DNA of 64,000 bases from an uncultured Micrococcaceae bacterium. GTDB taxonomy: Bacteria > Actinomycetota > Actinomycetes > Actinomycetales > Micrococcaceae. Numbering within the stretch: position 1 is the stretch's first letter; every line of letters begins with the position of its first letter. The translations under genes were made by a program, and so were the position numbers. Under the pieces are notes generated by a model. It searched no databases. It was not told the origin of the DNA and was given only the letters and a program-made list of their open reading frames with translations. Below, one piece after another: positions 1-64,000 of the stretch. The stretch spans positions 930,001 to 994,000 of the forward strand of contig CANNAD010000001.1 in the NCBI GenBank assembly GCA_947502645.1, read 5' to 3'.

Positions 1-524
1 GTCCCCATCACCTGACCGGTCTGTGTCAGCGGCACCTGGTCGGCAATACGAGCGATGCCGAAGTCGGTGATCTTGACCTTGCCGTCTGGCATGATCAGGA
101 GGTTTCCCGGCTTCACATCACGATGAACGAGGCCCTGCTGATGGGCGGCGGAGAGTGCAGCGGAAGTCTGACCGATGACGGACAGGGTGCGCTCAGGCGA
201 GAGCGTGCGGTCACGCTCGATGATGGCGGACAGCGGCTGACCGGGCACCAACTCCATGACGAGGTAGCCGGACCCCTCTTCCTCCCCGTAATCGAAGACG
301 TTCGCAATCCCCGGGTGGCTTAGGAGTGCCGTATGACGGGCCTCAGCACGGAAGCGATTGAGGAATCCGGGATCACCCGTGTACTCCTCTTTCAGGATCT
401 TGATGGCGACCACACGCCCTAGGACCTGGTCCCGGGCTTTCCAGACCTCACCCATGCCCCCAATGGCGATGCGGTCCGTGAGCTGGTACCTGCCGCCTAA
501 GGTGATACCTGATGTAGGTCTCAC
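1..524 (-). CDS. pknA: Ser/Thr protein kinase, PknA type (partial, C-terminus off the left edge)
   Basis: Membrane-associated Hanks-type kinase that phosphorylates cell-growth proteins. About 174 residues are present: glycine loop GGMGEV near 22-27, ATP-binding lysine K42 in VAIKIL, catalytic HRDVKPGN at 134-141 and DFG at 154-156; the rest of the activation loop and C-lobe are cut off. The GTG start overlaps the pbpA stop as GTGA, so the two are translationally coupled. The order fhaA-fhaB-pstP-rodA-pbpA-kinase is the conserved actinobacterial arrangement, which makes PknA more likely than PknB (normally the next gene). Confidence 0.93.
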
Positions 525-1972
525 TTGTTCAACACCGCCTCTAGAAGTTTCTTAGCGTTTGGACTAGTTAGTTGTGATCCTGTGGGGACGTCCACATTCT
601 CAATGACAATAGTGACCACGACCTGAGGATCATCCGCGGGCGCGAAGCCGGTGTACCAGGAGTTATTCCCCGTGGTCCCCTGCATCAGTTCCGCCGTTCC
701 GGTCTTGGATGCGACATCGACACCGGGAATCTGGGCGCCGGTTGCCGTTCCGAACTCCGTTGTCCCGACCATCCACTCGGTGATCTGATTGGCGATCTCC
801 GGAGAGGTGGAGGTATTAAGCACCTCCGGCTGAGGCTCTTCAATGATCCGTAGATCCGGAGCGCGAACTGACTGCACGAGCTGCGGCTTCATCTGCACAC
901 CATCGTTGGCGATCGCTGCCGTCATCATCGCAATCTCCAACGGCGTGGCCTTCACGTTGTACTGACCGATGGCCGACTGGGCAAGCTGGGGTTCGTTCAG
1001 GTCCTCTTCCGGGAACTGGCTGGCCACAACACGTGTGGGGATGAACAGTTCCTGACCGAACCCGAACTCACGCGCTTCCTTCAGGATGGTGTCCTGACCC
1101 AGCTCCAGCGCAATGTTGGCAAATGCCGTATTGCACGAATGCGCGAGGGCAAACGCGAAGTCCGCGACCGTGCGGCTCGAACACTGCCCCGAAACATAGT
1201 TCGGCAGTTCGTAGGTGGTTCCTTCGAGTTCCAGATTCTGGGGGTTGGGCAACTCCGAATCCGGATCATACTTCTCAGATTCCAGCGCGGCCGCGGTATC
1301 AATGATCTTGAATACAGAACCGGGTGCGAGCAGCTCCTGGGTAGCCGGATTGATATACGGAGACAGGCCTGGAGTGTTGATGAGTTTCTGCATGTTCTCG
1401 TTGACCACCTGCGTATTGACCCCAGCGAGCAGGTTGGGATCAAACGAGGGCTTTGAAACCATGGCCATGATGTCCCCGGTGGCCGGATCCATGACGACGA
1501 TGGACCCCTGCTGACCCTCGGGGATGAGGTCCCACGCAAGCTGCTGAAGTTGGGGATCAATTGTTAGCTCGACGGACGCGCCCTGGCCCATATTCCCGTT
1601 GAACAAGCCGGCAATCCGATCAAAGAACTGCGAATCACTGGTACCCGAGAGCTGCTCCTGCATTGCCGACTCAAGCTGCGTGGCACCGTGGGAAAGCGAG
1701 AAGAACCCGGTCAGATGGGCGTAGGTATTGGGCTCGTTGTATACGCGTTCATAGGGGAACGGCCCGTCGGACTCCACGGACTCCGCTATCGGTTTGCCGT
1801 CAACGAGAATGGAACCCCGGTTTTCGCCGAAGTCCTGCAGTACGGTTCGCCGGTTGAGCGGATTGTTTGTGAGGGCCTCAGCGCCGATGAACTGTACATA
1901 GGTAAGAGAGCCGAAGAGCAGGGTGAACATGGCAACTGCGACAATCCACGAGGTGCGAATAGCCTGATTCAT
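521..1972 (-). CDS. pbpA: Penicillin-binding protein A (class B transpeptidase)
   Basis: Cross-links peptidoglycan stem peptides together with the SEDS polymerase encoded just upstream. The 483-residue protein has one N-terminal membrane anchor (about 8-28), a dimerisation/linker part, and a transpeptidase domain with the three active-site motifs SVFK (219-222, serine nucleophile), SCN (279-281) and KTG (423-425). Its ATG overlaps the rodA stop as ATGA and its stop overlaps the kinase start. Length and position match PbpA of actinobacterial growth clusters. Confidence 0.95.
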
Positions 1973-3393
1973 GCGTGTCCCACCTCTCCGTCTGCCGGCC
2001 TCCTTCTGGAGGAAGTCTGTTGTTGAGTCAGCACCTTGGGTTGTTCATCAGTGCTGGGGATAGGCCCGGTCACCGCAGGACGACGGGCGGTCTCCGAAAT
2101 GGACAGCAGCAGGGCGACGATGATCCAATTCGCGAGCAGCGCCGAGCCGCCTGCGGACATGAACGGCGTTGTCAGGCCGGTCAGGGGTATGAGGCGCGTG
2201 ACGCCGCCGATGACGACGAAACACTGCAGCGCGATGGTGAACGAGAGGCCCGTTGCCAGTAGCTTGCCGAATCCGTCCTTGGTTCCAAGCGCGGCCCGGA
2301 AACCTCGTGAAATCAACAGGACATACAGCAGGACAATAGCGAAGAGCCCGATCAGGCCGAGCTCTTCACCGAGCGAGGCGATAATCATGTCCGAGTTTGC
2401 GTACGTCACCAGGCCGGGACGCCCCTCGCCGAGACCTGTTCCCACGAGCCCGCCGCTGGCGAGGCCGAAGAGTCCCTGTACTACCTGCCCGCTACCACCG
2501 GGAACGCGGTCATAGACCTCTGGATCAAATGCGTTGACCCAGCTGTCGATGCGTAGGGCGACGTGGGAGAAAAGCTGCATTGCAATGAACCCGCCGACTG
2601 CGATCATGGCCAGACCAATCAGGATCCAGCTGATGCGGCCGGTAGCTACGTAGATCATGGCCATGAACAAGCCGAAGAAGAGGATGGACGTTCCCAGATC
2701 GCGCTGGAAAACCAGAACACCGATACTGACGAGCCACGCGGCGATCATGGGAGCAAGGTCCTGGAAGCGCGGCAGTTGCAGCGGCCCTATTTTCTTACCA
2801 GCCAAAAGGATGAGGTCCCGGTTGGTTGATAGATACCCTGCAAAGAATATAGCCAGCGTGATCTTCGCGATTTCGCCTGGCTGAAAGGTTCCGATGCCGA
2901 CGTTGATCCAGATCCGGGCGCCATTGATGGGCACACCAATCGGCGTCAGCGGGAGTAGCAGAAGAACGGCGCTGGCCACCAGGGAGATATAGGTGAACCG
3001 CCTCAACATTCTGTGGTCCTTGAGCAGCCAGATCACTACGCCAGCCGCCACCATGGCTACCGCTGTCAATATCGCCTGGCTGCCGGCAGCGTGTTGGGCC
3101 TCCGGCATTGTCAGGTCAATCCTCGCGATCATGGCGAGGCCAATCCCGTTGAGCGCAGTCGCGATGGGAAGTATGAGTGGGTCAGCATACTTAGCGCGGA
3201 TCCGCAGTACGACGTGGATGGCCAGAGCCAGACCTGCGAAAATACCGTTGGTCATGACAAAGCCGTTGTCCAGCGGCAGTTCGGCGCCCATGGCAACAAT
3301 GAACTGCGCGCCAATACCGGCCGCGAGAGCCAGAATAAGCAGCATCAGCTCTGAATTACGCCGTGGCTTGGGAGCCGTCAGAACATCACTCAT
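1969..3393 (-). CDS. rodA: SEDS-family peptidoglycan glycosyltransferase (RodA/FtsW)
   Basis: Polytopic membrane protein of 474 residues that polymerises lipid II into glycan strands with the adjacent PBP. SEDS signatures are visible: PINGARIWI (about 155-163), QPGEIAK (171-177), QRDLGTS (230-236), GEELGLIG, and a C-terminal PLTGLTTPFMSAGGSA stretch. Roughly ten to twelve hydrophobic segments are present. The C-terminus is a polar cytoplasmic tail. It lies 2 nt after pstP and overlaps pbpA by 4 nt. RodA is preferred over FtsW because of the pbpA pairing. Confidence 0.94.
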   Translation of the reverse strand: MSDVLTAPKPRRNSELMLLILALAAGIGAQFIVAMGAELPLDNGFVMTNGIFAGLALAIHVVLRIRAKYADPLILPIATALNGIGLAMIARIDLTMPEAQHAAGSQAILTAVAMVAAGVVIWLLKDHRMLRRFTYISLVASAVLLLLPLTPIGVPINGARIWINVGIGTFQPGEIAKITLAIFFAGYLSTNRDLILLAGKKIGPLQLPRFQDLAPMIAAWLVSIGVLVFQRDLGTSILFFGLFMAMIYVATGRISWILIGLAMIAVGGFIAMQLFSHVALRIDSWVNAFDPEVYDRVPGGSGQVVQGLFGLASGGLVGTGLGEGRPGLVTYANSDMIIASLGEELGLIGLFAIVLLYVLLISRGFRAALGTKDGFGKLLATGLSFTIALQCFVVIGGVTRLIPLTGLTTPFMSAGGSALLANWIIVALLLSISETARRPAVTGPIPSTDEQPKVLTQQQTSSRRRPADGEVGHA

Positions 3394-3395
3394 AG

Positions 3396-4988
3396 TCAGT
3401 TCCCCTCACAACGGCGCGCAGCAGCTTCGCCTGAGATCGCCGAAGCGGACGCAGAAGCTGAAGACTCGGAACTGGCGGACGACGACGGTGAAGCGCTGGC
3501 GCTCGGGCTAGGGCTTGGGCTGGATTTCTTGCTGCTGGACGACGTCGGCTCCGGTGACGGATTCTCGGTTGGTTCCGGGGAAGTGTCACCGTCCGGCGTC
3601 GGGGCTGTCACTGCGCGAGCAGTACACCGGAGATCATCGACGATTTCCTGGGCATGCTCCAGATCCCGGGCAGGGAGGGTGCTGGCCAACCGATCCCTGG
3701 AGTATTCGGGAAGGCTGGAAACGGGAATCTCCGTGATGTCCGTGACGTGGGATAGTTCAATCGGACCGAGCGTCTGGGACACGCCGTTGAAAATCGCGAC
3801 CCGGTCATCCACAGCGGACACGTAGTACCGCGTTTGGGTCCACATGTAACCGAACGCCAGAACAGCAATGAGTATCAGGGACATCAGCGTCAGGAACGTG
3901 GGGATGACCCATCGCTTCTTGGGCGGATAAGTATGCTCTATGGGGTCCACCTCAGGAGTTGGCTCCGCTTCAGGGGCCTTGTGCATGAGGAGTTTTGCAG
4001 CGCGACGTTCATTCGATTGCTGCGTGACGATCGGAATCTTGCCGGTCTCCGTCGCCAGAGCCGCTGACCCCACCAGTTCATGGGGGCGCTGGGCGAGATC
4101 CCGACGAATGGTATCTGCGCGAATGGCGTCATCGACGGTCGACGTCTTCTGCTTGCGTGGAGGCGAAGCATTGCCGCCTCCATCGGAGTCGGCAGCACCG
4201 GCGTCGTCCGACTCGCGGATGCGCACCGGCTCGGGCGGAACTGCAGGACGAAAAGTATCCTGTTCGGTGGCCTCTGCCACCTCAACGACCGCGACAGTGA
4301 CGTTGTCCGGGGCGCCACCGGCCAGGGTGAGCTCGACCAGCGTATTGACGCACTCCCGAAGGCTGGAGGACTCCCGGAAGACCTGCTCTATGGCGGAGTC
4401 CCGCAGAACTGCCATGAGGCCGTCCGAGCAGAGAAGCCAACGCTCGCCCGGTGCGGCAGGGTATGTCTCGACGTCGAGCTCTGGAGAAGCATCAACATCG
4501 CCCAGAACGCGCATCAGCACGTTCTTGTGCGGGTGAACCTCGGCCTCTTCCGGCCGGAGCCGTCCCTCATCGATGAGCCGCTGGACAAACGTATGATCGA
4601 TGCTCATCTGCTCAAAGACGTTGTCCTTGAGCCGGTAGGCCCGTGAATCTCCGATATGCGCAAGGGTGATCTGATCGCCGTCGAGCAGGAGAGCGGTGCA
4701 CGTGGTGCCCATGCCCGCGAGCTGCGGATTAGTTCCTACGAGCTCGGACAGCAGTGAATTTGCCGTCTGGATTTCGTCAGCCAGAATGGTGGCTGCGTCC
4801 TCTTTCTCGTACGTATGATCCAGGTGAACGAGGTCCAGCACAGTGGATGCGGACGCGATATTGCCGCCAGCATGACCGCCCATGCCATCTGCGACAACGG
4901 CCAGGTTCTGTCCCACATACGCCGAATCGTCGTTCTTGGCGCGTGAACCGACATCAGAACGAACCGCATAGCGCAGAATCAGGGCCAT
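3396..4988 (-). CDS. pstP: PP2C-type Ser/Thr phosphatase, membrane anchored
   Basis: Reverses phosphorylation by the Pkn kinases. The N-terminal PP2C domain (1-240) carries the metal-binding motifs VADGMGGHAGG (D34), GDSRAY (113-118), CSDG (187-190) and GAPDN (225-229). A charged linker leads to one transmembrane helix (about 361-383), an extracellular segment, and a Ser/Pro/Ala low-complexity tail over roughly the last 80 residues that probably lies in the wall. At 530 residues it is in the usual range for actinobacterial PstP. It sits 1 nt after fhaB in the same operon. Confidence 0.94.
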   Translation of the reverse strand: MALILRYAVRSDVGSRAKNDDSAYVGQNLAVVADGMGGHAGGNIASASTVLDLVHLDHTYEKEDAATILADEIQTANSLLSELVGTNPQLAGMGTTCTALLLDGDQITLAHIGDSRAYRLKDNVFEQMSIDHTFVQRLIDEGRLRPEEAEVHPHKNVLMRVLGDVDASPELDVETYPAAPGERWLLCSDGLMAVLRDSAIEQVFRESSSLRECVNTLVELTLAGGAPDNVTVAVVEVAEATEQDTFRPAVPPEPVRIRESDDAGAADSDGGGNASPPRKQKTSTVDDAIRADTIRRDLAQRPHELVGSAALATETGKIPIVTQQSNERRAAKLLMHKAPEAEPTPEVDPIEHTYPPKKRWVIPTFLTLMSLILIAVLAFGYMWTQTRYYVSAVDDRVAIFNGVSQTLGPIELSHVTDITEIPVSSLPEYSRDRLASTLPARDLEHAQEIVDDLRCTARAVTAPTPDGDTSPEPTENPSPEPTSSSSKKSSPSPSPSASASPSSSASSESSASASASAISGEAAARRCEGN

Positions 4989-4989
4989 C

Positions 4990-5451
4990 CTATGGCCTCA
5001 ATTCGATGACCGTCTTGCCGATCCGGATGGGTGTTCCGGGTTCAACGGGCAAAGCGCGGGTCAGCTGGCTGCCGGACACAAAAGTGCCGTTCGTGGACCC
5101 CAGGTCCTCAATGAACCAGCGGCTTCCCTGCGGGAAGAGACGTGCGTGACGGCCCGAGGCGTAGTCGTCATCGAGTACGAGAGTTGCCTCCTGTGCCCGT
5201 CCAAGGAGGATTGGGCTGTTGGCCAGTTCAATAGTGGTGCCCTTGAGCGGGCCCTCGGTGACGACCAGTTCGCGCGCTGATTTGCGCTGCGGAGTTGTGG
5301 ACGGAGAGCCCTGACGGGCAGGTCTGGCGCCCGTGCGCGTTCGCTGACCGATCATGAGGTCCCGACGGAGCGCACTCACAATGCTGATGACGAGTATCCA
5401 CAGCAGGATCAGGAAACCGTATCGAAGCAATGTCAGCGTGAGGTCACTCAT
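4990..5451 (-). CDS. fhaB: FHA-domain protein FhaB/FipA type
   Basis: Small membrane-anchored phosphothreonine reader of 153 residues. It has a hydrophobic helix near the N-terminus (about 7-26), a Thr/Ser/Arg-rich linker (30-60), and one FHA domain (about 65-145) with GRA, SGRHARL and DLGSTNGTFV loops, the last two forming the phosphopeptide-binding surface. The start overlaps the end of fhaA as ATGA. In the family it links kinase signalling to division and wall synthesis. Confidence 0.92.
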   Translation of the reverse strand: MSDLTLTLLRYGFLILLWILVISIVSALRRDLMIGQRTRTGARPARQGSPSTTPQRKSARELVVTEGPLKGTTIELANSPILLGRAQEATLVLDDDYASGRHARLFPQGSRWFIEDLGSTNGTFVSGSQLTRALPVEPGTPIRIGKTVIELRP

Positions 5452-6185
5452 TCGGCGGCTCCGTCACTCGCGGGAACCAACCGGAAAACGGCCCGGGCCC
5501 GACCCATAGTAATGACCGAACCGTCCGTTAGCTCAACCTGACCGTGCAGCCGTTCCCCGTTGACGTAGCTCCCGTTCGTGGAGCCGAGGTCCACTGCGAG
5601 GACGGATGAACCAACCCGGCGGATCTCCAGATGACGACGGGATACCCCTGTGTCCTCCAACCGGATGTCCGCGTCAACAGAGCGTCCGATAATCGAGGAC
5701 TCACGCATCACAGCATGCTGATGGCCAGCAATTTCGAGGGCAGGTTCATAACGTGCAGGACGCCTGGAAGGCGCAGAGGGAGCCCTTGGCGCAGGACTCT
5801 GACGAGCCTGTCCGGCCTTCTCGGTGGTGGAATCAATCTCAAGTACGCCGGCCTTCAGGTTTGTGTCCCGCATGAAGGACACACGAACCGGGCCACGAAG
5901 CGTGTAGTTCTGGCTGTTGACGTGTTTGATCACGACATCGCACAGCTCCTCAGCGAGTGGGGCACCCCACTCCTGGGCGTGAACAAAATCCGCTTCGGAC
6001 AATCTCGCTGTGAAAACGTTGGGGGCGAGCGTGCGGCCCTCACCAATCGTGTACGCCTTGTTGTCCAGCTCACGGCGGAGAGCACTGGCGATTTCCACCG
6101 GTTGAACCTCTGCCTTCGAACCCGTGGAGAAGGCGCCGCGGACTACCTTTTCGATACCGCGCTCGACGTTGTCGAGAATACCCAT
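5448..6185 (-). CDS. fhaA: DUF3662 and FHA domain protein FhaA
   Basis: First gene of the growth operon, 245 residues. The N-terminal DUF3662 domain spans about 1-120. After a Pro/Ser/Arg linker, a C-terminal FHA domain (about 155-240) shows IIGRS, SRRHLEIRR and DLGSTNGSYV. FhaA proteins bind phosphorylated lipid-II flippase regulators and kinases. The ATG is preceded by a strong purine-rich ribosome site (GGGAGGAGG) 6 nt upstream. The operon promoter must lie in the 294-nt gap before the tRNA gene. Confidence 0.93.
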   Translation of the reverse strand: MGILDNVERGIEKVVRGAFSTGSKAEVQPVEIASALRRELDNKAYTIGEGRTLAPNVFTARLSEADFVHAQEWGAPLAEELCDVVIKHVNSQNYTLRGPVRVSFMRDTNLKAGVLEIDSTTEKAGQARQSPAPRAPSAPSRRPARYEPALEIAGHQHAVMRESSIIGRSVDADIRLEDTGVSRRHLEIRRVGSSVLAVDLGSTNGSYVNGERLHGQVELTDGSVITMGRARAVFRLVPASDGAAE

Positions 6186-6431
6186 CCGTTGCCTCCTCCC
6201 GTCATTCCGATCACTATCCTGCTCCAGCCGAGGCTACCCGCCTCAGGCCACAGCTGCGTACTGCGCGGTCACCATCGTATCCGCGTGGCCAGCGTACATA
6301 CTTTCCGATACTACTTGGGGAGGCTGGAAATGACCTTAATCGGAGCACAGTCGAATCCAATTAGTGATAACGAGTAAACGCCACGGTTGGCGCCGTCGTC
6401 CTCTGTTTAGGTTAATCGACCGGTGTTTGGT

Positions 6432-6437
6432 TATGAT
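6432..6437 (+). promoter_or_regulatory. Possible -10 element upstream of tRNA-Leu
   Basis: TATGAT is a near-consensus -10 hexamer 42 nt before the tRNA 5' end. No convincing -35 is seen at standard spacing (TTTAGG at 6406-6411 is 20 nt away). The rest of the 294-nt fhaA-tRNA gap shows no coding potential I can recognise. Confidence 0.3.
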
Positions 6438-6479
6438 TGATCTCGCTGTTCTTGGCGGTCTCGACCGTCAAAATACTAC

Positions 6480-6565
6480 GCGCGAGTGGCGGAACGGCAG
6501 ACGCGCTGGCTTCAGGTGCCAGTATCCGAAAGGGTGTGGGGGTTCAAATCCCCCCTCGCGCACCA
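6480..6565 (+). tRNA. tRNA-Leu (anticodon CAG)
   Basis: An 86-nt class II tRNA. The acceptor stem GCGCGAG pairs with CTCGCGC followed by discriminator A and an encoded CCA. The anticodon stem CTGGC/GCCAG encloses loop TTCAGGT with anticodon CAG at 6513-6515. There is a short variable arm (TATCCGAAAGGGTG region) and a T-arm with GGGGGTTCAAATCCCCC. It decodes CUG leucine codons. Confidence 0.96.
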
Positions 6566-6571
6566 TAGAGA

Positions 6572-6604
6572 AAGAGCACCTCCGGTCGAACCGGGGGTGC
6601 TCTT
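6572..6604 (+). terminator. Intrinsic hairpin downstream of tRNA-Leu
   Basis: The 14-bp stem AAGAGCACCTCCGG pairs with CCGGGGGTGCTCTT (one G-T wobble) around a 5-nt TCGAA loop, beginning 6 nt after the CCA end and continuing into TCCCGTTTCT. The symmetric stem could also stop minus-strand transcription from the DUF5997 gene that ends at 6622. Confidence 0.85.
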
Positions 6605-6621
6605 CCCGTTTCTGGCGCTTG

Positions 6622-7005
6622 CTACGAGTTCTTGGCCTCGCGTGTCTCGCGAACACGCTTCTCTTCTGCCCGGACCTGAGCCATGTTGGCGCGTTCGTCC
6701 ACCAGCCACTGCGGCGGGTTCTCCAGCAGCTCCGCAATCTCCGCCGTCGTCAATGGTTCCGTCACACCGCCGCGGGCGAGCCCCGCGATCGAGACGTTGA
6801 GTTTATGGGCCACCTCGGGACGCGGGTGCGGTCCGTTGCGGCGCAACTCCTGAAGCCACTCCGGCGGATTGGACTGAAGCTCATTGAACTCGGCCCTCGT
6901 GATCACGGCATCCTGAAATTCCTGCGGTGCCGCCGGCAGATAAATACCAAGCTTCTTTGCGGCAGTTGCCGGTTTCATGGCCTGAGGCGCTTTGTCGCTG
7001 TTCAT
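6622..7005 (-). CDS. DUF5997 family protein
   Basis: A soluble 127-residue protein of unknown function. It contains two related segments, about 37-70 (AEFNELQSNPPEWLQELR) and 88-108 (AEIAELLENPPQWLVDER), so it looks like an internal duplication of a short helical unit with an NPPxWL core. The C-terminus is highly charged. It is divergent from the LysR-effector-domain gene that starts 57 nt away; from memory the same pairing occurs in other Arthrobacter genomes, suggesting a shared but unknown role. Confidence 0.82.
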   Translation of the reverse strand: MNSDKAPQAMKPATAAKKLGIYLPAAPQEFQDAVITRAEFNELQSNPPEWLQELRRNGPHPRPEVAHKLNVSIAGLARGGVTEPLTTAEIAELLENPPQWLVDERANMAQVRAEEKRVRETREAKNS

Positions 7006-7062
7006 GGTCCAAGCCTAACGTCCCGCACAGGGCAGCGGATCGATTGCACTACTGTGGGACCC

Positions 7063-7797
7063 GTGGAGCCAACAACATCACTGACGATCGGCTTTGTCCC
7101 CAGTGTGACACCGGGAAAATGGGCGGGCCGGTGGCGTGAACGCCATCCCGACGTCGAGCTGAAACTGGTTGAGTGCGATCCCGGCGAGCAGGTGAGCGTT
7201 CTCACCGACGGGAAAGCCGACGTCGCCTTTGTGCGCCTCCCCGTACCCATGGACGGTCTGCACGTCATACCTCTCTATTCGGAGCGGCCCGTGGTTGTCG
7301 CCGCCAAGGATCACTTCGTAGCCCTCTATGAGGATGAGGTGCCTCTGGCGGACCTCGATGACGAAACCTTCCTTGACGTTGAAGGACTGGGCGAAGCCAT
7401 GGCTGTGGAAGTAGCCGCATCCGGCGCTGGCGTGGCCATCATGCCGATGTCGCTCGCGCGGCTCCACCATCGACGGGACGCGATCCACCGCCCCGTGAGC
7501 GACACCCCGGAGACCCGCATAGGCGTTGCCTGGTTGTCGGACAATGACTCCGACCTCATCCAGGAGTTCATCGGAATCGTCCGGGGACGGACTGCGAACA
7601 GTTCACGGCAGCCCCTCGCCGGGTCTGCTGCCAACCAGAAGTCGGCAAAGGACACGGGAAAATCCGGGCGGAAGCCGACGTCGGACCCTCGCCGCGGCGG
7701 ATCCGGAACCTCTTCCTCACGGAAGTCCCGCGGTCCTGCCGGCGGCAAATCGCAGCGGCCCGGCTCCGGCCGGAACGGCGGGCGGGGACGCCGCTAG
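7063..7797 (+). CDS. LysR-type effector-binding domain protein without DNA-binding domain
   Basis: This 244-residue protein begins directly with a LysR substrate-binding fold (TIGFVPSVTPGKWAGRW, then LVECDPGEQ, DVAFVRLPV and AVEVAASGAGVAIMPMS), but the usual N-terminal winged helix is missing. The last 75 residues are a basic Gly/Ser/Arg/Lys-rich tail ending GGRGRR that could bind nucleic acid. GTG at 7063 is chosen because TACTGT (7050-7055) is a good -10 with a 7-nt gap, implying a leaderless mRNA; GTG 7054 is the alternative. Its stop overlaps the convergent gntP stop in a shared CTAG. Confidence 0.8.
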   Translation: MEPTTSLTIGFVPSVTPGKWAGRWRERHPDVELKLVECDPGEQVSVLTDGKADVAFVRLPVPMDGLHVIPLYSERPVVVAAKDHFVALYEDEVPLADLDDETFLDVEGLGEAMAVEVAASGAGVAIMPMSLARLHHRRDAIHRPVSDTPETRIGVAWLSDNDSDLIQEFIGIVRGRTANSSRQPLAGSAANQKSAKDTGKSGRKPTSDPRRGGSGTSSSRKSRGPAGGKSQRPGSGRNGGRGRR

Positions 7798-9194
7798 GCG
7801 AACGAGGCCACCCCGAAGACCGCGGCAGCTATACCGAAGCCCATGACGCCGATTCCGGTTTCCATGACCGTCCAGGTTTTCAACGTGGTCCGGACGTCCA
7901 TTTCCATGAAGCGGCCCACGAGCCAGAACCCGGAGTCGTTCACGTGGCTGGCCACAACGGAACCAGCGGCCACAGCGATCACGAGGGAGGCGACCTGGAA
8001 CATGTTGTAATCGCCCGAGGCGATGGCAGGAGCGAGCAGTCCGGCCGCCGTCGTCAGCGCCACTGTGGCCGATCCCTGGGCGATGCGCAGGATGGCAGCG
8101 ATCAGGAAGCCGGCGAGAATGACCGGGATCCCGGCGTCGCCGAGTACATTGGCCAGCGCGCCGCCGATTCCGGACGTTTCCAGAACGCCTCCGAACATGC
8201 CGCCCGCACCGGTAATGAGGATCACCGAACAAACGGGGCCGAGGGATGACTCGAGAGTTTTTTCCAGCACCGATTTCTCGACACCGCGGCGCCGGCCCAG
8301 CACGTATGCAGCCACCAACAGGGCGATGAGCAGGGCCACGGGCGTTGCGCCGAGAGTGATGAGGATCTGGTACCAGAGCTGATCGGCGGTACCTTCAGGC
8401 AGGACGCCCACCGTACTCAACGTGGTGAGTCCCGTGTTGAGGAAGATCAGAACCATGGGCAGCAGCAGGATGAACAGGACGGTGCCGAAGGAAGGCGGGT
8501 TCTCGCGGCTTTCCTCATCCGCTTCACCCAGCAGTGCGGGTACGGGCAGCACGAACTTCTTGCCCGCCCAGACGCCGTACAAATAGGCGGTGACGTACCA
8601 GGTGGGGATGGCTACTATGAGGCCCACCAACAGGACAATGCCCACATTCGCGTCGAAGAACTCCGACGCAGCGACGGGGCCGGGGTGCGGCGGAACGAAG
8701 ACGTGCATGACCGAGAACGCGCCCGCTGCCGGAAGCCCGTAGCGCAGAATACCGCCGCCAAGGTGCCGGGCAACGGAGAAGATCACCGGCAGCATGACCA
8801 TCAGGCCGGCGTCGAAGAAGATCGGGAAACCGAAGAGCAGGGAAGCGACGCCGAGCGCGAAGGGTGCGCGTTTCTCGCCGAAGAGATTGATCAGGTAATC
8901 GGCGAGGGATCGAGCGCCACCGCTGGTTTCCACGATCCTGCCCAGCATGGCGCCGATACCCACGAGCAGCGCGACTGACGCCAGTGTGTCTCCGAACCCG
9001 AACAACAGCACGTCAATGGTTCGGCCGGCAGGAATGCCGGTCGCGAACACCGTGAGAATGCTGACAATGATCAGCGAGACGAATGCGTGGAGCCGCACCT
9101 TGATGATGAGGAACAGCAGGACGACGACGGCTGCCGCAGCGATCAGCAGCAGCGGCAGTGCCCCCAGCGTTTGGTTCCAACCTTCGATTTCCAT
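7794..9194 (-). CDS. gntP: Gluconate:H+ symporter, GntP family
   Basis: Inner-membrane permease of 466 residues with about a dozen hydrophobic segments, typical GntP length. Family-like stretches include LFGFPIFFDAGLMVMLPV, HPGPVAASEFF and HVNDSGFWLV near the C-terminus. It imports gluconate for the kinase encoded 16 nt upstream, so the two form an operon transcribed from the gntK side. Confidence 0.92.
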   Translation of the reverse strand: MEIEGWNQTLGALPLLLIAAAAVVVLLFLIIKVRLHAFVSLIIVSILTVFATGIPAGRTIDVLLFGFGDTLASVALLVGIGAMLGRIVETSGGARSLADYLINLFGEKRAPFALGVASLLFGFPIFFDAGLMVMLPVIFSVARHLGGGILRYGLPAAGAFSVMHVFVPPHPGPVAASEFFDANVGIVLLVGLIVAIPTWYVTAYLYGVWAGKKFVLPVPALLGEADEESRENPPSFGTVLFILLLPMVLIFLNTGLTTLSTVGVLPEGTADQLWYQILITLGATPVALLIALLVAAYVLGRRRGVEKSVLEKTLESSLGPVCSVILITGAGGMFGGVLETSGIGGALANVLGDAGIPVILAGFLIAAILRIAQGSATVALTTAAGLLAPAIASGDYNMFQVASLVIAVAAGSVVASHVNDSGFWLVGRFMEMDVRTTLKTWTVMETGIGVMGFGIAAAVFGVASFA

Positions 9195-9210
9195 GATTCT
9201 CTCCCTCGGC

Positions 9211-9729
9211 TTAGCGGGCGCTCAGGTTGAGTTTGGTGAGAACCTCGCTCACGATCTCATCCGGTGAATTGGCGATGTCGAGGGTGACGCCAGCTTCGTC
9301 GTCGCCCAGTAATTCCAGTGTTTCGAGTTGTGATGGGAGGAGCGAGGGCGGCATGAAGTGCCCGGACCGCGTTGTCATCCGGCTGGCCAGCAATTCCTCG
9401 CTGCCGTGGAGGTGGATGAAGTAGACGGTTCCGGACGCCTGGCGGAGGGTGTCGCGGTAGCTCTTCTTGAGTGCGGAGCAGGTCACCACGGTGTTGACGC
9501 CTTCGCTGGCTTTCTTGCCCATCCAGTCGCGCATCGCCTCGAGCCATGGCTGTCGGTCGTCGTCGTTGAGGGGGGTGCCCGCGGTCATTTTGTCGATGTT
9601 CGCTTGGGGGTGGAACTCGTCTGCTTCGGCAAAGGTCCAGTTGAGCCGCTGCGCGAGCATTTCAGCGACGGTGGACTTGCCCGAGCCCGAGACTCCCATG
9701 ACGACCAGATGTTGTGCGGAATTGCTCAT
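9211..9729 (-). CDS. gntK: Gluconokinase
   Basis: Phosphorylates gluconate to 6-phosphogluconate. The 172-residue protein opens with a P-loop GVSGSGKST (about 11-19), followed by EADEFHP, the substrate-binding segment NIDKMTAGTPLNDDDRQPW, CSALKKSYRD and RSGHFMP, all typical of GntK. The chosen ATG has GGAGAAG 5 nt upstream; a longer in-frame extension lacks a ribosome site. It leads the gntK-gntP operon. Confidence 0.94.
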   Translation of the reverse strand: MSNSAQHLVVMGVSGSGKSTVAEMLAQRLNWTFAEADEFHPQANIDKMTAGTPLNDDDRQPWLEAMRDWMGKKASEGVNTVVTCSALKKSYRDTLRQASGTVYFIHLHGSEELLASRMTTRSGHFMPPSLLPSQLETLELLGDDEAGVTLDIANSPDEIVSEVLTKLNLSAR

Positions 9730-9793
9730 TCGCTTCTCCTCAAGGTGATGGTCCTTCTCCCATTGGAACCACAAGTAGACCAGGAATGAAAGA

Positions 9794-9812
9794 CCTCTAC
9801 CCACCGTAGAGG
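9794..9812. promoter_or_regulatory. Dyad CCTCTAC-N5-GTAGAGG upstream of gntK
   Basis: A perfect 7-bp inverted repeat 65 nt before the gntK start, a natural place for a gluconate-responsive repressor. A second dyad, CTGGAA-ATTC-TTCCAG, lies at 9851-9866 in the same 214-nt gap shared with the divergent sigma-factor gene. No regulator gene lies nearby, so the binding protein is unknown. Confidence 0.4.
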
Positions 9813-9943
9813 CGGTCATTGCGCTGTTGCTTCCCGGGAGAGTAGTTTTTCTGGAAATTCTTCCAGCACCCATTGTTTACTAAGTGCACTTATGTTCTTC
9901 TGGGAAAAGTTGCTTCTACTTCTCCTCCTGGAAGGACGCTGGC

Positions 9944-10669
9944 ATGCCCACCCCAGACCAGGGCGTTGACAATCTGGTCCTGAATCATCTGGACTTGGCC
10001 CGCTCAGTAGCCCACTCGTTTTCCGCCAACGGACCGGACGCACCAGACATACTCCAGGTGGCATATTTAGGGCTGGTCAAGGCCAGCCGACGGTACGACG
10101 AGGGCTTCGGTGTTCCATTCCACGCCTACGCAGTTCCTACGATCACCGGCGAAATCAAACGCTATCTACGGGACAGCACGTGGATGGTCCGGCCGCCCCG
10201 TAACCTTCAGGACTTGCGGACAGAGGCAACACGGGCGTCGTCGTCCCTTGCCCAGCAGCTAAGGCGAGAACCATCAGTGGAAGAGCTGGCGGACCATCTT
10301 GGTGCTAACCCTGCAGCCGTCGCGGAAGCGATGAACTGCCAGAGCAGCATGCGACCGGAGTCGCTCGACGGGCCTGCCGGAGATTCCTCGTGGGCTGATC
10401 GCCTCTGTGCCACAAGCGGTTCGATGGAGCACTATGACGAAGTCCTTTCGCTGCGCAGCGCGTTGTACGAACTGTCCGACAGGGAGAAGGACGTGCTGTT
10501 CCGCCGTTTCTACTGCGAAGAGTCCCAGCAGCGGATCGGTGAACGGTTGGGCATGAGCCAGATGCAGGTATCAAGACTGCTGGCACGGACACTGGTGAAG
10601 CTGCAAAAGCTACTCAGCGTTCCGACAGAGCAGGACGCCGCGACAGGGCGCGCCCGCTCCGCCGCCTAG
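9944..10669 (+). CDS. RNA polymerase sigma factor, SigB/SigF/SigG stress family
   Basis: A 241-residue group 3 sigma factor. Region 2 covers about 10-80 (DILQVAYLGLVKASRRYDEGFGVPFHAYA, then ITGEIKRYLRD), region 3 is near 95-130, and region 4 near 178-225 ends in an HTH (QQRIGERLGMSQMQVSRLLARTL). ATG 9944 follows GGAAGGACG. No anti-sigma or anti-anti-sigma gene is adjacent, unlike classical sigB operons. Its TAG overlaps the convergent CDF stop within CTAG. Confidence 0.88.
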   Translation: MPTPDQGVDNLVLNHLDLARSVAHSFSANGPDAPDILQVAYLGLVKASRRYDEGFGVPFHAYAVPTITGEIKRYLRDSTWMVRPPRNLQDLRTEATRASSSLAQQLRREPSVEELADHLGANPAAVAEAMNCQSSMRPESLDGPAGDSSWADRLCATSGSMEHYDEVLSLRSALYELSDREKDVLFRRFYCEESQQRIGERLGMSQMQVSRLLARTLVKLQKLLSVPTEQDAATGRARSAA

Positions 10670-11670
10670 TCCTCCTCGCCGCCAGTCGTCTGACCCGGAA
10701 GGAACTCGTCGGGCAGTTCCCCTACCGGAATGATGACCATGTCCTGAACCTTCCAGTCCATCTCGATACACGCGTTGCGGGCATCCTCAAGCTGCTTGAT
10801 GGTGGCATCCTGGCTCTTGGGCACCACGAACGACTCGATGTGGAAAACGTGCCCTTCGTCGCGTGTGCGTGAGCGTGCCTCACTGACCCAGTGCAGGCTG
10901 GAGAGGTAGTCGTCGATGTCTCCAGTCAGCGGGTGGGGGTGGGCGTCGTCGTACGTCATGGCACGCGCATCAGCCAGCCCGCCAACCGCACCGCGGATGT
11001 TCCTGACTCCGTCGCGCAGGATGCTCACGGAGATAATCAGAGCTGCGACGGCGTCGGCCCACCACAGTCCCATGCCGATCCCCGCAATGCCGACGCCGGC
11101 GGCTGCAGCTGTCATCCAGTCGGCCTTGTTCATGTCTGCGTCGGCGTAGAGCACCTTGTCATGCAGTGAACGTGCCAGCTTCATTTTGACGAGGCCCAGG
11201 TACACGGGCGGCCCTGCGGTCAGGGCCATTGCGGCCATCATGAGCCAACCGAGCCAGAACGTCTGGCCGAAGAGGGTGATGCCGCCGATGGTCGGATGCT
11301 CGGCCTTCAGGAGTCCCAGACCCGAGTCAGCGACGAGGTAGGCACCCACGACGCACAGGGCGACGGCGGCTACCAGGTGGGCAATGCCGACGGCGCGGTG
11401 GTACCCGTAGGGGTGCTTGGTCGACGGCGGCCGCTTGATGACGTGCGCGGCTACGAGGAACGAAATCGGCGGGAGAAAGGACAAGAGGTCCTCAATCCAG
11501 GCGGCCTTCATGGCCTGGGAGTTCCCGAGGACGAGGAAGACGATGATTGTTGAGACCGTCAGGTAACCGATGGTGATCCACTCGAACTTAACGGCTTTAC
11601 GGAGGGCCTGTGACTGCTCTTCGGGCAGTTCGGTGTGGCCGAAACGGGGCTTTTCAGCTACTGATTTCAC
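10666..11670 (-). CDS. Cation diffusion facilitator (CDF) family transporter
   Basis: A 334-residue membrane protein exporting divalent metal by proton exchange. CDF features are HPYGYHR after the second helix, the acidic DADMNKADW at the start of the fifth, WWADAVAALIIS in the sixth, and a cytoplasmic C-terminal domain (about 235-334). About six membrane segments are visible. It is coupled by ATGA to the upstream substrate-binding lipoprotein gene, an unusual partner. The metal cannot be told from sequence. Confidence 0.87.
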   Translation of the reverse strand: MKSVAEKPRFGHTELPEEQSQALRKAVKFEWITIGYLTVSTIIVFLVLGNSQAMKAAWIEDLLSFLPPISFLVAAHVIKRPPSTKHPYGYHRAVGIAHLVAAVALCVVGAYLVADSGLGLLKAEHPTIGGITLFGQTFWLGWLMMAAMALTAGPPVYLGLVKMKLARSLHDKVLYADADMNKADWMTAAAAGVGIAGIGMGLWWADAVAALIISVSILRDGVRNIRGAVGGLADARAMTYDDAHPHPLTGDIDDYLSSLHWVSEARSRTRDEGHVFHIESFVVPKSQDATIKQLEDARNACIEMDWKVQDMVIIPVGELPDEFLPGQTTGGEED

Positions 11671-12164
11671 GGCTGTACCTCCTGCGACTGAAGGAACTTG
11701 TCCAGTGAGAGGATGAAGGCGTTCTCACCCAGGGGCGCCAGCATGACGTGCTTGACCGTTTTGCCGCGGCCGTCCTTGGTCTTTACATAGGGGCGGCTCA
11801 GTCCAGCATGCGTTGTCCACGGGGTCTTCGCGGAAATGCCGCCGATCACCACATCCAGTTCGCCGTGTTTGAGATCGTCGACGAGTTCGTGTTCGCTGCC
11901 CTGATGCCACTCAATGTCGGCATTCAGTTGTGAGGCAAAGTCGCGCAACAGATCTGGTTCGACGCCCTGCGGTTCCGCGCCCTCCCCGATCTGTACCCAT
12001 TTCTGGTTTTCGGTGACTCCCACGCGCATGGTTCCGTCGGTCACGTTGTTCAGTGTCCCGTTGGGGTCCGCCGGGTAGTGCGCGCATGCGGTGAGCGCGA
12101 GCAGGAGTATGGCCAGAATGGCTGCCCACGCGGGTCTGGATCTGCACATCGGTTCCCTTGTCAT
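11667..12164 (-). CDS. Short family-3 solute-binding lipoprotein
   Basis: A 165-residue exported protein: hydrophobic signal (about 11-26) with lipobox LTAC (C27), then the first lobe of an amino-acid-type binding protein (GTMRVGVTENQKWVQIG, DLLRDFASQLNADIEW, LDVVIGGISAKTPW). The family is normally 250-300 residues; the second half is missing, yet the frame is open and ends ATGA-coupled to the CDF gene. It may be a bona fide one-lobe protein or a shortened relic. ATG 12149 is an alternative start. Confidence 0.75.
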   Translation of the reverse strand: MTREPMCRSRPAWAAILAILLLALTACAHYPADPNGTLNNVTDGTMRVGVTENQKWVQIGEGAEPQGVEPDLLRDFASQLNADIEWHQGSEHELVDDLKHGELDVVIGGISAKTPWTTHAGLSRPYVKTKDGRGKTVKHVMLAPLGENAFILSLDKFLQSQEVQP

Positions 12165-12216
12165 CCGGGTGAATGAGGTCTCCTTTGGACTGTAGCAGCA
12201 GCCCTCAGTGTGCTTG

Positions 12217-13152
12217 CTACATTCCGGTGGATAGTCGCTCTACAGCAGCCAGAACCTGCTCCACCGTGACGGCCAACAGCGCGGGGTCCGGCTGATCGCT
12301 GAAAACGTCCCCAACCCTGAGCGACGCATCAGTCAGGGCAATGTGCGGTCCCGGCGGCGGACCCCACACCTCGATGGGCGCCGGACCAAAGATCGTCACG
12401 GAGGGAGTTCCATAAGCCGTGGCGAGATGTGCTGCGCCCGTATCAGCCGAAACCACCAGCGATGCCTCCGAAACCACGCTGGCGAATCCAGCCAGGTCCA
12501 GCTGCCCCGCCAGTACCGTTCCCGAGTCGAGGCCGCCGTCGTCGGCTATGGACAGCGCGCGATTCCGCTCGCTGGCACTTCCGGTGAGCACCACCTCGTG
12601 CCCCCGGGCCTGAAGGGAGCGCACGACGGCGGCGAACCTTTCAGCGGGCCACAGCCGGCTTCCAAAGGCGGCACCGGGATGAACGACGACCGCTCCTGGG
12701 CAGGCCGAGGGCATAGCGGGCTTGTTCAGTCGGTAGTCGAGCGGGTCCGCTGGGATGCCGTACCAATCCAGCAGGTGAGTCCAGCGCTCCCGTTCATGAA
12801 CGTCGTCGTGCCATTCAGGGCCGGACCAGCCGGCTGCGGCGAAACCGATACGGCGGCGGGGCTTCAGGGCGTCGATACGCCGGTGGCTCTGGGGGCCGCT
12901 GCCGTGAAGATTTACGGCCACATCCACTCGTCCGGGCGTCAGGTTCAGCGGCTCGTCAAGACCCGGAGTTATCAAAAGCTCGTCGACGCAACCCGTCAGC
13001 TCCAGAAGCGGCTCCAACCAGGCCGGACCCGCGTAAATGATGCGGTGGTCGGGGTAGTGGCGACGGAGGGCGCGCAGTGCCGGGACCGCCACGAGGAGGT
13101 CGCCAAGTTTCAGTGCACGCAGCACCAGCAGTTCGGGCCGATCACTGGACAT
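12217..13152 (-). CDS. Glycosyltransferase family 9 (heptosyltransferase-like)
   Basis: A 311-residue GT-B fold enzyme: N-lobe motif LVLRALKLGDLLVAVPALRAL, C-lobe donor site with VVVHPGAAFGSRLWP, LTGS and SADTGAAHLATAYGTPSVTIFGP. GT9 enzymes usually transfer heptose from ADP-heptose, and a heptose activation cluster lies 8 kb downstream, so this may be a further transferase of that pathway. ATG 13152 is preferred over TTG 13170; the start is 7 nt after the GAF-ANTAR stop, so the two share a transcript. Confidence 0.87.
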   Translation of the reverse strand: MSSDRPELLVLRALKLGDLLVAVPALRALRRHYPDHRIIYAGPAWLEPLLELTGCVDELLITPGLDEPLNLTPGRVDVAVNLHGSGPQSHRRIDALKPRRRIGFAAAGWSGPEWHDDVHERERWTHLLDWYGIPADPLDYRLNKPAMPSACPGAVVVHPGAAFGSRLWPAERFAAVVRSLQARGHEVVLTGSASERNRALSIADDGGLDSGTVLAGQLDLAGFASVVSEASLVVSADTGAAHLATAYGTPSVTIFGPAPIEVWGPPPGPHIALTDASLRVGDVFSDQPDPALLAVTVEQVLAAVERLSTGM

Positions 13153-13159
13153 GGAGGTT

Positions 13160-13900
13160 TCAGCCCTCAAAGTGTGTGGTCGGGGGTGCCTCGCTCACGC
13201 TCTCAATGAGGGACTGTGCCACAAGGGTGAGCTTCATATTTCGGGCGCTGGACGCCATCTTGAGAATGTTCATTGCCTCATCCTGAGAGCAACGGTTCTG
13301 GCCCATGATAATTCCGGCGGCGAGATCAATCGCCGTACGGCTTTCCATGGCAGTCTGCAGGTGTTGACCTCTTTCGGTGAGCCGCGCGATCCGCACCGCC
13401 ATTCGAAGCGACACGGACGTAGCCCTCGCGAATTCCTCCGCCTCGGCAACAGCCTCTTCGGTAAACGCGTTGGCTTCGGGCGAGTAGAGATCCAGCCCCG
13501 CGTTCGCCTCGCCCTCCAAAATAATCGGGACCCCTATCGCAGAGAGAATTCCGTGCTCCGCAATAGCTTCCCGGTATTCAGGGAACCGCTGTTCCTGACG
13601 GAAATCGGGGATGTAATAGGTCTGCTCCTCGCGGGCTGCACGCAGGCAGGGGCCGTCGTCGTAACCGTGCTGAATTTCATCCAGGGCCTGAGCACGCTCA
13701 CTGCTGCTCGCGACGGTAGCCGCCCGTCGAGGCCGCAACAGGGTGATACCGCAATGCACTTCCCGGCCGGAAGCGGAAAACGTTTCGGCAGACAGCTGTG
13801 CAAGGGCGTCCAGAAAATCGTGGACATCTGAACTGTCGAGCACCATGTTCTGCAGCGTTTCACTCAGCGTCTTGTCCGCGGGGTCAGGGTTACTGGACAT
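13160..13900 (-). CDS. GAF and ANTAR domain antitermination regulator
   Basis: A 246-residue cytoplasmic regulator: an N-terminal GAF sensor (about 20-165, with CGITLLRPRRAATVASSS and DDGPCL) and a C-terminal ANTAR RNA-binding domain (about 175-235: SRTAIDLAAGIIMGQNRCSQDEAMNIL). ANTAR proteins bind paired hexaloop hairpins in nascent RNA to prevent termination. A paralogue sits at 40595-41326. A ribosome site GAAGGGACG precedes the ATG. Confidence 0.9.
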   Translation of the reverse strand: MSSNPDPADKTLSETLQNMVLDSSDVHDFLDALAQLSAETFSASGREVHCGITLLRPRRAATVASSSERAQALDEIQHGYDDGPCLRAAREEQTYYIPDFRQEQRFPEYREAIAEHGILSAIGVPIILEGEANAGLDLYSPEANAFTEEAVAEAEEFARATSVSLRMAVRIARLTERGQHLQTAMESRTAIDLAAGIIMGQNRCSQDEAMNILKMASSARNMKLTLVAQSLIESVSEAPPTTHFEG

Positions 13901-14268
13901 GGTGCGTCCCTTCTATGGAGGAATGCTGACCGGACGGGTCAACGTTAAATGCAACCATAAATGATGGAACGCGGGGCTCTGCCAGTTCCCGGCATCCTTG
14001 GCCTTGCTCGCAGCCCAGCTTTCGACCTGAAAACGGGCACCGTCGCAGGGGTGTGTGCCCCTGCGACGACTGGGCCCGACGTGAGCTCACTGCTTGACCC
14101 AACGAATGACAAGCCCACTTACTATCTAGGTGCATTGGGCGCGCGCGTGCAAGGGGGAGTGGGTAAATAGTGGTGAGAGATCCACCTGCTCCTCTGGTTA
14201 GGTGGTCGCCACTACAGGCACTCGTCAGCCTGTGACTTGCTGGTCAGAGCGCGCAGTACTAGCGAGGG
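13901..14268. other. 368-nt non-coding gap with a perfect 11-bp hairpin
   Basis: No gene is recognised. The gap holds the hairpin CGTCGCAGGGG / CCCCTGCGACG with a TGTGTG hexaloop at 14041-14068 but no T-tract. It also holds the presumed promoter of the minus-strand GAF-ANTAR gene and the 3' region of the DUF3883 gene. Confidence 0.5.
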
Positions 14269-15132
14269 TCACTGCACTTCGGCTGGACGGCCTTCAAATA
14301 CGACGGGATCAAGGCGCGCAACCTGTGTCAAAGGGCCACGAAGGCTATAAAATCCGTTCTTCGGCTTTCCAAAGTGGAAGAGTCGGTACAGATGGAAATG
14401 GTTGCCAGCCTCGGTTGAGAACTCAACTTCGTTCCTCGTCACAAAGAACGGGAGCTGCTTGATGCTCTTTGTCGTCTTCACTTCAATAAACTTTTCCTTG
14501 CCGTTCGGCTCAAACGACAAGACATCGTAGCCCAGACCGTCGCCTCTGGTTTGGGCGATGTGCTCGACGCGGTTGGCGAGCTTTGAGAGTCCCATCGCTT
14601 CTAGGGAGGTCCGCTCATAGGCCATAACCGCCAATTCTCCTGCGAGGCCCAGGTCGCGGCGCTGGGCCTCCAGACGTTGATAATCAACGAATCGGCCCAA
14701 ATGTTTCTCATGCGGACGGAGGGCCGCCAGATCAATGCTTGGAGGATCGGAAGGAATCAACAAGTCTGGTCGCGCGACGAGCCGCGTTGGTGTGCGTGCG
14801 GAGTCCTCGACGGACTCGAGCATGAGACGTCGCAGAGGTTCATCTTCGTTATAGCGTTCCAGCACGATAGATCGCAATTTTCCCTGAGCATTTCGCATGG
14901 GTTTGTATCCATCGATTGGAATGGCCTTAGCCTCGATGAGGACCGCCGAGATATTTTGGTGCTTGAACTCAATGGCGGTTCTAGTTCTACCGATTACGCC
15001 CTGGAGCCGGCGGTTTTCTGCAGCCTTATTGAAGGACTCGCCCCTAAGTTCTTTCCGCAACATGTCGAAGTAGCTGTCGACTGCAGCACGAACCTCGGCG
15101 TCCGTCCAGTCCGTCCCCCGTGTTTCAGGCAT
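14269..15132 (-). CDS. DUF3883 domain protein, probable PD-(D/E)xK nuclease fold
   Basis: A 287-residue cytoplasmic protein. The C-terminal half has the DUF3883 signature: GLAGELAVMAYER, DGLGYDVLSFE and FIEVKTTKS, where the E, D and ExK residues match a PD-(D/E)xK active site. The N-terminal half is helical and has GRTRTAIEFKHQNISAVL, as in proteins that pair with DNA-processing systems. ATG 15132 is preceded by TATCCT with a 6-nt gap, a leaderless signature. Codon use is noticeably more A/T-rich than the flanks. It is divergent from the exonuclease 77 nt away. Confidence 0.78.
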   Translation of the reverse strand: MPETRGTDWTDAEVRAAVDSYFDMLRKELRGESFNKAAENRRLQGVIGRTRTAIEFKHQNISAVLIEAKAIPIDGYKPMRNAQGKLRSIVLERYNEDEPLRRLMLESVEDSARTPTRLVARPDLLIPSDPPSIDLAALRPHEKHLGRFVDYQRLEAQRRDLGLAGELAVMAYERTSLEAMGLSKLANRVEHIAQTRGDGLGYDVLSFEPNGKEKFIEVKTTKSIKQLPFFVTRNEVEFSTEAGNHFHLYRLFHFGKPKNGFYSLRGPLTQVARLDPVVFEGRPAEVQ

Positions 15133-15209
15133 GGCACCAGGATAGATGAGAATATCCGTGCCAAGTCGTAGGCTGAGCGAACAGAACCAAGAGGTAACGT
15201 GGGGGAAAA

Positions 15210-16430
15210 ATGACTGCAGGAACATTCGCCGTCGTCGATGTGGAAACGACAGGTCTGTCGCCGAGGTATCACCATCGAGTGGCTGAAGTGGGAGTGGTGC
15301 TGGTAAACAGGCATGGGCAGATCGTCGACCGCTGGGAGTCGCTGATCAATCCCAATCGGGACCTAGGTCCACAACACATACACGGAATCAGGGCCGCCGA
15401 TATCATTCAGGCACCTACCTTTGAGGAACTCGCACCAACTCTTTCTCGATTGCTTGCCGGCAGCGTTCTGGTGGCACACAATTTGGCCTTCGATGCGTTG
15501 TTTCTTGAACATGAGTTCGCCGCCTGTAACGCTCCCTTATCTGCAGAGTTCTTGAACGGCCTGTGCACTATGCGCATGGCTCATACGTATCTTCCCGGAG
15601 CAGGTCGCTCCCTTCGCGACTGCTGCGATTCGTTCAGTATCGATATGGGGCGGGCACACAGTGCTGGTGATGATGCATACGCAGCGGCTGAACTCCTGGG
15701 ACGCTACATCGATCTGGACCGGGATCTCCCACATTGGGACGAATACCTTGAACGGGCGTCGATGACGGGCTGGACGCTATCTCCAGATCTCGCATCAATC
15801 GCGCCGGTCCTGCGTCGTCCAAGCGATTACGTGGACCCGCACTTTCTTGGTCGAATTGCTATGCGCTTGCCGGAATTCTGCGGACCGGTGGAGCATGAGC
15901 AATATCTTTCCTTGCTGGATAGGGCTCTTCTCGACCGCCACATCTCATCGACGGAGGGTGCAGCTCTGGTGGAACTGGCGAATGATCTCGGAATCAGTCG
16001 AAGAACTATTGGAACGCTCCATGAGGAGTACGTACGCGCTTTGGTCCACGTCGCCTGGAGTGATTCCGTGGTCACCCCTGAAGAAGAACATGATTTGCGG
16101 ATGGTCGCGAAACTTCTTGACGTTTCGGACGATCTCCTCGCGGACGCATTTAATACCCCACCAGCAGAGCCTGGTCGGGCAATTGACTTTCACGAAGGTC
16201 TTACGCCGGGCGACATGATTGTTCTAACCGGTCAGATGGAACGTGAACGCTCTGAACTGGAAGATCTCATAGTTGAAGCTGGATTTGTTCCGCACTCTGG
16301 AGTGACGAAGAAAGTGAAGCTGGTGGTAGCTGCCGACCCTGACAGTCTTTCAGGCAAAGCCCGGAAGGCGCGGGACTACGGAATTCCCGTCGTAAGCGAA
16401 AGTTATCTTCTGCAACTGATCGGTGCATAG
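15210..16430 (+). CDS. DEDDh 3'-5' exonuclease with C-terminal BRCT domain
   Basis: A 406-residue protein. The DnaQ-like exonuclease covers about 1-175 with DVETTG (first acidic pair), HNLAFDALFLE and HSAGDDAYA (catalytic His and Asp). A helical middle part (about 225-305) resembles a TerB-like bundle. The C-terminus (about 320-406) is a BRCT-like domain (GDMIVLTGQMERERSELEDL ... VVAADPDSLSGKARKARDYG). It probably trims or proofreads DNA during repair. Start ATG has GTGGGGG upstream. It is divergent from the DUF3883 gene and shares its lower GC. Confidence 0.85.
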   Translation: MTAGTFAVVDVETTGLSPRYHHRVAEVGVVLVNRHGQIVDRWESLINPNRDLGPQHIHGIRAADIIQAPTFEELAPTLSRLLAGSVLVAHNLAFDALFLEHEFAACNAPLSAEFLNGLCTMRMAHTYLPGAGRSLRDCCDSFSIDMGRAHSAGDDAYAAAELLGRYIDLDRDLPHWDEYLERASMTGWTLSPDLASIAPVLRRPSDYVDPHFLGRIAMRLPEFCGPVEHEQYLSLLDRALLDRHISSTEGAALVELANDLGISRRTIGTLHEEYVRALVHVAWSDSVVTPEEEHDLRMVAKLLDVSDDLLADAFNTPPAEPGRAIDFHEGLTPGDMIVLTGQMERERSELEDLIVEAGFVPHSGVTKKVKLVVAADPDSLSGKARKARDYGIPVVSESYLLQLIGA

Positions 16431-16614
16431 GAGCCGAAGATTTGTTCAGTATAGGTATCTCGGGATACTGGCGAAGTTCCAGACGCAAGCTCATCTGAGC
16501 GAGGACGGGCTGACAAGGTCAGATGTACTCGGTCGATCACGCACCTCAATCTGCGTGCAAAACGGATACTGCTCGGCCCCTAGCATTGACACCAATCGAC
16601 GAAGAGGACTTGTT

Positions 16615-17838
16615 ATGACCACGCGAACCGGCCTTGAGCTGTCTGACAGCCAGCGGAACGAGATGCACAATCTCTACCGGTATTTCCACACGCACCCGGA
16701 GCTCTCCATGCAGGAAGTGGAAACGGCGTCGTTCATTACCGAAAAGCTGCAGGCGCTGGGGATGGACACAGTGACGTGTGGGGGAACCGGCGTCGTCGGC
16801 ATCCTGAAAAATGGGGACGGTCCCGTTATTGGATACCGTGCCGACACAGACGCACTGCCGATCCTCGAGGACACCGGACTCGACTACGCGAGCACCGTTT
16901 CGGGAAGGCTGGCCGATGGCACCGAGGTGCCGGTGATGCACGGCTGCGGGCACGACAGCCACATCGCCGTTGCGCTGACTACTGCCCGGCTCCTCAGCGA
17001 AAACCTCGACGTGTGGTCCGGAACCGTTGTGTTCATCTTCCAGCCGGGGGAGGAGACCGGTCTTGGTGCGCGAGCCATGGTCGACGACGGCCTGTGGGAC
17101 AAAGCGCCGAAACCCTCCATCATTTTCGGTCAGCACGTCTGGCCAGGGGCTGCCGGCACGCTCGACATCAGCAGCGGTACCGCCATGGCGATGGCCGACT
17201 CCTGGAAAGTGACAGTCAAGGGGAGGCAAGCGCACGGGTCGCAGCCCGAGGAGTCGATCGACCCCATTGTGCTGGGTGCGCACATGGTGGTTCGAATCCA
17301 GTCGATCGTCTCGCGCGAAGTGCACCCCATGAAGTCCGCTGTTGTCACCATTGGCACCTTTCACGCTGGATTAAAGGAGAACATCATCCCCGCGGCCGCT
17401 GAATTCACATTGAACGTGCGCACCTTCGACCCCGCAGTGCGGGAGCGGGTGCTCGGTTCCCTGCGGCGGATCATCAACGCGGAAGCTGATGCGTCCGGCG
17501 CGCCGACTCCCCTGATCGAGGAGATTTCAAACTTCCCCGAGTGCTACAACGACCCTGCCTCCACCGCTGACCTGATCGGCCACCTTCGTGGTGCGCTCGG
17601 TGAGGACAACGTCCACGAGGTTCCGCCCGTGATGGGCAGCGAAGACTTCGGCGCCCTCGCCCAGGCCATCGGCGTACCCTCCGTCTACTGGTTCTTCGGC
17701 GGGTATCCGCAGGACAGGCTCGACGGCGATGCGTCAGTTCCGGGGAACCACTCACCAGAGTTCGCACCGATCCTGGAACCCACGCTCAGTACCGGTGTGA
17801 ATGCGGCGACTACGGCGCTGCTGTCGCGGCTTGGCTGA
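16615..17838 (+). CDS. M20 family metallo-amidohydrolase (M20D type)
   Basis: A 407-residue zinc hydrolase cleaving an N-acyl or peptide bond; the substrate is not deducible. Features are the HTHPELSMQE start, GYRADTDALPI, metal-binding HGCGHDSH, FQPGEETGLGA, a dimerisation domain with GRQAHGSQPEESIDPI, and C-terminal VMGSEDFG. ATG 16615 follows GAAGAGGAC; open sequence further upstream has no homologous content. It stands alone between the exonuclease and the DUF6318 gene. Confidence 0.9.
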   Translation: MTTRTGLELSDSQRNEMHNLYRYFHTHPELSMQEVETASFITEKLQALGMDTVTCGGTGVVGILKNGDGPVIGYRADTDALPILEDTGLDYASTVSGRLADGTEVPVMHGCGHDSHIAVALTTARLLSENLDVWSGTVVFIFQPGEETGLGARAMVDDGLWDKAPKPSIIFGQHVWPGAAGTLDISSGTAMAMADSWKVTVKGRQAHGSQPEESIDPIVLGAHMVVRIQSIVSREVHPMKSAVVTIGTFHAGLKENIIPAAAEFTLNVRTFDPAVRERVLGSLRRIINAEADASGAPTPLIEEISNFPECYNDPASTADLIGHLRGALGEDNVHEVPPVMGSEDFGALAQAIGVPSVYWFFGGYPQDRLDGDASVPGNHSPEFAPILEPTLSTGVNAATTALLSRLG

Positions 17839-17929
17839 CTGGTGATTGGGCTGTGGATAACTTCTTCGCTGGATCGGATGTTCAATATGGTGGTTCATAA
17901 CACCTGATCAACGAACCCAAGGCGCGTCC

Positions 17930-18583
17930 ATGTCTCAGTCTCACCGTTTGCTGTCCCTCAACGCCCTCAAACCACTGGCTCTCGGCTTGGTGTCACTCTT
18001 CGTGCTGTCCGGGTGCGCGGGCTCGTCATCTGACGAGTCTCCTTCTGCTGCCGCGCCGAAGTCTTCTGCCTCAATTACTGCATCACCCACTCCCTCCCCA
18101 ACACCCACTGGTGAATACAAGCCAGCATCCGCCAAAGGACCAGCAGAGAACGTCCAACTGCCGGAGCTGCCTGAAGCAGCGAAGAAGGAGACGAAGGAAG
18201 GGCTGATTGCGTTTGCGAAGTACTGGTTTGACACGGTCGAATACGCATACCAAACCGGTGACCTCGACCCATTCAGATCAGCGAACTCCACCAGTTGTAT
18301 TGGTTGCGACTACGTGTACAGCCTTGTTGGCCAAGGATATGAGAATACCGATTGGCTGCAAGGCGGAGAGTTCGAGATCCATTCCATGGACACACCATTT
18401 AAAAAGCTGCCAAGCGGCCATTACCAGGTAATGATGCACCTGAGCCAGAAGGGAGTGATCTCGCACGGTCCCGGTGGGAAGATCTATTCGAAAATTGAAG
18501 GAGCTGGCTCGGTAGTGCAGTTGTTCGAAGCCCGTTATGCAAATGGAGAGTGGACCACCCTGCGGTTGGAGAGTGTGAAGTGA
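17930..18583 (+). CDS. DUF6318 family lipoprotein
   Basis: A 217-residue exported lipoprotein: signal helix (about 12-27), lipobox LSGC (C29), then a Ser/Pro/Thr linker (31-60). The folded domain begins at about 70 (AAKKETKEGLIAFAKYWFDTVEYAYQTGDL) with a Cys pair in STSCIGC. The family is widespread in Arthrobacter and its function is unknown. The stop is coupled (GTGA) to the following exported PKD-type gene, so both likely act at the cell surface. Confidence 0.83.
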   Translation: MSQSHRLLSLNALKPLALGLVSLFVLSGCAGSSSDESPSAAAPKSSASITASPTPSPTPTGEYKPASAKGPAENVQLPELPEAAKKETKEGLIAFAKYWFDTVEYAYQTGDLDPFRSANSTSCIGCDYVYSLVGQGYENTDWLQGGEFEIHSMDTPFKKLPSGHYQVMMHLSQKGVISHGPGGKIYSKIEGAGSVVQLFEARYANGEWTTLRLESVK

Positions 18584-19482
18584 GGCGATCGGCCTCACGT
18601 CTTAAACAGTTTATTCTCGGGATATTCGGATCAATAGTGCTTGTGACATTGATCAGCGCGCAGTCGATAGCGGGGGTATCCGTTCCGCCGCCTGACTGGG
18701 AGAATGGCTTCCTGAATGCGGGTGCTCACTGGTAACAAGACCCGAAAACGAATTACTGGGTAGACCGTCCCATGGGCATTTCTTAGTCTTTCAAAGTGTA
18801 TCGCTTCGACATTATTTGCCTCATCGGAGACAACGTGGACCAGCAATGTCTTGTTGGAAAACCGACTTGTGATGACGCTGAGGGAGGCCGATTAGTTCAA
18901 TGGTATATCGGTTCCCGTGCAGCCGATCCCGTTAATTGGCAAGAGGACGGTATTTCTTGCGTGTATACGGAGAAGCCCAGAGATGTCATGGACGAGATTG
19001 CGGAGCGGATCCTTACGGAGTTTCAGAGCCAGCCCATCGTTGCTGGCGAACTGACGTTGCAGCCGAGCCCTCACACGCTCATCCGCGCAAACACCAACTT
19101 CTTCGTGGAATCAAAGACCCAGGAGTTCGACTTTGAGTTGCTCGGACAGAAGATTCACATTACAGCGACGCCCACCGAATACACGTGGAATTACGGCGAC
19201 GGAGAGACATACGGACCAACGACTGACTCAGGGTATTTCCTCCGAGATGATGAACTTGGTGAAGAGACGCACACAAGTCACCAGTATCAGGAGACCGGTG
19301 ACTACCAAGTTTCGGTCAAGGTCCACTTCAAAGGTGAATACTCCGTCAACGGAGGTACCATGATCCCAATCGACGGACGGGGCGAGTTCACCACGCCGTC
19401 GCAGTTGATTAGCGTCTGGAAGTCCGAATCCCGCCTCGTCTCAGGCACGTGTCTAGAAAATCCTGACGGTTGGGCCTGCTGA
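18580..19482 (+). pseudogene. PKD-domain exported protein broken by two in-frame stops
   Basis: One reading frame runs from GTG 18580 (signal peptide RLKQFILGIFGSIVLVTLI, then VPPPDWENGFLNAGAHW) to 19482, but TAA at 18733 and TAG at 18784 interrupt it. Both sit where a Gln codon needs only one C-to-T change (TAA from CAA, TAG from CAG), and the 16 codons between still read as plausible protein. Downstream, 228 residues remain open from GTG 18796 and contain a PKD-like segment (YTWNYGDGETYGP ... GDYQVSVKVHF). No ribosome site precedes GTG 18796. Sequencing error or read-through are alternatives. Confidence 0.72.
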
Positions 19483-19552
19483 TCACGTCACACTTTGCGC
19501 AAAAAGGGGCAGCGGGTGACACTGAAGTAACCGCCACCTCAAGGAGACCCCA

Positions 19553-20650
19553 GTGACCAAGCCCCTGCTTGACCGGCACCTCTTCGGCCCAGGCCCCAGC
19601 AACGCCTACCCTGAAGCAACCACAGCACTCGGATACCCACTCCTCGGACACCTCGACCCAGCCTTCATCGAACGACTCGACGCCACCTGCGAGGGTCTCC
19701 GGCAAGTATGGGGAACCAACAACTCACGAACCCTGCCCCTCAGCGCCACAGGCTCCGCAGGAATGGAAGCCGCGTTCGTCAACACCGTCGGCCCCGGCGA
19801 CGTGGCCGTTATCGCAGTCAACGGACTCTTCGGCGAACGTATGTGCGACGTCGCGCAACGCTGCGGAGCCGACGTCGTCCGCGTCGACCACGAATGGGGA
19901 CAACCCATCGACCCAGAACGAGTAGCCAACGCCCACCCAAACCCCAAAGTCATTGCAGCAGTCCACGCAGAAACCTCCACCGGCGTCCTTTCCGACATCA
20001 AAACCCTCGGAAAACTCAAAGGCGACGCACTCCTCATCGTCGACGCAGTCACCTCCATCGGCGGGATCGAACTCCTCGCCGACGAATGGGGCATCGACGT
20101 CGGATACGCCGGCACGCAAAAATGCCTCGGCGTAGCACCAGGGCTCGCACCCTTCACCATCTCCGACCACGCCTTCGACCGCCGCATCGAAAAACCACAA
20201 TCCTGGTACCTGGACCTCGGCATGCTCGGCGGATACGTCGGCAGCGCAACCGGCGGAGGCCGGACCTACCACCACACCGCACCCGTCGCCATGATCGCCA
20301 GCCTCGAAGCAGCACTCCAAAGGATCCTCACCGAAGGCTTGGACAACGTGGCCGCACGACACTGGGCCGCCGGAACAGCCCTACAGAACGGGCTCGAAGA
20401 ACAAGGACACAAACTGTTCGCCGCAGAAGGCCACAGGCTCCCCGAGCTAACCTCCGTCGTCGTACCTGAGGGCGTGGACTCCGCTGCGGTACGTTCCTAC
20501 CTGCTCGAACACTTCAACATCGAAATCGGTGCAGGTGCAGGAAAATACGCGCAGAGCGTCTGGCGCATCGGACTCATGGGGCCCAACGCCAACCCGGCGT
20601 CCGTTGCGCTACTGCTCAACGCGCTCCCCGAAGCCATCGCCAAAGCCTGA
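19553..20650 (+). CDS. Class V aminotransferase (alanine-glyoxylate/serine-pyruvate type)
   Basis: A 365-residue PLP enzyme. N-terminal PGPSNAYPEA, nucleotide-phosphate loop GSAGMEAAF, DAVTSIGG with the PLP-ring Asp, and GTQKCLGVAPGLAP with the Schiff-base lysine (about K188). The C-lobe ends with the substrate-arginine segment SVWRIGLMG. Substrate is likely an amino acid with glyoxylate or pyruvate as acceptor. GTG start with AAGGAG 8 nt upstream. Confidence 0.88.
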   Translation: MTKPLLDRHLFGPGPSNAYPEATTALGYPLLGHLDPAFIERLDATCEGLRQVWGTNNSRTLPLSATGSAGMEAAFVNTVGPGDVAVIAVNGLFGERMCDVAQRCGADVVRVDHEWGQPIDPERVANAHPNPKVIAAVHAETSTGVLSDIKTLGKLKGDALLIVDAVTSIGGIELLADEWGIDVGYAGTQKCLGVAPGLAPFTISDHAFDRRIEKPQSWYLDLGMLGGYVGSATGGGRTYHHTAPVAMIASLEAALQRILTEGLDNVAARHWAAGTALQNGLEEQGHKLFAAEGHRLPELTSVVVPEGVDSAAVRSYLLEHFNIEIGAGAGKYAQSVWRIGLMGPNANPASVALLLNALPEAIAKA

Positions 20651-20666
20651 GCTCCTCGACCCAAAC

Positions 20667-20999
20667 ATGGAACCGAAAGATCAGGCCGTCGTCGTCCACG
20701 GCCCAACCGTGGACGACGAAACGCGCTGCATCCATTACCGCACCCCGCTAGACATCATCGCCATCAAGTTCAAATGCTGTGGGCGCTACTACCCCTGCCA
20801 CCTGTGCCATCAGGAAACAGAAGCACACACAGCTCAGCAGTGGTCCGCCCACGAGCAAGACACCAAAGCGATCTTGTGCGGGTCCTGCAAAATCGAGCTA
20901 CCCATCACCACCTACCGGGCCACCGACGAATGCCCCAACTGCGCGGCACCGTTCAACCCGGCATGCGCGCTGCACGCCCACCTCTACTTCGAGGACTAG
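20667..20999 (+). CDS. CHY zinc-finger domain protein
   Basis: A 110-residue protein with the CHY arrangement of Cys/His ligands: CIHY, CCGRYYPCHLCH, HEQDTKAILCGSC and CPNC, ending FNPACALHAHLYFE. CHY proteins bind several zinc ions; the bacterial role is unclear. ATG 20667 lies 17 nt after the aminotransferase stop and a short transcript shared with it is likely. Confidence 0.87.
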   Translation: MEPKDQAVVVHGPTVDDETRCIHYRTPLDIIAIKFKCCGRYYPCHLCHQETEAHTAQQWSAHEQDTKAILCGSCKIELPITTYRATDECPNCAAPFNPACALHAHLYFED

Positions 21000-21014
21000 C
21001 CTCAAACTCGACTG

Positions 21015-21058
21015 AAAGTGCCCTTTTCGAGAGATATATCCCTCGGAAAGGGCACTTT
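21015..21058. repeat. 44-bp near-perfect palindrome
   Basis: AAAGTGCCCTTT at one end is mirrored by AAAGGGCACTTT at the other, and the centre is GATATATC. Only two base pairs are imperfect (one T-G, one A-C), giving an 18-bp-plus stem 15 nt after the CHY gene stop. It can act as a two-way terminator; the high conservation of both arms also fits a dispersed palindromic repeat. No second copy is present in the window. Confidence 0.8.
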
Positions 21059-21279
21059 GCCTCGGGTTTGGGGGCGCCGCACGGAGGGACGGAGAGCAGG
21101 GTGTGGGGAGAGGGCGGTGCGGAGGGGCCGCGCGGAGAGAGAGGGGGAGTGCGCGGCCGGCTAGCGCGCGAGGCCCAGCGGCGGTGCGGTGCGGGGGGAC
21201 GCACCGAGGAAGAGCCACCGAGAAGAAGAAGTTCTCCCGGAAGTGTTTAGCAGGACCGTTTCAGGGGAACAGTGCTGGT
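21059..21279 (+). other. G/A-rich leader before the heptose cluster
   Basis: A 221-nt stretch with extreme purine strand bias on the plus strand. G-tracts at 21099-21101, 21105-21108, 21112-21114 and 21124-21127 could form a G-quadruplex. It presumably contains the cluster promoter and 5' leader. It is open in the gmhB frame, but the encoded Arg/Gly-rich residues do not resemble the family. Confidence 0.45.
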
Positions 21280-21843
21280 ATGGAACGTTCTGCCGGCACG
21301 CACACGCAAGAGTGGGTGCCGCCGCGCGCAATTCTCCTTGACCGCGACGGCACCCTCATCGAAGACGTCCCCTACAACGGGGACCCTGACGAGGTTCAGC
21401 CCCTGCCCGGCGTCGCCCGCGTCCTCAATGAACTACGGGCCATGGGCATCCCGCTCGGGGTTCTCACCAATCAATCCGGCATCGCACGCGGCCATATCAC
21501 CCGCGAGCAGGCCGACGCCGTCAACGCCCGAGTGGATGAGCTCCTCGGCCCGTTTGATGTGTGGGAAGTGTGCCCGCACGGGCCGGACGACGGCTGCGAC
21601 TGCCGTAAACCCGCGCCCGGCATGATTCTCAGCGCGTGCAAGACGCTCGGGCTGAAACCACACGAGGTCGCGTTCATGGGCGATATAGGGAGCGACGTCG
21701 ACGCCGCCCAGGCCGCAGGGGCCACCGGCGTCCTGATTCCAACCCCGGTCACGCTCCAGGAGGAGGTCGACCGCGCGGAATACGTTGCGAAGACCCTGGC
21801 CGACGCCGTCGCCCTCCTCTGGAAAAAGGGGGATACCGCATGA
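21280..21843 (+). CDS. gmhB: D-glycero-D-manno-heptose 1,7-bisphosphate 7-phosphatase (GmhB-like HAD)
   Basis: A 187-residue HAD phosphatase removing the 7-phosphate of heptose bisphosphate. Motifs: LLDRDGTLIED (nucleophile DRD), LTNQSGIARG, the zinc-loop CPHGPDDGCDCRKPAPGM with four Cys/His ligands typical of GmhB and histidinol phosphatase, and GDIGSDVDAA. ATG 21280 has CAGGGGAAC upstream. It is ATGA-coupled to the next glycosyltransferase. Histidinol-phosphate phosphatase is an alternative, but the neighbours favour GmhB. Confidence 0.87.
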   Translation: MERSAGTHTQEWVPPRAILLDRDGTLIEDVPYNGDPDEVQPLPGVARVLNELRAMGIPLGVLTNQSGIARGHITREQADAVNARVDELLGPFDVWEVCPHGPDDGCDCRKPAPGMILSACKTLGLKPHEVAFMGDIGSDVDAAQAAGATGVLIPTPVTLQEEVDRAEYVAKTLADAVALLWKKGDTA

Positions 21844-22931
21844 AACGCGTCCTCGTGGTCCGCCTCGACAGCGTCGGCGACGTACTCCTCGCCGGCCCCG
21901 CCATCCGTGCCGTCAAGGCCGGGATCAACAATGAGCCGAACCACGTCACCCTGCTCTGCGGACGCACGGGATCAGCGGCAGCAGCGCTTCTGCCCGGTGT
22001 TGACCAGACCCTCATCTGGGACAGTCCCTGGATCGTGGACCCGGCACCGCCAGTCACGCAGGAGCACATGAACGTGCTGCAGGACAAGATTTGCGACGCC
22101 GGAATCGACGAAGCGGTCATCCTCACGTCGTTTCACCAATCACCCCTGCCGTTGGCCCTGATTCTGCGGCTCGCCGGAGTTTCACGCATCACTGGTGCGT
22201 CCGTGGATTATGCAGGGTCCCTTCTGGACGTCCGGCTCAAACCCGGTGAAGATTTTCCGGAAGATCAGCCCGAAGCCGAACGGGCCCTGCGCATTGCGGA
22301 CGCGGCCGGGTACCGCCCTGAACCACACGACGAGGGCCGCCTCGCTGTCCACAACCTGCCCGACGTCGGACACCTCACCGCCGCGCCAGGCAGCGAATCC
22401 GGCGAATCAGACCCGTACGTGGTCGTCCACCCCGGTGCAGCGGTGCCTGCCCGGACCTTTCCGCCCCTGCACCATAAGGCAGTGGTGGAACTTCTCATCG
22501 CCGCCGGCTACCGCGTTCTCGTCACCGGAGGACCGGGCGAAAAGGACCTCACGGCCATGGTCGCGGGACCAGACGGCGTCGACCTCGGCGGCCGCACCGA
22601 CCTCGCGGGGCTCGGCAGCATCCTGAAGGGCGCCGCCGCCGTCGTTACCGGGAATACGGGACCCGCCCATCTGGCCGCCGCCGTCGGTACCCCCGTGGTC
22701 TGCCTGTTCGCGCCGGTGGTTCCGGCGATCCGCTGGGCCCCGTACAAGGTGCCGCTGGAACTGCTCGGGAACCAGCACGCGCCATGCCGTGACACGCGTG
22801 CCCGCAACTGCCCCGTCCCGGGCCACCCGTGTCTGTCCAATGTTTCCCCGGAGGAAGTGGTCGACGCCGTCGTCCGGCTGACCTCGGGGGTCCCCTCGCT
22901 GGGTACCCGTAGAAAAGTGAGGAACGCATGA
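21840..22931 (+). CDS. Glycosyltransferase family 9 (heptosyltransferase-like)
   Basis: A 363-residue GT-B enzyme: VLVVRLDSVGDVLLAGPAIR at the N-terminus, donor site VVVHPGAAVPARTFPP, GNTGPAHLAAAVGTPVVCLF and a Cys-containing C-terminal CRDTRARNCPVPGHPC stretch common in GT9. It likely transfers the heptose activated by neighbouring enzymes. It is coupled by 4-nt overlaps at both ends (gmhB and the next transferase). Confidence 0.9.
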   Translation: MKRVLVVRLDSVGDVLLAGPAIRAVKAGINNEPNHVTLLCGRTGSAAAALLPGVDQTLIWDSPWIVDPAPPVTQEHMNVLQDKICDAGIDEAVILTSFHQSPLPLALILRLAGVSRITGASVDYAGSLLDVRLKPGEDFPEDQPEAERALRIADAAGYRPEPHDEGRLAVHNLPDVGHLTAAPGSESGESDPYVVVHPGAAVPARTFPPLHHKAVVELLIAAGYRVLVTGGPGEKDLTAMVAGPDGVDLGGRTDLAGLGSILKGAAAVVTGNTGPAHLAAAVGTPVVCLFAPVVPAIRWAPYKVPLELLGNQHAPCRDTRARNCPVPGHPCLSNVSPEEVVDAVVRLTSGVPSLGTRRKVRNA

Positions 22932-23929
22932 AAATTCTGCTGTGGCATGTTCATGGTGGCTGGACCGATGCTTTTGTGCGCGGGCAGCACCAATATCTGT
23001 TACCGACCACGCCCGACGGCGGCCCGTGGGGGCTTGGGCGGGGCGGCCGGGACTGGCCGTCCAATGCTGTGGAAGTTGCGCCGGGAGACCTTGCGGATCA
23101 CGAGCCTGACATCGTCATCCTGCAACGTCTCGAAGAGTTCGATGAGTGCGAGAGGCTCCTCGGGAAAAAGCCCGGCCGGGACATTCCCGCCGTGTTTTTG
23201 GAGCACAACACCCCGAAGGGGGACGTTCCCAACAGCCATCACCCGTACGCGGACCAGGACGAGATTCCTGTGGTGCACGTGACCCACTTCAACGAGATGA
23301 TGTGGGATTGCGGGTCGGCGGCGACGACGGTCATCGAGCACGGCATCGTGGATCCGGGTTACCTGTATACGGGGGAGCGGGCGCATCTGGGTGTGGTGGT
23401 CAATGAGCCGATCCGGCGGGGTCGTGTGACCGGGACTGATCTGTTGCCTGGTTTTGCCCGCGAAGCGCCCCTCGAGGTCTTCGGGATGGGCACGGAGGGT
23501 CTTGGTCTGGAACTTAAGCTCTCCCCGGAGAGGGTGATGGAACGCGGCGACCTTCCCACCGCACGGCTTCACGCCGAACTGGCCGGATGCCGGGCCTACG
23601 TCCACCCGATGCGCTGGACCTCGCTCGGGCTATCCCTGCTGGAGGCCATGCATCTGGGGATGCCCGTCGTCGTGCTGGGCATGACCGAGGCGTACCGTGC
23701 CATACCGCCAGAAGCCGGCGTTGTCTCCAACGACGTCGAACACTTGCACCAGGCGGCGGCGCGGCTGATCAACGAACCAGCGGAGGCACGCGCCATGGGT
23801 ATGGCGGCGCGGACAGCAGCGCTGGCGCGGTACGGACTGGACGCATTTCTGGAGTCCTGGGACAACACGTTGGAAAGAACTGTTGGGCACACCCGTGTGT
23901 TCGCGGTGCCGGAAAGGAGAACCCGATGA
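22928..23929 (+). CDS. Glycosyltransferase, GT-B fold (GT4-like)
   Basis: A 333-residue protein. The N-lobe starts MKILLWHVHGGWTDAFVRG; the C-lobe has a GT4-like site (YVHPMRWTSLGLSLLEAMHLGMPVVVLGMTEA) with the SLLEAM Glu expected to contact the donor ribose or phosphate. Between the lobes, FLEHNTPKGDVPNSHHP and HVTHFNEMMW are characteristic of a family often linked to GT9 genes. Donor and acceptor unknown; overlaps its neighbours by 4 nt. Confidence 0.84.
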   Translation: MKILLWHVHGGWTDAFVRGQHQYLLPTTPDGGPWGLGRGGRDWPSNAVEVAPGDLADHEPDIVILQRLEEFDECERLLGKKPGRDIPAVFLEHNTPKGDVPNSHHPYADQDEIPVVHVTHFNEMMWDCGSAATTVIEHGIVDPGYLYTGERAHLGVVVNEPIRRGRVTGTDLLPGFAREAPLEVFGMGTEGLGLELKLSPERVMERGDLPTARLHAELAGCRAYVHPMRWTSLGLSLLEAMHLGMPVVVLGMTEAYRAIPPEAGVVSNDVEHLHQAAARLINEPAEARAMGMAARTAALARYGLDAFLESWDNTLERTVGHTRVFAVPERRTR

Positions 23930-25188
23930 AGATTTCCATGATTTCGGAGCACGCCAGCCCGCTGGCCGCGCTGGGAGGAGTGGACGCCGGCGGCCAGAAC
24001 GTTCACGTTGCCGCCCTGTCCACTGCACTCGTCAGGCGGGGCCACGAGGTCACCGTTTATACGCGGCGCGACGACGATCAGCTGCCTGCCCGGGTAGTCA
24101 CTGACGGCGGCGTCGAAGTGGTGCACATCGACGCCGGCCCGCCCAGAAGTGTCCCCAAAGATGAACTCCTGCCGTACATGGACGCCCTCGCTGATGGGGT
24201 GGCCCGTGACTGGGCCGGCGCACCGCCGGATCTGGTGCACGGACATTTCTGGATGTCCGGGCTCGCCGCTCTCAACGCCGCCGCCCAGGCAGCAGCCAGC
24301 GGTTACACGGTGCCCGTGGTACAAACCTTCCACGCCCTCGGCACGGTGAAACGCCGTCATCAGGGAGCCGAGGACACCAGTCCTGCAGCCCGCGCACTGC
24401 TGGAGCCGTCAGTAGGCTGCAACGCGGACCGCATCATTGCGACGTGCACCGACGAGGTCTTTGAGCTCAAGGCGATGGGCGTCTCCGGATCCCGCGTCTC
24501 GGTTGTCCCGTGCGGTGTTGACCTGGACCTCTTCGGTCCTGCCGAGATCAGCCGCGAACCGGGCGGCCCGTTCCGCATCGCCAGCGTTGGGCGGCTCGTG
24601 CCGCGCAAGGGCGTGGAGTTGGTGATCCGCGCCCTGCGAATCCTGAAAGATCAAGGCATTGACGACGTCGAACTCGCCATTGTGGGTGGCGGCGCCGTTG
24701 GTGAGGTGGCAGGGGACCCGGAGGCCGAGCGATTGCTCGAACTGGCCCGCGAACTCGGAGTTGATGGTCAGGTACGCCTGCGTGGTCAGGTTCCGCGAGA
24801 ACGCATGCCGCTGGAAATCTGCCGGGCCGACGCCGTCGTCTGCGCTCCCTGGTATGAACCGTTCGGCATTGTTCCGCTGGAGGCGATGGCGTGCGGGGTG
24901 CCCGTGATCGCGGCCGCTGTGGGCGGACTGATCGACACCGTGGTGGACGGCAGGACGGGCCTGCATGTCCCGCCGCGCGACCCTGAAGCCATCGCCGACG
25001 CCGTCCTGCAGCTGCGGAACAACCCGGAAATGGCGCAGCAGCTCGGCCGCGACGGATTGGTCCGGGTTCGGGGACGTTACTCATGGGACCGGATTGCCGC
25101 AGACAGCGAAAAGGCCTATCAGGCGGCGATCGCCACGGCAGATACGCGCAGGACCAGCCTGCAACGCACAGGAGGGAAAGCATTATGA
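23926..25188 (+). CDS. Glycosyltransferase family 4
   Basis: A 420-residue retaining GT-B enzyme. N-lobe SPLAALGGVDAGGQNVHVAA (sucrose-synthase/MshA-like glycine loop), HGHFWMSG, and C-lobe ASVGRLVPRKGVELVI plus the EPFGIVPLEAMACGVPVI donor motif (EX7E). ATG 23926 follows GGAAAGGAG and overlaps the previous stop. MshA-like architecture suggests a sugar-phosphate or inositol-phosphate acceptor, but this cannot be decided here. Confidence 0.89.
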   Translation: MKISMISEHASPLAALGGVDAGGQNVHVAALSTALVRRGHEVTVYTRRDDDQLPARVVTDGGVEVVHIDAGPPRSVPKDELLPYMDALADGVARDWAGAPPDLVHGHFWMSGLAALNAAAQAAASGYTVPVVQTFHALGTVKRRHQGAEDTSPAARALLEPSVGCNADRIIATCTDEVFELKAMGVSGSRVSVVPCGVDLDLFGPAEISREPGGPFRIASVGRLVPRKGVELVIRALRILKDQGIDDVELAIVGGGAVGEVAGDPEAERLLELARELGVDGQVRLRGQVPRERMPLEICRADAVVCAPWYEPFGIVPLEAMACGVPVIAAAVGGLIDTVVDGRTGLHVPPRDPEAIADAVLQLRNNPEMAQQLGRDGLVRVRGRYSWDRIAADSEKAYQAAIATADTRRTSLQRTGGKAL

Positions 25189-25847
25189 GAACTTTTCCGG
25201 CAACCACCACACCCACGCCGACGCCGGCCGTCCGCAAGGTGCCAAGTCCCCAAGCCACAGCTTCCAGCGCCATTGAAGAGCACCTCCGCAACGTGGCTCC
25301 GGCCGTGGAATCCCTCCGCCGGGAAACCGGGCGGCTCGCGGAATGGGGTGTGGAACTTGCAGAGCGTCTCATGCGCGGGCAGCGGCTCCTCGCGGCCGGG
25401 AACGGCGGATCAGCAGCGGAAGCGCAGCACCTCACAGCAGAATTGGTGGGACGGTTCGACGGCGAACGTGAGCCGTTCTCTGCCATCTCACTTCATGCTG
25501 AAACCTCCGCCGTGACCGCCATCGCCAACGACTACGGTTACGACCAGCTCTTCGCACGGCAAGTCCGGGCCCATGGCCGCCGCGGGGACGTCCTGATCCT
25601 GCTGAGCACCAGCGGCAAGAGCCCGAATCTGCTCAACGCCGTCGAGGCAGCCCGCAGCATCGGTGTCACCAGCTGGGCGTTCACCGGGCCGGCACCAAAC
25701 CCGCTCGCTGATGCGTGCGACGACTTCGTGGCCATCGACTCGAAATCCGCCAACGCACAGGAAGGCCACCAGATCGGCCTGCACGCCCTGTGCCGGGCGT
25801 TCGACGCCGAAGTGTCCCGCCGTCGCTTCGAGGAGGCAACCCAATGA
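25185..25847 (+). CDS. gmhA: Sedoheptulose-7-phosphate isomerase (GmhA-like, SIS domain)
   Basis: First committed step to nucleotide-heptose: converts sedoheptulose 7-phosphate to heptose 7-phosphate. The 220-residue protein has an N-terminal Thr/Pro-rich extension (about 1-27), then the SIS fold with AAGNGGSAAEAQHLTAELVGRF, TAIANDYGY, LSTSGKSPN and a C-terminal EGHQIGLHALCRAF zinc-site segment. GGAGGGAAAG precedes the ATG, which overlaps the GT4 stop. DiaA-like roles are unlikely in this context. Confidence 0.92.
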   Translation: MRTFPATTTPTPTPAVRKVPSPQATASSAIEEHLRNVAPAVESLRRETGRLAEWGVELAERLMRGQRLLAAGNGGSAAEAQHLTAELVGRFDGEREPFSAISLHAETSAVTAIANDYGYDQLFARQVRAHGRRGDVLILLSTSGKSPNLLNAVEAARSIGVTSWAFTGPAPNPLADACDDFVAIDSKSANAQEGHQIGLHALCRAFDAEVSRRRFEEATQ

Positions 25848-27220
25848 ACAAGCTGAAACTCGTCGTTGTGGGGGACGTACTCCTCGACGCGGACCTCAGC
25901 GGCGGAGCGAATCGTCTCTGCCCCGATGCGCCTGTTCCTGTCGTGGACGTGGCGACCGTGTCCCGCCGGGCCGGCGGTGCGGGCCTGGTTGCGTCGATGC
26001 TCGCGAAGGACGGGCACGACGTCGAACTCGTCACCGTCCTCTCCGACGACGACTCGTCCGTCCTGCTGCGTAACGCCCTGGAGGGTATGGCCGTCGTCGC
26101 CGGTCCGTCCGGAGCCCCAACACCGGTCAAAAGCCGTGTCCGCGTGGACAACCAGTCCGTCGTGCGCTTTGACGAGGGCTGCGAAACCCCGCCGGTACCG
26201 GAGGTGACGCAGGACATGCTGCGCGCCCTTGAGCGGGCCGACGCCGTCGTCGTCGCTGATTATGGACGGCGGCTGGCGGAGAATGCTGGACTGCGGAAGG
26301 CACTCACGGAGCTGGCTGGCAGGAGTCCCGTGGTGTGGGATCCACATCCGGCCGGCGCGGACCCCGTGCCCGGGGTAGCTGCCATCACCCCAAACATGTC
26401 CGAAGCCCTGAAAATGTCAGGTAGCACCGGGTCCGGGTCCGGGTTCGAAACCGCTGTTGAAGCCGGAACCACTCTCCGTGAGCGGTGGAACGGGCGCGCC
26501 GTCGTCGTCACGCGCGGTAGTGGCGGCGCTGTGATCCTCACCCGGGACGGTCTGCCGCAGGCTGTTCCGGCGCCGAAAGTCTCCATTGAAGACCCCTGCG
26601 GTGCCGGTGACCGGTTCGCGTCCGCACTCGCGGTGTCATTGGCGCACGGCCACGTCCTGGCCGACGCCGTCGAGGCAGCCGTGGGTGAAGCGGCATCGTT
26701 CCTGGCTGCCGGGGGAGTCGCAGCAATGGCCCGTGAGCCGGAGCCAGCCCAGCTGCCCGGAGCCGGCGTCGACGCCCTGCGTGTGGCCGCTTCCGTTCGG
26801 AGCAGCGGGGGAACACTGGTGGCGACCGGAGGATGCTTCGACCTGCTCCATGCCGGGCATGCGCGCACCCTCGCCGCGGCGCGGAAGCTCGGGGATGCCC
26901 TCATCGTCTGCCTCAATTCCGATGCGTCCGTCCGTCGGCTCAAGGGCGAGCAACGCCCCATCATGGCCGAACAGGACCGGGTGGAACTGCTCCTCGCCCT
27001 CGAATGCGTGGACGCGGTCATGGTTTTCGACGAAGACACCCCAGAATCCGCGCTCGACACCCTTCGCCCGCACATCTGGGTCAAGGGCGGCGACTACACG
27101 GCAGACAGTCTGCCCGAAACAGCACTCCTGAAAACCTGGGGCGGGAAAACCGTCACCGTTCCGTTCTACCCGGCTCGGTCCACGAGCCGGCTTGCCGACG
27201 CCCTTGAACGCGTCGGATAA
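25844..27220 (+). CDS. hldE: Bifunctional heptose 7-P kinase / heptose 1-P nucleotidyltransferase (HldE-like, copy 1)
   Basis: A 458-residue fusion: PfkB kinase domain (about 1-300) with GDVLLDADLSG, RRAGGAG and the anion-hole/catalytic CGAGDRFASAL (D in GAGD), followed by a cytidylyltransferase-like domain (about 325-458) with GGCFDLLHAGHARTL (HxGH), GEQRPIMAEQDR and VKGGDYT. Both active sites look complete. Fusion order equals E. coli HldE. Divergent from the second copy at 30730, which may have another substrate or nucleotide. Confidence 0.9.
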   Translation: MNKLKLVVVGDVLLDADLSGGANRLCPDAPVPVVDVATVSRRAGGAGLVASMLAKDGHDVELVTVLSDDDSSVLLRNALEGMAVVAGPSGAPTPVKSRVRVDNQSVVRFDEGCETPPVPEVTQDMLRALERADAVVVADYGRRLAENAGLRKALTELAGRSPVVWDPHPAGADPVPGVAAITPNMSEALKMSGSTGSGSGFETAVEAGTTLRERWNGRAVVVTRGSGGAVILTRDGLPQAVPAPKVSIEDPCGAGDRFASALAVSLAHGHVLADAVEAAVGEAASFLAAGGVAAMAREPEPAQLPGAGVDALRVAASVRSSGGTLVATGGCFDLLHAGHARTLAAARKLGDALIVCLNSDASVRRLKGEQRPIMAEQDRVELLLALECVDAVMVFDEDTPESALDTLRPHIWVKGGDYTADSLPETALLKTWGGKTVTVPFYPARSTSRLADALERVG

Positions 27221-27265
27221 ATGCCACCGAAGGCATATAGGCCAGTCAACGAAGGGAGACACCCA

Positions 27266-27964
27266 ATGAGCGAAGCAGGAAACCCGGGACGGGTACTGAT
27301 CACCGGCGGAGGATCAGGTCTGGGAGCCGCCGTCGTGCAAGCCGTGATCGCAGCAGGAGGAACACCGTTCGTGCTGGATCGGGACGTCAGCTCCGTCTCC
27401 GGGGCCAAATGCCTCGAAGTGGACGTGGCTAACAGGGCCGCCGTCGAAACGGCAGTCAAATCTGCCGCGGAAACGATGGACGGGCTCGACGCCGTCGTCG
27501 CCGCGGCCGGCATAGACCGTTGCGGGCGGCTCGATGAAGTGCCCGCAGAGGAGTGGGAAAAGGTGCTCGGCGTCAACCTTTTCGGCACCGTCTCGACGGT
27601 CCGTGCCGCGCTGCCCTACCTCATGGAAAGCCACGGACGGGTGGTCACGATCGCGTCCACCTTGGGCATCCGCGCTGTTGGCGACGCGACGGCCTACTGT
27701 GCCTCGAAATTCGGGATCGTCGGGTTCAGTCACTCACTGGCCGCAGAAACGGCAGGCCAGATCGGAGTGACCACGATGATCCCCGGCGGCATGAACACCC
27801 GCTTCTTCGACGACCGTACCGAGCAGTACAAACCTCAGGACGACTCACAACTGAACAGCCCCGACCGGGTGGCAGACGCAATCCTCTTTGCTCTCAACCA
27901 GCCGGCAGGGTGTGAGATCCGCGAAATGCTCATCGCCCATGAAGAAGAAGGCTCGTGGCCATGA
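27266..27964 (+). CDS. Classical short-chain dehydrogenase/reductase
   Basis: A 232-residue NAD(P)-dependent oxidoreductase: GGGSGLGAAVV cofactor loop (TGGGSGLG), AAAGIDRCG, SxT in IASTLGIRA, catalytic YCASK (Y and K) and PGGMNTRFF. It is a classical SDR, not the longer extended SDR epimerase HldD, so it more likely oxidises or reduces a hydroxyl of a sugar intermediate. ATG 27266 follows GAAGGGAG, 45 nt after hldE copy 1. Its 3' end overlaps the convergent GT9 gene by 35 nt. Confidence 0.86.
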   Translation: MSEAGNPGRVLITGGGSGLGAAVVQAVIAAGGTPFVLDRDVSSVSGAKCLEVDVANRAAVETAVKSAAETMDGLDAVVAAAGIDRCGRLDEVPAEEWEKVLGVNLFGTVSTVRAALPYLMESHGRVVTIASTLGIRAVGDATAYCASKFGIVGFSHSLAAETAGQIGVTTMIPGGMNTRFFDDRTEQYKPQDDSQLNSPDRVADAILFALNQPAGCEIREMLIAHEEEGSWP

Positions 27965-29126
27965 GTTCGTTGACGTCCGCATAGACATCCTCGGGCTGGA
28001 TCGCCGCCACCAGCGAATCATCGTGTTCGCAGCGTTCGGCGGTCCAGCCAACCTGTGTCACGTCCCGCCCGCAAACCTGGCAGTTGGTCACCCAGGACAT
28101 GCGGATGCGGTGCAGCATCCGCCCGATCGCGCCGGCGTTGATGACGTTGCCCACCCAGTAAATTCCCACCGTAGGCGTGCCCACTGCCTGGGCGAGATGG
28201 CGCGGCCCGCTGTCATTTCCCACCATGACCGTCGCAGCGTTCAATACGCCCACCAGCTCGCTGAGCGAGAGTTCGCCTGCCACCGAGCGGACGTCGTCGT
28301 GATCAGCCAGACGGACGATTTCCCCGGCAGCTTCGACGTCGGATCCGTCCCCGACAACCACCACCCGGCGGCCGTCCTCCACCGCGCGTCGTGCAACGTC
28401 AGCGAACGACGACGCCGGCCACCTCCGGCGCGGATCCGTGGCACCAGGGTGGATGACCAGCAATTCTCGGTCATTCGGCAGCCAGCGACGGGCGTCCTCG
28501 CGTTCCTGGGCTGTGACCTCTATACGGGGTTCGAGCGTCTGCGGGCTGGCACCGGCGAGCCCGGCAACTTCGAGAAACCGGAACACCTCATGCTGACTGT
28601 AGATATACGGCAGGGTGCGGTCGAGCGGCTCGGCGTCAGGCGTGCGGGTGCCCACCGTGTGCGGGGCCTTGAGACGCAACAGAAAAGGGTTCGAATACCG
28701 CCCGCCGCCGTGAACCTGCACCGCCAGATCGAAAGTACCTGCGAGGCGGTCAAAAAAGCCGTCCACCTCAGCCGCGTCCCTGTGCGCATCACCGGTGGTG
28801 CCTTCGCGGACACCTTCCGCGAACGGCAGGACTTCCACCGCAGCAACATTTCCCGGACGCCCATCAAACAACGCCCTGTGAGCGGGCGTCCCGAGGAGCG
28901 TGATCTTCGCCTCCGGATACGCCGCAGCGAGGGCATCAATCGCAGGCATCGCAAACAGCAGATCACCCAGACCGCCGCCACGCAGAACCGCAATCTTGCG
29001 GACGCCCTCGAACGTCCCCAAAACCGGCCCAACACCGCTGGCGACCGGCCTGCTCCCACCGAAAGCCGCCGTCGTCGTCGGCTGTTCGATCTGGGGTTCG
29101 GGGTGCTGCCCTGACTGCTGCTGCAC
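27930..29126 (-). CDS. Glycosyltransferase family 9, reverse orientation
   Basis: A 398-residue heptosyltransferase-like GT-B protein with a polar N-terminal extension (about 1-40), then KIAVLRGGGLGDLLFAMPAI, LLVIHPGATDPRRRWP and GNDSGPRHLAQAVGTPTVGIYW. GTG 29126 with AAGGAGG upstream. It is the only cluster gene on the minus strand and interrupts the plus-strand run; its C-terminus overlaps the SDR gene tail-to-tail. A Cys-rich C-terminal NCQVCGRDVT segment is notable. Confidence 0.9.
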   Translation of the reverse strand: MQQQSGQHPEPQIEQPTTTAAFGGSRPVASGVGPVLGTFEGVRKIAVLRGGGLGDLLFAMPAIDALAAAYPEAKITLLGTPAHRALFDGRPGNVAAVEVLPFAEGVREGTTGDAHRDAAEVDGFFDRLAGTFDLAVQVHGGGRYSNPFLLRLKAPHTVGTRTPDAEPLDRTLPYIYSQHEVFRFLEVAGLAGASPQTLEPRIEVTAQEREDARRWLPNDRELLVIHPGATDPRRRWPASSFADVARRAVEDGRRVVVVGDGSDVEAAGEIVRLADHDDVRSVAGELSLSELVGVLNAATVMVGNDSGPRHLAQAVGTPTVGIYWVGNVINAGAIGRMLHRIRMSWVTNCQVCGRDVTQVGWTAERCEHDDSLVAAIQPEDVYADVNELMATSLLLHGR

Positions 29127-29308
29127 GCGGCCTCCTTGCCTCTACGTCATTCCTCATCTCTGACCATAAGGGCACTTATGGCTCTGATCCAGTCCGCGAA
29201 TCAATTGGCCCAGCGATGTGTAAAAGACGCTGAGGGTGGGTACAGAACCAGCAACGGACCTGCAGCGCCGCTATAAAGAGCGGCCCACACGACCGGAGGA
29301 GCGCGAAT

Positions 29309-30733
29309 ATGGACAATGCCAGCATCGAAATTACGCCCGAGGAAACCACCTTCACCGTCCTCGACCCGCGCGACGGCAGCGAAGTGGCGACCGTGCAGTC
29401 AGCCAGCCGGGAACAGGTGTCCATCGCACTCTCCCTCGCCCGCTCCGTGCAGGGCGAATGGGCGGCAACCGACCCCGCCAGCCGAGGCACAATGCTGCGC
29501 GACGCCGCTGACCGGCTCCGGAAGAACGCAGACCGGCTTGCGGAACTGAACACCCGCGAAACCGGGAAACCCAAAGACGAAGCACTCGGCGGGATCATGG
29601 CAGGGGTAGCAACACTGGAGCAATACGCCGAACTGGGGCCCACCCATCGCGGTCACAGCCTCCGCGGCTCCGTAATGGCGGCGGACTACACGATTAGCGA
29701 ACCGCGCGGAGTTGCCGTACTCCTCACTCCCTGGAACGACCCCGTGGCCGTCGCCTCAGGGCTGATCGGGGCCGCCCTGGTCACCGGCAACACCGTGGTC
29801 CACAAACCCAGCGAACGGTGCCCCACCCTCGGATCCGCCCTCGGTGAGATCCTCTCGCCAGCGTTTCCCGACGGCGTCTTCACTACCCTCACCGGCGGTC
29901 CGGAAGTTGGCACCATGCTGACCATGGAGGACGGCGTCGATGTCTTCGCCCACGTGGGCTCGAGCGCCACCGGAGGACGGATTGCGCGTGCAGCTGTTCT
30001 GGGCGGCGCCTACGTGATCCGGGAAAACGGCGGAAACGACCCTCTGTTGGTGGACGACGACGTGGACCCAGCCTGGGCCGCAGCGCAAGCCGCCCTCGGT
30101 TCCTTCGCCAACAGCGGCCAGATCTGCACCTCAGTGGAGCGTATATACGTTCACCGGAATATAGCGGAATCCTTCTGCAACGCCCTCGTTGAGGAAGCCC
30201 GCCAGCGTAACCGCGACGGCATAGCCCCACTCGTCGACACCAGGCTCCGCGACTCCGTTCACGAACAGGTAGAGCACGCAGTGCAGGCGGGCGCCCGGCT
30301 GCTTGAAGGAGGCGCCGTGCCGGACGGACGCGGCGCGCACTACCCGGCCACCGTCCTCGCCGACTGCACCTCCAGCATGGAGATCATGACAGAAGAAACC
30401 TTCGGGCCAGTGGCTCCAGTGACCGTCGTCGACAGCTTCGAGGAAGGGCTCGAGCTCGCCGTCGCAGGACGATACGGCCTTGCCGCAACAGTCCTCACCG
30501 CCGGCATCGAACACGCGCACAAGGCCGTCGCCGCACTGCCGGCCGGAACCGTCAAAATCAACGCCGTCTTTGGCGGCGCACCCGGTGGAGCAGCACAACC
30601 CCGCAAGGACAGCGGCCACGGATTCGGTTACGGGCCCGAACTGCTCGACGAGTTCACGCGCGTCAAAGTGGTCCACGTCGGTATCCCCGAAACCCCATCC
30701 GGCCGCCGCGTGGATTCTGGAGAGCAGCCGTGA
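29309..30733 (+). CDS. Aldehyde dehydrogenase
   Basis: A 474-residue NAD(P)-dependent dehydrogenase: LTPWNDPVAVASGLIGAAL, cofactor loop VHKPSERCP, GSSATGG, ENGGNDPLLV and the nucleophile in FANSGQICTSVERI, plus EETFGPVAPV near the C-terminus. GGAGG lies 9 nt before the ATG. It is GTGA-coupled to hldE copy 2, so an aldehyde or lactaldehyde-type sugar intermediate is plausible. The 182-nt gap upstream is a divergent promoter region with the GT9 gene. Confidence 0.91.
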   Translation: MDNASIEITPEETTFTVLDPRDGSEVATVQSASREQVSIALSLARSVQGEWAATDPASRGTMLRDAADRLRKNADRLAELNTRETGKPKDEALGGIMAGVATLEQYAELGPTHRGHSLRGSVMAADYTISEPRGVAVLLTPWNDPVAVASGLIGAALVTGNTVVHKPSERCPTLGSALGEILSPAFPDGVFTTLTGGPEVGTMLTMEDGVDVFAHVGSSATGGRIARAAVLGGAYVIRENGGNDPLLVDDDVDPAWAAAQAALGSFANSGQICTSVERIYVHRNIAESFCNALVEEARQRNRDGIAPLVDTRLRDSVHEQVEHAVQAGARLLEGGAVPDGRGAHYPATVLADCTSSMEIMTEETFGPVAPVTVVDSFEEGLELAVAGRYGLAATVLTAGIEHAHKAVAALPAGTVKINAVFGGAPGGAAQPRKDSGHGFGYGPELLDEFTRVKVVHVGIPETPSGRRVDSGEQP

Positions 30734-32241
30734 AATCTCTCGAAAACGTACGCGGCCTGGCCGACTGGATCCCCGGACGCCTCGCCGACATTGCGCCCAC
30801 CATCACCGTCGTCGGCGACGTCATGCTCGACGGATGGTGGAACGGGACCATCGAACGGCTCTGTCGTGAAGCCCCGGCCCCCGTCGTCGAACTCACCGAG
30901 CAGACCTACGCGCCAGGCGGCGCAGCGAACACCGCCATGAATCTCGCGGCACTGGGTGCGCGAGTCCGGATTGCCGGCCTGATCGGAGCAGACGACGCCG
31001 GAACGCAGTTACGCGAACTCCTCACCGCCGCAGGCGTGGACACCACCCACCTCATCCAGCACCCCGGAGCAAGCACCACCACCAAGAACCGGGTCCTCAG
31101 CGGAGATCAGATGATGCTCCGGCTGGACAGTGCGGCAGCCAAACCAACGGCCGAGGCGCTCCAGGCACTCGCCCAAGCCGTGCCCGCCGCGCTCTCCGAC
31201 AGCGCCGCCGTCGTCATCTGCGATTACAGTTCCGGCGGCCTCACCGGAGCGGTGCGCGAAGCACTTCTGGCGGAATCTCCACACGGCGTCATCGTTGACG
31301 CGCACGACCCCGCTCCCTGGGCCGCACTGAAGCCGGACGTCGCCACGCCCAACGCCGCCGAGGCCGCACAACTGCTCGGCCTCAAATGGGACACTTCCAC
31401 CAGCCGCGTAGCGCAAGTGCAGGAACATACTGATCAGCTCCTGGAACTTACCGGCGCCCGCGCCGTCGTCGTGACCCTGGACTGCGACGGCACCGTGCTC
31501 CTCACACCCGGAGACAGAGGCCACCGCACCTGGGCGCAGCCCGCCACCGAAAAGCAGGCCTCCGGTGCCGGCGACACCTTCGTGGCGTGCCTGACCCTGG
31601 CCCACGCCGCAGGATTGCCGCTGGCCACCGCTCAGGACCTCGCCCAGACCGCAGCTGACGTCGTCGTGCGCCGCAAGGGAACATCCGTATGTTCCACCGC
31701 GGATCTCGCCAAATACCTGGGGCATTTCCCGGACACCATGCTCGACGCAACCACCCTGGCGTCACTGATCGACAAGGAACGCGACGCCGGTAAACGCATT
31801 GTGCTGACCAACGGCTGCTTCGACGTCCTTCACCGAGGACACACCCGGTACCTCAACCAGGCCAAGGAGCTCGGCGACATCCTGGTGGTTGCCCTCAACG
31901 ACGACGCCTCAACCCGACGCCTCAAAGGCCCCGACAGGCCCATCAACCCCCTCAACGACAGAGCCGGGGTCATTGCCGCGCTGAGCTGCGTCGACTATGT
32001 GACGTCATTCGGCACCGACAATCCCATCCCGCTCATTGACTCACTGCAACCGGACATCTACGCCAAGGGCGGGGACTACTCCACGGAAATGCTCGACGAA
32101 ACGCAGGCAGTGGAAGCCCACGGTGGCACGGTCAGGATCCTCGACTACGTGGCTGACCACTCCACGACCGCCGTCGTGGAAAAAATCCAGACCCAGACAT
32201 CCGTCCACAACAGCACTGAAAGAGAGGCAGGAGTATCGTGA
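30730..32241 (+). CDS. hldE: Bifunctional heptose 7-P kinase / heptose 1-P adenylyltransferase (HldE-like, copy 2)
   Basis: A 503-residue fusion with PfkB domain (about 20-325: GDVMLDGWWNG, APGGAANTAMNLAALGA, NRVLSGDQMMLRLD, SGAGDTFVACL) and nucleotidyltransferase domain (about 355-490: NGCFDVLHRGHTRYLNQA, GPDRPINPLNDR, YAKGGDYS). It matches classical HldE better than copy 1, for example in GDQQ-type GDQM and GAGDTF. GTG start overlaps the aldehyde dehydrogenase stop. Last full gene of the cluster. Confidence 0.92.
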   Translation: MKSLENVRGLADWIPGRLADIAPTITVVGDVMLDGWWNGTIERLCREAPAPVVELTEQTYAPGGAANTAMNLAALGARVRIAGLIGADDAGTQLRELLTAAGVDTTHLIQHPGASTTTKNRVLSGDQMMLRLDSAAAKPTAEALQALAQAVPAALSDSAAVVICDYSSGGLTGAVREALLAESPHGVIVDAHDPAPWAALKPDVATPNAAEAAQLLGLKWDTSTSRVAQVQEHTDQLLELTGARAVVVTLDCDGTVLLTPGDRGHRTWAQPATEKQASGAGDTFVACLTLAHAAGLPLATAQDLAQTAADVVVRRKGTSVCSTADLAKYLGHFPDTMLDATTLASLIDKERDAGKRIVLTNGCFDVLHRGHTRYLNQAKELGDILVVALNDDASTRRLKGPDRPINPLNDRAGVIAALSCVDYVTSFGTDNPIPLIDSLQPDIYAKGGDYSTEMLDETQAVEAHGGTVRILDYVADHSTTAVVEKIQTQTSVHNSTEREAGVS

Positions 32242-32297
32242 CGAAGAGGTGGTCCGGGGAATGGGGACGCACAACGGAAGCTGCTGCTCCGAATTGA
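32238..32297 (+). CDS. 19-codon ORF coupled to hldE copy 2 (possible truncated gene start)
   Basis: GTG at 32238 overlaps the hldE stop as GTGA and has AGGAG 5 nt upstream, the same coupling used throughout the cluster, but the frame stops after 19 codons (VTKRWSGEWGRTTEAAAPN). It may be the 5' remnant of a deleted cluster gene or a tiny peptide; nothing recognisable in it. Confidence 0.4.
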   Translation: MTKRWSGEWGRTTEAAAPN

Positions 32298-32299
32298 CC

Positions 32300-32812
32300 T
32301 CATATCCCATCCCTGCCCAATAATTCCCGCAGCGTACCCCTGCCCAGATAGGGTTGGCCAGCCAGAAACGACAGCTCAGAGCTAGACGGGCCGAGGCTGT
32401 CCTGCCCCACTACCCAATACATCTGGACCGCCGTGAAATTTCGGGGACCGAAACGCCGGACTACCTCCCCCAGCTGAACGAGGTTTTCATCACTCACTGC
32501 GGAAACCAGGGCATCGAAAGGCCCGCCCCGCACGGTCTGGCCCACAGTAACGAGCTCCTTCAGCTGGCCCTGAACGGCCCCCCACTGCTGCCGCAACTGA
32601 ACGGTGTCCTGCCCGAAAAAGACCAGCTCCGGCAGACCATAATCCGTCAGGCCGACTGTATAAACACAGGGAAACCGCCACCCGGAGTCGTCAATCCACA
32701 AGGAAAATCCGTCGCTCGACGTCGGCCCGTCCCACGTTCCACAGCCCTCGCCGGGCCATTCCAGGACCGGCGGATCATCAACGTTGGGTGGACAAAATGC
32801 AAGGTCCGTCAT
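32300..32812 (-). CDS. DUF4262 domain protein
   Basis: A 170-residue soluble protein with DUF4262-like features: GWRFPCVYTVGLTDYGLPEL followed by AVQMYWVVGQD and a conserved FLAGQPYLG ending. Function unknown. AAGGAG lies 4 nt before the ATG. Convergent to the heptose cluster, whose last ORF ends 2 nt away. Confidence 0.82.
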   Translation of the reverse strand: MTDLAFCPPNVDDPPVLEWPGEGCGTWDGPTSSDGFSLWIDDSGWRFPCVYTVGLTDYGLPELVFFGQDTVQLRQQWGAVQGQLKELVTVGQTVRGGPFDALVSAVSDENLVQLGEVVRRFGPRNFTAVQMYWVVGQDSLGPSSSELSFLAGQPYLGRGTLRELLGRDGI

Positions 32813-32944
32813 GGGGCTCCTTCTCGGGCGGTGTCGGCGCGAAAATCAACCCTCGCATCCGGGTCTGACATTTTCCGACGTCATCAACGCCTCCGGGATA
32901 TTGTGGCTGCAAGAGCAACCGCCAATACACAGGAGTGAACCTTC

Positions 32945-33757
32945 GTGAACTTCCCCGCGTTCGAAACCCTCGCCGTCGAGCAGCAGGGCAACGCCCTGCT
33001 CGTCACGATCAACAGGCCCAAGGCCATGAATGCGCTTGCGCTGCAGGTGGTAGAAGACCTGCACGCCCTGCTGGACACGGTGACGGAGCACGCCAGGCCC
33101 GACGGCGGCTGGCCCGTGCGCGGAATTATCCTCACCGGAGCCGGCGGAAAGGCGTTTGTTGCAGGGGCCGATATTCGGGAGATGTCCGCGATGGGACCGG
33201 ATGCCGCCGCAGCGTACAGTGCACGCACGCACGAGCTCACCCTCCGTCTGGAATCCCTGCCGATTCCCGTGATTGCCGCCGTCGACGGCTTCGCTCTGGG
33301 CGGCGGCTGCGAGCTGGCTATGGCCTGTGACTTCATCTACGCCACGGAAGCCGCGTCCTTTGGGCAGCCCGAAGTCAACCTGGGTCTGGTGCCGGGATTC
33401 GGCGGAAGCGTGCGGCTGCAGCAACTCGTTGGTCCCGCCCGGGCGAAAGAACTGATCTATACCGGGCGCCGGATTCGTACCGCTGAGGCGGAGCGGATCG
33501 GACTCGTTCACACCGTCTTTCCCACCGCAACAGAAATGTACGACGCCGCCCGCTCCACCATTGAGGACGTCGCCGCAAAGTCGCCGGTCGCCGTCGCCAA
33601 TGCCAAATCGACCATCAACGCGGCACTTGGGCTCCCCACGGCAGACGGCCTCGCTGCCGAGAATCGGTCCTTCAGCCAGGCCTTCGGCACGGAGGACATG
33701 CAGGAAGGCGTGCGCGCGTTCCTGGCCAAGGAAACGCCGTCGTTCCCGGGTAAGTAG
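32945..33757 (+). CDS. Enoyl-CoA hydratase/isomerase family protein
   Basis: A 270-residue crotonase: VTINRPKAMNAL, oxyanion-hole segments AGGKAFVAGADIREM and DGFALGGGCELAMACDF, then FGQPEVNLGLVPGFGGSVRLQ containing the catalytic Glu position of hydratases. Catalyses hydration of trans-2-enoyl-CoA in fatty-acid or amino-acid breakdown. GTG start with GGAG upstream. Monocistronic by its flanks. Confidence 0.91.
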   Translation: MNFPAFETLAVEQQGNALLVTINRPKAMNALALQVVEDLHALLDTVTEHARPDGGWPVRGIILTGAGGKAFVAGADIREMSAMGPDAAAAYSARTHELTLRLESLPIPVIAAVDGFALGGGCELAMACDFIYATEAASFGQPEVNLGLVPGFGGSVRLQQLVGPARAKELIYTGRRIRTAEAERIGLVHTVFPTATEMYDAARSTIEDVAAKSPVAVANAKSTINAALGLPTADGLAAENRSFSQAFGTEDMQEGVRAFLAKETPSFPGK

Positions 33758-33941
33758 CGTCGCCCTCCCACGCCGCTCTCCCTCCGCGCACCCGTCTCCC
33801 TCCCCGCGCCGCTCAGGCTAGGCCAACTACTGACCAATGGGCACGGGCCGACGGCGGCGAGGGAGCCGGTCAGCACCTCAAGTTATCCACAGTTGGCTGT
33901 GGATAAAGGACATTCTGTCTGTGAATCAGCAGAATCGGACT

Positions 33942-34865
33942 ATGACGACCGCTTCCCGGCTCCCGCAGCCCTTCGATGCCCAATCCTTTTCCGTAGCAGA
34001 GGCACTTCAGTCGGGTGTGACGCGGCAAAGGCTGCGTGCTGCCGACCTCCGAGCGCCGACCCGTGGAGTACGAATTCATGCGGCAACAGCTGAAGATCTG
34101 ATCGCGCGGTGTGAGGCATACGTTCGCGTCCTGCCCGACGTCGTCGTCAGCCACTCCACCGCGGCCCGCCTCTGGTCGATTTGCCTGCCGTTCCGGTTCC
34201 AGGAGGAAAATGTCATTCATCTGACTCGTCAGCCGCCCCGTCGCGGGCCCCGGCGTCGGGGCGTTGTGGGCCACGTGCTGCGAATGGAAGACGACGACAT
34301 CCACCACGGGCATTTCGTCAACGCGACGACGGCAGTGCGAACGTGGTTCGACCTGGCGTCGCAGCTCAGCCTCGATGAACTCGTGATGGCGGGCGATCAT
34401 CTCGTGCGCCGGCAGGATCCGGACGCGACGGTGGCTGAACTCGAAGCTATGGTCGTGAAAATGGGCGGCATGCCTCAGGCGGCACGGGCTAGATCCGCTC
34501 TTGGCCTGGTGCGGCCCAATACGGATTCACCGAAGGAAACCCAACTCCGGTTGGCGCTGATCCGTGCAGGACTCCCCGAACCGGAAATAAACGTTCCACT
34601 GCGGGATGAACTGGGGCACTACGTGCAGACGCCAGACATGACGCTCCGGGAGCACCGTCTGCTTCTGCAGTACGACGGCGGCCATCACCTGAAGGAGGAG
34701 CAGCGGCGGTGGGATATCAGCAGGGATGAGGATGCGATGGCGTTGGGGTGGCGGGTCATGAAGTTCACGGCCCACGATTTTCGGCACGGGCCGAACAGGA
34801 GGCCGAAAGCTGTGGACCGCGTGGAGTCGGCTCTGCTGGATCGCGGGTGGAGCCGGGCCGCCTGA
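33942..34865 (+). CDS. DUF559-type endonuclease-like protein with N-terminal AbiEi-like helical domain
   Basis: A 307-residue protein. The N-terminal third (SVAEALQSGVTRQRLRAADLRAPTRGVRI) looks like the winged AbiEi-type domain. The C-terminal 120 residues resemble DUF559 / very-short-patch-repair folds: SPKETQLRLALIRAG, TPDMTLREHRLLLQYDGGHH, then RDEDAMALGWRVMKF with PD-(D/E)xK-like acidic residues. CAGAAT with a 6-nt gap before ATG 33942 suggests a leaderless mRNA. Such genes are often single, and no partner antitoxin is seen. Confidence 0.76.
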   Translation: MTTASRLPQPFDAQSFSVAEALQSGVTRQRLRAADLRAPTRGVRIHAATAEDLIARCEAYVRVLPDVVVSHSTAARLWSICLPFRFQEENVIHLTRQPPRRGPRRRGVVGHVLRMEDDDIHHGHFVNATTAVRTWFDLASQLSLDELVMAGDHLVRRQDPDATVAELEAMVVKMGGMPQAARARSALGLVRPNTDSPKETQLRLALIRAGLPEPEINVPLRDELGHYVQTPDMTLREHRLLLQYDGGHHLKEEQRRWDISRDEDAMALGWRVMKFTAHDFRHGPNRRPKAVDRVESALLDRGWSRAA

Positions 34866-34894
34866 GCGCCGCTACAGAGGCAACCACCCACAGA

Positions 34895-34956
34895 GACCAA
34901 TGGTCACTCGTGGTTGGTCCAGCCATCGGCCGGGCAACCACGAGTGACCATTGGTC
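34895..34956. terminator. 22-bp perfect inverted repeat between convergent genes
   Basis: Arms 34895-34916 and 34935-34956 are exact reverse complements around an 18-nt GC-rich loop. It lies 30 nt after the DUF559-type gene and 16 nt before the dps stop, so a bidirectional terminator is the simplest role, though it lacks T-tracts and the stem is longer than normal. Confidence 0.7.
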
Positions 34957-34971
34957 ACTAAGGGGCAGTTG

Positions 34972-35472
34972 CTACTGGGTTTTGCCCTCGCCGTAGGCCT
35001 TGCTTGGCTTGACGACGGTAGCGGTGGGCTCGAGGTTTTCGGCGTTGACCATCCACGCGTACTGTTCCAGTTTCGCGATGAAGCCGTGGAGCAGGTCAGC
35101 GGTTGTGGGGTCTTCCTCGTCCACCTGGTCGTGAACTTCGCGCATGCGCTCGACCGTGCTTTCCAGCATCGCCACCGTGAGTGTTACGGCGTCCTTGGTG
35201 TCGATGAGCCCCTCAGGGAACGGCGGGAGCGAGGTGTTCTTGGCTACGGCCTCGCCGCGGCCATCGGGTACGGCGTGAAGGGCGCGCATGCGCTCTGCCA
35301 TGACATCGGTGAACTCGCGGGCATCGGCGACGATCTCGTCCAGCTGTAGGTGCAGGTCGCGGAAGTTCTTTCCCACAAGGTTCCAGTGCGCCTGCTTACC
35401 CTGAAGGTGCAGTTCGATCAGGTCCACGAGCACAAGCTGCATGTTGTCCGTAAGTGTCTTTGACGCCTTCAT
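34972..35472 (-). CDS. dps: Dps family DNA-binding ferritin
   Basis: A 166-residue mini-ferritin. The ferroxidase site is seen in QGKQAHWNLVG (His) and LHLQLDEIVADAREFTDVMAERM (Asp, Glu). A conserved Trp follows the His. The lysine-containing C-terminal tail (VVKPSKAYGEGKTQ) may contact DNA. Protects DNA from peroxide and stores iron. GGAGG lies 7 nt before the ATG. Confidence 0.94.
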   Translation of the reverse strand: MKASKTLTDNMQLVLVDLIELHLQGKQAHWNLVGKNFRDLHLQLDEIVADAREFTDVMAERMRALHAVPDGRGEAVAKNTSLPPFPEGLIDTKDAVTLTVAMLESTVERMREVHDQVDEEDPTTADLLHGFIAKLEQYAWMVNAENLEPTATVVKPSKAYGEGKTQ

Positions 35473-35644
35473 AAATCCTCCATGTCTGGGAATTGTGCGA
35501 ACACTTCAAATCTAGTCCGACGTCGGATAGTAAGCCAGCGAGGAATTCACCTGAGAGCGTAGCGATGGCCGATTGATCTCAGGTAGGAAGTCTGCTTAGG
35601 GTGGGACTGCAGGCACGATCAAAGACAACTGCGAGGAGAGAAAC

Positions 35645-36106
35645 ATGGCGAATGTTCAGGAATCCATCGACGTAGCAGTTCCCGTCAGCACTGCCTACGA
35701 CCAGTGGACGCAGTTCGAATCATTTCCCCACTTCATGAGCGGCGTTGAGTCGATCACGCAGCTCACAGATACAACGAATCACTGGAAGACCAAGATCGGC
35801 GGTGTGGAGCGTGAGTTCGACACCGAAATCACCGAGCAGCACCCGGATGAGCGCATCGCGTGGAAGAGCGTTGACGGAACCTCGCACGCCGGTGTGGTGA
35901 CATTCCACCGGATCGACGACGGCACCAGCCGCGTCAGTGTGCAGCTGGACTGGAACCCGGAGTCATTTGCCGAGAAGGCAGGTTCAGCACTTGGTGCCGA
36001 TGATCACCAGGTCAAGGCCGACCTCAAGCGTTTCAAGGAGTTCATTGAAAGCAAGGGCGTTGAGACCGGTGGCTGGCGCGGAGACGTAGAAGCTCCCGGT
36101 AGCTAG
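35645..36106 (+). CDS. SRPBCC family protein (polyketide cyclase/dehydrase-like)
   Basis: A 153-residue START-like protein: SIDVAVPVSTAYDQWTQFESFPHFMSGVESI, WKTKIGGVEREFDTEITEQ, RIAWKSVDGT and a C-terminal helix LKRFKEFIESKG. Forms a hydrophobic ligand cavity; ligand unknown. GCGAGGAGAG precedes the ATG and a strong terminator follows, so it is a monocistronic, probably well-expressed gene. Confidence 0.88.
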   Translation: MANVQESIDVAVPVSTAYDQWTQFESFPHFMSGVESITQLTDTTNHWKTKIGGVEREFDTEITEQHPDERIAWKSVDGTSHAGVVTFHRIDDGTSRVSVQLDWNPESFAEKAGSALGADDHQVKADLKRFKEFIESKGVETGGWRGDVEAPGS

Positions 36107-36120
36107 CAGCTTCTGACCGG

Positions 36121-36154
36121 AAAGGTGGTTCACCCCGCGGGGTGGGCCACCTTT
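36121..36154 (+). terminator. Hairpin terminator after the SRPBCC gene
   Basis: AAAGGTGG and CCACCTTT enclose an inner CACCCC-GC-GGGGTG stem, giving a long GC-rich hairpin 15 nt after the stop, followed by GCTGTGT. It may also stop transcription of the convergent pstS. Confidence 0.82.
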
Positions 36155-36196
36155 GCTGTGTCGTCGCGGCGCCACTACGTCAGCAGACCCTCGCGA

Positions 36197-37378
36197 TCAG
36201 CGCACGTCAATGCGTGAAATCGCGTCGGTGGCGCGTTCGGAGAGGCTTTCCGAGATGGGGGCGCTCTTCGCTGCTTCTGCTGAGGCTTGCTGCCCTTCGT
36301 CGCTGACGACGTAGGTGCCGAAAGTGCGCACCAGTTCCGCGGTCTCGGCGTCCGTATAAGTGGTGCAGTAGATGTGGTAGCTCACGAGGACCAGCGGGTA
36401 GGCGCCGGGCGCCGTCGTCTGCCGGTCCAGGTTCAACGCGAGGTCATACTCCGGCCGGCCCTCGACCGGTTCGGCCTGATCGACAGCTATCGCAGCGCCT
36501 TCAGCACTGACCGGCACGTAGTCGTCACCGACTTTCAGGGCTACGGTGCCCAGTTCTTCTCCTACGGCGGAGTCATCGGCGTAAGTGATAGATCCTACGG
36601 TTTTGGCCATGGTACTTACGACGCCGGCGTTGCCCTTCGCGTTTTCACCCCCCAGTTCGCCTGGCCAGGTCCCATCCGGCTCATAGGGCCATGCTTCCGG
36701 AGCAACCTCGTGCAGATAATCGGTGAAGTTCTCAGTGGTTCCGGAGTCATCCGAGCGGTTGATTGGCGCTATGCGCAGATCTGGCAGTTCGAGTTCAGGG
36801 TTTTGTGACGCGATGGTGGGATCATTCCAGTTGGTGATTTCACCTCTGAAAATTGCGGCGATGGTCGCGGCATCCATGTTGATGCTCTTGATCCCTGGGA
36901 CGTTGAACGCGACGCTGATGGGGGAGACGTAGGCGGGGATATTGAACGCGCCGTCGGGACCGCACGCTTCCTTGGATTTCTCGAACTCTTCTTCCTCGAG
37001 GTAGGCGTCCGAGCCTGCGAAGTCCACGGCGTCGGCCAGCAGGGCTGTGCGTCCGGCACCTGACCCGTCCGGTGAGTACTGAATCTGGGTTTTCGGGTGG
37101 ATCGCCGCGAATGATGCCTTCCACGCTTCCATCGCCGCACGTTGTGCGGAGGATCCGGCCCCGGTTATTGAGCCTGTCAGGTTGGAATTGGCGTTCTCTG
37201 CCGCGCGCCGCTGATCTTCACCCAGGGGGTAATCGGAGCCGCACCCAGTCAGGGCGATGAGGCCGACGGCGAGAACGGCCGTGCGGCGCGTCCACGCAGT
37301 AACTACTGCCGAGGAAGTGGACGGCAGTTTGGTTGATGGCCGGGTGGAGCCGGCGTGGGAAGTTGTCAGAAAACGCAC
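36197..37378 (-). CDS. pstS: Phosphate-binding lipoprotein PstS (orphan)
   Basis: A 393-residue solute-binding protein: basic N-region, hydrophobic signal (about 32-44), lipobox LTGC (C46), then GSITGAGSSAQ, SPDGSGAGR, DFAGSDAYL, and INRSDDSGTTENF phosphate-contact loops typical of PstS. No pstC, pstA or pstB lies next to it. GTG 37378 is preceded on its strand by TACGCT with a 6-nt gap, a leaderless signature, and its promoter region is shared with the divergent isochorismatase gene. Confidence 0.9.
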   Translation of the reverse strand: MRFLTTSHAGSTRPSTKLPSTSSAVVTAWTRRTAVLAVGLIALTGCGSDYPLGEDQRRAAENANSNLTGSITGAGSSAQRAAMEAWKASFAAIHPKTQIQYSPDGSGAGRTALLADAVDFAGSDAYLEEEEFEKSKEACGPDGAFNIPAYVSPISVAFNVPGIKSINMDAATIAAIFRGEITNWNDPTIASQNPELELPDLRIAPINRSDDSGTTENFTDYLHEVAPEAWPYEPDGTWPGELGGENAKGNAGVVSTMAKTVGSITYADDSAVGEELGTVALKVGDDYVPVSAEGAAIAVDQAEPVEGRPEYDLALNLDRQTTAPGAYPLVLVSYHIYCTTYTDAETAELVRTFGTYVVSDEGQQASAEAAKSAPISESLSERATDAISRIDVR

Positions 37379-37425
37379 CCTCCCAGCGTACCGGTAGTGA
37401 TAGGCGCAGTCGGTAGAATTTGGTC
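37379..37425. promoter_or_regulatory. 47-bp divergent promoter, both transcripts apparently leaderless
   Basis: On the plus strand TAGAAT (37414-37419) is 6 nt before the isochorismatase ATG. On the minus strand TACGCT (37390-37385) is 6 nt before the pstS GTG. The two -10 elements face outward within 35 bp, so RNA polymerase cannot occupy both at once and the genes may be reciprocally expressed. Confidence 0.6.
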
Positions 37426-38013
37426 ATGACAGCAGCACTACTGATTGTTGATGTGCAGAACGCCTACTTTGAGGATCCGTCGCTGGCCGCTGAGCAATCG
37501 CGGATCGTGGCGCAGTGCAACCGGCTGAGCCGGGCTGCCCGGGAGTGCGGCGCCAATGTTGTCCTGATCTGCACTGAGCATGAGCGGGACAAGTCCACGT
37601 GGACCTTGAGCATGCTCGACGACGACCAGGGCTACCTGTTTCGCGGCACCGAGCAGACGGCATTCCTGGAGGGTCTGGAAACAGCGGACTTCGCGCGGCT
37701 GGTCAAGACGCGTGACAGTGCTTTCTTTGGCACGGACCTGCTCTTGAGGCTGCGTAACTGGAATGTGGATACGGTCATTCTTGCGGGTGCAGCTACCCAG
37801 AATTGTGTTGCGCAGACGGCGGCTGACGCCTTCGCGAATAATCTTCGGGTGGTCTTCGCTGAGGAGGCTATGGGGAGCAATGACGAGGAGGCGGCGTCCG
37901 CGCTTCTTCCGGTCATATCGGAGCAGTACCGACAACCTGTGCTCTCGGTTGATGACGCGCTTCTCATTCTTGACGGGTCGAAAACGGTGCTGGATTTCAG
38001 CGGGACGAGTTAG
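37426..38013 (+). CDS. Isochorismatase-family cysteine hydrolase
   Basis: A 195-residue hydrolase with the Asp-Lys-Cys triad: LLIVDVQNAYF (Asp), LVKTRDSAFFGT (Lys) and GAATQNCVAQTAADA (Cys), and a non-proline cis-peptide region before the Cys. Substrate may be an amide such as nicotinamide or a carbamoyl compound. ATG 37426 rather than the in-frame TTG 6 nt earlier, because the -10 spacing fits. The stop overlaps the convergent neighbour by 4 nt. Confidence 0.87.
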   Translation: MTAALLIVDVQNAYFEDPSLAAEQSRIVAQCNRLSRAARECGANVVLICTEHERDKSTWTLSMLDDDQGYLFRGTEQTAFLEGLETADFARLVKTRDSAFFGTDLLLRLRNWNVDTVILAGAATQNCVAQTAADAFANNLRVVFAEEAMGSNDEEAASALLPVISEQYRQPVLSVDDALLILDGSKTVLDFSGTS

Positions 38014-39101
38014 AACTCGGTGGCCCATGCCTCCGAGGATGGGTTGCCGCCCCGCACTGCTTCGATGATGCGCCAGCGGTCGAAGACCCCGCACGGATGT
38101 GAAATGCCGAGCGCAACAGTGTCGCCTACTGCGAAGCCGGTCCCGCGCAGCACGGCATGGTGGTCAAAGAGGCGCTCCACGACACCGTCCGCGGGCTTGT
38201 CGCCGTCGTCTCCCAGAACGCGCACGACGACGGGCAGGCCGGCGTCGTAGGGCAGTTCCCGTTTTCCTGCGTTGAGGACGGCCAGCCCGGGCTCGGGCAC
38301 GGAAATGACGAGTGCGTGCACGGTGACGGCGGGCTGGAGTCCCTCTATCGGGGAGACCGTTGAGTAGAGGCCGTGGTCGTGGGTCACGTAGCAGCCGGAA
38401 CGCAGCACGGGGGTGTGCGGCTTGGAGGGCAGGTGTGCTGCGGCGCGGTCGGGGAAAGCCGACCCGCCGGCCGTGAACACCGGGTCGGCGTCCATCAATG
38501 GGTGCAGCGCGTCGAAGACCTCGGTGGCCAGCGCGAGGTGGTCATCGATCTGTCCTACGGTCTGGGTCTCGCGATTCGCGGGAGCCACGCCTTCGTAGGC
38601 GCTCACTCCGGCAAAAAGCAGGGTGCGGGCGTCGTGGATGTCTTGTGCTACGGTGCGGGCTTCGTCCAGGGTTCGTACCCCCGTCCGTCCGCCGACGGCG
38701 CCGACGTCGAGCAGTACGCGCAGCCGCCCGGGCAGTGAGGCGAACGCCGTGTGCAGCCGCTGAACACCAACGCGAGAGTCGGCCAGAACGTACAGGACGG
38801 TCGATTCGTCGGCTTCGAGCATCGCCCGCAATGCTGTGAGGCCTGGCGGATCAACGACTTCGTTGGCGATGATGATTCGCCGGAGCCCCCAGGAAAATGC
38901 GGTGCGGGCCTGCTGCGGGTTGACGACAGTTACCGCCCAGGCGCCGGCGTCGACCTGGCGTTCCACGATCTGCCGCGTCATCGTGGTCTTGATATGCGGC
39001 GCGAGGTGCACCTTCTGCGCGGCTGTCCAGTCGGCCATGATGCGGACGTTGGTCTCGAGCCTGCCGATATCGAGGACCATTTGAGGGCGGGGAAATTCCA
39101 T
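38010..39101 (-). CDS. D-threonine aldolase / D-serine dehydratase-like PLP enzyme
   Basis: A 363-residue fold-III PLP protein of the alanine racemase N-terminal type: QMVLDIGRLETNVRIM, the PLP lysine in LAPHIKTTMTRQI, LLDVGAVGGRTGV, FTAGGSAFPD phosphate loop, and C-terminal metal-binding HxnC (ISHPCGVFD) found in the D-serine dehydratase/D-threonine aldolase group. It likely acts on a D-beta-hydroxy amino acid. ATG 39101 is preferred over TTG 39137; neither has a clear ribosome site. Confidence 0.84.
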   Translation of the reverse strand: MEFPRPQMVLDIGRLETNVRIMADWTAAQKVHLAPHIKTTMTRQIVERQVDAGAWAVTVVNPQQARTAFSWGLRRIIIANEVVDPPGLTALRAMLEADESTVLYVLADSRVGVQRLHTAFASLPGRLRVLLDVGAVGGRTGVRTLDEARTVAQDIHDARTLLFAGVSAYEGVAPANRETQTVGQIDDHLALATEVFDALHPLMDADPVFTAGGSAFPDRAAAHLPSKPHTPVLRSGCYVTHDHGLYSTVSPIEGLQPAVTVHALVISVPEPGLAVLNAGKRELPYDAGLPVVVRVLGDDGDKPADGVVERLFDHHAVLRGTGFAVGDTVALGISHPCGVFDRWRIIEAVRGGNPSSEAWATEF

Positions 39102-39207
39102 GTACCCATGGTGTGGGGCGAATCTGTTCAAATGCAATGATGACGCTTCCGGACGCTCACCAAATGTGCCAATGTTGAAGAATAATGACCGTCACTGAGG
39201 AGGCATC

Positions 39208-39402
39208 ATGAGTCAGGATAAAGACCACGACAATCCCATTGAAAACGCTGCGGAACGCTGGGCAGAGAACATGGGGGACCAGGTCGGTGACGGCCTGAAA
39301 AGCAGCCCCTTTGACACCGCGGAGGACGACGGCGACCCACGCGTCAAGCCGGGCTCCAGCATCAGCGAACGGTCGAACTCACTGGACAACGACAAGCAGT
39401 GA
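39208..39402 (+). CDS. Small acidic hypothetical protein
   Basis: A 64-residue hydrophilic, acidic, probably disordered protein (NPIENAAERWAENMGDQ ... DDGDPRVKPGSSISERS). Not recognised. GGAGG 7 nt before the ATG and codon bias matching neighbours support it as real. Confidence 0.65.
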   Translation: MSQDKDHDNPIENAAERWAENMGDQVGDGLKSSPFDTAEDDGDPRVKPGSSISERSNSLDNDKQ

Positions 39403-39403
39403 G

Positions 39404-39547
39404 CCAGCTCCCGGCGGCGCCGGGGAGGAAGACCTTGAACACATCACCTGAGATGTATGGTTCGACAAGTTCGAGGAGAACAAGTTGGCCTTCCTCTACC
39501 AGAATGAGAAGGCGAGCGGCGAGCCGAGCACCTTCTCATTCTGGTGA
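39404..39547 (+). pseudogene. Remnant of a small conserved actinobacterial protein, with hairpin
   Basis: One frame reads GGAGEEDLEHIT, then TGA at 39449, then DVWFDKFEENKLAFLYQ and NEKASGEPSTF before a stop at 39545. This resembles the C-terminal end of a family I recall with an HISWDEWF-type motif, where the TGA would replace the Trp codon TGG. No start codon or N-terminal half remains. The 3' end forms a 14-bp perfect hairpin, CCAGAATGAGAAGG at 39499 with CCTTCTCATTCTGG at 39531, which may now serve as a terminator toward the convergent GNAT gene. Confidence 0.45.
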
Positions 39548-39551
39548 GCCG

Positions 39552-39926
39552 CTAGCCCGCCTTATGCGTGGAGTTGACCGCCACGAGGTGTGCCTTGGGC
39601 GGTCCTCCCGCATCGCGCGTGAGCCGGAATCGTGCCCGTTCAGAGACCGGAATCAGTTCGATGAACTCGGTGTGATGGCGCATGTATTCCCACATCACCG
39701 GGCAGTACGGCAGCACTGCGACACGGCGACGATGGGCGTCGTCGAGGCAGCCGCGAAGCAATTGCGGGACTACGTTGGGTATTTCGAGACGGCTGTTGAC
39801 CTCGGTATAGATGAAGGACATGTGGCCGGCCTCCATGCGGTAGTGCGCCGAAGCCGCCACCAGCCCGTCCACGTAAATGTCGAAGCGGGACGCGACCAGA
39901 TTATTGCTCACGCTGGAAATGTTCAT
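39552..39926 (-). CDS. Small GNAT acetyltransferase, YjdJ type
   Basis: A 124-residue single-domain Gcn5-related protein: SRFDIYVDGLVAASAHYRMEAGHMSFIYTEV, LLRGCLDDAHRRRVAVLPYCPVMWEYMRHH. The acetyl-CoA loop is short (LEIPNVVPQLL lacks the usual GxG), so activity is uncertain. About 30 C-terminal residues exceed the core. Last gene of a three-gene operon, ATGA-coupled to the upstream small gene. Confidence 0.78.
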   Translation of the reverse strand: MNISSVSNNLVASRFDIYVDGLVAASAHYRMEAGHMSFIYTEVNSRLEIPNVVPQLLRGCLDDAHRRRVAVLPYCPVMWEYMRHHTEFIELIPVSERARFRLTRDAGGPPKAHLVAVNSTHKAG

Positions 39927-40165
39927 CGTCCTTCACCGCCCAGAGTTACCTCCGGCAGATTCAGTGTCTGCCGTAGTTCCAGTTCAGCTGTGAGGTCGTT
40001 GTACTGCATGAGTGCTGCGGCGGTCGGTGCTGGATCGTCGAGTTCGCCGAACAGCTGATCGATCAAGAGGTACAGCTCGTCCGTTGGTATTGCTGAGAGA
40101 TCTGCGGATGGCAGGGCCGGGACTGCGGTGGCGTCAGTTACTGGGTGGGTCGTTGCGGGGTTCAT
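39923..40165 (-). CDS. Small hypothetical protein in STAS-GNAT operon
   Basis: An 80-residue protein, disordered at the N-terminus and helical after residue 25 (IPTDELYLLIDQLFGELD, AALMQYNDLTAELELRQTL). Not recognised. ATGA overlaps at both ends make it part of the operon; a longer in-frame start at 40204 lies inside the STAS gene and is less likely. Confidence 0.68.
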   Translation of the reverse strand: MNPATTHPVTDATAVPALPSADLSAIPTDELYLLIDQLFGELDDPAPTAAALMQYNDLTAELELRQTLNLPEVTLGGEGR

Positions 40166-40485
40166 GCTACTGCTCCTTCCAGGTTGTGAGTGAGTGCGTG
40201 GCATTCCGGCCTGACGGCGGGCACATCAACCGATACGGTTTCTTTGGGCTCGGAGGCGGAGATGCCTGCGCAGTGTTCGGTCAGACGAGCGAGGCCGTCA
40301 CTATCTATGTGACGAGCATGTTTGAGGTCGACGACGACGCCGAGGCCGTTTACGAGAGATGCGGCGCGGCGGATTATGGGGAAGAGGGCCTTGTAGTTCG
40401 CATCGGTGAGGCAGCCGGTGACGTCGAGGCGGGCTGAGTTTTGGTCTATGTCCAGACGGACAACAACCTTGAGCTGGTGTTCCAT
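40162..40485 (-). CDS. STAS domain protein
   Basis: A 107-residue anti-sigma-antagonist-like fold: LDVTGCLTDANYKALFPIIRRA, LVNGLGVVVDLKHARHIDSDGLARL, the last block holding the conserved DS phosphorylatable serine of the family. GGAG lies 9 nt before the ATG. No sigma or anti-sigma gene is adjacent; it may regulate one elsewhere, such as the SigB-type factor at 9944. Confidence 0.82.
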   Translation of the reverse strand: MEHQLKVVVRLDIDQNSARLDVTGCLTDANYKALFPIIRRAASLVNGLGVVVDLKHARHIDSDGLARLTEHCAGISASEPKETVSVDVPAVRPECHALTHNLEGAVA

Positions 40486-40594
40486 GGGCGTTCACTCCAT
40501 ACGTGTTTGCTCCATGGCCAACTGCTTGACCCTAAATCAATAACAACCTAGTAACGACGAGAACGCAACTCATACTAGTCAGTAATATGTCGGT

Positions 40595-41326
40595 TTATTC
40601 ATCAAAGTGTGTTTTGGCGCCGTCTTTGCCCGTGGCGGCAACAATGCTTTCGGCCAGATCCCGCAGCTTGATGTTCCGGGTGCTTGAGGCAGATTTGAGG
40701 ATTGCTGCCGCAACTTCCTGGCTGCACTGGTTCTGTCCCATGACGATGCCGACGGCGAGGTCGATGCTCGTTCGTGAATTCATGGCGGCTTTCAGGTCCA
40801 GCATTGTTTCGTTGCGTTGGGCCAGGCGAAGGGCCAGCAGAAGAGCTTTCGACGTTTGTCGCGCGTACACTTCAGCGGTTTTGATGGCTGCGTCCCCGAA
40901 GGCTCGGGGCTCAGAGGAGTAGAGGTTCAACGCAGCTTTGGCGGAGGCCTCGAGCTCGAACGGCACGGCGAGGATGGACCGCATGCCGTGTTCGTTGACT
41001 GCGCCCATGTATTCCGGCCAGCGTTTTTCCAGTCGGGTGTCCTCGATCAGCACTCTTGATTGGGAGGCTGAGGCTTCCAGGCAGGGGCCCTCTTCAAACT
41101 TGTACTGGATTTCGTCCATCCTGCGGGCGCGTTCGTTGTTGCTGGCAACTGTTGTAGCGCGCTTCTGCCGCCTGAGGGTGATGCCGCACAGAACTTCGAC
41201 GTCGATGGCAATTGACGTGGCAGCGTGTCGTGCGAGTTCATTCAGAAACTCTTCAACGTCATCCGTTTCGAGGATGAGGTCCTGCATCATCTCGATCAGA
41301 GACGTATCTGCAGTCTGGGAATCCAT
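40595..41326 (-). CDS. GAF and ANTAR domain antitermination regulator (second copy)
   Basis: A 243-residue paralogue of the protein at 13160-13900: GAF (about 18-160; LCGITLRRQKRATTVASNN, EEGPCLEAS) and ANTAR (about 175-230; SRTSIDLAVGIVMGQNQCSQE). The two share the same domain spacing and a THF(E/D) C-terminal end, so they arose by duplication. Predicted RNA-binding regulator with an unknown GAF ligand. Confidence 0.9.
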   Translation of the reverse strand: MDSQTADTSLIEMMQDLILETDDVEEFLNELARHAATSIAIDVEVLCGITLRRQKRATTVASNNERARRMDEIQYKFEEGPCLEASASQSRVLIEDTRLEKRWPEYMGAVNEHGMRSILAVPFELEASAKAALNLYSSEPRAFGDAAIKTAEVYARQTSKALLLALRLAQRNETMLDLKAAMNSRTSIDLAVGIVMGQNQCSQEVAAAILKSASSTRNIKLRDLAESIVAATGKDGAKTHFDE

Positions 41327-41524
41327 GGCATCATTTCGGTCCGTGCACGCCTATTCTGGACCAGCTGAATCGAGCGGGAGACCATCGTGAGACATGCGAA
41401 TGATCGGCTTGCTGCTAAACCGCTTATCTAGTTTACACGCGGAAAGGCATGATTTGGCTGTCTATGACAGTCGTTAGGTAAGTATGCTTTCGAATGATTC
41501 GTTATTCGATACAGAGGAGGTCAA

Positions 41525-43174
41525 GTGACCGCACCCCGTCCCGATATCATCAGGATTGCACAGGATCAGTTCGGATGGAGTGACCTCCGCAGCGGCCAGC
41601 TCCGCGCCATCGAATCTGCGATGAGCGGCAGGGACATTGTGTGCGTCATGCCCACCGGCTACGGAAAGTCCGCGATCTATCAGGTGCCGGCCATGGCCGC
41701 CGAGGGTATCGCCGTCGTCATCTCCCCGTTGATTGCCCTCCAGCGCGATCAGGCGGAGGCCATCAATGAAGCGCTTGGCGAAGAGCGCGCGTTCGTCCTG
41801 AACTCCAGCGAGAGCAAGACGGCGACAGACCGTGTGTGGGAGGCCCTGAAAGAAGGTGGCGGAGCCAAGTTCGTCTTCCTGGCCCCTGAACAGCTCGCCA
41901 GAGACGAGGTGATGCACGATCTCGGCGAGGCAGACATCTCGTTCATCGTCATCGATGAGGCGCACTGTGTGGCGTCGTGGGGGCACGATTTCCGTCCCGA
42001 CTACCTCCTCCTGGCGCAGGCTGTGAAGCGGCTGGGCAGTCCGCCTGTCATAGCGCTGACTGCCACGGCCGCTGGGCCGGTACGCGAAGAGATCGTTGAG
42101 CAGCTGGGCCTGAAGGACCCGGACGTCTTCATTCGCGGATTCGATCGGCCCAATCTGCACCTCGAGGTCCGAAGGCATCGCGAGAACGGTGACAAGACGG
42201 CGGCCATTCTGGATCATGTGGCCGAACGGAAGGGCGCAGGGCTGCTTTATGTGGCCACCCGCAAAGAGGCGGATGAGTATGCCGCCCTGCTCGGTGAAAG
42301 GGGGCTGCGCGCTGCGTCCTACCACTCGGGATTACAGCGGAGTGTGCGTGAGGAGGTGCACCACCGATTCCTTGCTGGAGACCTCGACGTGGTGGCAGCG
42401 ACCACCGCGTTCGGTCTGGGTATTGATAAACCGGACGTGCGTTACGTGGTGCACGCCGATATTCCGGATTCCCCGGACAGCTACTACCAGGAAATCGGGA
42501 GGGCTGGCCGCGATGATGAACCCGCGCACGCCGTCCTGCACTACCGGCCGGAAGACCTGGGCCTACGACGGTTCTTCGTGACCAAAACCGTTGATGAACA
42601 GGCGCTGCGTCAGGTCGCGAAGATGCTTCAGGATGCCGCCAAGCGCATGTCCGCCCGAGAGTTGAAAGACCAGTCCGGGCTCAGTTCCCGCAAGCTGGGA
42701 AATCTCTTGAACCTGCTGTCAGGCTCGCGCACCATCGACGACGCCCCGAAGGGTTATCGGTGGGTGGGTGAGTCGATCGACCATGCCGTTGAAGCTGCCC
42801 GCGATCTGGCTGACACACGGGAGCGCATCGATCAGACCCGGCTCGAGATGATGCGGCAGTACGCGGAAACTGACGGTTGCAGGCGGCGGTTCCTGCTCCA
42901 GTATTTCGGTGAGGAGGCGCCGTCGTACTGCGGTTACTGCGATGCCTGCGAGGAAGCTGACGCCAGCGGACTGGATGTGGCGGAGGCCGATGCCTACAGC
43001 CCGTACCCGGTGAATGCGGCCGTCTCGCACGCGGAGTTGGGCGACGGCGTCGTCATGGGAACGGAGGCGGACGCCGTGACGGTGCTCTTCGAGAATGAAG
43101 GCTACAGAACGCTGTCCCTATCCCTTGTTGAGGAGAAAAATCTGCTGAAACTCAAAGGAACCGACACAAATTAG
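41525..43174 (+). CDS. recQ: RecQ-type ATP-dependent DNA helicase
   Basis: A 549-residue 3'-5' helicase: MPTGYGKSAIYQVPAM (Walker A), VIDEAHCVASWGHDFRPDY (DEAH and aromatic-rich loop), ALTATAAGPVREEI, FDRPNLHLEV, AATTAFGLGIDKPDVRYVVH and YYQEIGRAGRDDEPA (motif VI). A zinc-binding region with CRRRFLLQYFGEE and CGYCDACEE follows. No clear HRDC domain; the C-terminal 60 residues are a small beta-rich region. GAGGAGG precedes the GTG start. Confidence 0.94.
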   Translation: MTAPRPDIIRIAQDQFGWSDLRSGQLRAIESAMSGRDIVCVMPTGYGKSAIYQVPAMAAEGIAVVISPLIALQRDQAEAINEALGEERAFVLNSSESKTATDRVWEALKEGGGAKFVFLAPEQLARDEVMHDLGEADISFIVIDEAHCVASWGHDFRPDYLLLAQAVKRLGSPPVIALTATAAGPVREEIVEQLGLKDPDVFIRGFDRPNLHLEVRRHRENGDKTAAILDHVAERKGAGLLYVATRKEADEYAALLGERGLRAASYHSGLQRSVREEVHHRFLAGDLDVVAATTAFGLGIDKPDVRYVVHADIPDSPDSYYQEIGRAGRDDEPAHAVLHYRPEDLGLRRFFVTKTVDEQALRQVAKMLQDAAKRMSARELKDQSGLSSRKLGNLLNLLSGSRTIDDAPKGYRWVGESIDHAVEAARDLADTRERIDQTRLEMMRQYAETDGCRRRFLLQYFGEEAPSYCGYCDACEEADASGLDVAEADAYSPYPVNAAVSHAELGDGVVMGTEADAVTVLFENEGYRTLSLSLVEEKNLLKLKGTDTN

Positions 43175-43279
43175 CTAAGCACCCTTTCCATCTGCGGTAC
43201 TTAGTGCCACGCTTGGAATATATGCGGTGGGAACCGTATGAAGCGTCGGGCTATACCGAAACGAAGAGGAGGAAACGCA

Positions 43280-43765
43280 ATGGCAACTGTAGGTTCTGCT
43301 GGACGGGACAGAACAGCTCCCGGAACAAAGACAGCGCTCCAGAAGGCTGCGACGCTCTTTGGTGTCGTCTTTCTGCTGGTGGGGATCCTGGGCTTCATCC
43401 CCGGTATCACCACCAACTACGATCAGCTCCAATTCGCGGGATCGGGCTCGGAAGCCCAGCTGCTGGGGCTCTTCCAGGTATCGATCCTCCACAACGTGGT
43501 TCACCTGCTCTACGGTGTTGCGGGCCTGGCGATGGCACGCACACACGAGGCAGCCTTCAACTACATGCTCTGGGGTGGTCTGATCTACCTGATCCTCTTC
43601 ATCTACGGTCTGGTGATTCCGCATGATTCCGTCGCGAACTTCGTTCCGCTGGACACTGCGGATAACTGGCTGCACCTCGCACTGACCGTCGCGATGGTGG
43701 GACTGGCCCTCGGCCTCAAGGGATCGGACCGCGACTACGCCGCCGCGGCCAACCGCCGACCATAG
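43280..43765 (+). CDS. DUF4383 membrane protein
   Basis: A 161-residue protein with four hydrophobic helices: AATLFGVVFLLVGILGFIPG, SILHNVVHLLYGVAGLAMA, LWGGLIYLILFIYGLVI and a last one ending LALGLKG. The HNVVHL motif is typical of DUF4383. Function unknown. ATG 43280 has GAAGAGGAGG upstream. Confidence 0.87.
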   Translation: MATVGSAGRDRTAPGTKTALQKAATLFGVVFLLVGILGFIPGITTNYDQLQFAGSGSEAQLLGLFQVSILHNVVHLLYGVAGLAMARTHEAAFNYMLWGGLIYLILFIYGLVIPHDSVANFVPLDTADNWLHLALTVAMVGLALGLKGSDRDYAAAANRRP

Positions 43766-43788
43766 TGATCCAACGCCGAATGTAGGGG

Positions 43789-43816
43789 GAGGGCAGGGGT
43801 TTCGGCTCCTGCCCTT
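43789..43816 (+). terminator. Hairpin between DUF4383 and DUF2630 genes
   Basis: AGGGCAGG (43790) pairs with CCTGCCCT (ending 43815) around GGTTTCGGCT, 24 nt after the DUF4383 stop. There is no long T-tract; it may end the DUF4383 transcript. Confidence 0.55.
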
Positions 43817-43839
43817 CGCGCCCGCATCAGGAGGAACTC

Positions 43840-44067
43840 GTGAACGAACAGAACATTCAGGAAAGAATCAGCGCGCTCGTTGAGCAGGAACAAGCGCTAC
43901 GCGGCTCGAACGCCGAAGATCATCAGGGCGAACTCAAGCGGGTCGAAACTGAACTCGACCAGTGCTGGGACCTGCTCCGTCAGCGCCGTGCAAAGCAGGA
44001 CGCCGGCGAAGACCCGTCCGAAGCCGAACCGCGCCCTGTTGACGAAGTCGAGGGTTACCTCCAGTAG
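43840..44067 (+). CDS. DUF2630 family protein
   Basis: A 75-residue acidic, largely helical protein (IQERISALVEQEQALRGSN ... ELKRVETELDQCWDLLRQRR) ending PVDEVEGYLQ, which is the DUF2630 pattern. Function unknown. AGGAGG precedes the GTG start. Confidence 0.88.
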   Translation: MNEQNIQERISALVEQEQALRGSNAEDHQGELKRVETELDQCWDLLRQRRAKQDAGEDPSEAEPRPVDEVEGYLQ

Positions 44068-44096
44068 GAAAACCCGCCTCCACGAAAGGGGAAATC

Positions 44097-44708
44097 ATGG
44101 CCCAGAAACTTCATGCTGTTGCTCTCGCATGCACCCTCAGTCCCTCACCCAAGGAATCGAGCAGCGTGCTCCTTGGCCAGCAGGTCCTTGACCAGTTGGA
44201 AAAGCACGGGGTCAGCGGTGAACTCATCCGCGCGGTGGACCACAACATCAGCCCTGGCATGGAAACGGATATGGGTGACGGCGATGACTGGCCTGCCATC
44301 CGCGACAAGATCCTTGCCGCCGATATCCTGCTTATTTCCACACCCATCTGGCTTGGACATCCCTGCAGCATTTCGCAGCGCATCCTGGAGCGGCTCAACG
44401 CCGACCTCTCCACGACGGACGACCAGGAGCGCCCCATCATGTTTGACAAGGTGGGGATTGTCGCCGTCGTCGGAAATGAGGACGGAGCGCACAAAACTGC
44501 CTCCGACCTCTTCCAGGGCCTCAGCGAGGTAGGTTTCACCATTCCGGCCCAGGCCGACACGTACTGGGTGGGCGAGGCAATGCAGGGCGTGGACTTCAAG
44601 GACCACGAAGAAACCCCGGAAAAGACGGCAGGCACGACGGCGACAGTCGCCAGAAACGCAGCGCACCTTGCCGGTCTGCTCAAGACTTCCGGATACCCTG
44701 CGTCCTGA
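44097..44708 (+). CDS. NAD(P)H-dependent FMN reductase / flavodoxin-fold protein
   Basis: A 203-residue flavoprotein: LACTLSPSPKESSSVLLGQQ phosphate loop, AADILLISTPIWLGHPCSISQRILERLN flavin contact, and VGIVAVVGNEDGAHKT. It reduces flavin or quinone-type acceptors. GAAAGGGG precedes the ATG; 29 nt after DUF2630, and Ku follows 22 nt later, so a shared transcript is possible. Confidence 0.88.
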   Translation: MAQKLHAVALACTLSPSPKESSSVLLGQQVLDQLEKHGVSGELIRAVDHNISPGMETDMGDGDDWPAIRDKILAADILLISTPIWLGHPCSISQRILERLNADLSTTDDQERPIMFDKVGIVAVVGNEDGAHKTASDLFQGLSEVGFTIPAQADTYWVGEAMQGVDFKDHEETPEKTAGTTATVARNAAHLAGLLKTSGYPAS

Positions 44709-44730
44709 ATCGCGGAGAGCGGATACTTAG

Positions 44731-45636
44731 ATGAGATCCATCTGGAAGGGCTCCATTGCCTTTGGTCTGGTCAACGTGCCGGTCAAGGTCTACAGCGCCA
44801 CCGAAAGCCATGACGTCAGCATGCATCAGGTGCATGACAAGGACGGCGGGCGCATCCGCTACAAGCGGCGGTGCGAAGTCTGCGGTGAAGAGGTCGATTA
44901 CGACAACATCGACAAGGCGTACGACGACGGCGAGCAGACTGTGGTGCTCACCGACGAGGATATGGAGTCCCTGCCGGTGGAGAAGAACCGGGAGATCGAC
45001 GTCGTCGAGTTCGTTCCCAGCGACCAGGTGGATCCCATCATGCTGGACCGTGCGTACTATCTGGAGCCTGATTCCAAGTCCACGAAGTCCTATGTCCTGT
45101 TGCGCCAGACGCTGGAGAAAACCGACCGCACCGCGATTGTTCATTTCACGCTGAGGCAGAAAACCCGTCTTGCTGCGCTTCGTGTCCGCGGCGACGTCAT
45201 GATGATCCAGACGCTGTTGTGGGATGACGAGGTGCGGGAGGCGAAGTTCCCGTCCCTCGACGAGCGCGTGAAGATCTCGGACAAGGAACTCAAGATGGCG
45301 GCGTCGTTGGTTGATTCCTTCAGTGCGGACTTTGATCCGTCTGAATTCACCGACGACTACCAGGTGCAGCTCCGGGAGCTCGTGGAGGCCAAACTCGAGA
45401 AGGGTGAGGGCTTCAGTACGGAGGAAACCTTCGGGGAGACGGAGGACGACGGCGAGGGCAGCAACGTCGTGGACCTCATGGAGGCGCTCCGGCGGTCGGT
45501 GGAGAAAAACCGGGAGAAGAAGGGCGGCGCCGCCGAAGACGAGAAGAAACCGGCGGCCAAGAAGGCAGCTCCCAAGAAAACGGCGCCCAAGAAGGCGGCA
45601 CCGCGGAAGAAAGCCGCCCAGAAAAAGGGTGCCTGA
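44731..45636 (+). CDS. ku: Ku DNA-end-binding protein
   Basis: A 301-residue bacterial Ku for non-homologous end joining: SIWKGSIAFGLVNVPVKVYSA at the N-terminus, HDKDGGRIRYKRRC, DRAYYLEP and TLRQKTRLAALRVRGDVM across the ring-forming core (to about 250), then a Lys/Ala-rich repetitive tail (AAPKKTAPKKAAPRKKAAQ) that should bind DNA electrostatically. LigD is not adjacent. Confidence 0.95.
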   Translation: MRSIWKGSIAFGLVNVPVKVYSATESHDVSMHQVHDKDGGRIRYKRRCEVCGEEVDYDNIDKAYDDGEQTVVLTDEDMESLPVEKNREIDVVEFVPSDQVDPIMLDRAYYLEPDSKSTKSYVLLRQTLEKTDRTAIVHFTLRQKTRLAALRVRGDVMMIQTLLWDDEVREAKFPSLDERVKISDKELKMAASLVDSFSADFDPSEFTDDYQVQLRELVEAKLEKGEGFSTEETFGETEDDGEGSNVVDLMEALRRSVEKNREKKGGAAEDEKKPAAKKAAPKKTAPKKAAPRKKAAQKKGA

Positions 45637-45702
45637 AGCAGCTTCAACGCATTTCGTAACAATCACTTCATACTGTTGCGAACCCGGTGGTAACTTGCAT
45701 GC

Positions 45703-46749
45703 ATGAACGGAAACCGTGAATCAATTCCCGTCCTGGACCTGAGCACGGCACGGTCCGCTGACGGCACCTTCAACCCTGCTTTCATTGAGCAGCTCCGCGA
45801 CGCCACCCACAAGATCGGCTTCTTCCACCTCACCGGATACGGTGCCGGTCCGGGCCGCGTGGAAGAACTTTTCGACGTGACCAAACGGTTCTTCGAACTC
45901 CCCCTCGAAGAGCGGCTGAAACTGGACAACCGCACATCCCCCCACTTCCGCGGGTACACGCGTCTTGGCGCCGAAATGACCCAGGGCAAGGCCGACGCAC
46001 GCGAACAGCTGGACTTTTCGCCGGAGCGTGAGCCGGTCAGCGAGTATCCCGACGACGAACCGTACTGGCTGGTTCAGGGACCGAACCTGTGGCCCGAGGA
46101 CGTGATGCCGGAGCTGAGCCGCGTCTCCATGGCGTGGGCCGAACTCATGTCCACCGTTGGTGCCGAGCTCCTGAGCGCGATCGCCGTCTCTCTGGAACTG
46201 CCGGAGAACCACTTCACCGAAGCCTTCGAGGGCACACCCGCCTGGATGGCGAAACTCATCCACTACGTAGGCGGAGTGGTGCAGGAAGCTGGAAACCAGG
46301 GCGTCGGATCCCACGCAGACTACGGTTTCGTGACGCTCCTGCTGCAGGATGAAGTAGGTGGGTTGGAGGTCAAGCCGCACGAGTCGGAGACCTGGATCCC
46401 CGTGGAGCCCCTTCCGGGCGCGCTGGTGGTCAACCTTGGCGAAATGCTCGAGGTCGCTACCCAGGGCTACCTGTCCGCCACCATTCATCGCGTGCAGGCG
46501 CCGCCTCCCGGCGTTGACCGGTATGCCATCCCGTTCTTCTGGTCGCCGAGACTGGACGCCGTCGTCGACCCCGTCCAGCTGCCGCCGTCCCTGGCGGAGC
46601 AGGCGCGCGGTATTTCCGACGATCCGCAGAACCCGATGCTGGCCTCCTACGGTGCGAACGTGCTCAAGGGTTGGCTGCGGGCACACCCGAAGGTTGCCGA
46701 GATCCACCATCCTGAGCTCGTGGGACACTCCCGCGCCCAAGACGACTAG
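45703..46749 (+). CDS. 2-oxoglutarate/Fe(II)-dependent oxygenase, isopenicillin-N-synthase-like
   Basis: A 348-residue oxygenase: N-terminal DIOX_N region (DLSTARSADGTFNPAFIEQL ... FFHLTGYG), then the jelly roll with iron ligands GSHADYGFVTLL (HxD) and SATIHRVQAP (His), and RYAIPFFW for the co-substrate carboxylate. Substrate unknown. TAACTT with a 6-nt gap before ATG 45703 points to a leaderless mRNA. Confidence 0.9.
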   Translation: MNGNRESIPVLDLSTARSADGTFNPAFIEQLRDATHKIGFFHLTGYGAGPGRVEELFDVTKRFFELPLEERLKLDNRTSPHFRGYTRLGAEMTQGKADAREQLDFSPEREPVSEYPDDEPYWLVQGPNLWPEDVMPELSRVSMAWAELMSTVGAELLSAIAVSLELPENHFTEAFEGTPAWMAKLIHYVGGVVQEAGNQGVGSHADYGFVTLLLQDEVGGLEVKPHESETWIPVEPLPGALVVNLGEMLEVATQGYLSATIHRVQAPPPGVDRYAIPFFWSPRLDAVVDPVQLPPSLAEQARGISDDPQNPMLASYGANVLKGWLRAHPKVAEIHHPELVGHSRAQDD

Positions 46750-46758
46750 GCTTGGTGC

Positions 46759-47253
46759 GTGACTGCTGAGACCCGTGAACCCCTTGTAACCCTGCTCAAC
46801 GACGGCGGCGAGACCGCTGTCAAGACGGAGTACCTTTTCGATGCGCCACCAGCGCGGATGTGGGCATTCCTCACGAACCCGAAGAAACTACGCTTCTGGT
46901 TCCCCTGTGAAATGACCATTCAGCTGCGTGAGAAGGGTTCGGTTGTTTTCACGTTCCCGGCTGAGCGCCCGGAGACTGGTTCCGTGGTGGCAGTGGATGA
47001 GAACCGTCTGCTGTCCTACACGTGGGGCGAGGAATTGCTTCGCTGGACGCTGAAGGCTGTCGACGACGGCTGCCGCCTGGTGCTGACGGACGTTCTGGCG
47101 GATCCTTCCACGGCAGCGAACGTTGCGGCTGGCTGGCATCTGACCTTCCTTGGGCTGGATGACCTGCTGCACGAGCGCGAGCTGGGGCAGGACCCGGCGT
47201 TGTGGGATGAGTATGTGGCGCGCTACCGGAAGCAGTTCGCCGAACAGGACTGA
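46759..47253 (+). CDS. SRPBCC / AHSA1-like protein
   Basis: A 164-residue START-fold protein: KTEYLFDAPPARMWAFLTNPKKLRFWFPCEM, SVVAVDENRLLSYTWGEELLRW, LTDVLADPSTAANVAAGWHLTFLGLDDL. Often linked to small ligand binding or stress; function not known. TAGGCT (46747-46752, which includes the stop of the previous gene) is 6 nt before the GTG start, again leaderless-like. Confidence 0.87.
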   Translation: MTAETREPLVTLLNDGGETAVKTEYLFDAPPARMWAFLTNPKKLRFWFPCEMTIQLREKGSVVFTFPAERPETGSVVAVDENRLLSYTWGEELLRWTLKAVDDGCRLVLTDVLADPSTAANVAAGWHLTFLGLDDLLHERELGQDPALWDEYVARYRKQFAEQD

Positions 47254-47260
47254 CCAGTTG

Positions 47261-47307
47261 CATACCTAGCAGCTCTATGGTTCCATACCTAGTACTACAA
47301 GGTATGG
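47261..47307. promoter_or_regulatory. PadR-type operator upstream of the padR gene
   Basis: CCATACC (47283-47289) and GGTATGG (47301-47307) form a perfect inverted repeat ending 7 nt before the padR ATG and overlapping its ribosome site. The 9-mer CATACCTAG also recurs at 47261 and 47284. Position fits autorepression. Confidence 0.6.
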
Positions 47308-47314
47308 AGGCGTT

Positions 47315-47686
47315 ATGCGTATCGACAAGGACCTGGTGGCCGCCTCGGCCACCCCACTGGTGCTGGGAATCCTGACGGAGGGAGACCTCCACGGGTACGC
47401 CATCCTCAAACGCGTTGGCGAATTGTCCGACGGCGGCATGCAGTGGACCGACGGAATGCTCTACCCGCTGCTCCACCGCCTCGAACGGCTCGGCTATGTG
47501 TCCTCATCCTGGGGAACGTCCGACGCCGGCCGTCGCCGCAAGCACTACGCCATCACGGACGAGGGCCGAGAAACTCTCGCCGAGCGGCAGCAGCAATGGG
47601 CCGTCGTCGCCGATGCACTCCGGCAGGTCTGGCAGACCACGCAGCAGGCCGCACAGGGGCCGCGCATGGCCGGAGGACTGGCGTGA
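47315..47686 (+). CDS. PadR family transcriptional regulator
   Basis: A 123-residue winged-helix repressor: ATPLVLGILTEGDLHGYAILKRVGEL, QWTDGMLYPLLHRLERLGYVSSSW, GRRRKHYAITDEGRETL, then a C-terminal helix for dimerisation. GGAGG precedes the ATG and the stop overlaps the downstream membrane gene start (TGATG), the usual PadR/target arrangement. Confidence 0.93.
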   Translation: MRIDKDLVAASATPLVLGILTEGDLHGYAILKRVGELSDGGMQWTDGMLYPLLHRLERLGYVSSSWGTSDAGRRRKHYAITDEGRETLAERQQQWAVVADALRQVWQTTQQAAQGPRMAGGLA

Positions 47687-49026
47687 TGACCGGGGAACTG
47701 GAAGCCCAGATTGACCGGTGGCGCAGCTACGTCCAGCGGCATCAGGCCATCTCACCGACCGATATTGACGAGCTGGAAGATCACCTCCGGGAACAGATCG
47801 CTGACCGCAAAGCAACAGGGCTCGACGACGACGAAGCCTTCCTCGTGGCGATCAAACGCCTTGGCAACCTCGACGCCGTCTCGCATGAGTTCGCCCGTGA
47901 ACACTCTGACCGCCTCTGGAAGCAGCTGGTCCTCGTCCCGGAGAACGCCGGGGAATCCGCGCCGCCGTGGCGGGAACTCGCCGTCGTCCTCCTGTTTGCT
48001 CTGGGGGCGGGAGCGGCCGTGAAAGCGGGCACGACGTTGGTGAGCGATGAAAACGCGCTCGCCCGAAACATCGGCCTGTTCGTCTTCCCGTTTGTGGCCG
48101 GATACTTTGCCTGGAAAAGGCGCCTCACGGCGCGGGTAGCGGCTGCGCTGATTGTCCCGTTCGTCATCCTTGCCGTGGTTCTCAACGTTTACCCCTACGC
48201 GACCGGCGGTTCCACGGAGCTGCTCACCGTGCTGCACGTGCCGGTCATCCTCTGGCTGCTGGGCGGTGTGGCCTACGTGGGCGGCAGGTGGCGCTCTGAC
48301 CGCAGACGCATGGACTTTGTTCGCTTCACCGGGGAACTGGGGATCTACTTCACCCTGTTGGCCCTCGGCGGAGCTGTGCTGATCGGGCTGACGTTCGCCG
48401 CCCTAGACATGGTGGGCGCCGATTTTGAACCCGTCATGGAGCACTGGATCCTTCCCTTCGCGGTGCCCGGTGCGCTCGTGGTCGCCGCGTGGCTGGTGGA
48501 GGCCAAACAGAACGTCGTCGAGAACATCGCGCCGGTGCTGACGCGCGTGTTCACGCCGCTGACCATCCTGATGCTGCTGTCCCTCCTCCTAGTGCTGGCA
48601 ACTTCCGGCGGGCTGACCAGCATTGACCGCGACCTCCTGATTCTCATGGATGCGATCCTCATTCTGGTTCTCGGCCTGCTGCTCTATTCGATTTCAGCCC
48701 GGGACTCCCTGGCACCAGCGGGGCTCTTCGACGCGCTGCAGCTGATCCTCGTGGCAGCAGCCCTGGCGGTTGATGCGCTGATGCTCGGCGCCATGCTGGC
48801 CCGCATTGCCGAGTTCGGGTTCAGCCCCAACAAGATCGCCGCGCTGGGGCTGAACCTCCTCCTGCTCATCCACCTGATCCGCTCCGGCTGGCTGACACTC
48901 GGATTCCTGCGGGGCCGGCAGGCGTTCCCCGCACTGGAACAATGGCAAACCCGCTACCTGCCCGTCTATGGTGCCTGGGCCGTCGTCGTCGTTGTGGTCT
49001 TTCCGCTGGTGTTCAACTTCGCCTGA
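47686..49026 (+). CDS. PadR-linked multi-pass membrane protein with N-terminal permease-prefix domain
   Basis: A 446-residue protein. The first 80 residues are a soluble helical prefix (QIDRWRSYVQRHQAISPTD, EDHLREQIADRKATGLDDDEAFLVAI) known from HAAS/permease-prefix proteins; the rest has about ten or eleven hydrophobic helices in no family I recognise. Start ATG 47686 with GGAGG upstream. Its 3' end overlaps convergent aztB by 61 nt. Likely a regulated membrane stress or transport protein. Confidence 0.8.
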   Translation: MTGELEAQIDRWRSYVQRHQAISPTDIDELEDHLREQIADRKATGLDDDEAFLVAIKRLGNLDAVSHEFAREHSDRLWKQLVLVPENAGESAPPWRELAVVLLFALGAGAAVKAGTTLVSDENALARNIGLFVFPFVAGYFAWKRRLTARVAAALIVPFVILAVVLNVYPYATGGSTELLTVLHVPVILWLLGGVAYVGGRWRSDRRRMDFVRFTGELGIYFTLLALGGAVLIGLTFAALDMVGADFEPVMEHWILPFAVPGALVVAAWLVEAKQNVVENIAPVLTRVFTPLTILMLLSLLLVLATSGGLTSIDRDLLILMDAILILVLGLLLYSISARDSLAPAGLFDALQLILVAAALAVDALMLGAMLARIAEFGFSPNKIAALGLNLLLLIHLIRSGWLTLGFLRGRQAFPALEQWQTRYLPVYGAWAVVVVVVFPLVFNFA

Positions 49027-49889
49027 ACGGTACGGCCCCGGCGGCCGATCAGCGGTCGGAGGAAAGCCACCAGAACGTAAAGACCGATAGCCAATACCGC
49101 GATGGTGGCCCCCGGGGAGAGAGGCTGGAAGTAGGTGGTGGTGAGACCCGCGATACAGACCGACGTGCCGATCAGCATCGCCACCGCCATGGTGGACCGA
49201 AAGGACGTGGCCACCAGCTGCGCGATAGCCACCGGAACGATCATGAGCGCCGAAACCAGCAGGACGCCCACCACCCTCATGGAAACGGACACGGTCAGTG
49301 CGGCCGTGACAGCTATCGCAATATTGAGCGTACGCACCGGAAGGCCGGTGGCGCGGGCAAACTCCTCGTCCTGGCAGAGGCTGAACAACGCCGGACGTAA
49401 CCCGATCCCCACAGCAACAATGAGACCCGCGAGCCCAACGGTGAGCCAGACGTCGAGCATATTGACCGTGGAGATTGAACCGAACAGATATCCCGTGAGG
49501 TTCGCGGACGTGCCGCCGGCAATGCCCATCAGCAGGACCCCGCCGGCAATCCCACCGTAGGAAAGGAGGGCCAGCGCGACGTCGGCGCTGGTCCGTCCTT
49601 TCTCCCGTGCCACTTCAATCAGGACGGCGCCCACGACGGCGGCAACCATTGCGCCGGGGACCGCAAGGGCACCGACCGAATCGAAGCCGGCCGCTGACCC
49701 GGCGAGCCACCCCATGGCGACGCCGGTCAGGGCAACATGCCCGATCCCGTCGCCCAGCAGAGCCAGCCGCCGCTGAACCAGATAGGTGCCAATGATGGGC
49801 GCCGTGGTCCCCACCAGGATCGCGATGATCAGCGCTCGCTGCATGAGGGGACTCTCGAACATGGCTGAGAGAGTGCTGACAAAATCCAC
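48966..49889 (-). CDS. aztB: Zinc ABC transporter permease (AztB/ZnuB type)
   Basis: A 307-residue permease with eight to nine helices: ALIIAILVGTTAPIIGTYLVQRRLALLGDGIGHVAL (family signature near the N-terminus), SYGGIAGGVLLMG, and VGVLLVSALMIVPVAIAQL. The C-terminus has a polar tail with a Thr run. GTG start. Last of the aztD-aztC-aztA-aztB order; partner of the ATPase whose gene ends 6 nt upstream. Confidence 0.9.
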   Translation of the reverse strand: MDFVSTLSAMFESPLMQRALIIAILVGTTAPIIGTYLVQRRLALLGDGIGHVALTGVAMGWLAGSAAGFDSVGALAVPGAMVAAVVGAVLIEVAREKGRTSADVALALLSYGGIAGGVLLMGIAGGTSANLTGYLFGSISTVNMLDVWLTVGLAGLIVAVGIGLRPALFSLCQDEEFARATGLPVRTLNIAIAVTAALTVSVSMRVVGVLLVSALMIVPVAIAQLVATSFRSTMAVAMLIGTSVCIAGLTTTYFQPLSPGATIAVLAIGLYVLVAFLRPLIGRRGRTVQAKLNTSGKTTTTTTAQAP

Positions 49890-49895
49890 TCTGCC

Positions 49896-50612
49896 TCACC
49901 ACTGCCCGTCTGGGCTGCTGACGGCGACCCTTTCGTGAACCATCCGCCCACGCTGCAGGATCACCGACCGCGTGATCACCGGCTCCAGCTCGCCCAGTTC
50001 ATGCAACACGATCAGCAAGGTGGACCCCGCCCGTCGGAGAGCGGAGAGTGTGCCGGCCAGCGATTCTCTGGACTCAACGTCCAGGCCAGCCAGTGGCTCA
50101 TCAATTAACAACACATCAGGCCGCCGAACGAGCGCACGCGCCATCAACACCCTCTGCTGCTGCCCGCCGGAGAACGTGTGAACCCTTTCGCCGGCCCGCC
50201 CAGCCAGGCCAACCTGCTCCAGAGCAGCCAGTATGCGACGTCGGCTCTGGGCAACCGGCCGCAGCCGCCGGTTGCTGAGCAGCCCCGACGCAACCACTTC
50301 AGCCGCCGTCGCAGGCACACCACTGGTGAACCCCACGCGCTGGGGAACATAGCCCACCCGGTCCCACGGCAATAACCGGCGGCGGGCGACGTCGACGCCA
50401 TAGAGCTCAGCGGTGCCGTGTTCCAGCGGAACCAACCCCAGAAGGGCTTTGAGCAGAGTGGTTTTCCCCGACCCGTTGGCACCCAGGAGGGCGACCGCCT
50501 CGCCGTCTTCAATGTGCAGGGTGATCCCGTCGAGAACTCGTCCCGTGCCGAAGTTGACGCTCAGATCGCGGGTTCTCACTGCTGGCGTTGGCGTTACTAG
50601 CGGGCTAGGCAC
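49896..50612 (-). CDS. aztA: Zinc ABC transporter ATPase (AztA/ZnuC type)
   Basis: A 238-residue ABC ATPase: Walker A LLGANGSGKTTLLKALLG (GANGSGKT), Q-loop YVPQR, signature FSGGQQQR, Walker B DVLLIDEPLAGLD and switch His in VLHELGEL. Drives zinc import with the adjacent permease. The start overlaps the binding-protein gene end by 8 nt. Confidence 0.93.
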   Translation of the reverse strand: MPSPLVTPTPAVRTRDLSVNFGTGRVLDGITLHIEDGEAVALLGANGSGKTTLLKALLGLVPLEHGTAELYGVDVARRRLLPWDRVGYVPQRVGFTSGVPATAAEVVASGLLSNRRLRPVAQSRRRILAALEQVGLAGRAGERVHTFSGGQQQRVLMARALVRRPDVLLIDEPLAGLDVESRESLAGTLSALRRAGSTLLIVLHELGELEPVITRSVILQRGRMVHERVAVSSPDGQW

Positions 50613-51516
50613 AGTTCAACGCCTCCCGCAGTGCGCTCAGGTTGTTGCGCATCTCCTCCAGATAATCGGTGCCTTCATGGGTCTGTGCCTCCACCGGGTT
50701 GAGCAGGGCGACGTCGATCCCGAGGTCCGCAGCCAGGGTCTCGGCCACCTTCGGGTTGACGAGAGACTCCGTGAAGATTGTCTGCACATTCTTGTCCTCA
50801 ATGACGTCACGAATCTTCGCCACCCGCACCGGAGAAGGCGCAGCCTCCGGGTCGATTCCCGAGATCCCCACCTGCTCCAAGCCGTACTTGTCCGCGAGGT
50901 AACCGTAGGCCTCGTGCGACACCACAATGGTCCTGAACTCACACTGAGCGAGCCCCAAGGTATACGCATCATCGAGCTCATGCAGTTCCCTGACCAGATC
51001 CTCCGCGTTGGCCTGATAGGTGGCCGCGTTGCCGGGGTCGGCGTCGGCCAGTTCATCGCCAACCAACTGCGCCACCTTCGCCATTCGTTCCGGATCCAAC
51101 CAAAAATGCGGATCGGAATTGGTTTTGAGGTTCGCCGCCTCTGAAACATCAATGACGTGTTCCGGGGGCGCATGCTCAACAGCTTCATCCACCGCGGCTG
51201 GAAAACCGGGAAGGTAGAGAACGGCATCAGCAGCGTCCAGACGGGAAACCGTTGCAGGGGAGAGCTCAAGATCATGGGGTTCAGCACCCGGCGGGGTCAA
51301 CGAAGAGACCTGCACCAGCTCGCCGCCCACCTGCTCAGCAACGAATTGCAGCGGGTAGAAAGAGGCCATGACCTCCAGCTTCCCTTCCTGGTCGGCGCCC
51401 TGGCCCGAGGTCTGCCCTGAGGTCTGCCCTGAGGCTAGGTCGCCGCAGCCCGATAGAACGAGTGCGGCGACCGCCGTGAACAACACGGACCCCAGAACCG
51501 GTTTTCGACGCATCAC
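50605..51516 (-). CDS. aztC: Zinc ABC transporter solute-binding lipoprotein (AztC/ZnuA type)
   Basis: A 303-residue cluster A-I binding protein: lipobox LSGC (C24), a small GQTSGQTSGQ repeat in the linker, then zinc-ligand segments PPGAEPHDLELSP, SDPHFWLDPERM, VVSHEAYGYLA and a C-terminal acidic site. The His-rich loop of many ZnuA proteins is absent, as in AztC, which receives zinc from the AztD chaperone. Overlaps aztD by 4 nt. Confidence 0.91.
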   Translation of the reverse strand: MMRRKPVLGSVLFTAVAALVLSGCGDLASGQTSGQTSGQGADQEGKLEVMASFYPLQFVAEQVGGELVQVSSLTPPGAEPHDLELSPATVSRLDAADAVLYLPGFPAAVDEAVEHAPPEHVIDVSEAANLKTNSDPHFWLDPERMAKVAQLVGDELADADPGNAATYQANAEDLVRELHELDDAYTLGLAQCEFRTIVVSHEAYGYLADKYGLEQVGISGIDPEAAPSPVRVAKIRDVIEDKNVQTIFTESLVNPKVAETLAADLGIDVALLNPVEAQTHEGTDYLEEMRNNLSALREALNCA

Positions 51517-52835
51517 TTGTGGTCGTGTCCCTCATGCTCATGCGCTGCGGTTGCCGGCTTGCCCGTGAGGACGGCCATTTCGTTGGGAGTCTCGGGCAGG
51601 TCAAAGCTGTCAAGGATCTCGCCGTGGGCGATGTCGATGACATGCAGCTTCTTGTCCGCAGCATCAGTGACATACGCATAGCCGTCGGAGCTGACCTGGA
51701 CCGCGGGGCCAGGTGTCTGCCAATCCTCTTTCTCTTCCCACGGCTTGACGACCGGTACTTCGTGCAGAATCTTGCCGCTCTCATCAAGGATGTTCAGTTC
51801 GCCGTCGTAGGTGAGGACGAGGGCCTCGCCCTCAGGTCCGCGAGCCAGCGAGCGGAACCAGTAGGCCGAGCCCAGATCCACGGTCTTGAGGCTGTCGGCA
51901 CGGGTGTCGATCAGTGCCACCTTGGTGGGCTGTTCTTGCTCGGCGTCCGCGTCAGTCTTGTAATCGGCGAGAATAATGGGCGAATCATGGGTGCCAAACT
52001 GGTTGCCTGAACGCTGGTAATCACCCTCCACGGAGACCTTGTGGAAATCACCATTTCGGTAGATGACGGGCCCATTCTCACAGCCGAGCGACACAACGTC
52101 TCCCTGTTCGGTTGGCTTGGCTGTAGCTTCTCCGTGCACGCCAGGGCAGTCGGTAGTCTCGGCGAGAACCTTACCCTCAGGGCTGAGGACCTGGACCGTC
52201 TTGCGGGCTTCTTCGGTGCCTTGGGTGAGCAGTAGGTTGCCGCTGCTCAGGGGCACTGCAACGCCGTGGTGGGCTGTTTCAGTTGAATGTTCCGTTACTT
52301 CATCTGCGTTGATCTGGCCGTCGGAGAAAGCTTCCGAATCCATGATTTTGATGTTCCCGGTGCCGTCAGCGAACAACGCTGTTTTCCCGGCATTCCGCAC
52401 CACGTGGCCCGCCTTTTTCGCTTCAATGCTTTCGCCGGTGTCAGTGGGTTCCTGCTGGTAGTAGTGGTAATGGTCGCCATGTTTCTCGGCGATCAGCCCG
52501 GTGTCCAGTACCTTGAACGCATCGCCGTCACTGATCAGGGCGTGGCGCCCGTCGCCGGCCTTGTTGACCCGGAGAAAGCCGTCATTCTCGACGTCTCCCA
52601 CGACCTCGCCGGACTCGCCGTCGATCACCATGACGCCGCCGTCGTACGTGAGTACAACGCGGGGGGACAGGGCTGCGACTTCCTCGGGTTCTTTGGACTC
52701 CGAGGATGAGGATGACGACGGCGAGGCGGTGTTCTGGGCGGGAGTTTCCGCGGAGCTGGGTGCGCCGCAGGATGAAAGGGCTAGGGCGGCCAACAGGGCG
52801 CCGGACAGTGTGGCTGTACGCATAGGAGTAGACAT
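51513..52835 (-). CDS. aztD: Zinc metallochaperone AztD
   Basis: A roughly 440-residue exported beta-propeller-like protein: signal with lipobox LSSC, Ser-rich linker, repeated VLTYDGG / VLTYDGELNIL blades, a His cluster KHGDHYHYYQQ, and a His-rich C-terminus AAHEHEGHDHK. It stores zinc and passes it to AztC. Start choice is uncertain: ATGs at 52844, 52835 and 52823 are in frame, without a clear ribosome site. First gene of the operon behind a Zur-like operator. Confidence 0.9.
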   Translation of the reverse strand: MSTPMRTATLSGALLAALALSSCGAPSSAETPAQNTASPSSSSSSESKEPEEVAALSPRVVLTYDGGVMVIDGESGEVVGDVENDGFLRVNKAGDGRHALISDGDAFKVLDTGLIAEKHGDHYHYYQQEPTDTGESIEAKKAGHVVRNAGKTALFADGTGNIKIMDSEAFSDGQINADEVTEHSTETAHHGVAVPLSSGNLLLTQGTEEARKTVQVLSPEGKVLAETTDCPGVHGEATAKPTEQGDVVSLGCENGPVIYRNGDFHKVSVEGDYQRSGNQFGTHDSPIILADYKTDADAEQEQPTKVALIDTRADSLKTVDLGSAYWFRSLARGPEGEALVLTYDGELNILDESGKILHEVPVVKPWEEKEDWQTPGPAVQVSSDGYAYVTDAADKKLHVIDIAHGEILDSFDLPETPNEMAVLTGKPATAAHEHEGHDHK

Positions 52836-52843
52836 AACTGTCA

Positions 52844-52870
52844 TGCTAATGAGAATCGTTTGCATTAGCA
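52844..52870. promoter_or_regulatory. Zur-like operator of the aztDCAB operon
   Basis: TGCTAATG and CATTAGCA form a perfect 8-bp inverted repeat around AGAATCGTTTG, with the reverse strand reading AAACGATTCTCATT, close to known actinobacterial Zur boxes (TGAAAATGATTATCA type). It touches the aztD start, so a bound repressor would block transcription initiation. Confidence 0.8.
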
Positions 52871-53020
52871 AATGGTGCTGTTCTCACCTCCGGCGGGGCC
52901 GCCTTCGCCTGCTTCCCCTCCTCCTCCCTCAAAATCGGTGCTAATGCGCAAACGCGTGCGTTGCAACGCGCAATTCTGTGACTAAGCAACGGTTCTGTGT
53001 CGGAAGCGTAAACTCTTGGA

Positions 53021-53764
53021 GTGAAGTCCGGATGGAAGCTCATGAGCACCCCGCAGAAGATGGTGTTCGTTGTGTTGGTCTTCTGTGCGATGACTGTTCT
53101 GATACTTCCCGAGATTCCGTATGTTCTTCGCATGTGCGGAGCGGCTGCGGTGGGTGCCTGGTTAGTAGTGCGTCCGCGGCGATCGTCTGGTAAGAAGGTG
53201 GTTTCCCCGTATCGAACCAAAGCCAGAGTCAGGACCGCGGACGAGCGAGAACTAGATGTGCGCTCGTGCGCGCGGCATTGGGCTACCCGGATGCTTCAAG
53301 GCGAGTGCGACCGGCGGGAGGCAATCAGGAGGGTCCGCGAGACCGTTCCTGGTTTTCGGTTTCAGCGGTACGAGAGAGATTTCGACGACGCTCTGAACCT
53401 CAGCGAGAAAGACAAGGTAAGTGTTCGTGCCCGGCGCGACGAACTGATTGCCAAAGCCCGTCAGCAGGATGTCTTCAACGCAGTGTTCACCATTCACTTC
53501 TATAATTGCCGCTACTCAGGCCATATGGGCGAGTACGGGCTCGGCCACATCAATATCATCGATGCTCTGGGTGACGTATTTTCCCCGGACCTGATCGCCG
53601 AAGCGGTGAGGCGGGCCGACGCGCTGATCGAGGACGGCCAGCAGTGCGGCTCCAGGGCCCGCGATGTGCCGGAGGACATGGCTGCGCTGGCCGAGGCGCA
53701 TCCCGGATACCATCACGATCACTTGTCCGATGCAATGTTCTGGGGATATCACCTAAATCGCTGA
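53021..53764 (+). CDS. Hypothetical membrane-anchored protein
   Basis: A 247-residue protein with two hydrophobic N-terminal helices (MVFVVLVFCAMTVLILPEI and MCGAAAVGAWLVV), then a soluble helical domain with CARHWATRMLQGE, a Cys-containing FYNCRYSGHMGEYGLG stretch and HPGYHHDHLSDAMFW at the end. Not recognised. TAAACT (53009-53014) is 6 nt before GTG 53021, indicating a leaderless mRNA; ATG 53042 is an alternative. Confidence 0.68.
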   Translation: MKSGWKLMSTPQKMVFVVLVFCAMTVLILPEIPYVLRMCGAAAVGAWLVVRPRRSSGKKVVSPYRTKARVRTADERELDVRSCARHWATRMLQGECDRREAIRRVRETVPGFRFQRYERDFDDALNLSEKDKVSVRARRDELIAKARQQDVFNAVFTIHFYNCRYSGHMGEYGLGHINIIDALGDVFSPDLIAEAVRRADALIEDGQQCGSRARDVPEDMAALAEAHPGYHHDHLSDAMFWGYHLNR

Positions 53765-53784
53765 CCCAGCGCCGGCGGTGAGGG

Positions 53785-54149
53785 CTCCCAGCCGTTTACG
53801 GCGTCGAGCACCCGCCACATCAGTATTCGCCGAGTATCCGGAGACATGCCCTGCTCATGCCCGGGACCTGCTGGGTGTGACCGGAGCGCCCAAGCACTTC
53901 GACGCCGTCGTCATGGGCCGCGCAACGCACTAGCCAGCGCTGGATGCTGGCCTGGCCAGCGCCTACCCACATCTGGATCAGTACGTGGTCACCCATGACC
54001 GGAACCTGCCCGACGACGACCACGTCACCGTGATCGACGAATTCCACCTCAAAGTCAATCCGGTCCTCATCGGATCAGGTACTCCGTTGCTGGCGTCGGC
54101 TCCCGCTCCGACGGATCTGGTGCTGATGTCGACGCGGGAGGTGCGCTGA
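53785..54149 (+). pseudogene. Degenerate copy of the DHFR/RibD-like gene
   Basis: Compared with the intact gene at 55702, this copy lacks the first 35 codons (a 135-bp deletion joins a 39-bp upstream segment, also found at 55634-55672, directly to codon 36), has TAG at 53931 for CAG, and has lost 105 bp between two GATCGACG direct repeats (56016 and 56121 in the intact copy). The remaining sequence is very similar. It cannot make the enzyme. The 39-bp segment is the 3' end of the methyltransferase gene, so the duplicated unit was methyltransferase-DHFR. Confidence 0.88.
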
Positions 54150-54341
54150 GCGGACCGCTAGCAAAGCTGCGAACCTGGACCATGAAACGGCAGTTCAAGG
54201 CTGCGGTGACGGGGATGCCTGCACGCTATGGTGTGACGAGCTCACAATTCATAGGCACTATCAGTGCTCTTCTCGCCGGTGCTGTGGATCGGTGGGGCCG
54301 TTCACCCTAGGCTCAAGGAGTCGACTGGTAGTTTGGATCCA

Positions 54342-54815
54342 ATGATGATGGTGAAGCTGCGGAAAATGAGCCAGGATGAATTCGATGAATGGCGTCCCAG
54401 AGCCGTCGCCGATTATGCCGCTGACCATGTGCGCGCTGGCTCTATGCCCTCGGATCAAGCGGAGGAGTTGGCCGAAAAGCAGTTCAGGGGATTACTCCCG
54501 GATGGCGTGGCTACCCCGGAGCAGCATTTACTGATCCCTGTTCTCGACGGCACCCCCATAGGCTTCTTGTGGTTACAGATCCCATCCTCCGTGGATGCAC
54601 CAGAAGTATTCATATATGACATATCGGTGGATCCATCCATGCGCGGCAGGGGGTTGGGGCGAGCCGTTATGGTTGCGGGTGAGGACTATGCCCGCCAGCG
54701 AGGGGCACAGTCCATCCGGCTGCACGTTTTCGGTGAAAACAGCGTAGCCCGCGGCTTGTATGAGGATCTGGGTTACGACGTGACCAACGTGATGATGGCT
54801 AAAACGCTCGCTTAG
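54342..54815 (+). CDS. GNAT family N-acetyltransferase
   Basis: A 157-residue acetyltransferase: MSQDEFDEWRPRAVADYAADH, FIYDISVDPSMRGRGLGRAVM (acetyl-CoA loop RGRGLG) and LHVFGENSVARGLYEDLGYD. Acceptor unknown. Three tandem ATGs start the gene; TAGTTT 7 nt before the first suggests a leaderless transcript. The 192-nt gap upstream contains nothing recognised beyond a 43-codon ORF. Confidence 0.86.
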   Translation: MMMVKLRKMSQDEFDEWRPRAVADYAADHVRAGSMPSDQAEELAEKQFRGLLPDGVATPEQHLLIPVLDGTPIGFLWLQIPSSVDAPEVFIYDISVDPSMRGRGLGRAVMVAGEDYARQRGAQSIRLHVFGENSVARGLYEDLGYDVTNVMMAKTLA

Positions 54816-54865
54816 AACGCATGTGGAAGTCGATCGCTTGGGCAGCCGCATACGAGAACTTGTCG

Positions 54866-55219
54866 CTACCGCACCATTCTGGCGGAGGCGATCCCGAACG
54901 CACTGGGATCAACCTGTTCTGCGCCGTCGACCTCGTATCCGTTGCGCCGATAGAACGCGACCGCCCTCGGATTGTCCTTCGCGACCCACATCACGAGAGG
55001 TTCCTCATCCGCCGTCGCGTCGAGCAGTGACTGACCTGCGCCACTGCCGTAGTGCGCTGCGAGCAGATAAATGCTGAACAGCTGACGGTCCCGGACCGGC
55101 TTCTCTTCGTCCTGCCCTATGGTTGGACCGACGAAAGCGAAGCCGACGATGTCACCGTCGCTTTCAGCAATCCGGACGGTCCACTCATCGCGGGGATTGC
55201 CGAGAATGTGATTCCACAT
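54866..55219 (-). pseudogene. 5'-truncated GNAT acetyltransferase
   Basis: 117 residues cover the middle and end of a GNAT fold: EWTVRIAESDGDIVGFAFVGPT, LFSIYLLAAHYGSGAGQSLLDA (acetyl-CoA loop YGSGAG) and DNPRAVAFYRRNGYEVDG. About 50 N-terminal residues of the usual domain are missing, and the sequence upstream of the ATG is unrelated, so the gene was probably cut by the rearrangements around 55.2 kb. It might still make a short protein. Confidence 0.6.
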
Positions 55220-55277
55220 CCGGGGAGGAGGCCAAAGTCATTGGCACACCCCAATTCATAAGGGGTAAGCTCGGACG

Positions 55278-55691
55278 ATGGACGGTTTTGACCCCGCAAG
55301 CAGCGTTGGCCCCGACGTTGCCAAACGGTGACGATCAGGTGCGCGGCGATGAAGGCGAAACAGTCGAGTTTCTCGTAGACCGTGCCAAGGGCAGAACCGC
55401 GCTCGAGTTCGCCATTGGCACCGGTCGCATTGCACGCGTAGCCACCGACCGGGTGGTGCTGGACATCAACCGCCACGACCCCGTCACGCAGATTCTTGAT
55501 GAGAACCACGTTTCGCTGTCGGACAACGGCGTGCGGATGGGCCGATCTCCTGCCGCCTCATCTGGTCAAGCGAAATGGACCTCATGGCCAGAATCGCTGG
55601 CTTGAAACTTAGCGATCGCTGGGGCGACTGGGACTCCCAGCCGTTCACGGCGTCGAGCACCCGCCACATCAGCTTGTACGCGCGCTACTGA
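55278..55691 (+). pseudogene. Broken SAM-dependent methyltransferase
   Basis: Pieces of one class I methyltransferase in successive frames: MDGFDPASSVGPDVAKR from ATG 55278, a frameshift, RGDEGETVEFLVDRA and ALEFAIGTGRIA (SAM motif I), an internal deletion of the mid-domain, DINRHDPVTQILDENHVSLS, a second frameshift near 55540, then EMDLMARIAGLKL and WDSQPFTASSTRHISLYA to TGA 55689. The order matches a full-length family member. The last part is duplicated at 53785. Confidence 0.78.
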
Positions 55692-55701
55692 TTGGAGCAT
55701 C

Positions 55702-56283
55702 ATGCGAAAACTCGTGTATTTGGTTGCCGTCACGGCCGACGGCTTCATCGCCGGACCCGACGGCAATTTCGACTTCTTCTCCAACGATCCCGCCACGCTC
55801 GCGGAAGTATTCGCCGAGTATCCGGAGACATGCCCTGCTCATGTGCGGGACCTGCTGGGCGTAACCGGTGCGCCGAGGCATTTCGATGCCGTCGTCCTGG
55901 GGCGTGCAACGCACCAGCCAGCGCTGGATGCCGGCCTATCCAGCGCGTACCCGCATCTGGATCAGTATGTCGTTACCCATGACCGGAACCTGCCCGACGA
56001 CGACCACGTCACCGTGATCGACGGCGATCCGCTGGGTTTCATCCGGAAGCTCAAGCAGCAACCGGGCCTGGATATCTGGCTGTGCGGCGGCGGTAATCTG
56101 GCCGCGCAGCTCCTTCCCGAGATCGACGAATTCCACCTCAAGGTCAATCCGGTCCTCATCGGGTCTGGTATTCCACTGCTGGCGTCGGCTCCCGCTCCGA
56201 CGGATCTGACGCTGCTCTCGACTCGGCTTCTTCCTGGCGGTGTGCAGTTGAATATCTACTCTGGAGGGACCCAACACGGCTGA
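55702..56283 (+). CDS. Dihydrofolate reductase / RibD C-terminal-domain family protein
   Basis: A 193-residue Rossmann-like reductase: KLVYLVAVTADGFIAGPDGNFDFF, VVLGRATHQPALDAG, QYVVTHDRNLPDDDHVTVI and DIWLCGGGNLAAQLLPEIDEFHL (cofactor loop GGGNLA). Probably NADPH-dependent, substrate unknown. GGAG precedes the ATG, 10 nt after the methyltransferase remnant. A decayed paralogue is at 53785. Confidence 0.87.
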   Translation: MRKLVYLVAVTADGFIAGPDGNFDFFSNDPATLAEVFAEYPETCPAHVRDLLGVTGAPRHFDAVVLGRATHQPALDAGLSSAYPHLDQYVVTHDRNLPDDDHVTVIDGDPLGFIRKLKQQPGLDIWLCGGGNLAAQLLPEIDEFHLKVNPVLIGSGIPLLASAPAPTDLTLLSTRLLPGGVQLNIYSGGTQHG

Positions 56284-56303
56284 CGGCCGTTACACTCACA
56301 CCC

Positions 56304-56768
56304 ATGCCGCGGATACTGATTACTGGAATGTCGGGTGCAGGGAAAAGCACCCTCCTTGCAGAACTGGAAGGGCGCGGTCATTTCACGCTCGACACGGATT
56401 ATGACGGCTGGGAACTCCCGGACCGCACGTGGGACGAACCGCGGATGGACGCGCTGTTGGCCGGGCATGCCGACGTCGTCGTGTCCGGAACCGTCGAAAA
56501 CCAGGGACGCTTCTATGACAGGTTCGACGACGTCGTCCTGTTGAGCGCCCCACTGCCGGTTTTGCTTGAGCGGGTCAGCAACCGCACCGACAACCCGTAC
56601 GGAAAGTCGGCCGAACAGAGGGCGGAAATCGCCAAGTATGTGGAGACCGTTGAACCGTTGCTTCGACGTGGTGCGAGTGTTGAACTCGACGGACGGTTGC
56701 CTGTGGCCGAACTCGCGGACGCTGTTGAAGGTCTCGCTGGCGCTCCGACTGGCAGGACCGCGACGTGA
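56304..56768 (+). CDS. P-loop kinase-like ATPase (AAA_18/shikimate-kinase-like)
   Basis: A 154-residue small kinase: ILITGMSGAGKSTLLAELEGRGH (Walker A), LDTDYDGW, VVVSGTVENQGRFYDRFDDVVLLSAP, and LLERVSNRTDNPYGKSAEQR lid. Likely phosphorylates a small metabolite. TACACT 7 nt before the ATG suggests a leaderless mRNA. The truncated Nudix ORF overlaps its end by 4 nt. Confidence 0.83.
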   Translation: MPRILITGMSGAGKSTLLAELEGRGHFTLDTDYDGWELPDRTWDEPRMDALLAGHADVVVSGTVENQGRFYDRFDDVVLLSAPLPVLLERVSNRTDNPYGKSAEQRAEIAKYVETVEPLLRRGASVELDGRLPVAELADAVEGLAGAPTGRTAT

Positions 56769-56947
56769 CGGTGGAACTCATCCGTGTTGCGGCGGGCATT
56801 ATTCTTCGGGGGGACAGCTTGCTGTTGGTGCAGCAGGAAATGGGCGGCGTCGGCCGGTGGAGTTTGCCAGGAGGCGTAGTCGAGGACGGCGAGTCGGATG
56901 CCTACCTCAGCAGGGACTGGTCCAACGTTAGCTATACGTCGCCGTGA
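56765..56947 (+). pseudogene. Truncated Nudix hydrolase
   Basis: GTG at 56765 is coupled to the kinase stop. The first 43 residues are a clear Nudix N-terminus (RVAAGIILRGDSLLLVQQEMG, WSLPGGVVEDGES), but the frame then diverges into YLSRDWSNVSYTS and stops after 60 residues. The REVxEExGU part of the Nudix box and everything beyond are missing. Confidence 0.75.
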
Positions 56948-57049
56948 CCAACGGCGCTAGATGAAATGGCTCAACGGAATCCTCCGGTGTCGAGGAGCGC
57001 GCGGGTGATTTAAGTGGCCAGGTTTTCGGAATCGGACTGAAGCGGTTGG

Positions 57050-57529
57050 TCATTGACGTGAGTTGACCGCGCGTCGGGAGAGCACGATGGTCAGGATGAC
57101 ACCAGCCATGAGTAGGAGGAAGCCGGCGAGATTCCAGACGATGTCGTACGGCAGAATGTCCACTCCGTAGCGGATTTGGTGTAGCTGGAGGAGTTTGTGG
57201 TCGATGATCCCGTCCCACAGTTGAAACAAGCCAAGACCGACAAGGAAACCAGCCCATCCCGCACCCGCCCGGAATGTGTTCCTACGCCGCGCGTCGAGCA
57301 TGAGAAAGAATCCGGCGACGAAGAAGAACAGTTCCGCGGCGTGCAGCAGGCCGTCCGACATCAGCGCGATGTCAGGCGTGGCGTTGTCATAGAAATGATG
57401 CCAGGCAAGAATCTGATGAAACACGATCTCGTCGACTGCCGCCATCGTCCCTATCCCGAGTAGAAACGCCGCCCAATAGGATCTGTTTCGGAACGCGGAC
57501 TTGCGTGCTCTCGGTTCAGTGCTGGTCAC
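57050..57529 (-). CDS. DUF2243 membrane protein
   Basis: A 159-residue protein with four helices: SYWAAFLLGIGTMAAVDEIVFHQILAWHH (conserved His motif), DGLLHAAELFFFVAGFFLML, AGFLVGLGLFQLWDGIIDHKLLQLH and a last hydrophobic segment. The FHQ, HAAE and DHKLLQLHQIR elements match DUF2243. GTG 57529 has GAAGGGAAA upstream, 13 nt after ctaG, so one operon. Confidence 0.9.
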   Translation of the reverse strand: MTSTEPRARKSAFRNRSYWAAFLLGIGTMAAVDEIVFHQILAWHHFYDNATPDIALMSDGLLHAAELFFFVAGFFLMLDARRRNTFRAGAGWAGFLVGLGLFQLWDGIIDHKLLQLHQIRYGVDILPYDIVWNLAGFLLLMAGVILTIVLSRRAVNSRQ

Positions 57530-57542
57530 GGTGGGTTTCCCT

Positions 57543-58400
57543 TCACGAAAGCTGATCGGAACTCTTTGATGGACCTGAATGTGAAACCGCCCGGTCGGGT
57601 GACAAGGGTGCAGGTGCGGCTGGAAGGCGGCGTCCCTCCGCCCGGTACCAATGGCTCCACAGCAGCACAATCAAGGCAAAATCGACCACGTCGCCCCCAT
57701 AGAACATGAGCTGCGCCCCAGCATGTGCATCCTCCACGCTCACGCCAGGTAGCGGGTACGCGTAGAGTAATTTCGCCAGAATGCCGTGCGCAGCTAGCGA
57801 GAGCACCAGCACACTGGAGCGCATCACGAAACCGGACCGGTGCGGGGACGGGTCCACCGGTATCAGCGCAAAGGTGTAAAGATATCCGGCGAACAGGAAG
57901 TGCGCCATCACCAGCAGGTGCACAACCATCGACTGCTGCATGAGCTGATGCAATGGGGTGAGGTACACCAGCCACATGCCGCCCACGTTCAGTACGGCAG
58001 CCACAATCGGGTTGGTCAGCGCGCGCGCGAGCGGGCTTCGAAGTATCCAGCTGAGTCGACGTGCCCGGCTCACGTTGAGCGATCGCAATGCCAGCGTCAT
58101 GGGAGCGCCCAATACGAGGAAGAGTGGCGCCACCATCCCCACCAGCAGATGGGCGGCCATGTGAGCGGTGAAGCTGCCGTGTGCTGCCGCGGCGAGGGGG
58201 CCGACGAACCCAGCCGCACCCACGGCCAAACCAAGAACCCAGAAACCGGACCGATACCATCGCCATGGCCGACCCCGATGGGCTTCCCTACCGGCCGCTC
58301 CCAGGTAGACAATCGCGGCAATCACGAACGGCACAAGGAGTATCCAGTCCAGTTCCAGAGCGCCTAAACCGCCTGCGCCATGAACGTGTTTGTCCACCAT
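57543..58400 (-). CDS. ctaG: Cytochrome c oxidase assembly factor CtaG (caa3 type)
   Basis: A 285-residue membrane protein with seven helices: HMAAHLLVGMVAPLFLVLGAP, MWLVYLTPLHQLMQQSMVVHLLVMAHFLFAGYLY, HGILAKLLYAY, and DAHAGAQLMFYGGDVVDFALIVLLW. The paired His in the helices are typical of this copper-related family. ATG 58400. The pairing with DUF2243 is common in actinobacteria. Confidence 0.91.
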   Translation of the reverse strand: MVDKHVHGAGGLGALELDWILLVPFVIAAIVYLGAAGREAHRGRPWRWYRSGFWVLGLAVGAAGFVGPLAAAAHGSFTAHMAAHLLVGMVAPLFLVLGAPMTLALRSLNVSRARRLSWILRSPLARALTNPIVAAVLNVGGMWLVYLTPLHQLMQQSMVVHLLVMAHFLFAGYLYTFALIPVDPSPHRSGFVMRSSVLVLSLAAHGILAKLLYAYPLPGVSVEDAHAGAQLMFYGGDVVDFALIVLLWSHWYRAEGRRLPAAPAPLSPDRAVSHSGPSKSSDQLS

Positions 58401-58499
58401 TCAGGCCGGGGTCCCTTCCGCGATGCACCAATTTCCCTCCACGCTAGCCGCAACAACGGGGACGCGGAAGACGTATGCGTGGATCACTATGCTCGTTAC

Positions 58500-58745
58500 A
58501 TGAAGGACTTCGAGCTTTCCGTTGACAGCGAGCAGTTCCGTGTCTCAGAGAGGCTGCAACCCAACGGGGTGATGAGCTACGACTTCACTTGGCTTAACGG
58601 CCCCAACGATGGGAATTGTGGCTTCACTGTGGCCGTCTTTGCCGCCGGGTCAGCAGCCACCAGGTCCGACGTCGTCGTCCGAATGTCTCTTGATCGCCTC
58701 ACTGATGAGGCGAGAGGGTTCGTCGAAGCGTTTTATGAACGGTGA
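58500..58745 (+). CDS. Small hypothetical protein
   Basis: An 81-residue soluble protein (DFELSVDSEQFRVSERLQPN, SYDFTWLNGPNDGNCGFTV) ending RGFVEAFYER. Function unknown; I recall similar small proteins in Arthrobacter. ATG 58500 is preferred over ATG 58380 (which overlaps ctaG) because TATGCT lies exactly 6 nt upstream, a leaderless signature. Confidence 0.66.
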   Translation: MKDFELSVDSEQFRVSERLQPNGVMSYDFTWLNGPNDGNCGFTVAVFAAGSAATRSDVVVRMSLDRLTDEARGFVEAFYER

Positions 58746-58829
58746 ATTGGCGGTGTCGATTACTCGATGGCTACCGCTAGTATGCAGGATCTGGGGGAGC
58801 CGAACTTTCCGCCAAGGTACGATCGTCCC

Positions 58830-59012
58830 ATGAACATCCGACCCATCCTTCGACCCTTGTTCTTACTCTCGATTGTCCTTCTCCTGGCTGGAGCGGTGAC
58901 GGTTTCCATCACAAACCTGGGCCTACTGGGCTGGGCGCTACTGGTCATTGGGTTAGTCACGAATGTGATCGCAGCTGGTCGCACCGTGACCGAGGGATCT
59001 GCTCAGCGTTAA
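58830..59012 (+). CDS. Small two-helix membrane protein
   Basis: A 60-residue protein, almost wholly hydrophobic: FLLSIVLLLAGAVTVSITNL and LLGWALLVIGLVTNVIAAG. Not recognised. TACGAT (58818-58823) is 6 nt before ATG 58830; the longer in-frame start at 58767 lacks support. Confidence 0.65.
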   Translation: MNIRPILRPLFLLSIVLLLAGAVTVSITNLGLLGWALLVIGLVTNVIAAGRTVTEGSAQR

Positions 59013-59112
59013 TGTCTGGCCATGCATACATGGCCGTCAGTTATCGATTCGTCGTCCTGGTCTTCCTGTGAACGCAAGAACTACGCCGGTGATGAGGGAC
59101 GGCTATCGGTCC

Positions 59113-59313
59113 TTAGTCATCCGAGGTGATGGAGAACGCTTTCACAAAGCTGCCTGTCGCTCCGGCCAGGAAAATATACGCAGATAGCAGGATGCCCCTG
59201 TAGGCCCAGGAATCGCCGAGATGTGCCGCCAACTGAGTGCGACCTCCGAAGATTGCGACGGCAAATGCTATGCACAGCCCGGCTACGATAAACCAGCCGA
59301 CGCGCGTCTTCAC
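59113..59313 (-). CDS. Small two-helix membrane protein
   Basis: A 66-residue protein with two hydrophobic helices (WFIVAGLCIAFAVAIF and GILLSAYIFLAGATG). GTG start with GGAGG 9 nt upstream. Not recognised; monocistronic by its flanks. Confidence 0.6.
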   Translation of the reverse strand: MKTRVGWFIVAGLCIAFAVAIFGGRTQLAAHLGDSWAYRGILLSAYIFLAGATGSFVKAFSITSDD

Positions 59314-59635
59314 CAGCTCAACCTCCTAGTATTCTCCGGCCTCACAAGTTTTACACGGAATGGAATGGATTCGCGCAGCCGCTGGTCGGTGGCCGGTCCT
59401 TCATCGACGCAACTGACCGGAGGCGCGCGCCTCCCTACTGTGTATGGATGCGGCCCTCCGTCGGGAGTGTACGAGGTGCACATCGCGTGCGGGCGACGGC
59501 GATCGTGAACGCGCGTGCAACGTCAGGCGTCCGCAAAAGGCCTCCTATCTGTTTACATGCACACGCTATCTGTATGCACGTGGGAAGCTAATCGCGGGGA
59601 CGGCGAATCCGGCTAGGAACAGGGCGGTAGGCATT
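59314..59635. other. 322-nt gap without recognised genes
   Basis: No gene is supported here. It must carry the promoter for the minus-strand small membrane protein and for the MDMPI-type gene. I saw no strong hairpin or operator. Confidence 0.4.
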
Positions 59636-60274
59636 ATGGCAAAGTCACGGGACGTTCACCTATGGACGCTCGCCCATGCCGAGCGGGCCGCGCTCGCGGA
59701 GGACCTTGCGGGACTGACTACGGACCAGTGGAGGCACACGACCCTGTGCGGAGATTGGGAGGTGGAGGACGTCGTCGCCCACCTCACAGCTGCAGCGAGC
59801 CTGAACCAGTGGCAATGGATGCGCAGCATTGTTGGCGCGCGCTTCCGTCCGGACGTGCACAATCAGCGCAGGCTGCAAGAGCATCGCGGTAGCGACCCAG
59901 GGGAAACCCTTGATCGTTTCCGGGCGGTCATCAACAGCACTGTCGCGCCGTCGTCGCACACCCCCGCGTATCTGGGGGAGGTGTTGGTGCACGCTCAAGA
60001 CATCCGCAGTCCACTGGGACTCGCGCGGACGCCGAGCGTCGAGGCGCTAACGCCGGTCGCCGAATTCTATGCGAGCCGGAACTTCACGGTCGCCAGCCGA
60101 ACCCTTGCCGCGGGCCTGCAACTGGAGGCCGACGACGGACCGTTCGCAACGGGCTCAGGGCACCTTGTGACGGGTTCAACTCTTGCGCTGGTGATGGTCA
60201 TGGCTGGCCGTGTTCCCTACCTGAAGGATCTCACTGGACCCGGCGTGCAAACCCTTCGGTTGCGTCTGGAGTGA
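59636..60274 (+). CDS. Mycothiol-dependent maleylpyruvate isomerase-family protein
   Basis: A 212-residue DinB/MDMPI-fold protein: LTTDQWRHTTLCGDWEVEDVVAHLTAAASL (metal-binding His), PAYLGEVLVHAQDIRSPLG (second metal ligand region) and a C-terminal SCP-like part LEADDGPFATGSGHLVTGSTLALVMVM. Probably a mycothiol S-transferase or similar. ATG 59636 is chosen as the first codon with family sequence. Its end overlaps the convergent DUF2809 gene by 44 nt. Confidence 0.85.
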   Translation: MAKSRDVHLWTLAHAERAALAEDLAGLTTDQWRHTTLCGDWEVEDVVAHLTAAASLNQWQWMRSIVGARFRPDVHNQRRLQEHRGSDPGETLDRFRAVINSTVAPSSHTPAYLGEVLVHAQDIRSPLGLARTPSVEALTPVAEFYASRNFTVASRTLAAGLQLEADDGPFATGSGHLVTGSTLALVMVMAGRVPYLKDLTGPGVQTLRLRLE

Positions 60275-60638
60275 GCCTCCGGCCGATCGAATCGATGACA
60301 AATGCGAGGGCGATTCCGCCGGCATAGGCAATCAAATCTATGGCACCAAAAGTGGTTCCGAATATCAGGGCAAGTGGCGCCCAAACTAGCCTGAGTTCAG
60401 TCGGGATTCCGGTGAGTTGAAACAACTCGACGGCCACGCATGTTACGAGCGCGACGACGGCGATCACCGCTTTCGATTTTCGGGGAACCAGGAAGGCGAT
60501 AGCCAGATAAACCAGAACGGCATACAGCCCATCGCCGACCGGATCAGCCCACGCACCGTCACTGAAAGCGCGAATGGACAGGCCGAGGGCAACCGTTATC
60601 AACGCCAGGATGAGCAGAGCTCTACGCCGCTTCGACAT
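60231..60638 (-). CDS. DUF2809 membrane protein
   Basis: A 135-residue protein with three to four helices: ALLILALITVALGLSIRAF, GDGLYAVLVYLAIAFLVPRKS, AVVALVTCVAVELFQLTGIP, and FGTTFGAIDLIAYAGGIALAFVI, matching DUF2809. ATG 60638 with a GGGG ribosome site. It overlaps the EamA gene end by 17 nt, so co-transcribed. Confidence 0.82.
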   Translation of the reverse strand: MSKRRRALLILALITVALGLSIRAFSDGAWADPVGDGLYAVLVYLAIAFLVPRKSKAVIAVVALVTCVAVELFQLTGIPTELRLVWAPLALIFGTTFGAIDLIAYAGGIALAFVIDSIGRRLTPDATEGFARRVQ

Positions 60639-61569
60639 GGTCCCCATTCTCTGCCCGAGTGTCCCCTTCAATTATGTGCACGCCAAGACTATGTGGTGCG
60701 GTCGCTCTCGACGGTTTCCTGCTGGGCGCGATCTGGCCGGCGGCGATCGCTGTCAAGGCCAGGGCGAATCCGACCATCTGGGCTGCACCGAGGGTCTGGC
60801 CCAGCAGGAGTGCTCCCAGGGCTGCTGCGGCCAGTGGTGAGAGCAGTCCGAGGACGGCGACCGAGGCAACCGGGAGGCGAGCGATGCCACTGAACCAGAG
60901 CGTGTAAGTGACCAGCCCACCGATGAGACCCAGCCAGAGGTAACCGGTCACCGCTGTGTTGTCGATGCTCGTGGGTACGCCCTCGAACAGTAGCGTGATC
61001 GGCAGGAGGAACAAGCCGCCGGCTGTCAGCTGCCAACCGGCCAGGCCCATCGCGGGCACCCCGGCGGGTCGGCCCCACTTCTTGGTGAGAGTGACGCCGA
61101 ATCCCATGGAAACCGTACCTAGCAGACCGGCGGCCACGCCGACCGCGTCCAGTGTCGCAGTGGAGCGCAACACGACCAGGGCAACGCCGATGATCCCGAC
61201 AACACCCCAGGACAGGCGCCACGCGGAGAGGGGCTCGCGCAGGATGATCACGACGAGAATCGCGACGATCAGCGGTTGCGCCGCCCCGAGAGTCGCAGCA
61301 ATACCGCCGGGCAGGTGATAGGCGGCAACGAACAGCAGTGGAAAGAAGGCGCCAATGTTCAGCACGCCGAGCACCGCAGATCTCCACCACCAGGCACCCA
61401 TCGGCAGCGCTCGGGTCAGCGCAATCGCAAGCAAGCCCGCTGGTAGTGCGCGCACCAGCGAAGCGAAGAGGGGATGCCCTGGCGGCAGCATCTCAGTCGT
61501 CGCCATGTACGTAGTCCCCCACACTGCCGGTGCGATAGCGGTGAGCAACGTGACCCGTAATGTACCCAT
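60622..61569 (-). CDS. EamA family drug/metabolite exporter
   Basis: A 315-residue ten-helix transporter with two EamA repeats: ALPAGLLAIALTRALP, IAATLGAAQPLIVAILVVIILREPLSAWRLSW in the first, and LAGWQLTAGGLFLLPI plus VAVLGLLSPLAAAALGALLLGQTL in the second. GAGGAG precedes ATG 61569. It faces a MarR regulator across a 15-bp inverted repeat, so it is probably an exporter induced by a small molecule. Confidence 0.9.
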   Translation of the reverse strand: MGTLRVTLLTAIAPAVWGTTYMATTEMLPPGHPLFASLVRALPAGLLAIALTRALPMGAWWWRSAVLGVLNIGAFFPLLFVAAYHLPGGIAATLGAAQPLIVAILVVIILREPLSAWRLSWGVVGIIGVALVVLRSTATLDAVGVAAGLLGTVSMGFGVTLTKKWGRPAGVPAMGLAGWQLTAGGLFLLPITLLFEGVPTSIDNTAVTGYLWLGLIGGLVTYTLWFSGIARLPVASVAVLGLLSPLAAAALGALLLGQTLGAAQMVGFALALTAIAAGQIAPSRKPSRATAPHSLGVHIIEGDTRAENGDHVEAA

Positions 61570-61581
61570 GACCAACTCCTC

Positions 61582-61649
61582 AACGTTGAACTGTTTAACC
61601 CTGAGAAGATTACGATGGTAGTCTGATCCACGTCAAACAGTTCAACGTT
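61582..61649. promoter_or_regulatory. MarR operator pair between divergent genes
   Basis: AACGTTGAACTGTTT at 61582 and AAACAGTTCAACGTT at 61635 are exact reverse complements, one next to each start codon (13 nt before the EamA ATG and 11 nt before the marR GTG). Each arm is itself partly palindromic (AAC-GTT halves), so two repressor dimers may bind and shut off both promoters. Confidence 0.75.
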
Positions 61650-61659
61650 AAGAGGATTT

Positions 61660-62157
61660 GTGGAGGACAGTGTCGACCGCATCATCGCCCAATGGGCGCA
61701 GGTGCACCCGCGGATGGACGTCGGGCCGATGGGAGTCCTCGGCAGACTCTCCCGGCTCACTCGCTTCTTCGAGCGTGACCTGCAGGGAGTCTTTAGTGAG
61801 CACAGCCTGCAACCCGGAGAATTCGATATCTTGGCGACCCTGCGAAGAGCGGACACCGACGGGACTGGCTTGACCGCGGGACAGCTATCTGAGAGTGCCA
61901 TGGTCACATCAGGGGCGATCACCAACAGACTCGACCGGCTCCTGGCCAAGGGCCTCATCACCCGCGAGACCGACCCAAGCAGCAGGCGCACCATCCGGGT
62001 CGCCCTGACGCCGCGAGGACAGGAAATCGTCGACGCGGCCCTGCGCGATCACGTCGACAATGAAGAACGTTTGCTCTCTATCCTGTCGACCAGCCAGCGT
62101 GAACAACTTGAAGGCCTGCTACGACTCCTCCTCCAAGACCGAGAGAGCCGTAGTTAA
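61660..62157 (+). CDS. MarR family transcriptional regulator
   Basis: A 165-residue winged-helix regulator: N-terminal dimerisation helices, EFDILATLRRADTDGTGLTAGQLSESAMVTSGAITNRLDRLLAKGLITRETDPSSRRTIRVALT (HTH and wing), then a C-terminal helix. GTG start with AAGAGG upstream. Divergent from the EamA exporter and predicted to repress it and itself. Confidence 0.92.
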   Translation: MEDSVDRIIAQWAQVHPRMDVGPMGVLGRLSRLTRFFERDLQGVFSEHSLQPGEFDILATLRRADTDGTGLTAGQLSESAMVTSGAITNRLDRLLAKGLITRETDPSSRRTIRVALTPRGQEIVDAALRDHVDNEERLLSILSTSQREQLEGLLRLLLQDRESRS

Positions 62158-62205
62158 CGCCGCTCGCGGGACGATACATGCTGGGTTACGCGGGGCCCAG
62201 GCTGG

Positions 62206-62490
62206 TCACTCATCCGGAGCGATCGCGCGAGCATAACGATCAGCGATACGTGCAACTGCGGTAGCCAGTTCCGGCGAGTCGACGATTTCAAAGTCGGCGT
62301 CCAGCACACCAAGCCAAAATGCGACGGCGTCGGCCGAGGTGCCGCCGATCTGGACCAGGCAACGCTCGTCATCCTGTCTTTCGATGCTGCCCTCGATCCA
62401 GCTGCCCATCCTCGCGACGATTTCATGTGCGTCGATGGAGGCGCCGGACCTGCTACTTGGTGATATCCGCGCATTCTTCCGCCCCGTGCG
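62206..62490 (-). pseudogene. C-terminal fragment of a WYL-domain (DeoR-like) regulator
   Basis: About 90 residues remain: ARMGSWIEGSIERQDDERCLVQIGG, FWLGVLDADFEIVDSPELATAVARIADRYARA, which resembles the C-terminal extension following a WYL domain. The HTH and WYL core are absent, and the upstream sequence is occupied by the divergent sulfatase-modifying-factor-like gene, so an insertion or deletion removed the 5' part. Confidence 0.6.
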
Positions 62491-62523
62491 GTGACGCGGA
62501 AGGTCTGGGCCTACTATGAGGAA

Positions 62524-63294
62524 GTGCCTGTGCCACACCTGGAGATGGTCCCGATCCCAGCTGGACTGATCACGTTGCGGGACGCGAGGACCGACACCAC
62601 ACGTGACGTCGAGCTACTGAGCTTCTCGATTGCTCGTACCCAGGTGACGTGGGCTCAATATGCGGCGGTCCGTGGCGAGCAAGCGCCCGATAATCGACTC
62701 GCATGCACACCCGTTCATTCTGTTTCCTGGCTCGACGTAGTCTCGTGGTGCAACGCAGCCTCACTGTTGTTCGGCTTCACTCCGGCTTACACGATCAGCG
62801 GAACTGATGTGATGTGGGACGTAAGTTCTGAGGGATTCCGGCTCCTGACGGAAGCTGAATGGGAGTGGGCCTGCCGGGCCGGCACTACCGGTCCCCGATA
62901 TGGCCCCCTGACCGAGATTGCCTGGACCGAGGGCGATGGGGTCGATGGCCCCCAGGAGGTCGGACTCAAGCGGCCCAACGACTTCGGGGTCTTCGACATG
63001 CTTGGAAATGTGTGGGAGTGGTGCTGGGACTACGTCGACACTGCCCGGTACGCGGATTACCGGACTCTTCGCCGAGGCGGGTGGGCAGATAGGCACTGGA
63101 GTGCCCGCGCATCGGTCCGTCGAGGGAGCATGCCGGGCGCGCGGTTGGACGACGTCGGATTCCGCGTCGCGCGGGGTGCCGTCGGTGACGCTGAGGACCA
63201 CGCGGGCCAGGGATGGTCACAGCAAGCCGATCTACAACGCGGCACTCTCCCCGTGACCACATTCGGTTGGACACCTATCGGAGCGCCCCACTGA
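62524..63294 (+). CDS. Formylglycine-generating-enzyme/sulfatase-modifying-factor domain protein
   Basis: A 256-residue FGE-sulfatase domain: EMVPIPAGLITL, IARTQVTWAQYAAV, PVHSVSWLDVVSWCNAASL, RLLTEAEWEWACRAG, FGVFDMLGNVWEWCWD and RRGGWADRHWSARASVRRG. The paired active-site Cys of true FGE near the C-terminus are not evident, so it may be a related non-FGE oxidase or lectin-like protein. TACTAT with a 6-nt gap before GTG 62524 supports this start over GTG 62491. Confidence 0.83.
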   Translation: MPVPHLEMVPIPAGLITLRDARTDTTRDVELLSFSIARTQVTWAQYAAVRGEQAPDNRLACTPVHSVSWLDVVSWCNAASLLFGFTPAYTISGTDVMWDVSSEGFRLLTEAEWEWACRAGTTGPRYGPLTEIAWTEGDGVDGPQEVGLKRPNDFGVFDMLGNVWEWCWDYVDTARYADYRTLRRGGWADRHWSARASVRRGSMPGARLDDVGFRVARGAVGDAEDHAGQGWSQQADLQRGTLPVTTFGWTPIGAPH

Positions 63295-63425
63295 GGGTTC
63301 GGTGAACCAGCGGCGAAGGGGCCCATTTGAGCGCACCCCCGAGCCGTCGTCGATACTCTCCGCGCAAAGTTTGTGGACAACGCCATCGACGGGAATGTCG
63401 GGTGATTGGTTCTGCAGTTGAACAT

Positions 63426-63626
63426 ATGAATGTATATCTCGGCGTGAGTCTGGGCCTTTTACTCATTGGCCTTGTCTTCAATATCGAGGCCGTCCGACGG
63501 GGCTACTCGTCTGCGGAGGACGTTCTCCGGTTCCGAACATTCATGCTGGTAGCTGCGTTCTCGTACATCTCCGGTTCAGCAGGCTTCTTGATAACTGGTG
63601 TCGCAGTGTTCCTTAGATGCCCATAA
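63426..63626 (+). CDS. Small membrane protein
   Basis: A 66-residue protein with two hydrophobic helices (YLGVSLGLLLIGLVFNIEAV and MLVAAFSYISGSAGFLITGV). Not recognised. ATG 63426 is the first credible start; no ribosome site is evident. Overlaps the mazF-like stop by 14 nt tail-to-tail. Confidence 0.5.
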   Translation: MNVYLGVSLGLLLIGLVFNIEAVRRGYSSAEDVLRFRTFMLVAAFSYISGSAGFLITGVAVFLRCP

Positions 63627-63957
63627 CCAAGCGGATGCCGGCAGCCACTTTCGAGAGTACGTAACTGGGCACATGCCCAACCGGGTAAGGATCGAGGAAC
63701 TCGCGGCTGACCGGACCGACCTGCGATACCACCGCGACAGAGTCCTTGCTGAGACCGGACGCGTCGACCGATACCAGCACATTGCCTGGGAATGCTTCCA
63801 GTGCGACGTTGGATGTCAAAGGAACGACGAGAACCGTCGCGATCTGCGTGGCAAGCAACCAATCCTCCTGCACGACGACGGCAGGCCGACGCTTTGCTGG
63901 TTCAGATCCGCGAGGCGAACCGAAGTCGACCCAAACGACGTCGCCGTGCGAGATCAC
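63613..63957 (-). CDS. MazF/PemK family endoribonuclease toxin
   Basis: A 114-residue SH3-barrel toxin: GDVVWVDFGSPRGSEPAKRRPAVVVQED (substrate-loop and RPAVV), VVPLTSNVA and SVAVVSQVGPVSREFL (VSQ catalytic segment). Cleaves RNA when free of antitoxin. GTG start overlaps the stop of the upstream antitoxin as GTGA. Confidence 0.9.
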   Translation of the reverse strand: MISHGDVVWVDFGSPRGSEPAKRRPAVVVQEDWLLATQIATVLVVPLTSNVALEAFPGNVLVSVDASGLSKDSVAVVSQVGPVSREFLDPYPVGHVPSYVLSKVAAGIRLVMGI

Positions 63958-64000
63958 CAGTCAGTGCTCTCGAGCAACGTGCGCTCCGACTCATGCAGAA
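63954..64000 (-). CDS. Antitoxin of the MazF-like toxin (partial, C-terminal 15 residues)
   Basis: Only LHESERTLLESTDW and the stop are within the window; the rest runs off the right edge. Coupling to the toxin start by GTGA and the acidic end fit a MazE-like antitoxin. Confidence 0.7.
   Translation of the reverse strand, partial: LHESERTLLESTDW

Follow-up and report, generated by a model that had tools for sequence, protein, structure and literature searches.

A candidate nucleotide-heptose glycan cluster of the Streptomyces cwg type, with SigB-type promoter motifs, in a Micrococcaceae bacterium

Within the window, i.e. the whole stretch of 64,000 nucleotides from an uncultured Micrococcaceae bacterium analysed here, positions 21280–32241 hold a cluster in which open reading frames, Pfam and NCBIfam identify GmhB, GmhA, two HldE fusions, two GT4 and two GT9 glycosyltransferases, filled out by an SDR and an aldehyde dehydrogenase (ALDH). 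On the plus strand, a GmhB-like HAD phosphatase (putative heptose 1,7-bisphosphate 7-phosphatase, 21280..21843) is followed by GT9a, of the heptosyltransferase family (PF01075, 21840..22931), the divergent GT4 glycosyltransferase GT4a, which served as marker gene of the cluster (Pfam, 22928..23929), the MshA-like GT4b (Pfam, 23926..25188), a GmhA-like SIS protein (putative sedoheptulose 7-phosphate isomerase, 25185..25847) and HldE1, a kinase and nucleotidyltransferase fusion (25844..27220). Then come a classical SDR oxidoreductase (PF00106, plus strand, about 27266..27964), with a homologue in 90 of the 103 sequences examined; GT9b, the antisense GT9 of an accessory module (PF01075, minus strand, 27930..29126; 53/103 sequences); and, again on the plus strand, the ALDH (PF00171, 29309..30733) and HldE2, an HldE of canonical type (30730..32241). 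Six junctions overlap by 4 nt, as checked on start and stop codons: GmhB/GT9, GT9/GT4, GT4/GT4, GT4/GmhA, GmhA/HldE1 and ALDH/HldE2. A first-pass annotation had described heptose genes interleaved with glycosyltransferases by such overlaps, which these analyses confirm; the SDR and the ALDH went unmentioned there. The cluster codes for enzymes of soluble types; Pfam and NCBIfam reveal no flippase, ABC exporter, polymerase, wall ligase or undecaprenyl-phosphate transferase among its genes.

A further heptosyltransferase-family gene, GT9x (PF01075), lies detached at 12217..13170 on the minus strand. It is found in 73 of the 103 sequences, and among relatives it adjoins GmhB (in many of them) or stands after HldE1/SDR; this synteny bears out the earlier proposal that this fifth glycosyltransferase takes part in the same pathway. 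The GT9 transferases of the window score below the cut-offs of the heptosyltransferase I, II and III models, and GT4b likewise stays under that of TIGR03449 (249.6 bits against 462.5). For GT4a, the AlphaFold2 model (pLDDT 89.6) gives GT-B matches to BshA, PimB' and TarM, and the predicted fold also resembles a methylmannose polysaccharide mannosyltransferase.

The best solved match of GmhB is 2gmw, a D,D-heptose 1,7-bisphosphate phosphatase (E 2.4e-23), and in their alignment the HAD motifs and CxH...CxC are retained. GmhA matches best 1tk9, phosphoheptose isomerase 1 (E 1e-36), its closest solved relatives being phosphoheptose isomerases. Against TIGR02199, the HldE nucleotidyltransferase domain model (curated cut-off 181.5 bits), a first profile run gave 191.5 bits for HldE2 and 181.2, just below, for HldE1; in a second run both copies passed (194.8 and 183 bits). 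For GmhA, GmhB and both HldE kinase domains the best heptose-specific models remain under their curated cut-offs while still being the top-scoring pathway matches. No HldD epimerase exceeds the cut-off in the genome (best 96.5 bits against 274.6); the SDR, a classical one by Pfam and NCBIfam, was discarded as a candidate. The complete GmhA/HldE/GmhB set together with the GT9 transferases, with no HldD above cut-off, predicts an NDP-D-glycero-D-manno-heptose and a heptosylated product. The first claim of an enzyme set toward an activated D-glycero-D-manno-heptose is supported as a prediction. Compared with the Gram-negative ADP-heptose pathway (GmhA, HldE, GmhB, HldD), the window shares the GmhA, HldE and GmhB families and GT9 transferases, but has no HldD or heptosyltransferase I/II/III above cut-off, and harbors two HldE types. 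No LPS is expected in Micrococcaceae.

The two HldE types differ consistently at conserved motifs. The kinase motif is GGAGL in HldE1 and GGAAN in HldE2; the asparagine of GGxxN is absent from HldE1, so that its substrate may differ. At the nucleotidyltransferase motif (F/L)xxGxSTT, HldE1 reads FYPARSTS, keeping neither the G nor the last T, and the residue before ST is R in 84 of 90 HldE1, against H in 26, R in 22 and Q in 8 of 62 HldE2. An Arg at position 5 of this motif marks the STTR5-type nucleotidyltransferases, promiscuous for NTPs (PMC11461863). As a working guess, HldE1, with its arginine before STT, and the canonical HldE2 could differ in the heptose nucleotide they supply or in the substrate form they accept. 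The first-pass annotation overlooked this motif difference.

The cluster is not a chance assembly, since the same genes recur together, often in an unchanged order, in genomes both related and remote. Of 198 Actinomycetota genomes drawn evenly, 24 have GT4a, the host's own among them. All 19 GT4a loci fetched from this phylum sample hold GT9a, GT4b and HldE, with GmhB in 18 and GmhA in 16; the core order is kept in 12 and rearranged in 7, and the gene order is kept in Micrococcales. The search of other genomes that had been called for found the set across Micrococcales and in distant Actinomycetota, and the rarity first implied is not supported. A plasmid or phage origin was considered and rejected: the cluster has no near DNA match in plasmids, and GT4a none in phages.

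Likeness to a described system is found in Streptomyces. The cwg operon of S. coelicolor comprises 12 genes, SCO6179-6190 (cwgA-L), listed for a "putative cell wall glycan" and controlled by sigmaE, the envelope-stress sigma factor, with induction by vancomycin as a further mark of the type; cwgH is given as a phosphoheptose isomerase and cwgI as a bifunctional synthase/transferase. In both systems GmhA (cwgH) directly precedes an HldE fusion (cwgI), with transferases on both sides, and homology runs gene by gene from GmhB to GT9x, as traced via Streptomycetaceae loci rather than the S. coelicolor sequence itself. Among 18 such loci fetched, 15 bring together carbamoyltransferase, GmhB, GT9a, GT4a, GT4b, GmhA and HldE1, with GT9x in 14 of these 15 and an epimerase in 14; the three others (L180, L185 and L187) hold GmhA-HldE without the GT4a core. 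One locus, L183, retains the published cwg sigmaE promoter with 2/27 mismatches; it stands 148 bp upstream of a possible in-frame start of the first gene, where the published spacing is 147. L186 shows a weaker match with 6 mismatches. The L183 site was found by near-identity to cwg and is missed by our sigmaE pattern, which in the Streptomycetaceae loci matched 0/12 epimerase, 0/16 carbamoyltransferase and 2/14 GmhB starts (0.36 expected). The cwg-type order HAD, GT9, GT4, GT4, GmhA, HldE, GT9 is that of the window, its last GT9 being detached as GT9x, in the cwgJ position. Judging from gene content and order, the window cluster is a homologue of the cwg operon. The window adds the SDR, ALDH, GT9b and a second HldE; its cluster lacks the epimerase, carbamoyltransferase (which we infer, from homologous loci, to be cwgA and cwgB) and GT2 genes, and the genome holds no carbamoyltransferase C-terminal domain. 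A link to teichulosonic acid was dropped, the teichulosonic cluster lying at SCO4873-4882 (PMC13011467). The cwg-type cluster itself is already known from Streptomyces, where it is poorly understood; what appears new here is the regulation.

Putative SigB-type promoters stand before GmhB (GTTTAG-N14-GGGAAC, 21245..21270, plus strand, pattern scan) and, as a variant recovered by a wider pattern, before ALDH-HldE2 (GTGTAA-N14-GGGTAC, 29218..29243, plus strand), in contrast to the sigmaE-type promoter of cwg. Both are similar to the consensus of B. subtilis SigB, GTTTAA-N12-14-GGG(A/T)A(A/T), and to promoters of S. coelicolor SigB homologues, for which spacers of 12-15 nt are tabulated (PMC8346170). 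The strict pattern occurs at 63 of 92 GmhB starts, window included, for 0.3 expected; at these sites the hexamers are fixed and the spacer variable. The genomes behind the promoter counts, as behind those for gene adjacency, are related to one another, so that the observations are not independent. Internal genes are almost devoid of it (GT9a 0/91, GT4a 0/96, HldE1 0/92, GT4b 1/98), and other neighbouring ORFs carry it in 32/725 cases. Upstream of ALDH, the wider pattern is found in 27/55 regions (0.4 expected) and the strict GTTT pattern in 0/55; strict and wider matches are 4/53 and 13/53 at GT9b starts, 1/63 and 13/63 at HldE2 starts. Both patterns were composed after the two sites of the window and the published table had been seen, and the bare motif is not rare: 22 strict sites in the own genome, 12 for a reversed control. 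A first scan of the window with GNTT-N14-18-GGGTA gave no match (6.7 in shuffles), and a scan for sigma-70 promoters none.

A SigB/SigF-type alternative sigma factor of 261 aa (Pfam Sigma70 r2, r3, r4) is encoded 11 kb upstream of the cluster, at 9884..10669 on the plus strand, with a homologue in 60 of the 103 sequences, window included. It is the best TIGR02980 SigBFG match of the genome, at 217 bits (next 130), below the curated cut-off of 234.35. The cluster is probably expressed under this nearby SigB/F-type factor. Neither the promoters nor this gene were noticed in the first-pass annotation. No SigB-type promoter was detected in Streptomycetaceae loci (CarbT 0/16, GmhB 0/14), nor at GmhB in the phylum-sample loci, Curtobacterium, Pseudonocardia, Amnibacterium and other genera, so that the stress control seems limited to some lineages; a lone match at an epimerase (L177) is an artefact, the gene being cut by the locus end. 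Among the literature matches examined, there was no published SigB/F regulon including the cluster.

We favour, as the more probable reading, that this is an NDP-heptose glycan operon of the cwg type which, in the host and many related lineages, Streptomycetaceae excepted, has come under general-stress control. GmhA, the HldE fusions and GmhB would convert sedoheptulose 7-phosphate to NDP-D-glycero-beta-D-manno-heptose, which the GT9 and GT4 enzymes would assemble with other sugars into an oligosaccharide containing heptose. This would most likely belong to an envelope glycan or a glycolipid. In the host and many relatives transcription would start from the SigB-type promoters upstream of GmhB and of ALDH-HldE2, so that the glycan would be produced as part of the general stress response (osmotic stress, drying, stationary phase).

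The envelope location is where this reading meets its main competitor, rather unlikely in our view: a product that stays inside the cell, cytoplasmic or attached to the inner face of the membrane, such as a heptosylated compatible solute or glycolipid against drying or salt, with no wall glycan. The soluble-type enzymes, the lack of export, polymerisation and ligation genes noted above, the SigB-type control, stress-type neighbour genes on annotated Streptomyces and Paraburkholderia plasmids and the predicted GT4a fold, similar to those of BshA, PimB' and methylmannose polysaccharide mannosyltransferase, all go in this direction. No transporter, polymerase or ligase family was identified either among the Pfam-checked recurrent neighbours, bar an MFS in 5 Micromonospora loci only. 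On the other hand, export genes may lie elsewhere, only part of the recurrent neighbour families being identified, and sigmaE control of the homologous S. coelicolor operon points to the wall. Of the "surface glycan or secreted metabolite" first predicted, the sequence supports the prediction of a heptosylated product; it does not show a surface or secreted destination, the cluster being devoid of the export, polymerisation and wall-ligation genes listed above.

That the enzymes act on another sugar phosphate and make no heptose is very unlikely: the cut-offs missed by GmhA, GmhB and the kinase domains and the GGAGL of HldE1 would fit, but all three activities co-occur with GT9 transferases, the best solved GmhA relatives are phosphoheptose isomerases and both nucleotidyltransferase domains pass in the second profile run. 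Least credible is a secreted, septacidin-like secondary metabolite, for which speak this heptose antibiotic named for Streptomyces (PMC11461863) and the three Streptomycetaceae loci devoid of the GT4a core, against a set conserved across the phylum, small genomes included, with no recurrent synthase or self-resistance family noticed.

Returning to the proposed stress-controlled glycan, passages of the paper on Arthrobacter sp. Helios and PEG hold the term "sigma factor" and no direct expression evidence for the cluster. Desiccated Curtobacterium aetherium is reported to raise glycosyltransferases and a 6-phospho-3-hexuloisomerase; in Frankia under salt, a SigF-domain sigma factor and an ADP-heptose:LPS heptosyltransferase are reported up. 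Neither set of changes is attributable to the cluster.

Large plasmids of Burkholderiales also carry GT4a clusters. In all three regions read, GT4a forms a single run with a HAD-IIIA phosphatase, two GT9 and a carbamoyltransferase; one of the three also has genes for CsbD, catalase and hemerythrin close by. They differ by their Gram-negative hosts, by GT4a only 33-36% identical (10 records) and by no GmhA/HldE listed beside GT4a in these regions, whose gene table is incomplete. More tentatively, one may envisage a general-stress heptose glycan conserved across Actinomycetota, partly shared with Burkholderiales, its regulation swapped between sigmaE, as for cwg in Streptomyces, and SigB/F-type factors, as in Micrococcaceae, Micromonospora, some Microbacteriaceae and another family, with two HldE types bringing two different heptose nucleotides into one product. 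A core spread over the phylum, many SigB-type promoters and a recognisable heptose pathway make the function of the cluster directly testable. Besides, NDP-heptoses are sensed by mammalian ALPK1 (PMC11461863), so that Actinobacteria bearing the cluster might be unnoticed sources of them.

Every gene that the first-pass annotation had listed for the cluster at 21280-32241 was recovered at its coordinates by ORF and domain-profile analysis. The set comprises a GmhB-like HAD phosphatase, the glycosyltransferases GT9a, GT4a and GT4b, a GmhA-like isomerase, the kinase/nucleotidyltransferase fusion HldE1, an SDR, the antisense GT9b, an ALDH and a second fusion, HldE2; the SDR and ALDH genes were missing from that list, and the 4-nt overlaps it described number six in the cluster. 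The detached GT9 gene at 12217-13170 on the minus strand (GT9x), which had been tentatively assigned to the same pathway, does belong to the set, because it adjoins GmhB in many relatives. The GC content of the cluster (0.64-0.675 in 2-kb windows) exceeds that of most of the window; the genome itself measures 2.67 Mb.

The best solved relatives of GmhA are phosphoheptose isomerases, those of GmhB are D,D-heptose 1,7-bisphosphate phosphatases, and HldE1 matches D-beta-D-heptose 7-phosphate kinase and cytidylyltransferase-type domains; the curated cut-off is reached by the nucleotidyltransferase domain only, the other pathway models being best matches below it. This points to heptose as the sugar of the cluster: its enzymes would lead from sedoheptulose 7-phosphate to an NDP-heptose, which the GT9 and GT4 enzymes would then move onto an acceptor. 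No HldD above cut-off occurs in the genome, and the heptose expected is therefore D-glycero-D-manno-heptose. Genes for an exporter, a polymerase or a ligase are absent from the cluster, which leaves a glycolipid of the inner face or a soluble glycoside as a serious alternative for the final product. For GT4a, an AlphaFold2 model (pLDDT 89.6, pTM 0.86) matches GT-B enzymes including BshA, PimB' and TarM, with TM 0.55-0.72 by query length and 11-19% identity among the 50 matches listed; such a model tells the predicted fold, not the sugar.

The two fusions differ in their motifs. Of 90 copies typed as HldE1 by their best match to the two proteins of the window, 83 carry GGAGL and 84 have R in front of ST; of 62 typed as HldE2, 61 carry GGAAN and 56 have H, R or Q in that place. 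The E. coli HldE is of the GGAAN form. An arginine before ST is reported in PMC11461863 as the mark of enzymes taking several NTPs. That HldE1 and HldE2 yield two heptose donors is our guess.

In other genomes of the family, a strong match to the HldE nucleotidyltransferase domain (above 150 bits) is found in 10 of 36, one of them (G007) with a decayed locus, and the cluster is thus patchy in the family. In G007 mere pieces of HldE1 and GT9x are left next to GT4b; G031 has a broken copy, with several genes split between pieces. A scan with GT4a as marker gave at least 579 confirmed matches, the best 80 of which all bear actinobacterial names. These 80, with 18 further loci, four plasmid loci and the window, make up 103 sequences, among which we found GT4b in 98, GT4a and GmhA in 96 each, GT9a and HldE1 in 94 each, GmhB in 92, SDR in 90, GT9x in 73, HldE2 in 64, the SigB/F-type sigma gene in 60, ALDH in 59 and GT9b in 53—counts that do not measure prevalence, since GT4a or HldE served to select the loci, some of which are short. 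A GAF-ANTAR regulator gene adjoining GT9x (13160-13900) has a homologue in 11 of the 103, window included; GAF-ANTAR genes also flank the cluster on one Streptomyces plasmid. A GT2 gene (e.g. L123:19703-20584; Pfam PF00535) recurs in 18 loci and stands 3' of HldE2 in several layouts read; none was seen beside HldE2 in the window.

Across the phylum, 24 of 198 evenly drawn Actinomycetota genomes have GT4a, the present one included. Nineteen of these loci were fetched, G000, G010, G037 and G052 having been seen already and G074, a contig-end fragment, being left out. All 19 contain GT9a, GT4b and an HldE; GmhB is found in 18 (the exception, L162, begins within GT9a) and a GmhA match in 16. The core order GmhB-GT9a-GT4a-GT4b-(GmhA)-HldE is kept in 12, and seven are rearranged (L147-L150, L162, L163, L165). 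L163 and L165 have an HldE2-like gene and no HldE1 match, L163 also having ALDH and GT9b, a content that hints at an early origin of the accessory module. Beyond the phylum, GT4a relatives of 33-36% identity occur in 10 Burkholderiales plasmid records, and in all three regions read GT4a shares one gene run with GT9 genes, a HAD-IIIA phosphatase gene and a carbamoyltransferase gene.

The cwg operon of Streptomyces coelicolor, with its 12 genes, offers the closest comparison. In the table of PMC5839063, cwgH is a phosphoheptose isomerase, cwgI a bifunctional synthase/transferase, cwgB, C, E, G and J transferases and cwgD a dehydratase; cwgE is a putative heptosyl transferase in PMC5882110. An annotated Streptomyces plasmid carries 12 consecutive genes—epimerase, carbamoyltransferase, GT, HAD, GT9, GT4a, GT4b, SIS, HldE, GT9, GT, GT—agreeing with seven of the eight tabulated cwg labels compared; the position of cwgD is taken there by a HAD hydrolase. 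Among Streptomycetaceae, 22 of 81 genomes contain a relative of HldE1 at E 1e-30; 18 of these 22 loci were fetched, and 15 of the 18 combine a GT4a-type core with a carbamoyltransferase. One of them, L183, contains the published cwg promoter with 2 mismatches out of 27 (best in one shuffled locus, 10), and one in-frame start of its first gene lies 148 bp past it, the published distance being 147; other in-frame starts lie at 85, 163 and 178 bp, among more. On the strength of this gene match, the Streptomycetaceae core loci and the L183 promoter, we class the core of the window cluster with cwg and regard its accessory genes and regulation as those of a variant. Two Streptomycetaceae loci, L180 and L187, have GmhA-HldE and no match to the cluster glycosyltransferases, and perhaps represent a different heptose pathway. 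A literature search, with most subscription journals outside it, returned no description of this cluster outside Streptomyces or of its SigB-type promoters.

Such promoters stand 5' of GmhB (GTTTAG-N14-GGGAAC, 21245-21270, 9 nt from the ATG) and 5' of ALDH (GTGTAA-N14-GGGTAC, 29218-29243), and resemble the SigB-homologue promoters tabulated in PMC8346170. A strict pattern, GTTT-N15-17-GGG(A/T)A, is matched upstream of GmhB in 63 of 92 cases, counting the window, for 0.3 expected from 30 first-order Markov shuffles; it is absent upstream of GT9a (0/92), GT4a (0/96) and HldE1 (0/92). Over wider intervals it is found at 32 of 725 ORFs that neighbour the cluster without belonging to it. Upstream of ALDH the strict pattern is absent (0/55) and the wider one, allowing GTGT, present in 27 of 55 (0.4 expected). 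Among loci the hexamers are constant and the spacers variable. By genus, the GmhB match is found in, among others, Arthrobacter (29/32), Pseudarthrobacter (6/6), Paenarthrobacter (5/5), Micromonospora (8/8) and Clavibacter (3/3); there is none in Curtobacterium (0/5), Pseudonocardia (0/3), Amnibacterium (0/2), Sinomonas (0/2, with a GGGCAC variant) and others. In four loci of another family (f22), GT4a is separate from GmhB and each time has a similar promoter once the -10 is relaxed (GGGTA in three). No SigB-type promoter was found at the carbamoyltransferase gene or GmhB in the Streptomycetaceae loci. Upstream of the GmhB promoter lies an inverted repeat, AAGTGCCCTT (21016-21057), with one further occurrence upstream of ALDH/GT9b (29168-29177); the exact long repeat is single-copy in the genome, and a terminator, an operator or chance are its possible readings.

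The window also contains a SigB/F-type sigma gene (9884-10669, plus strand), the best SigBFG match in the genome, and the cluster may well be induced by stress. Stress-type neighbours appear in the annotated plasmid regions: CsbD, STAS, PP2C and GAF-ANTAR in Streptomyces, and CsbD, Mn-catalase and hemerythrin in Paraburkholderia.
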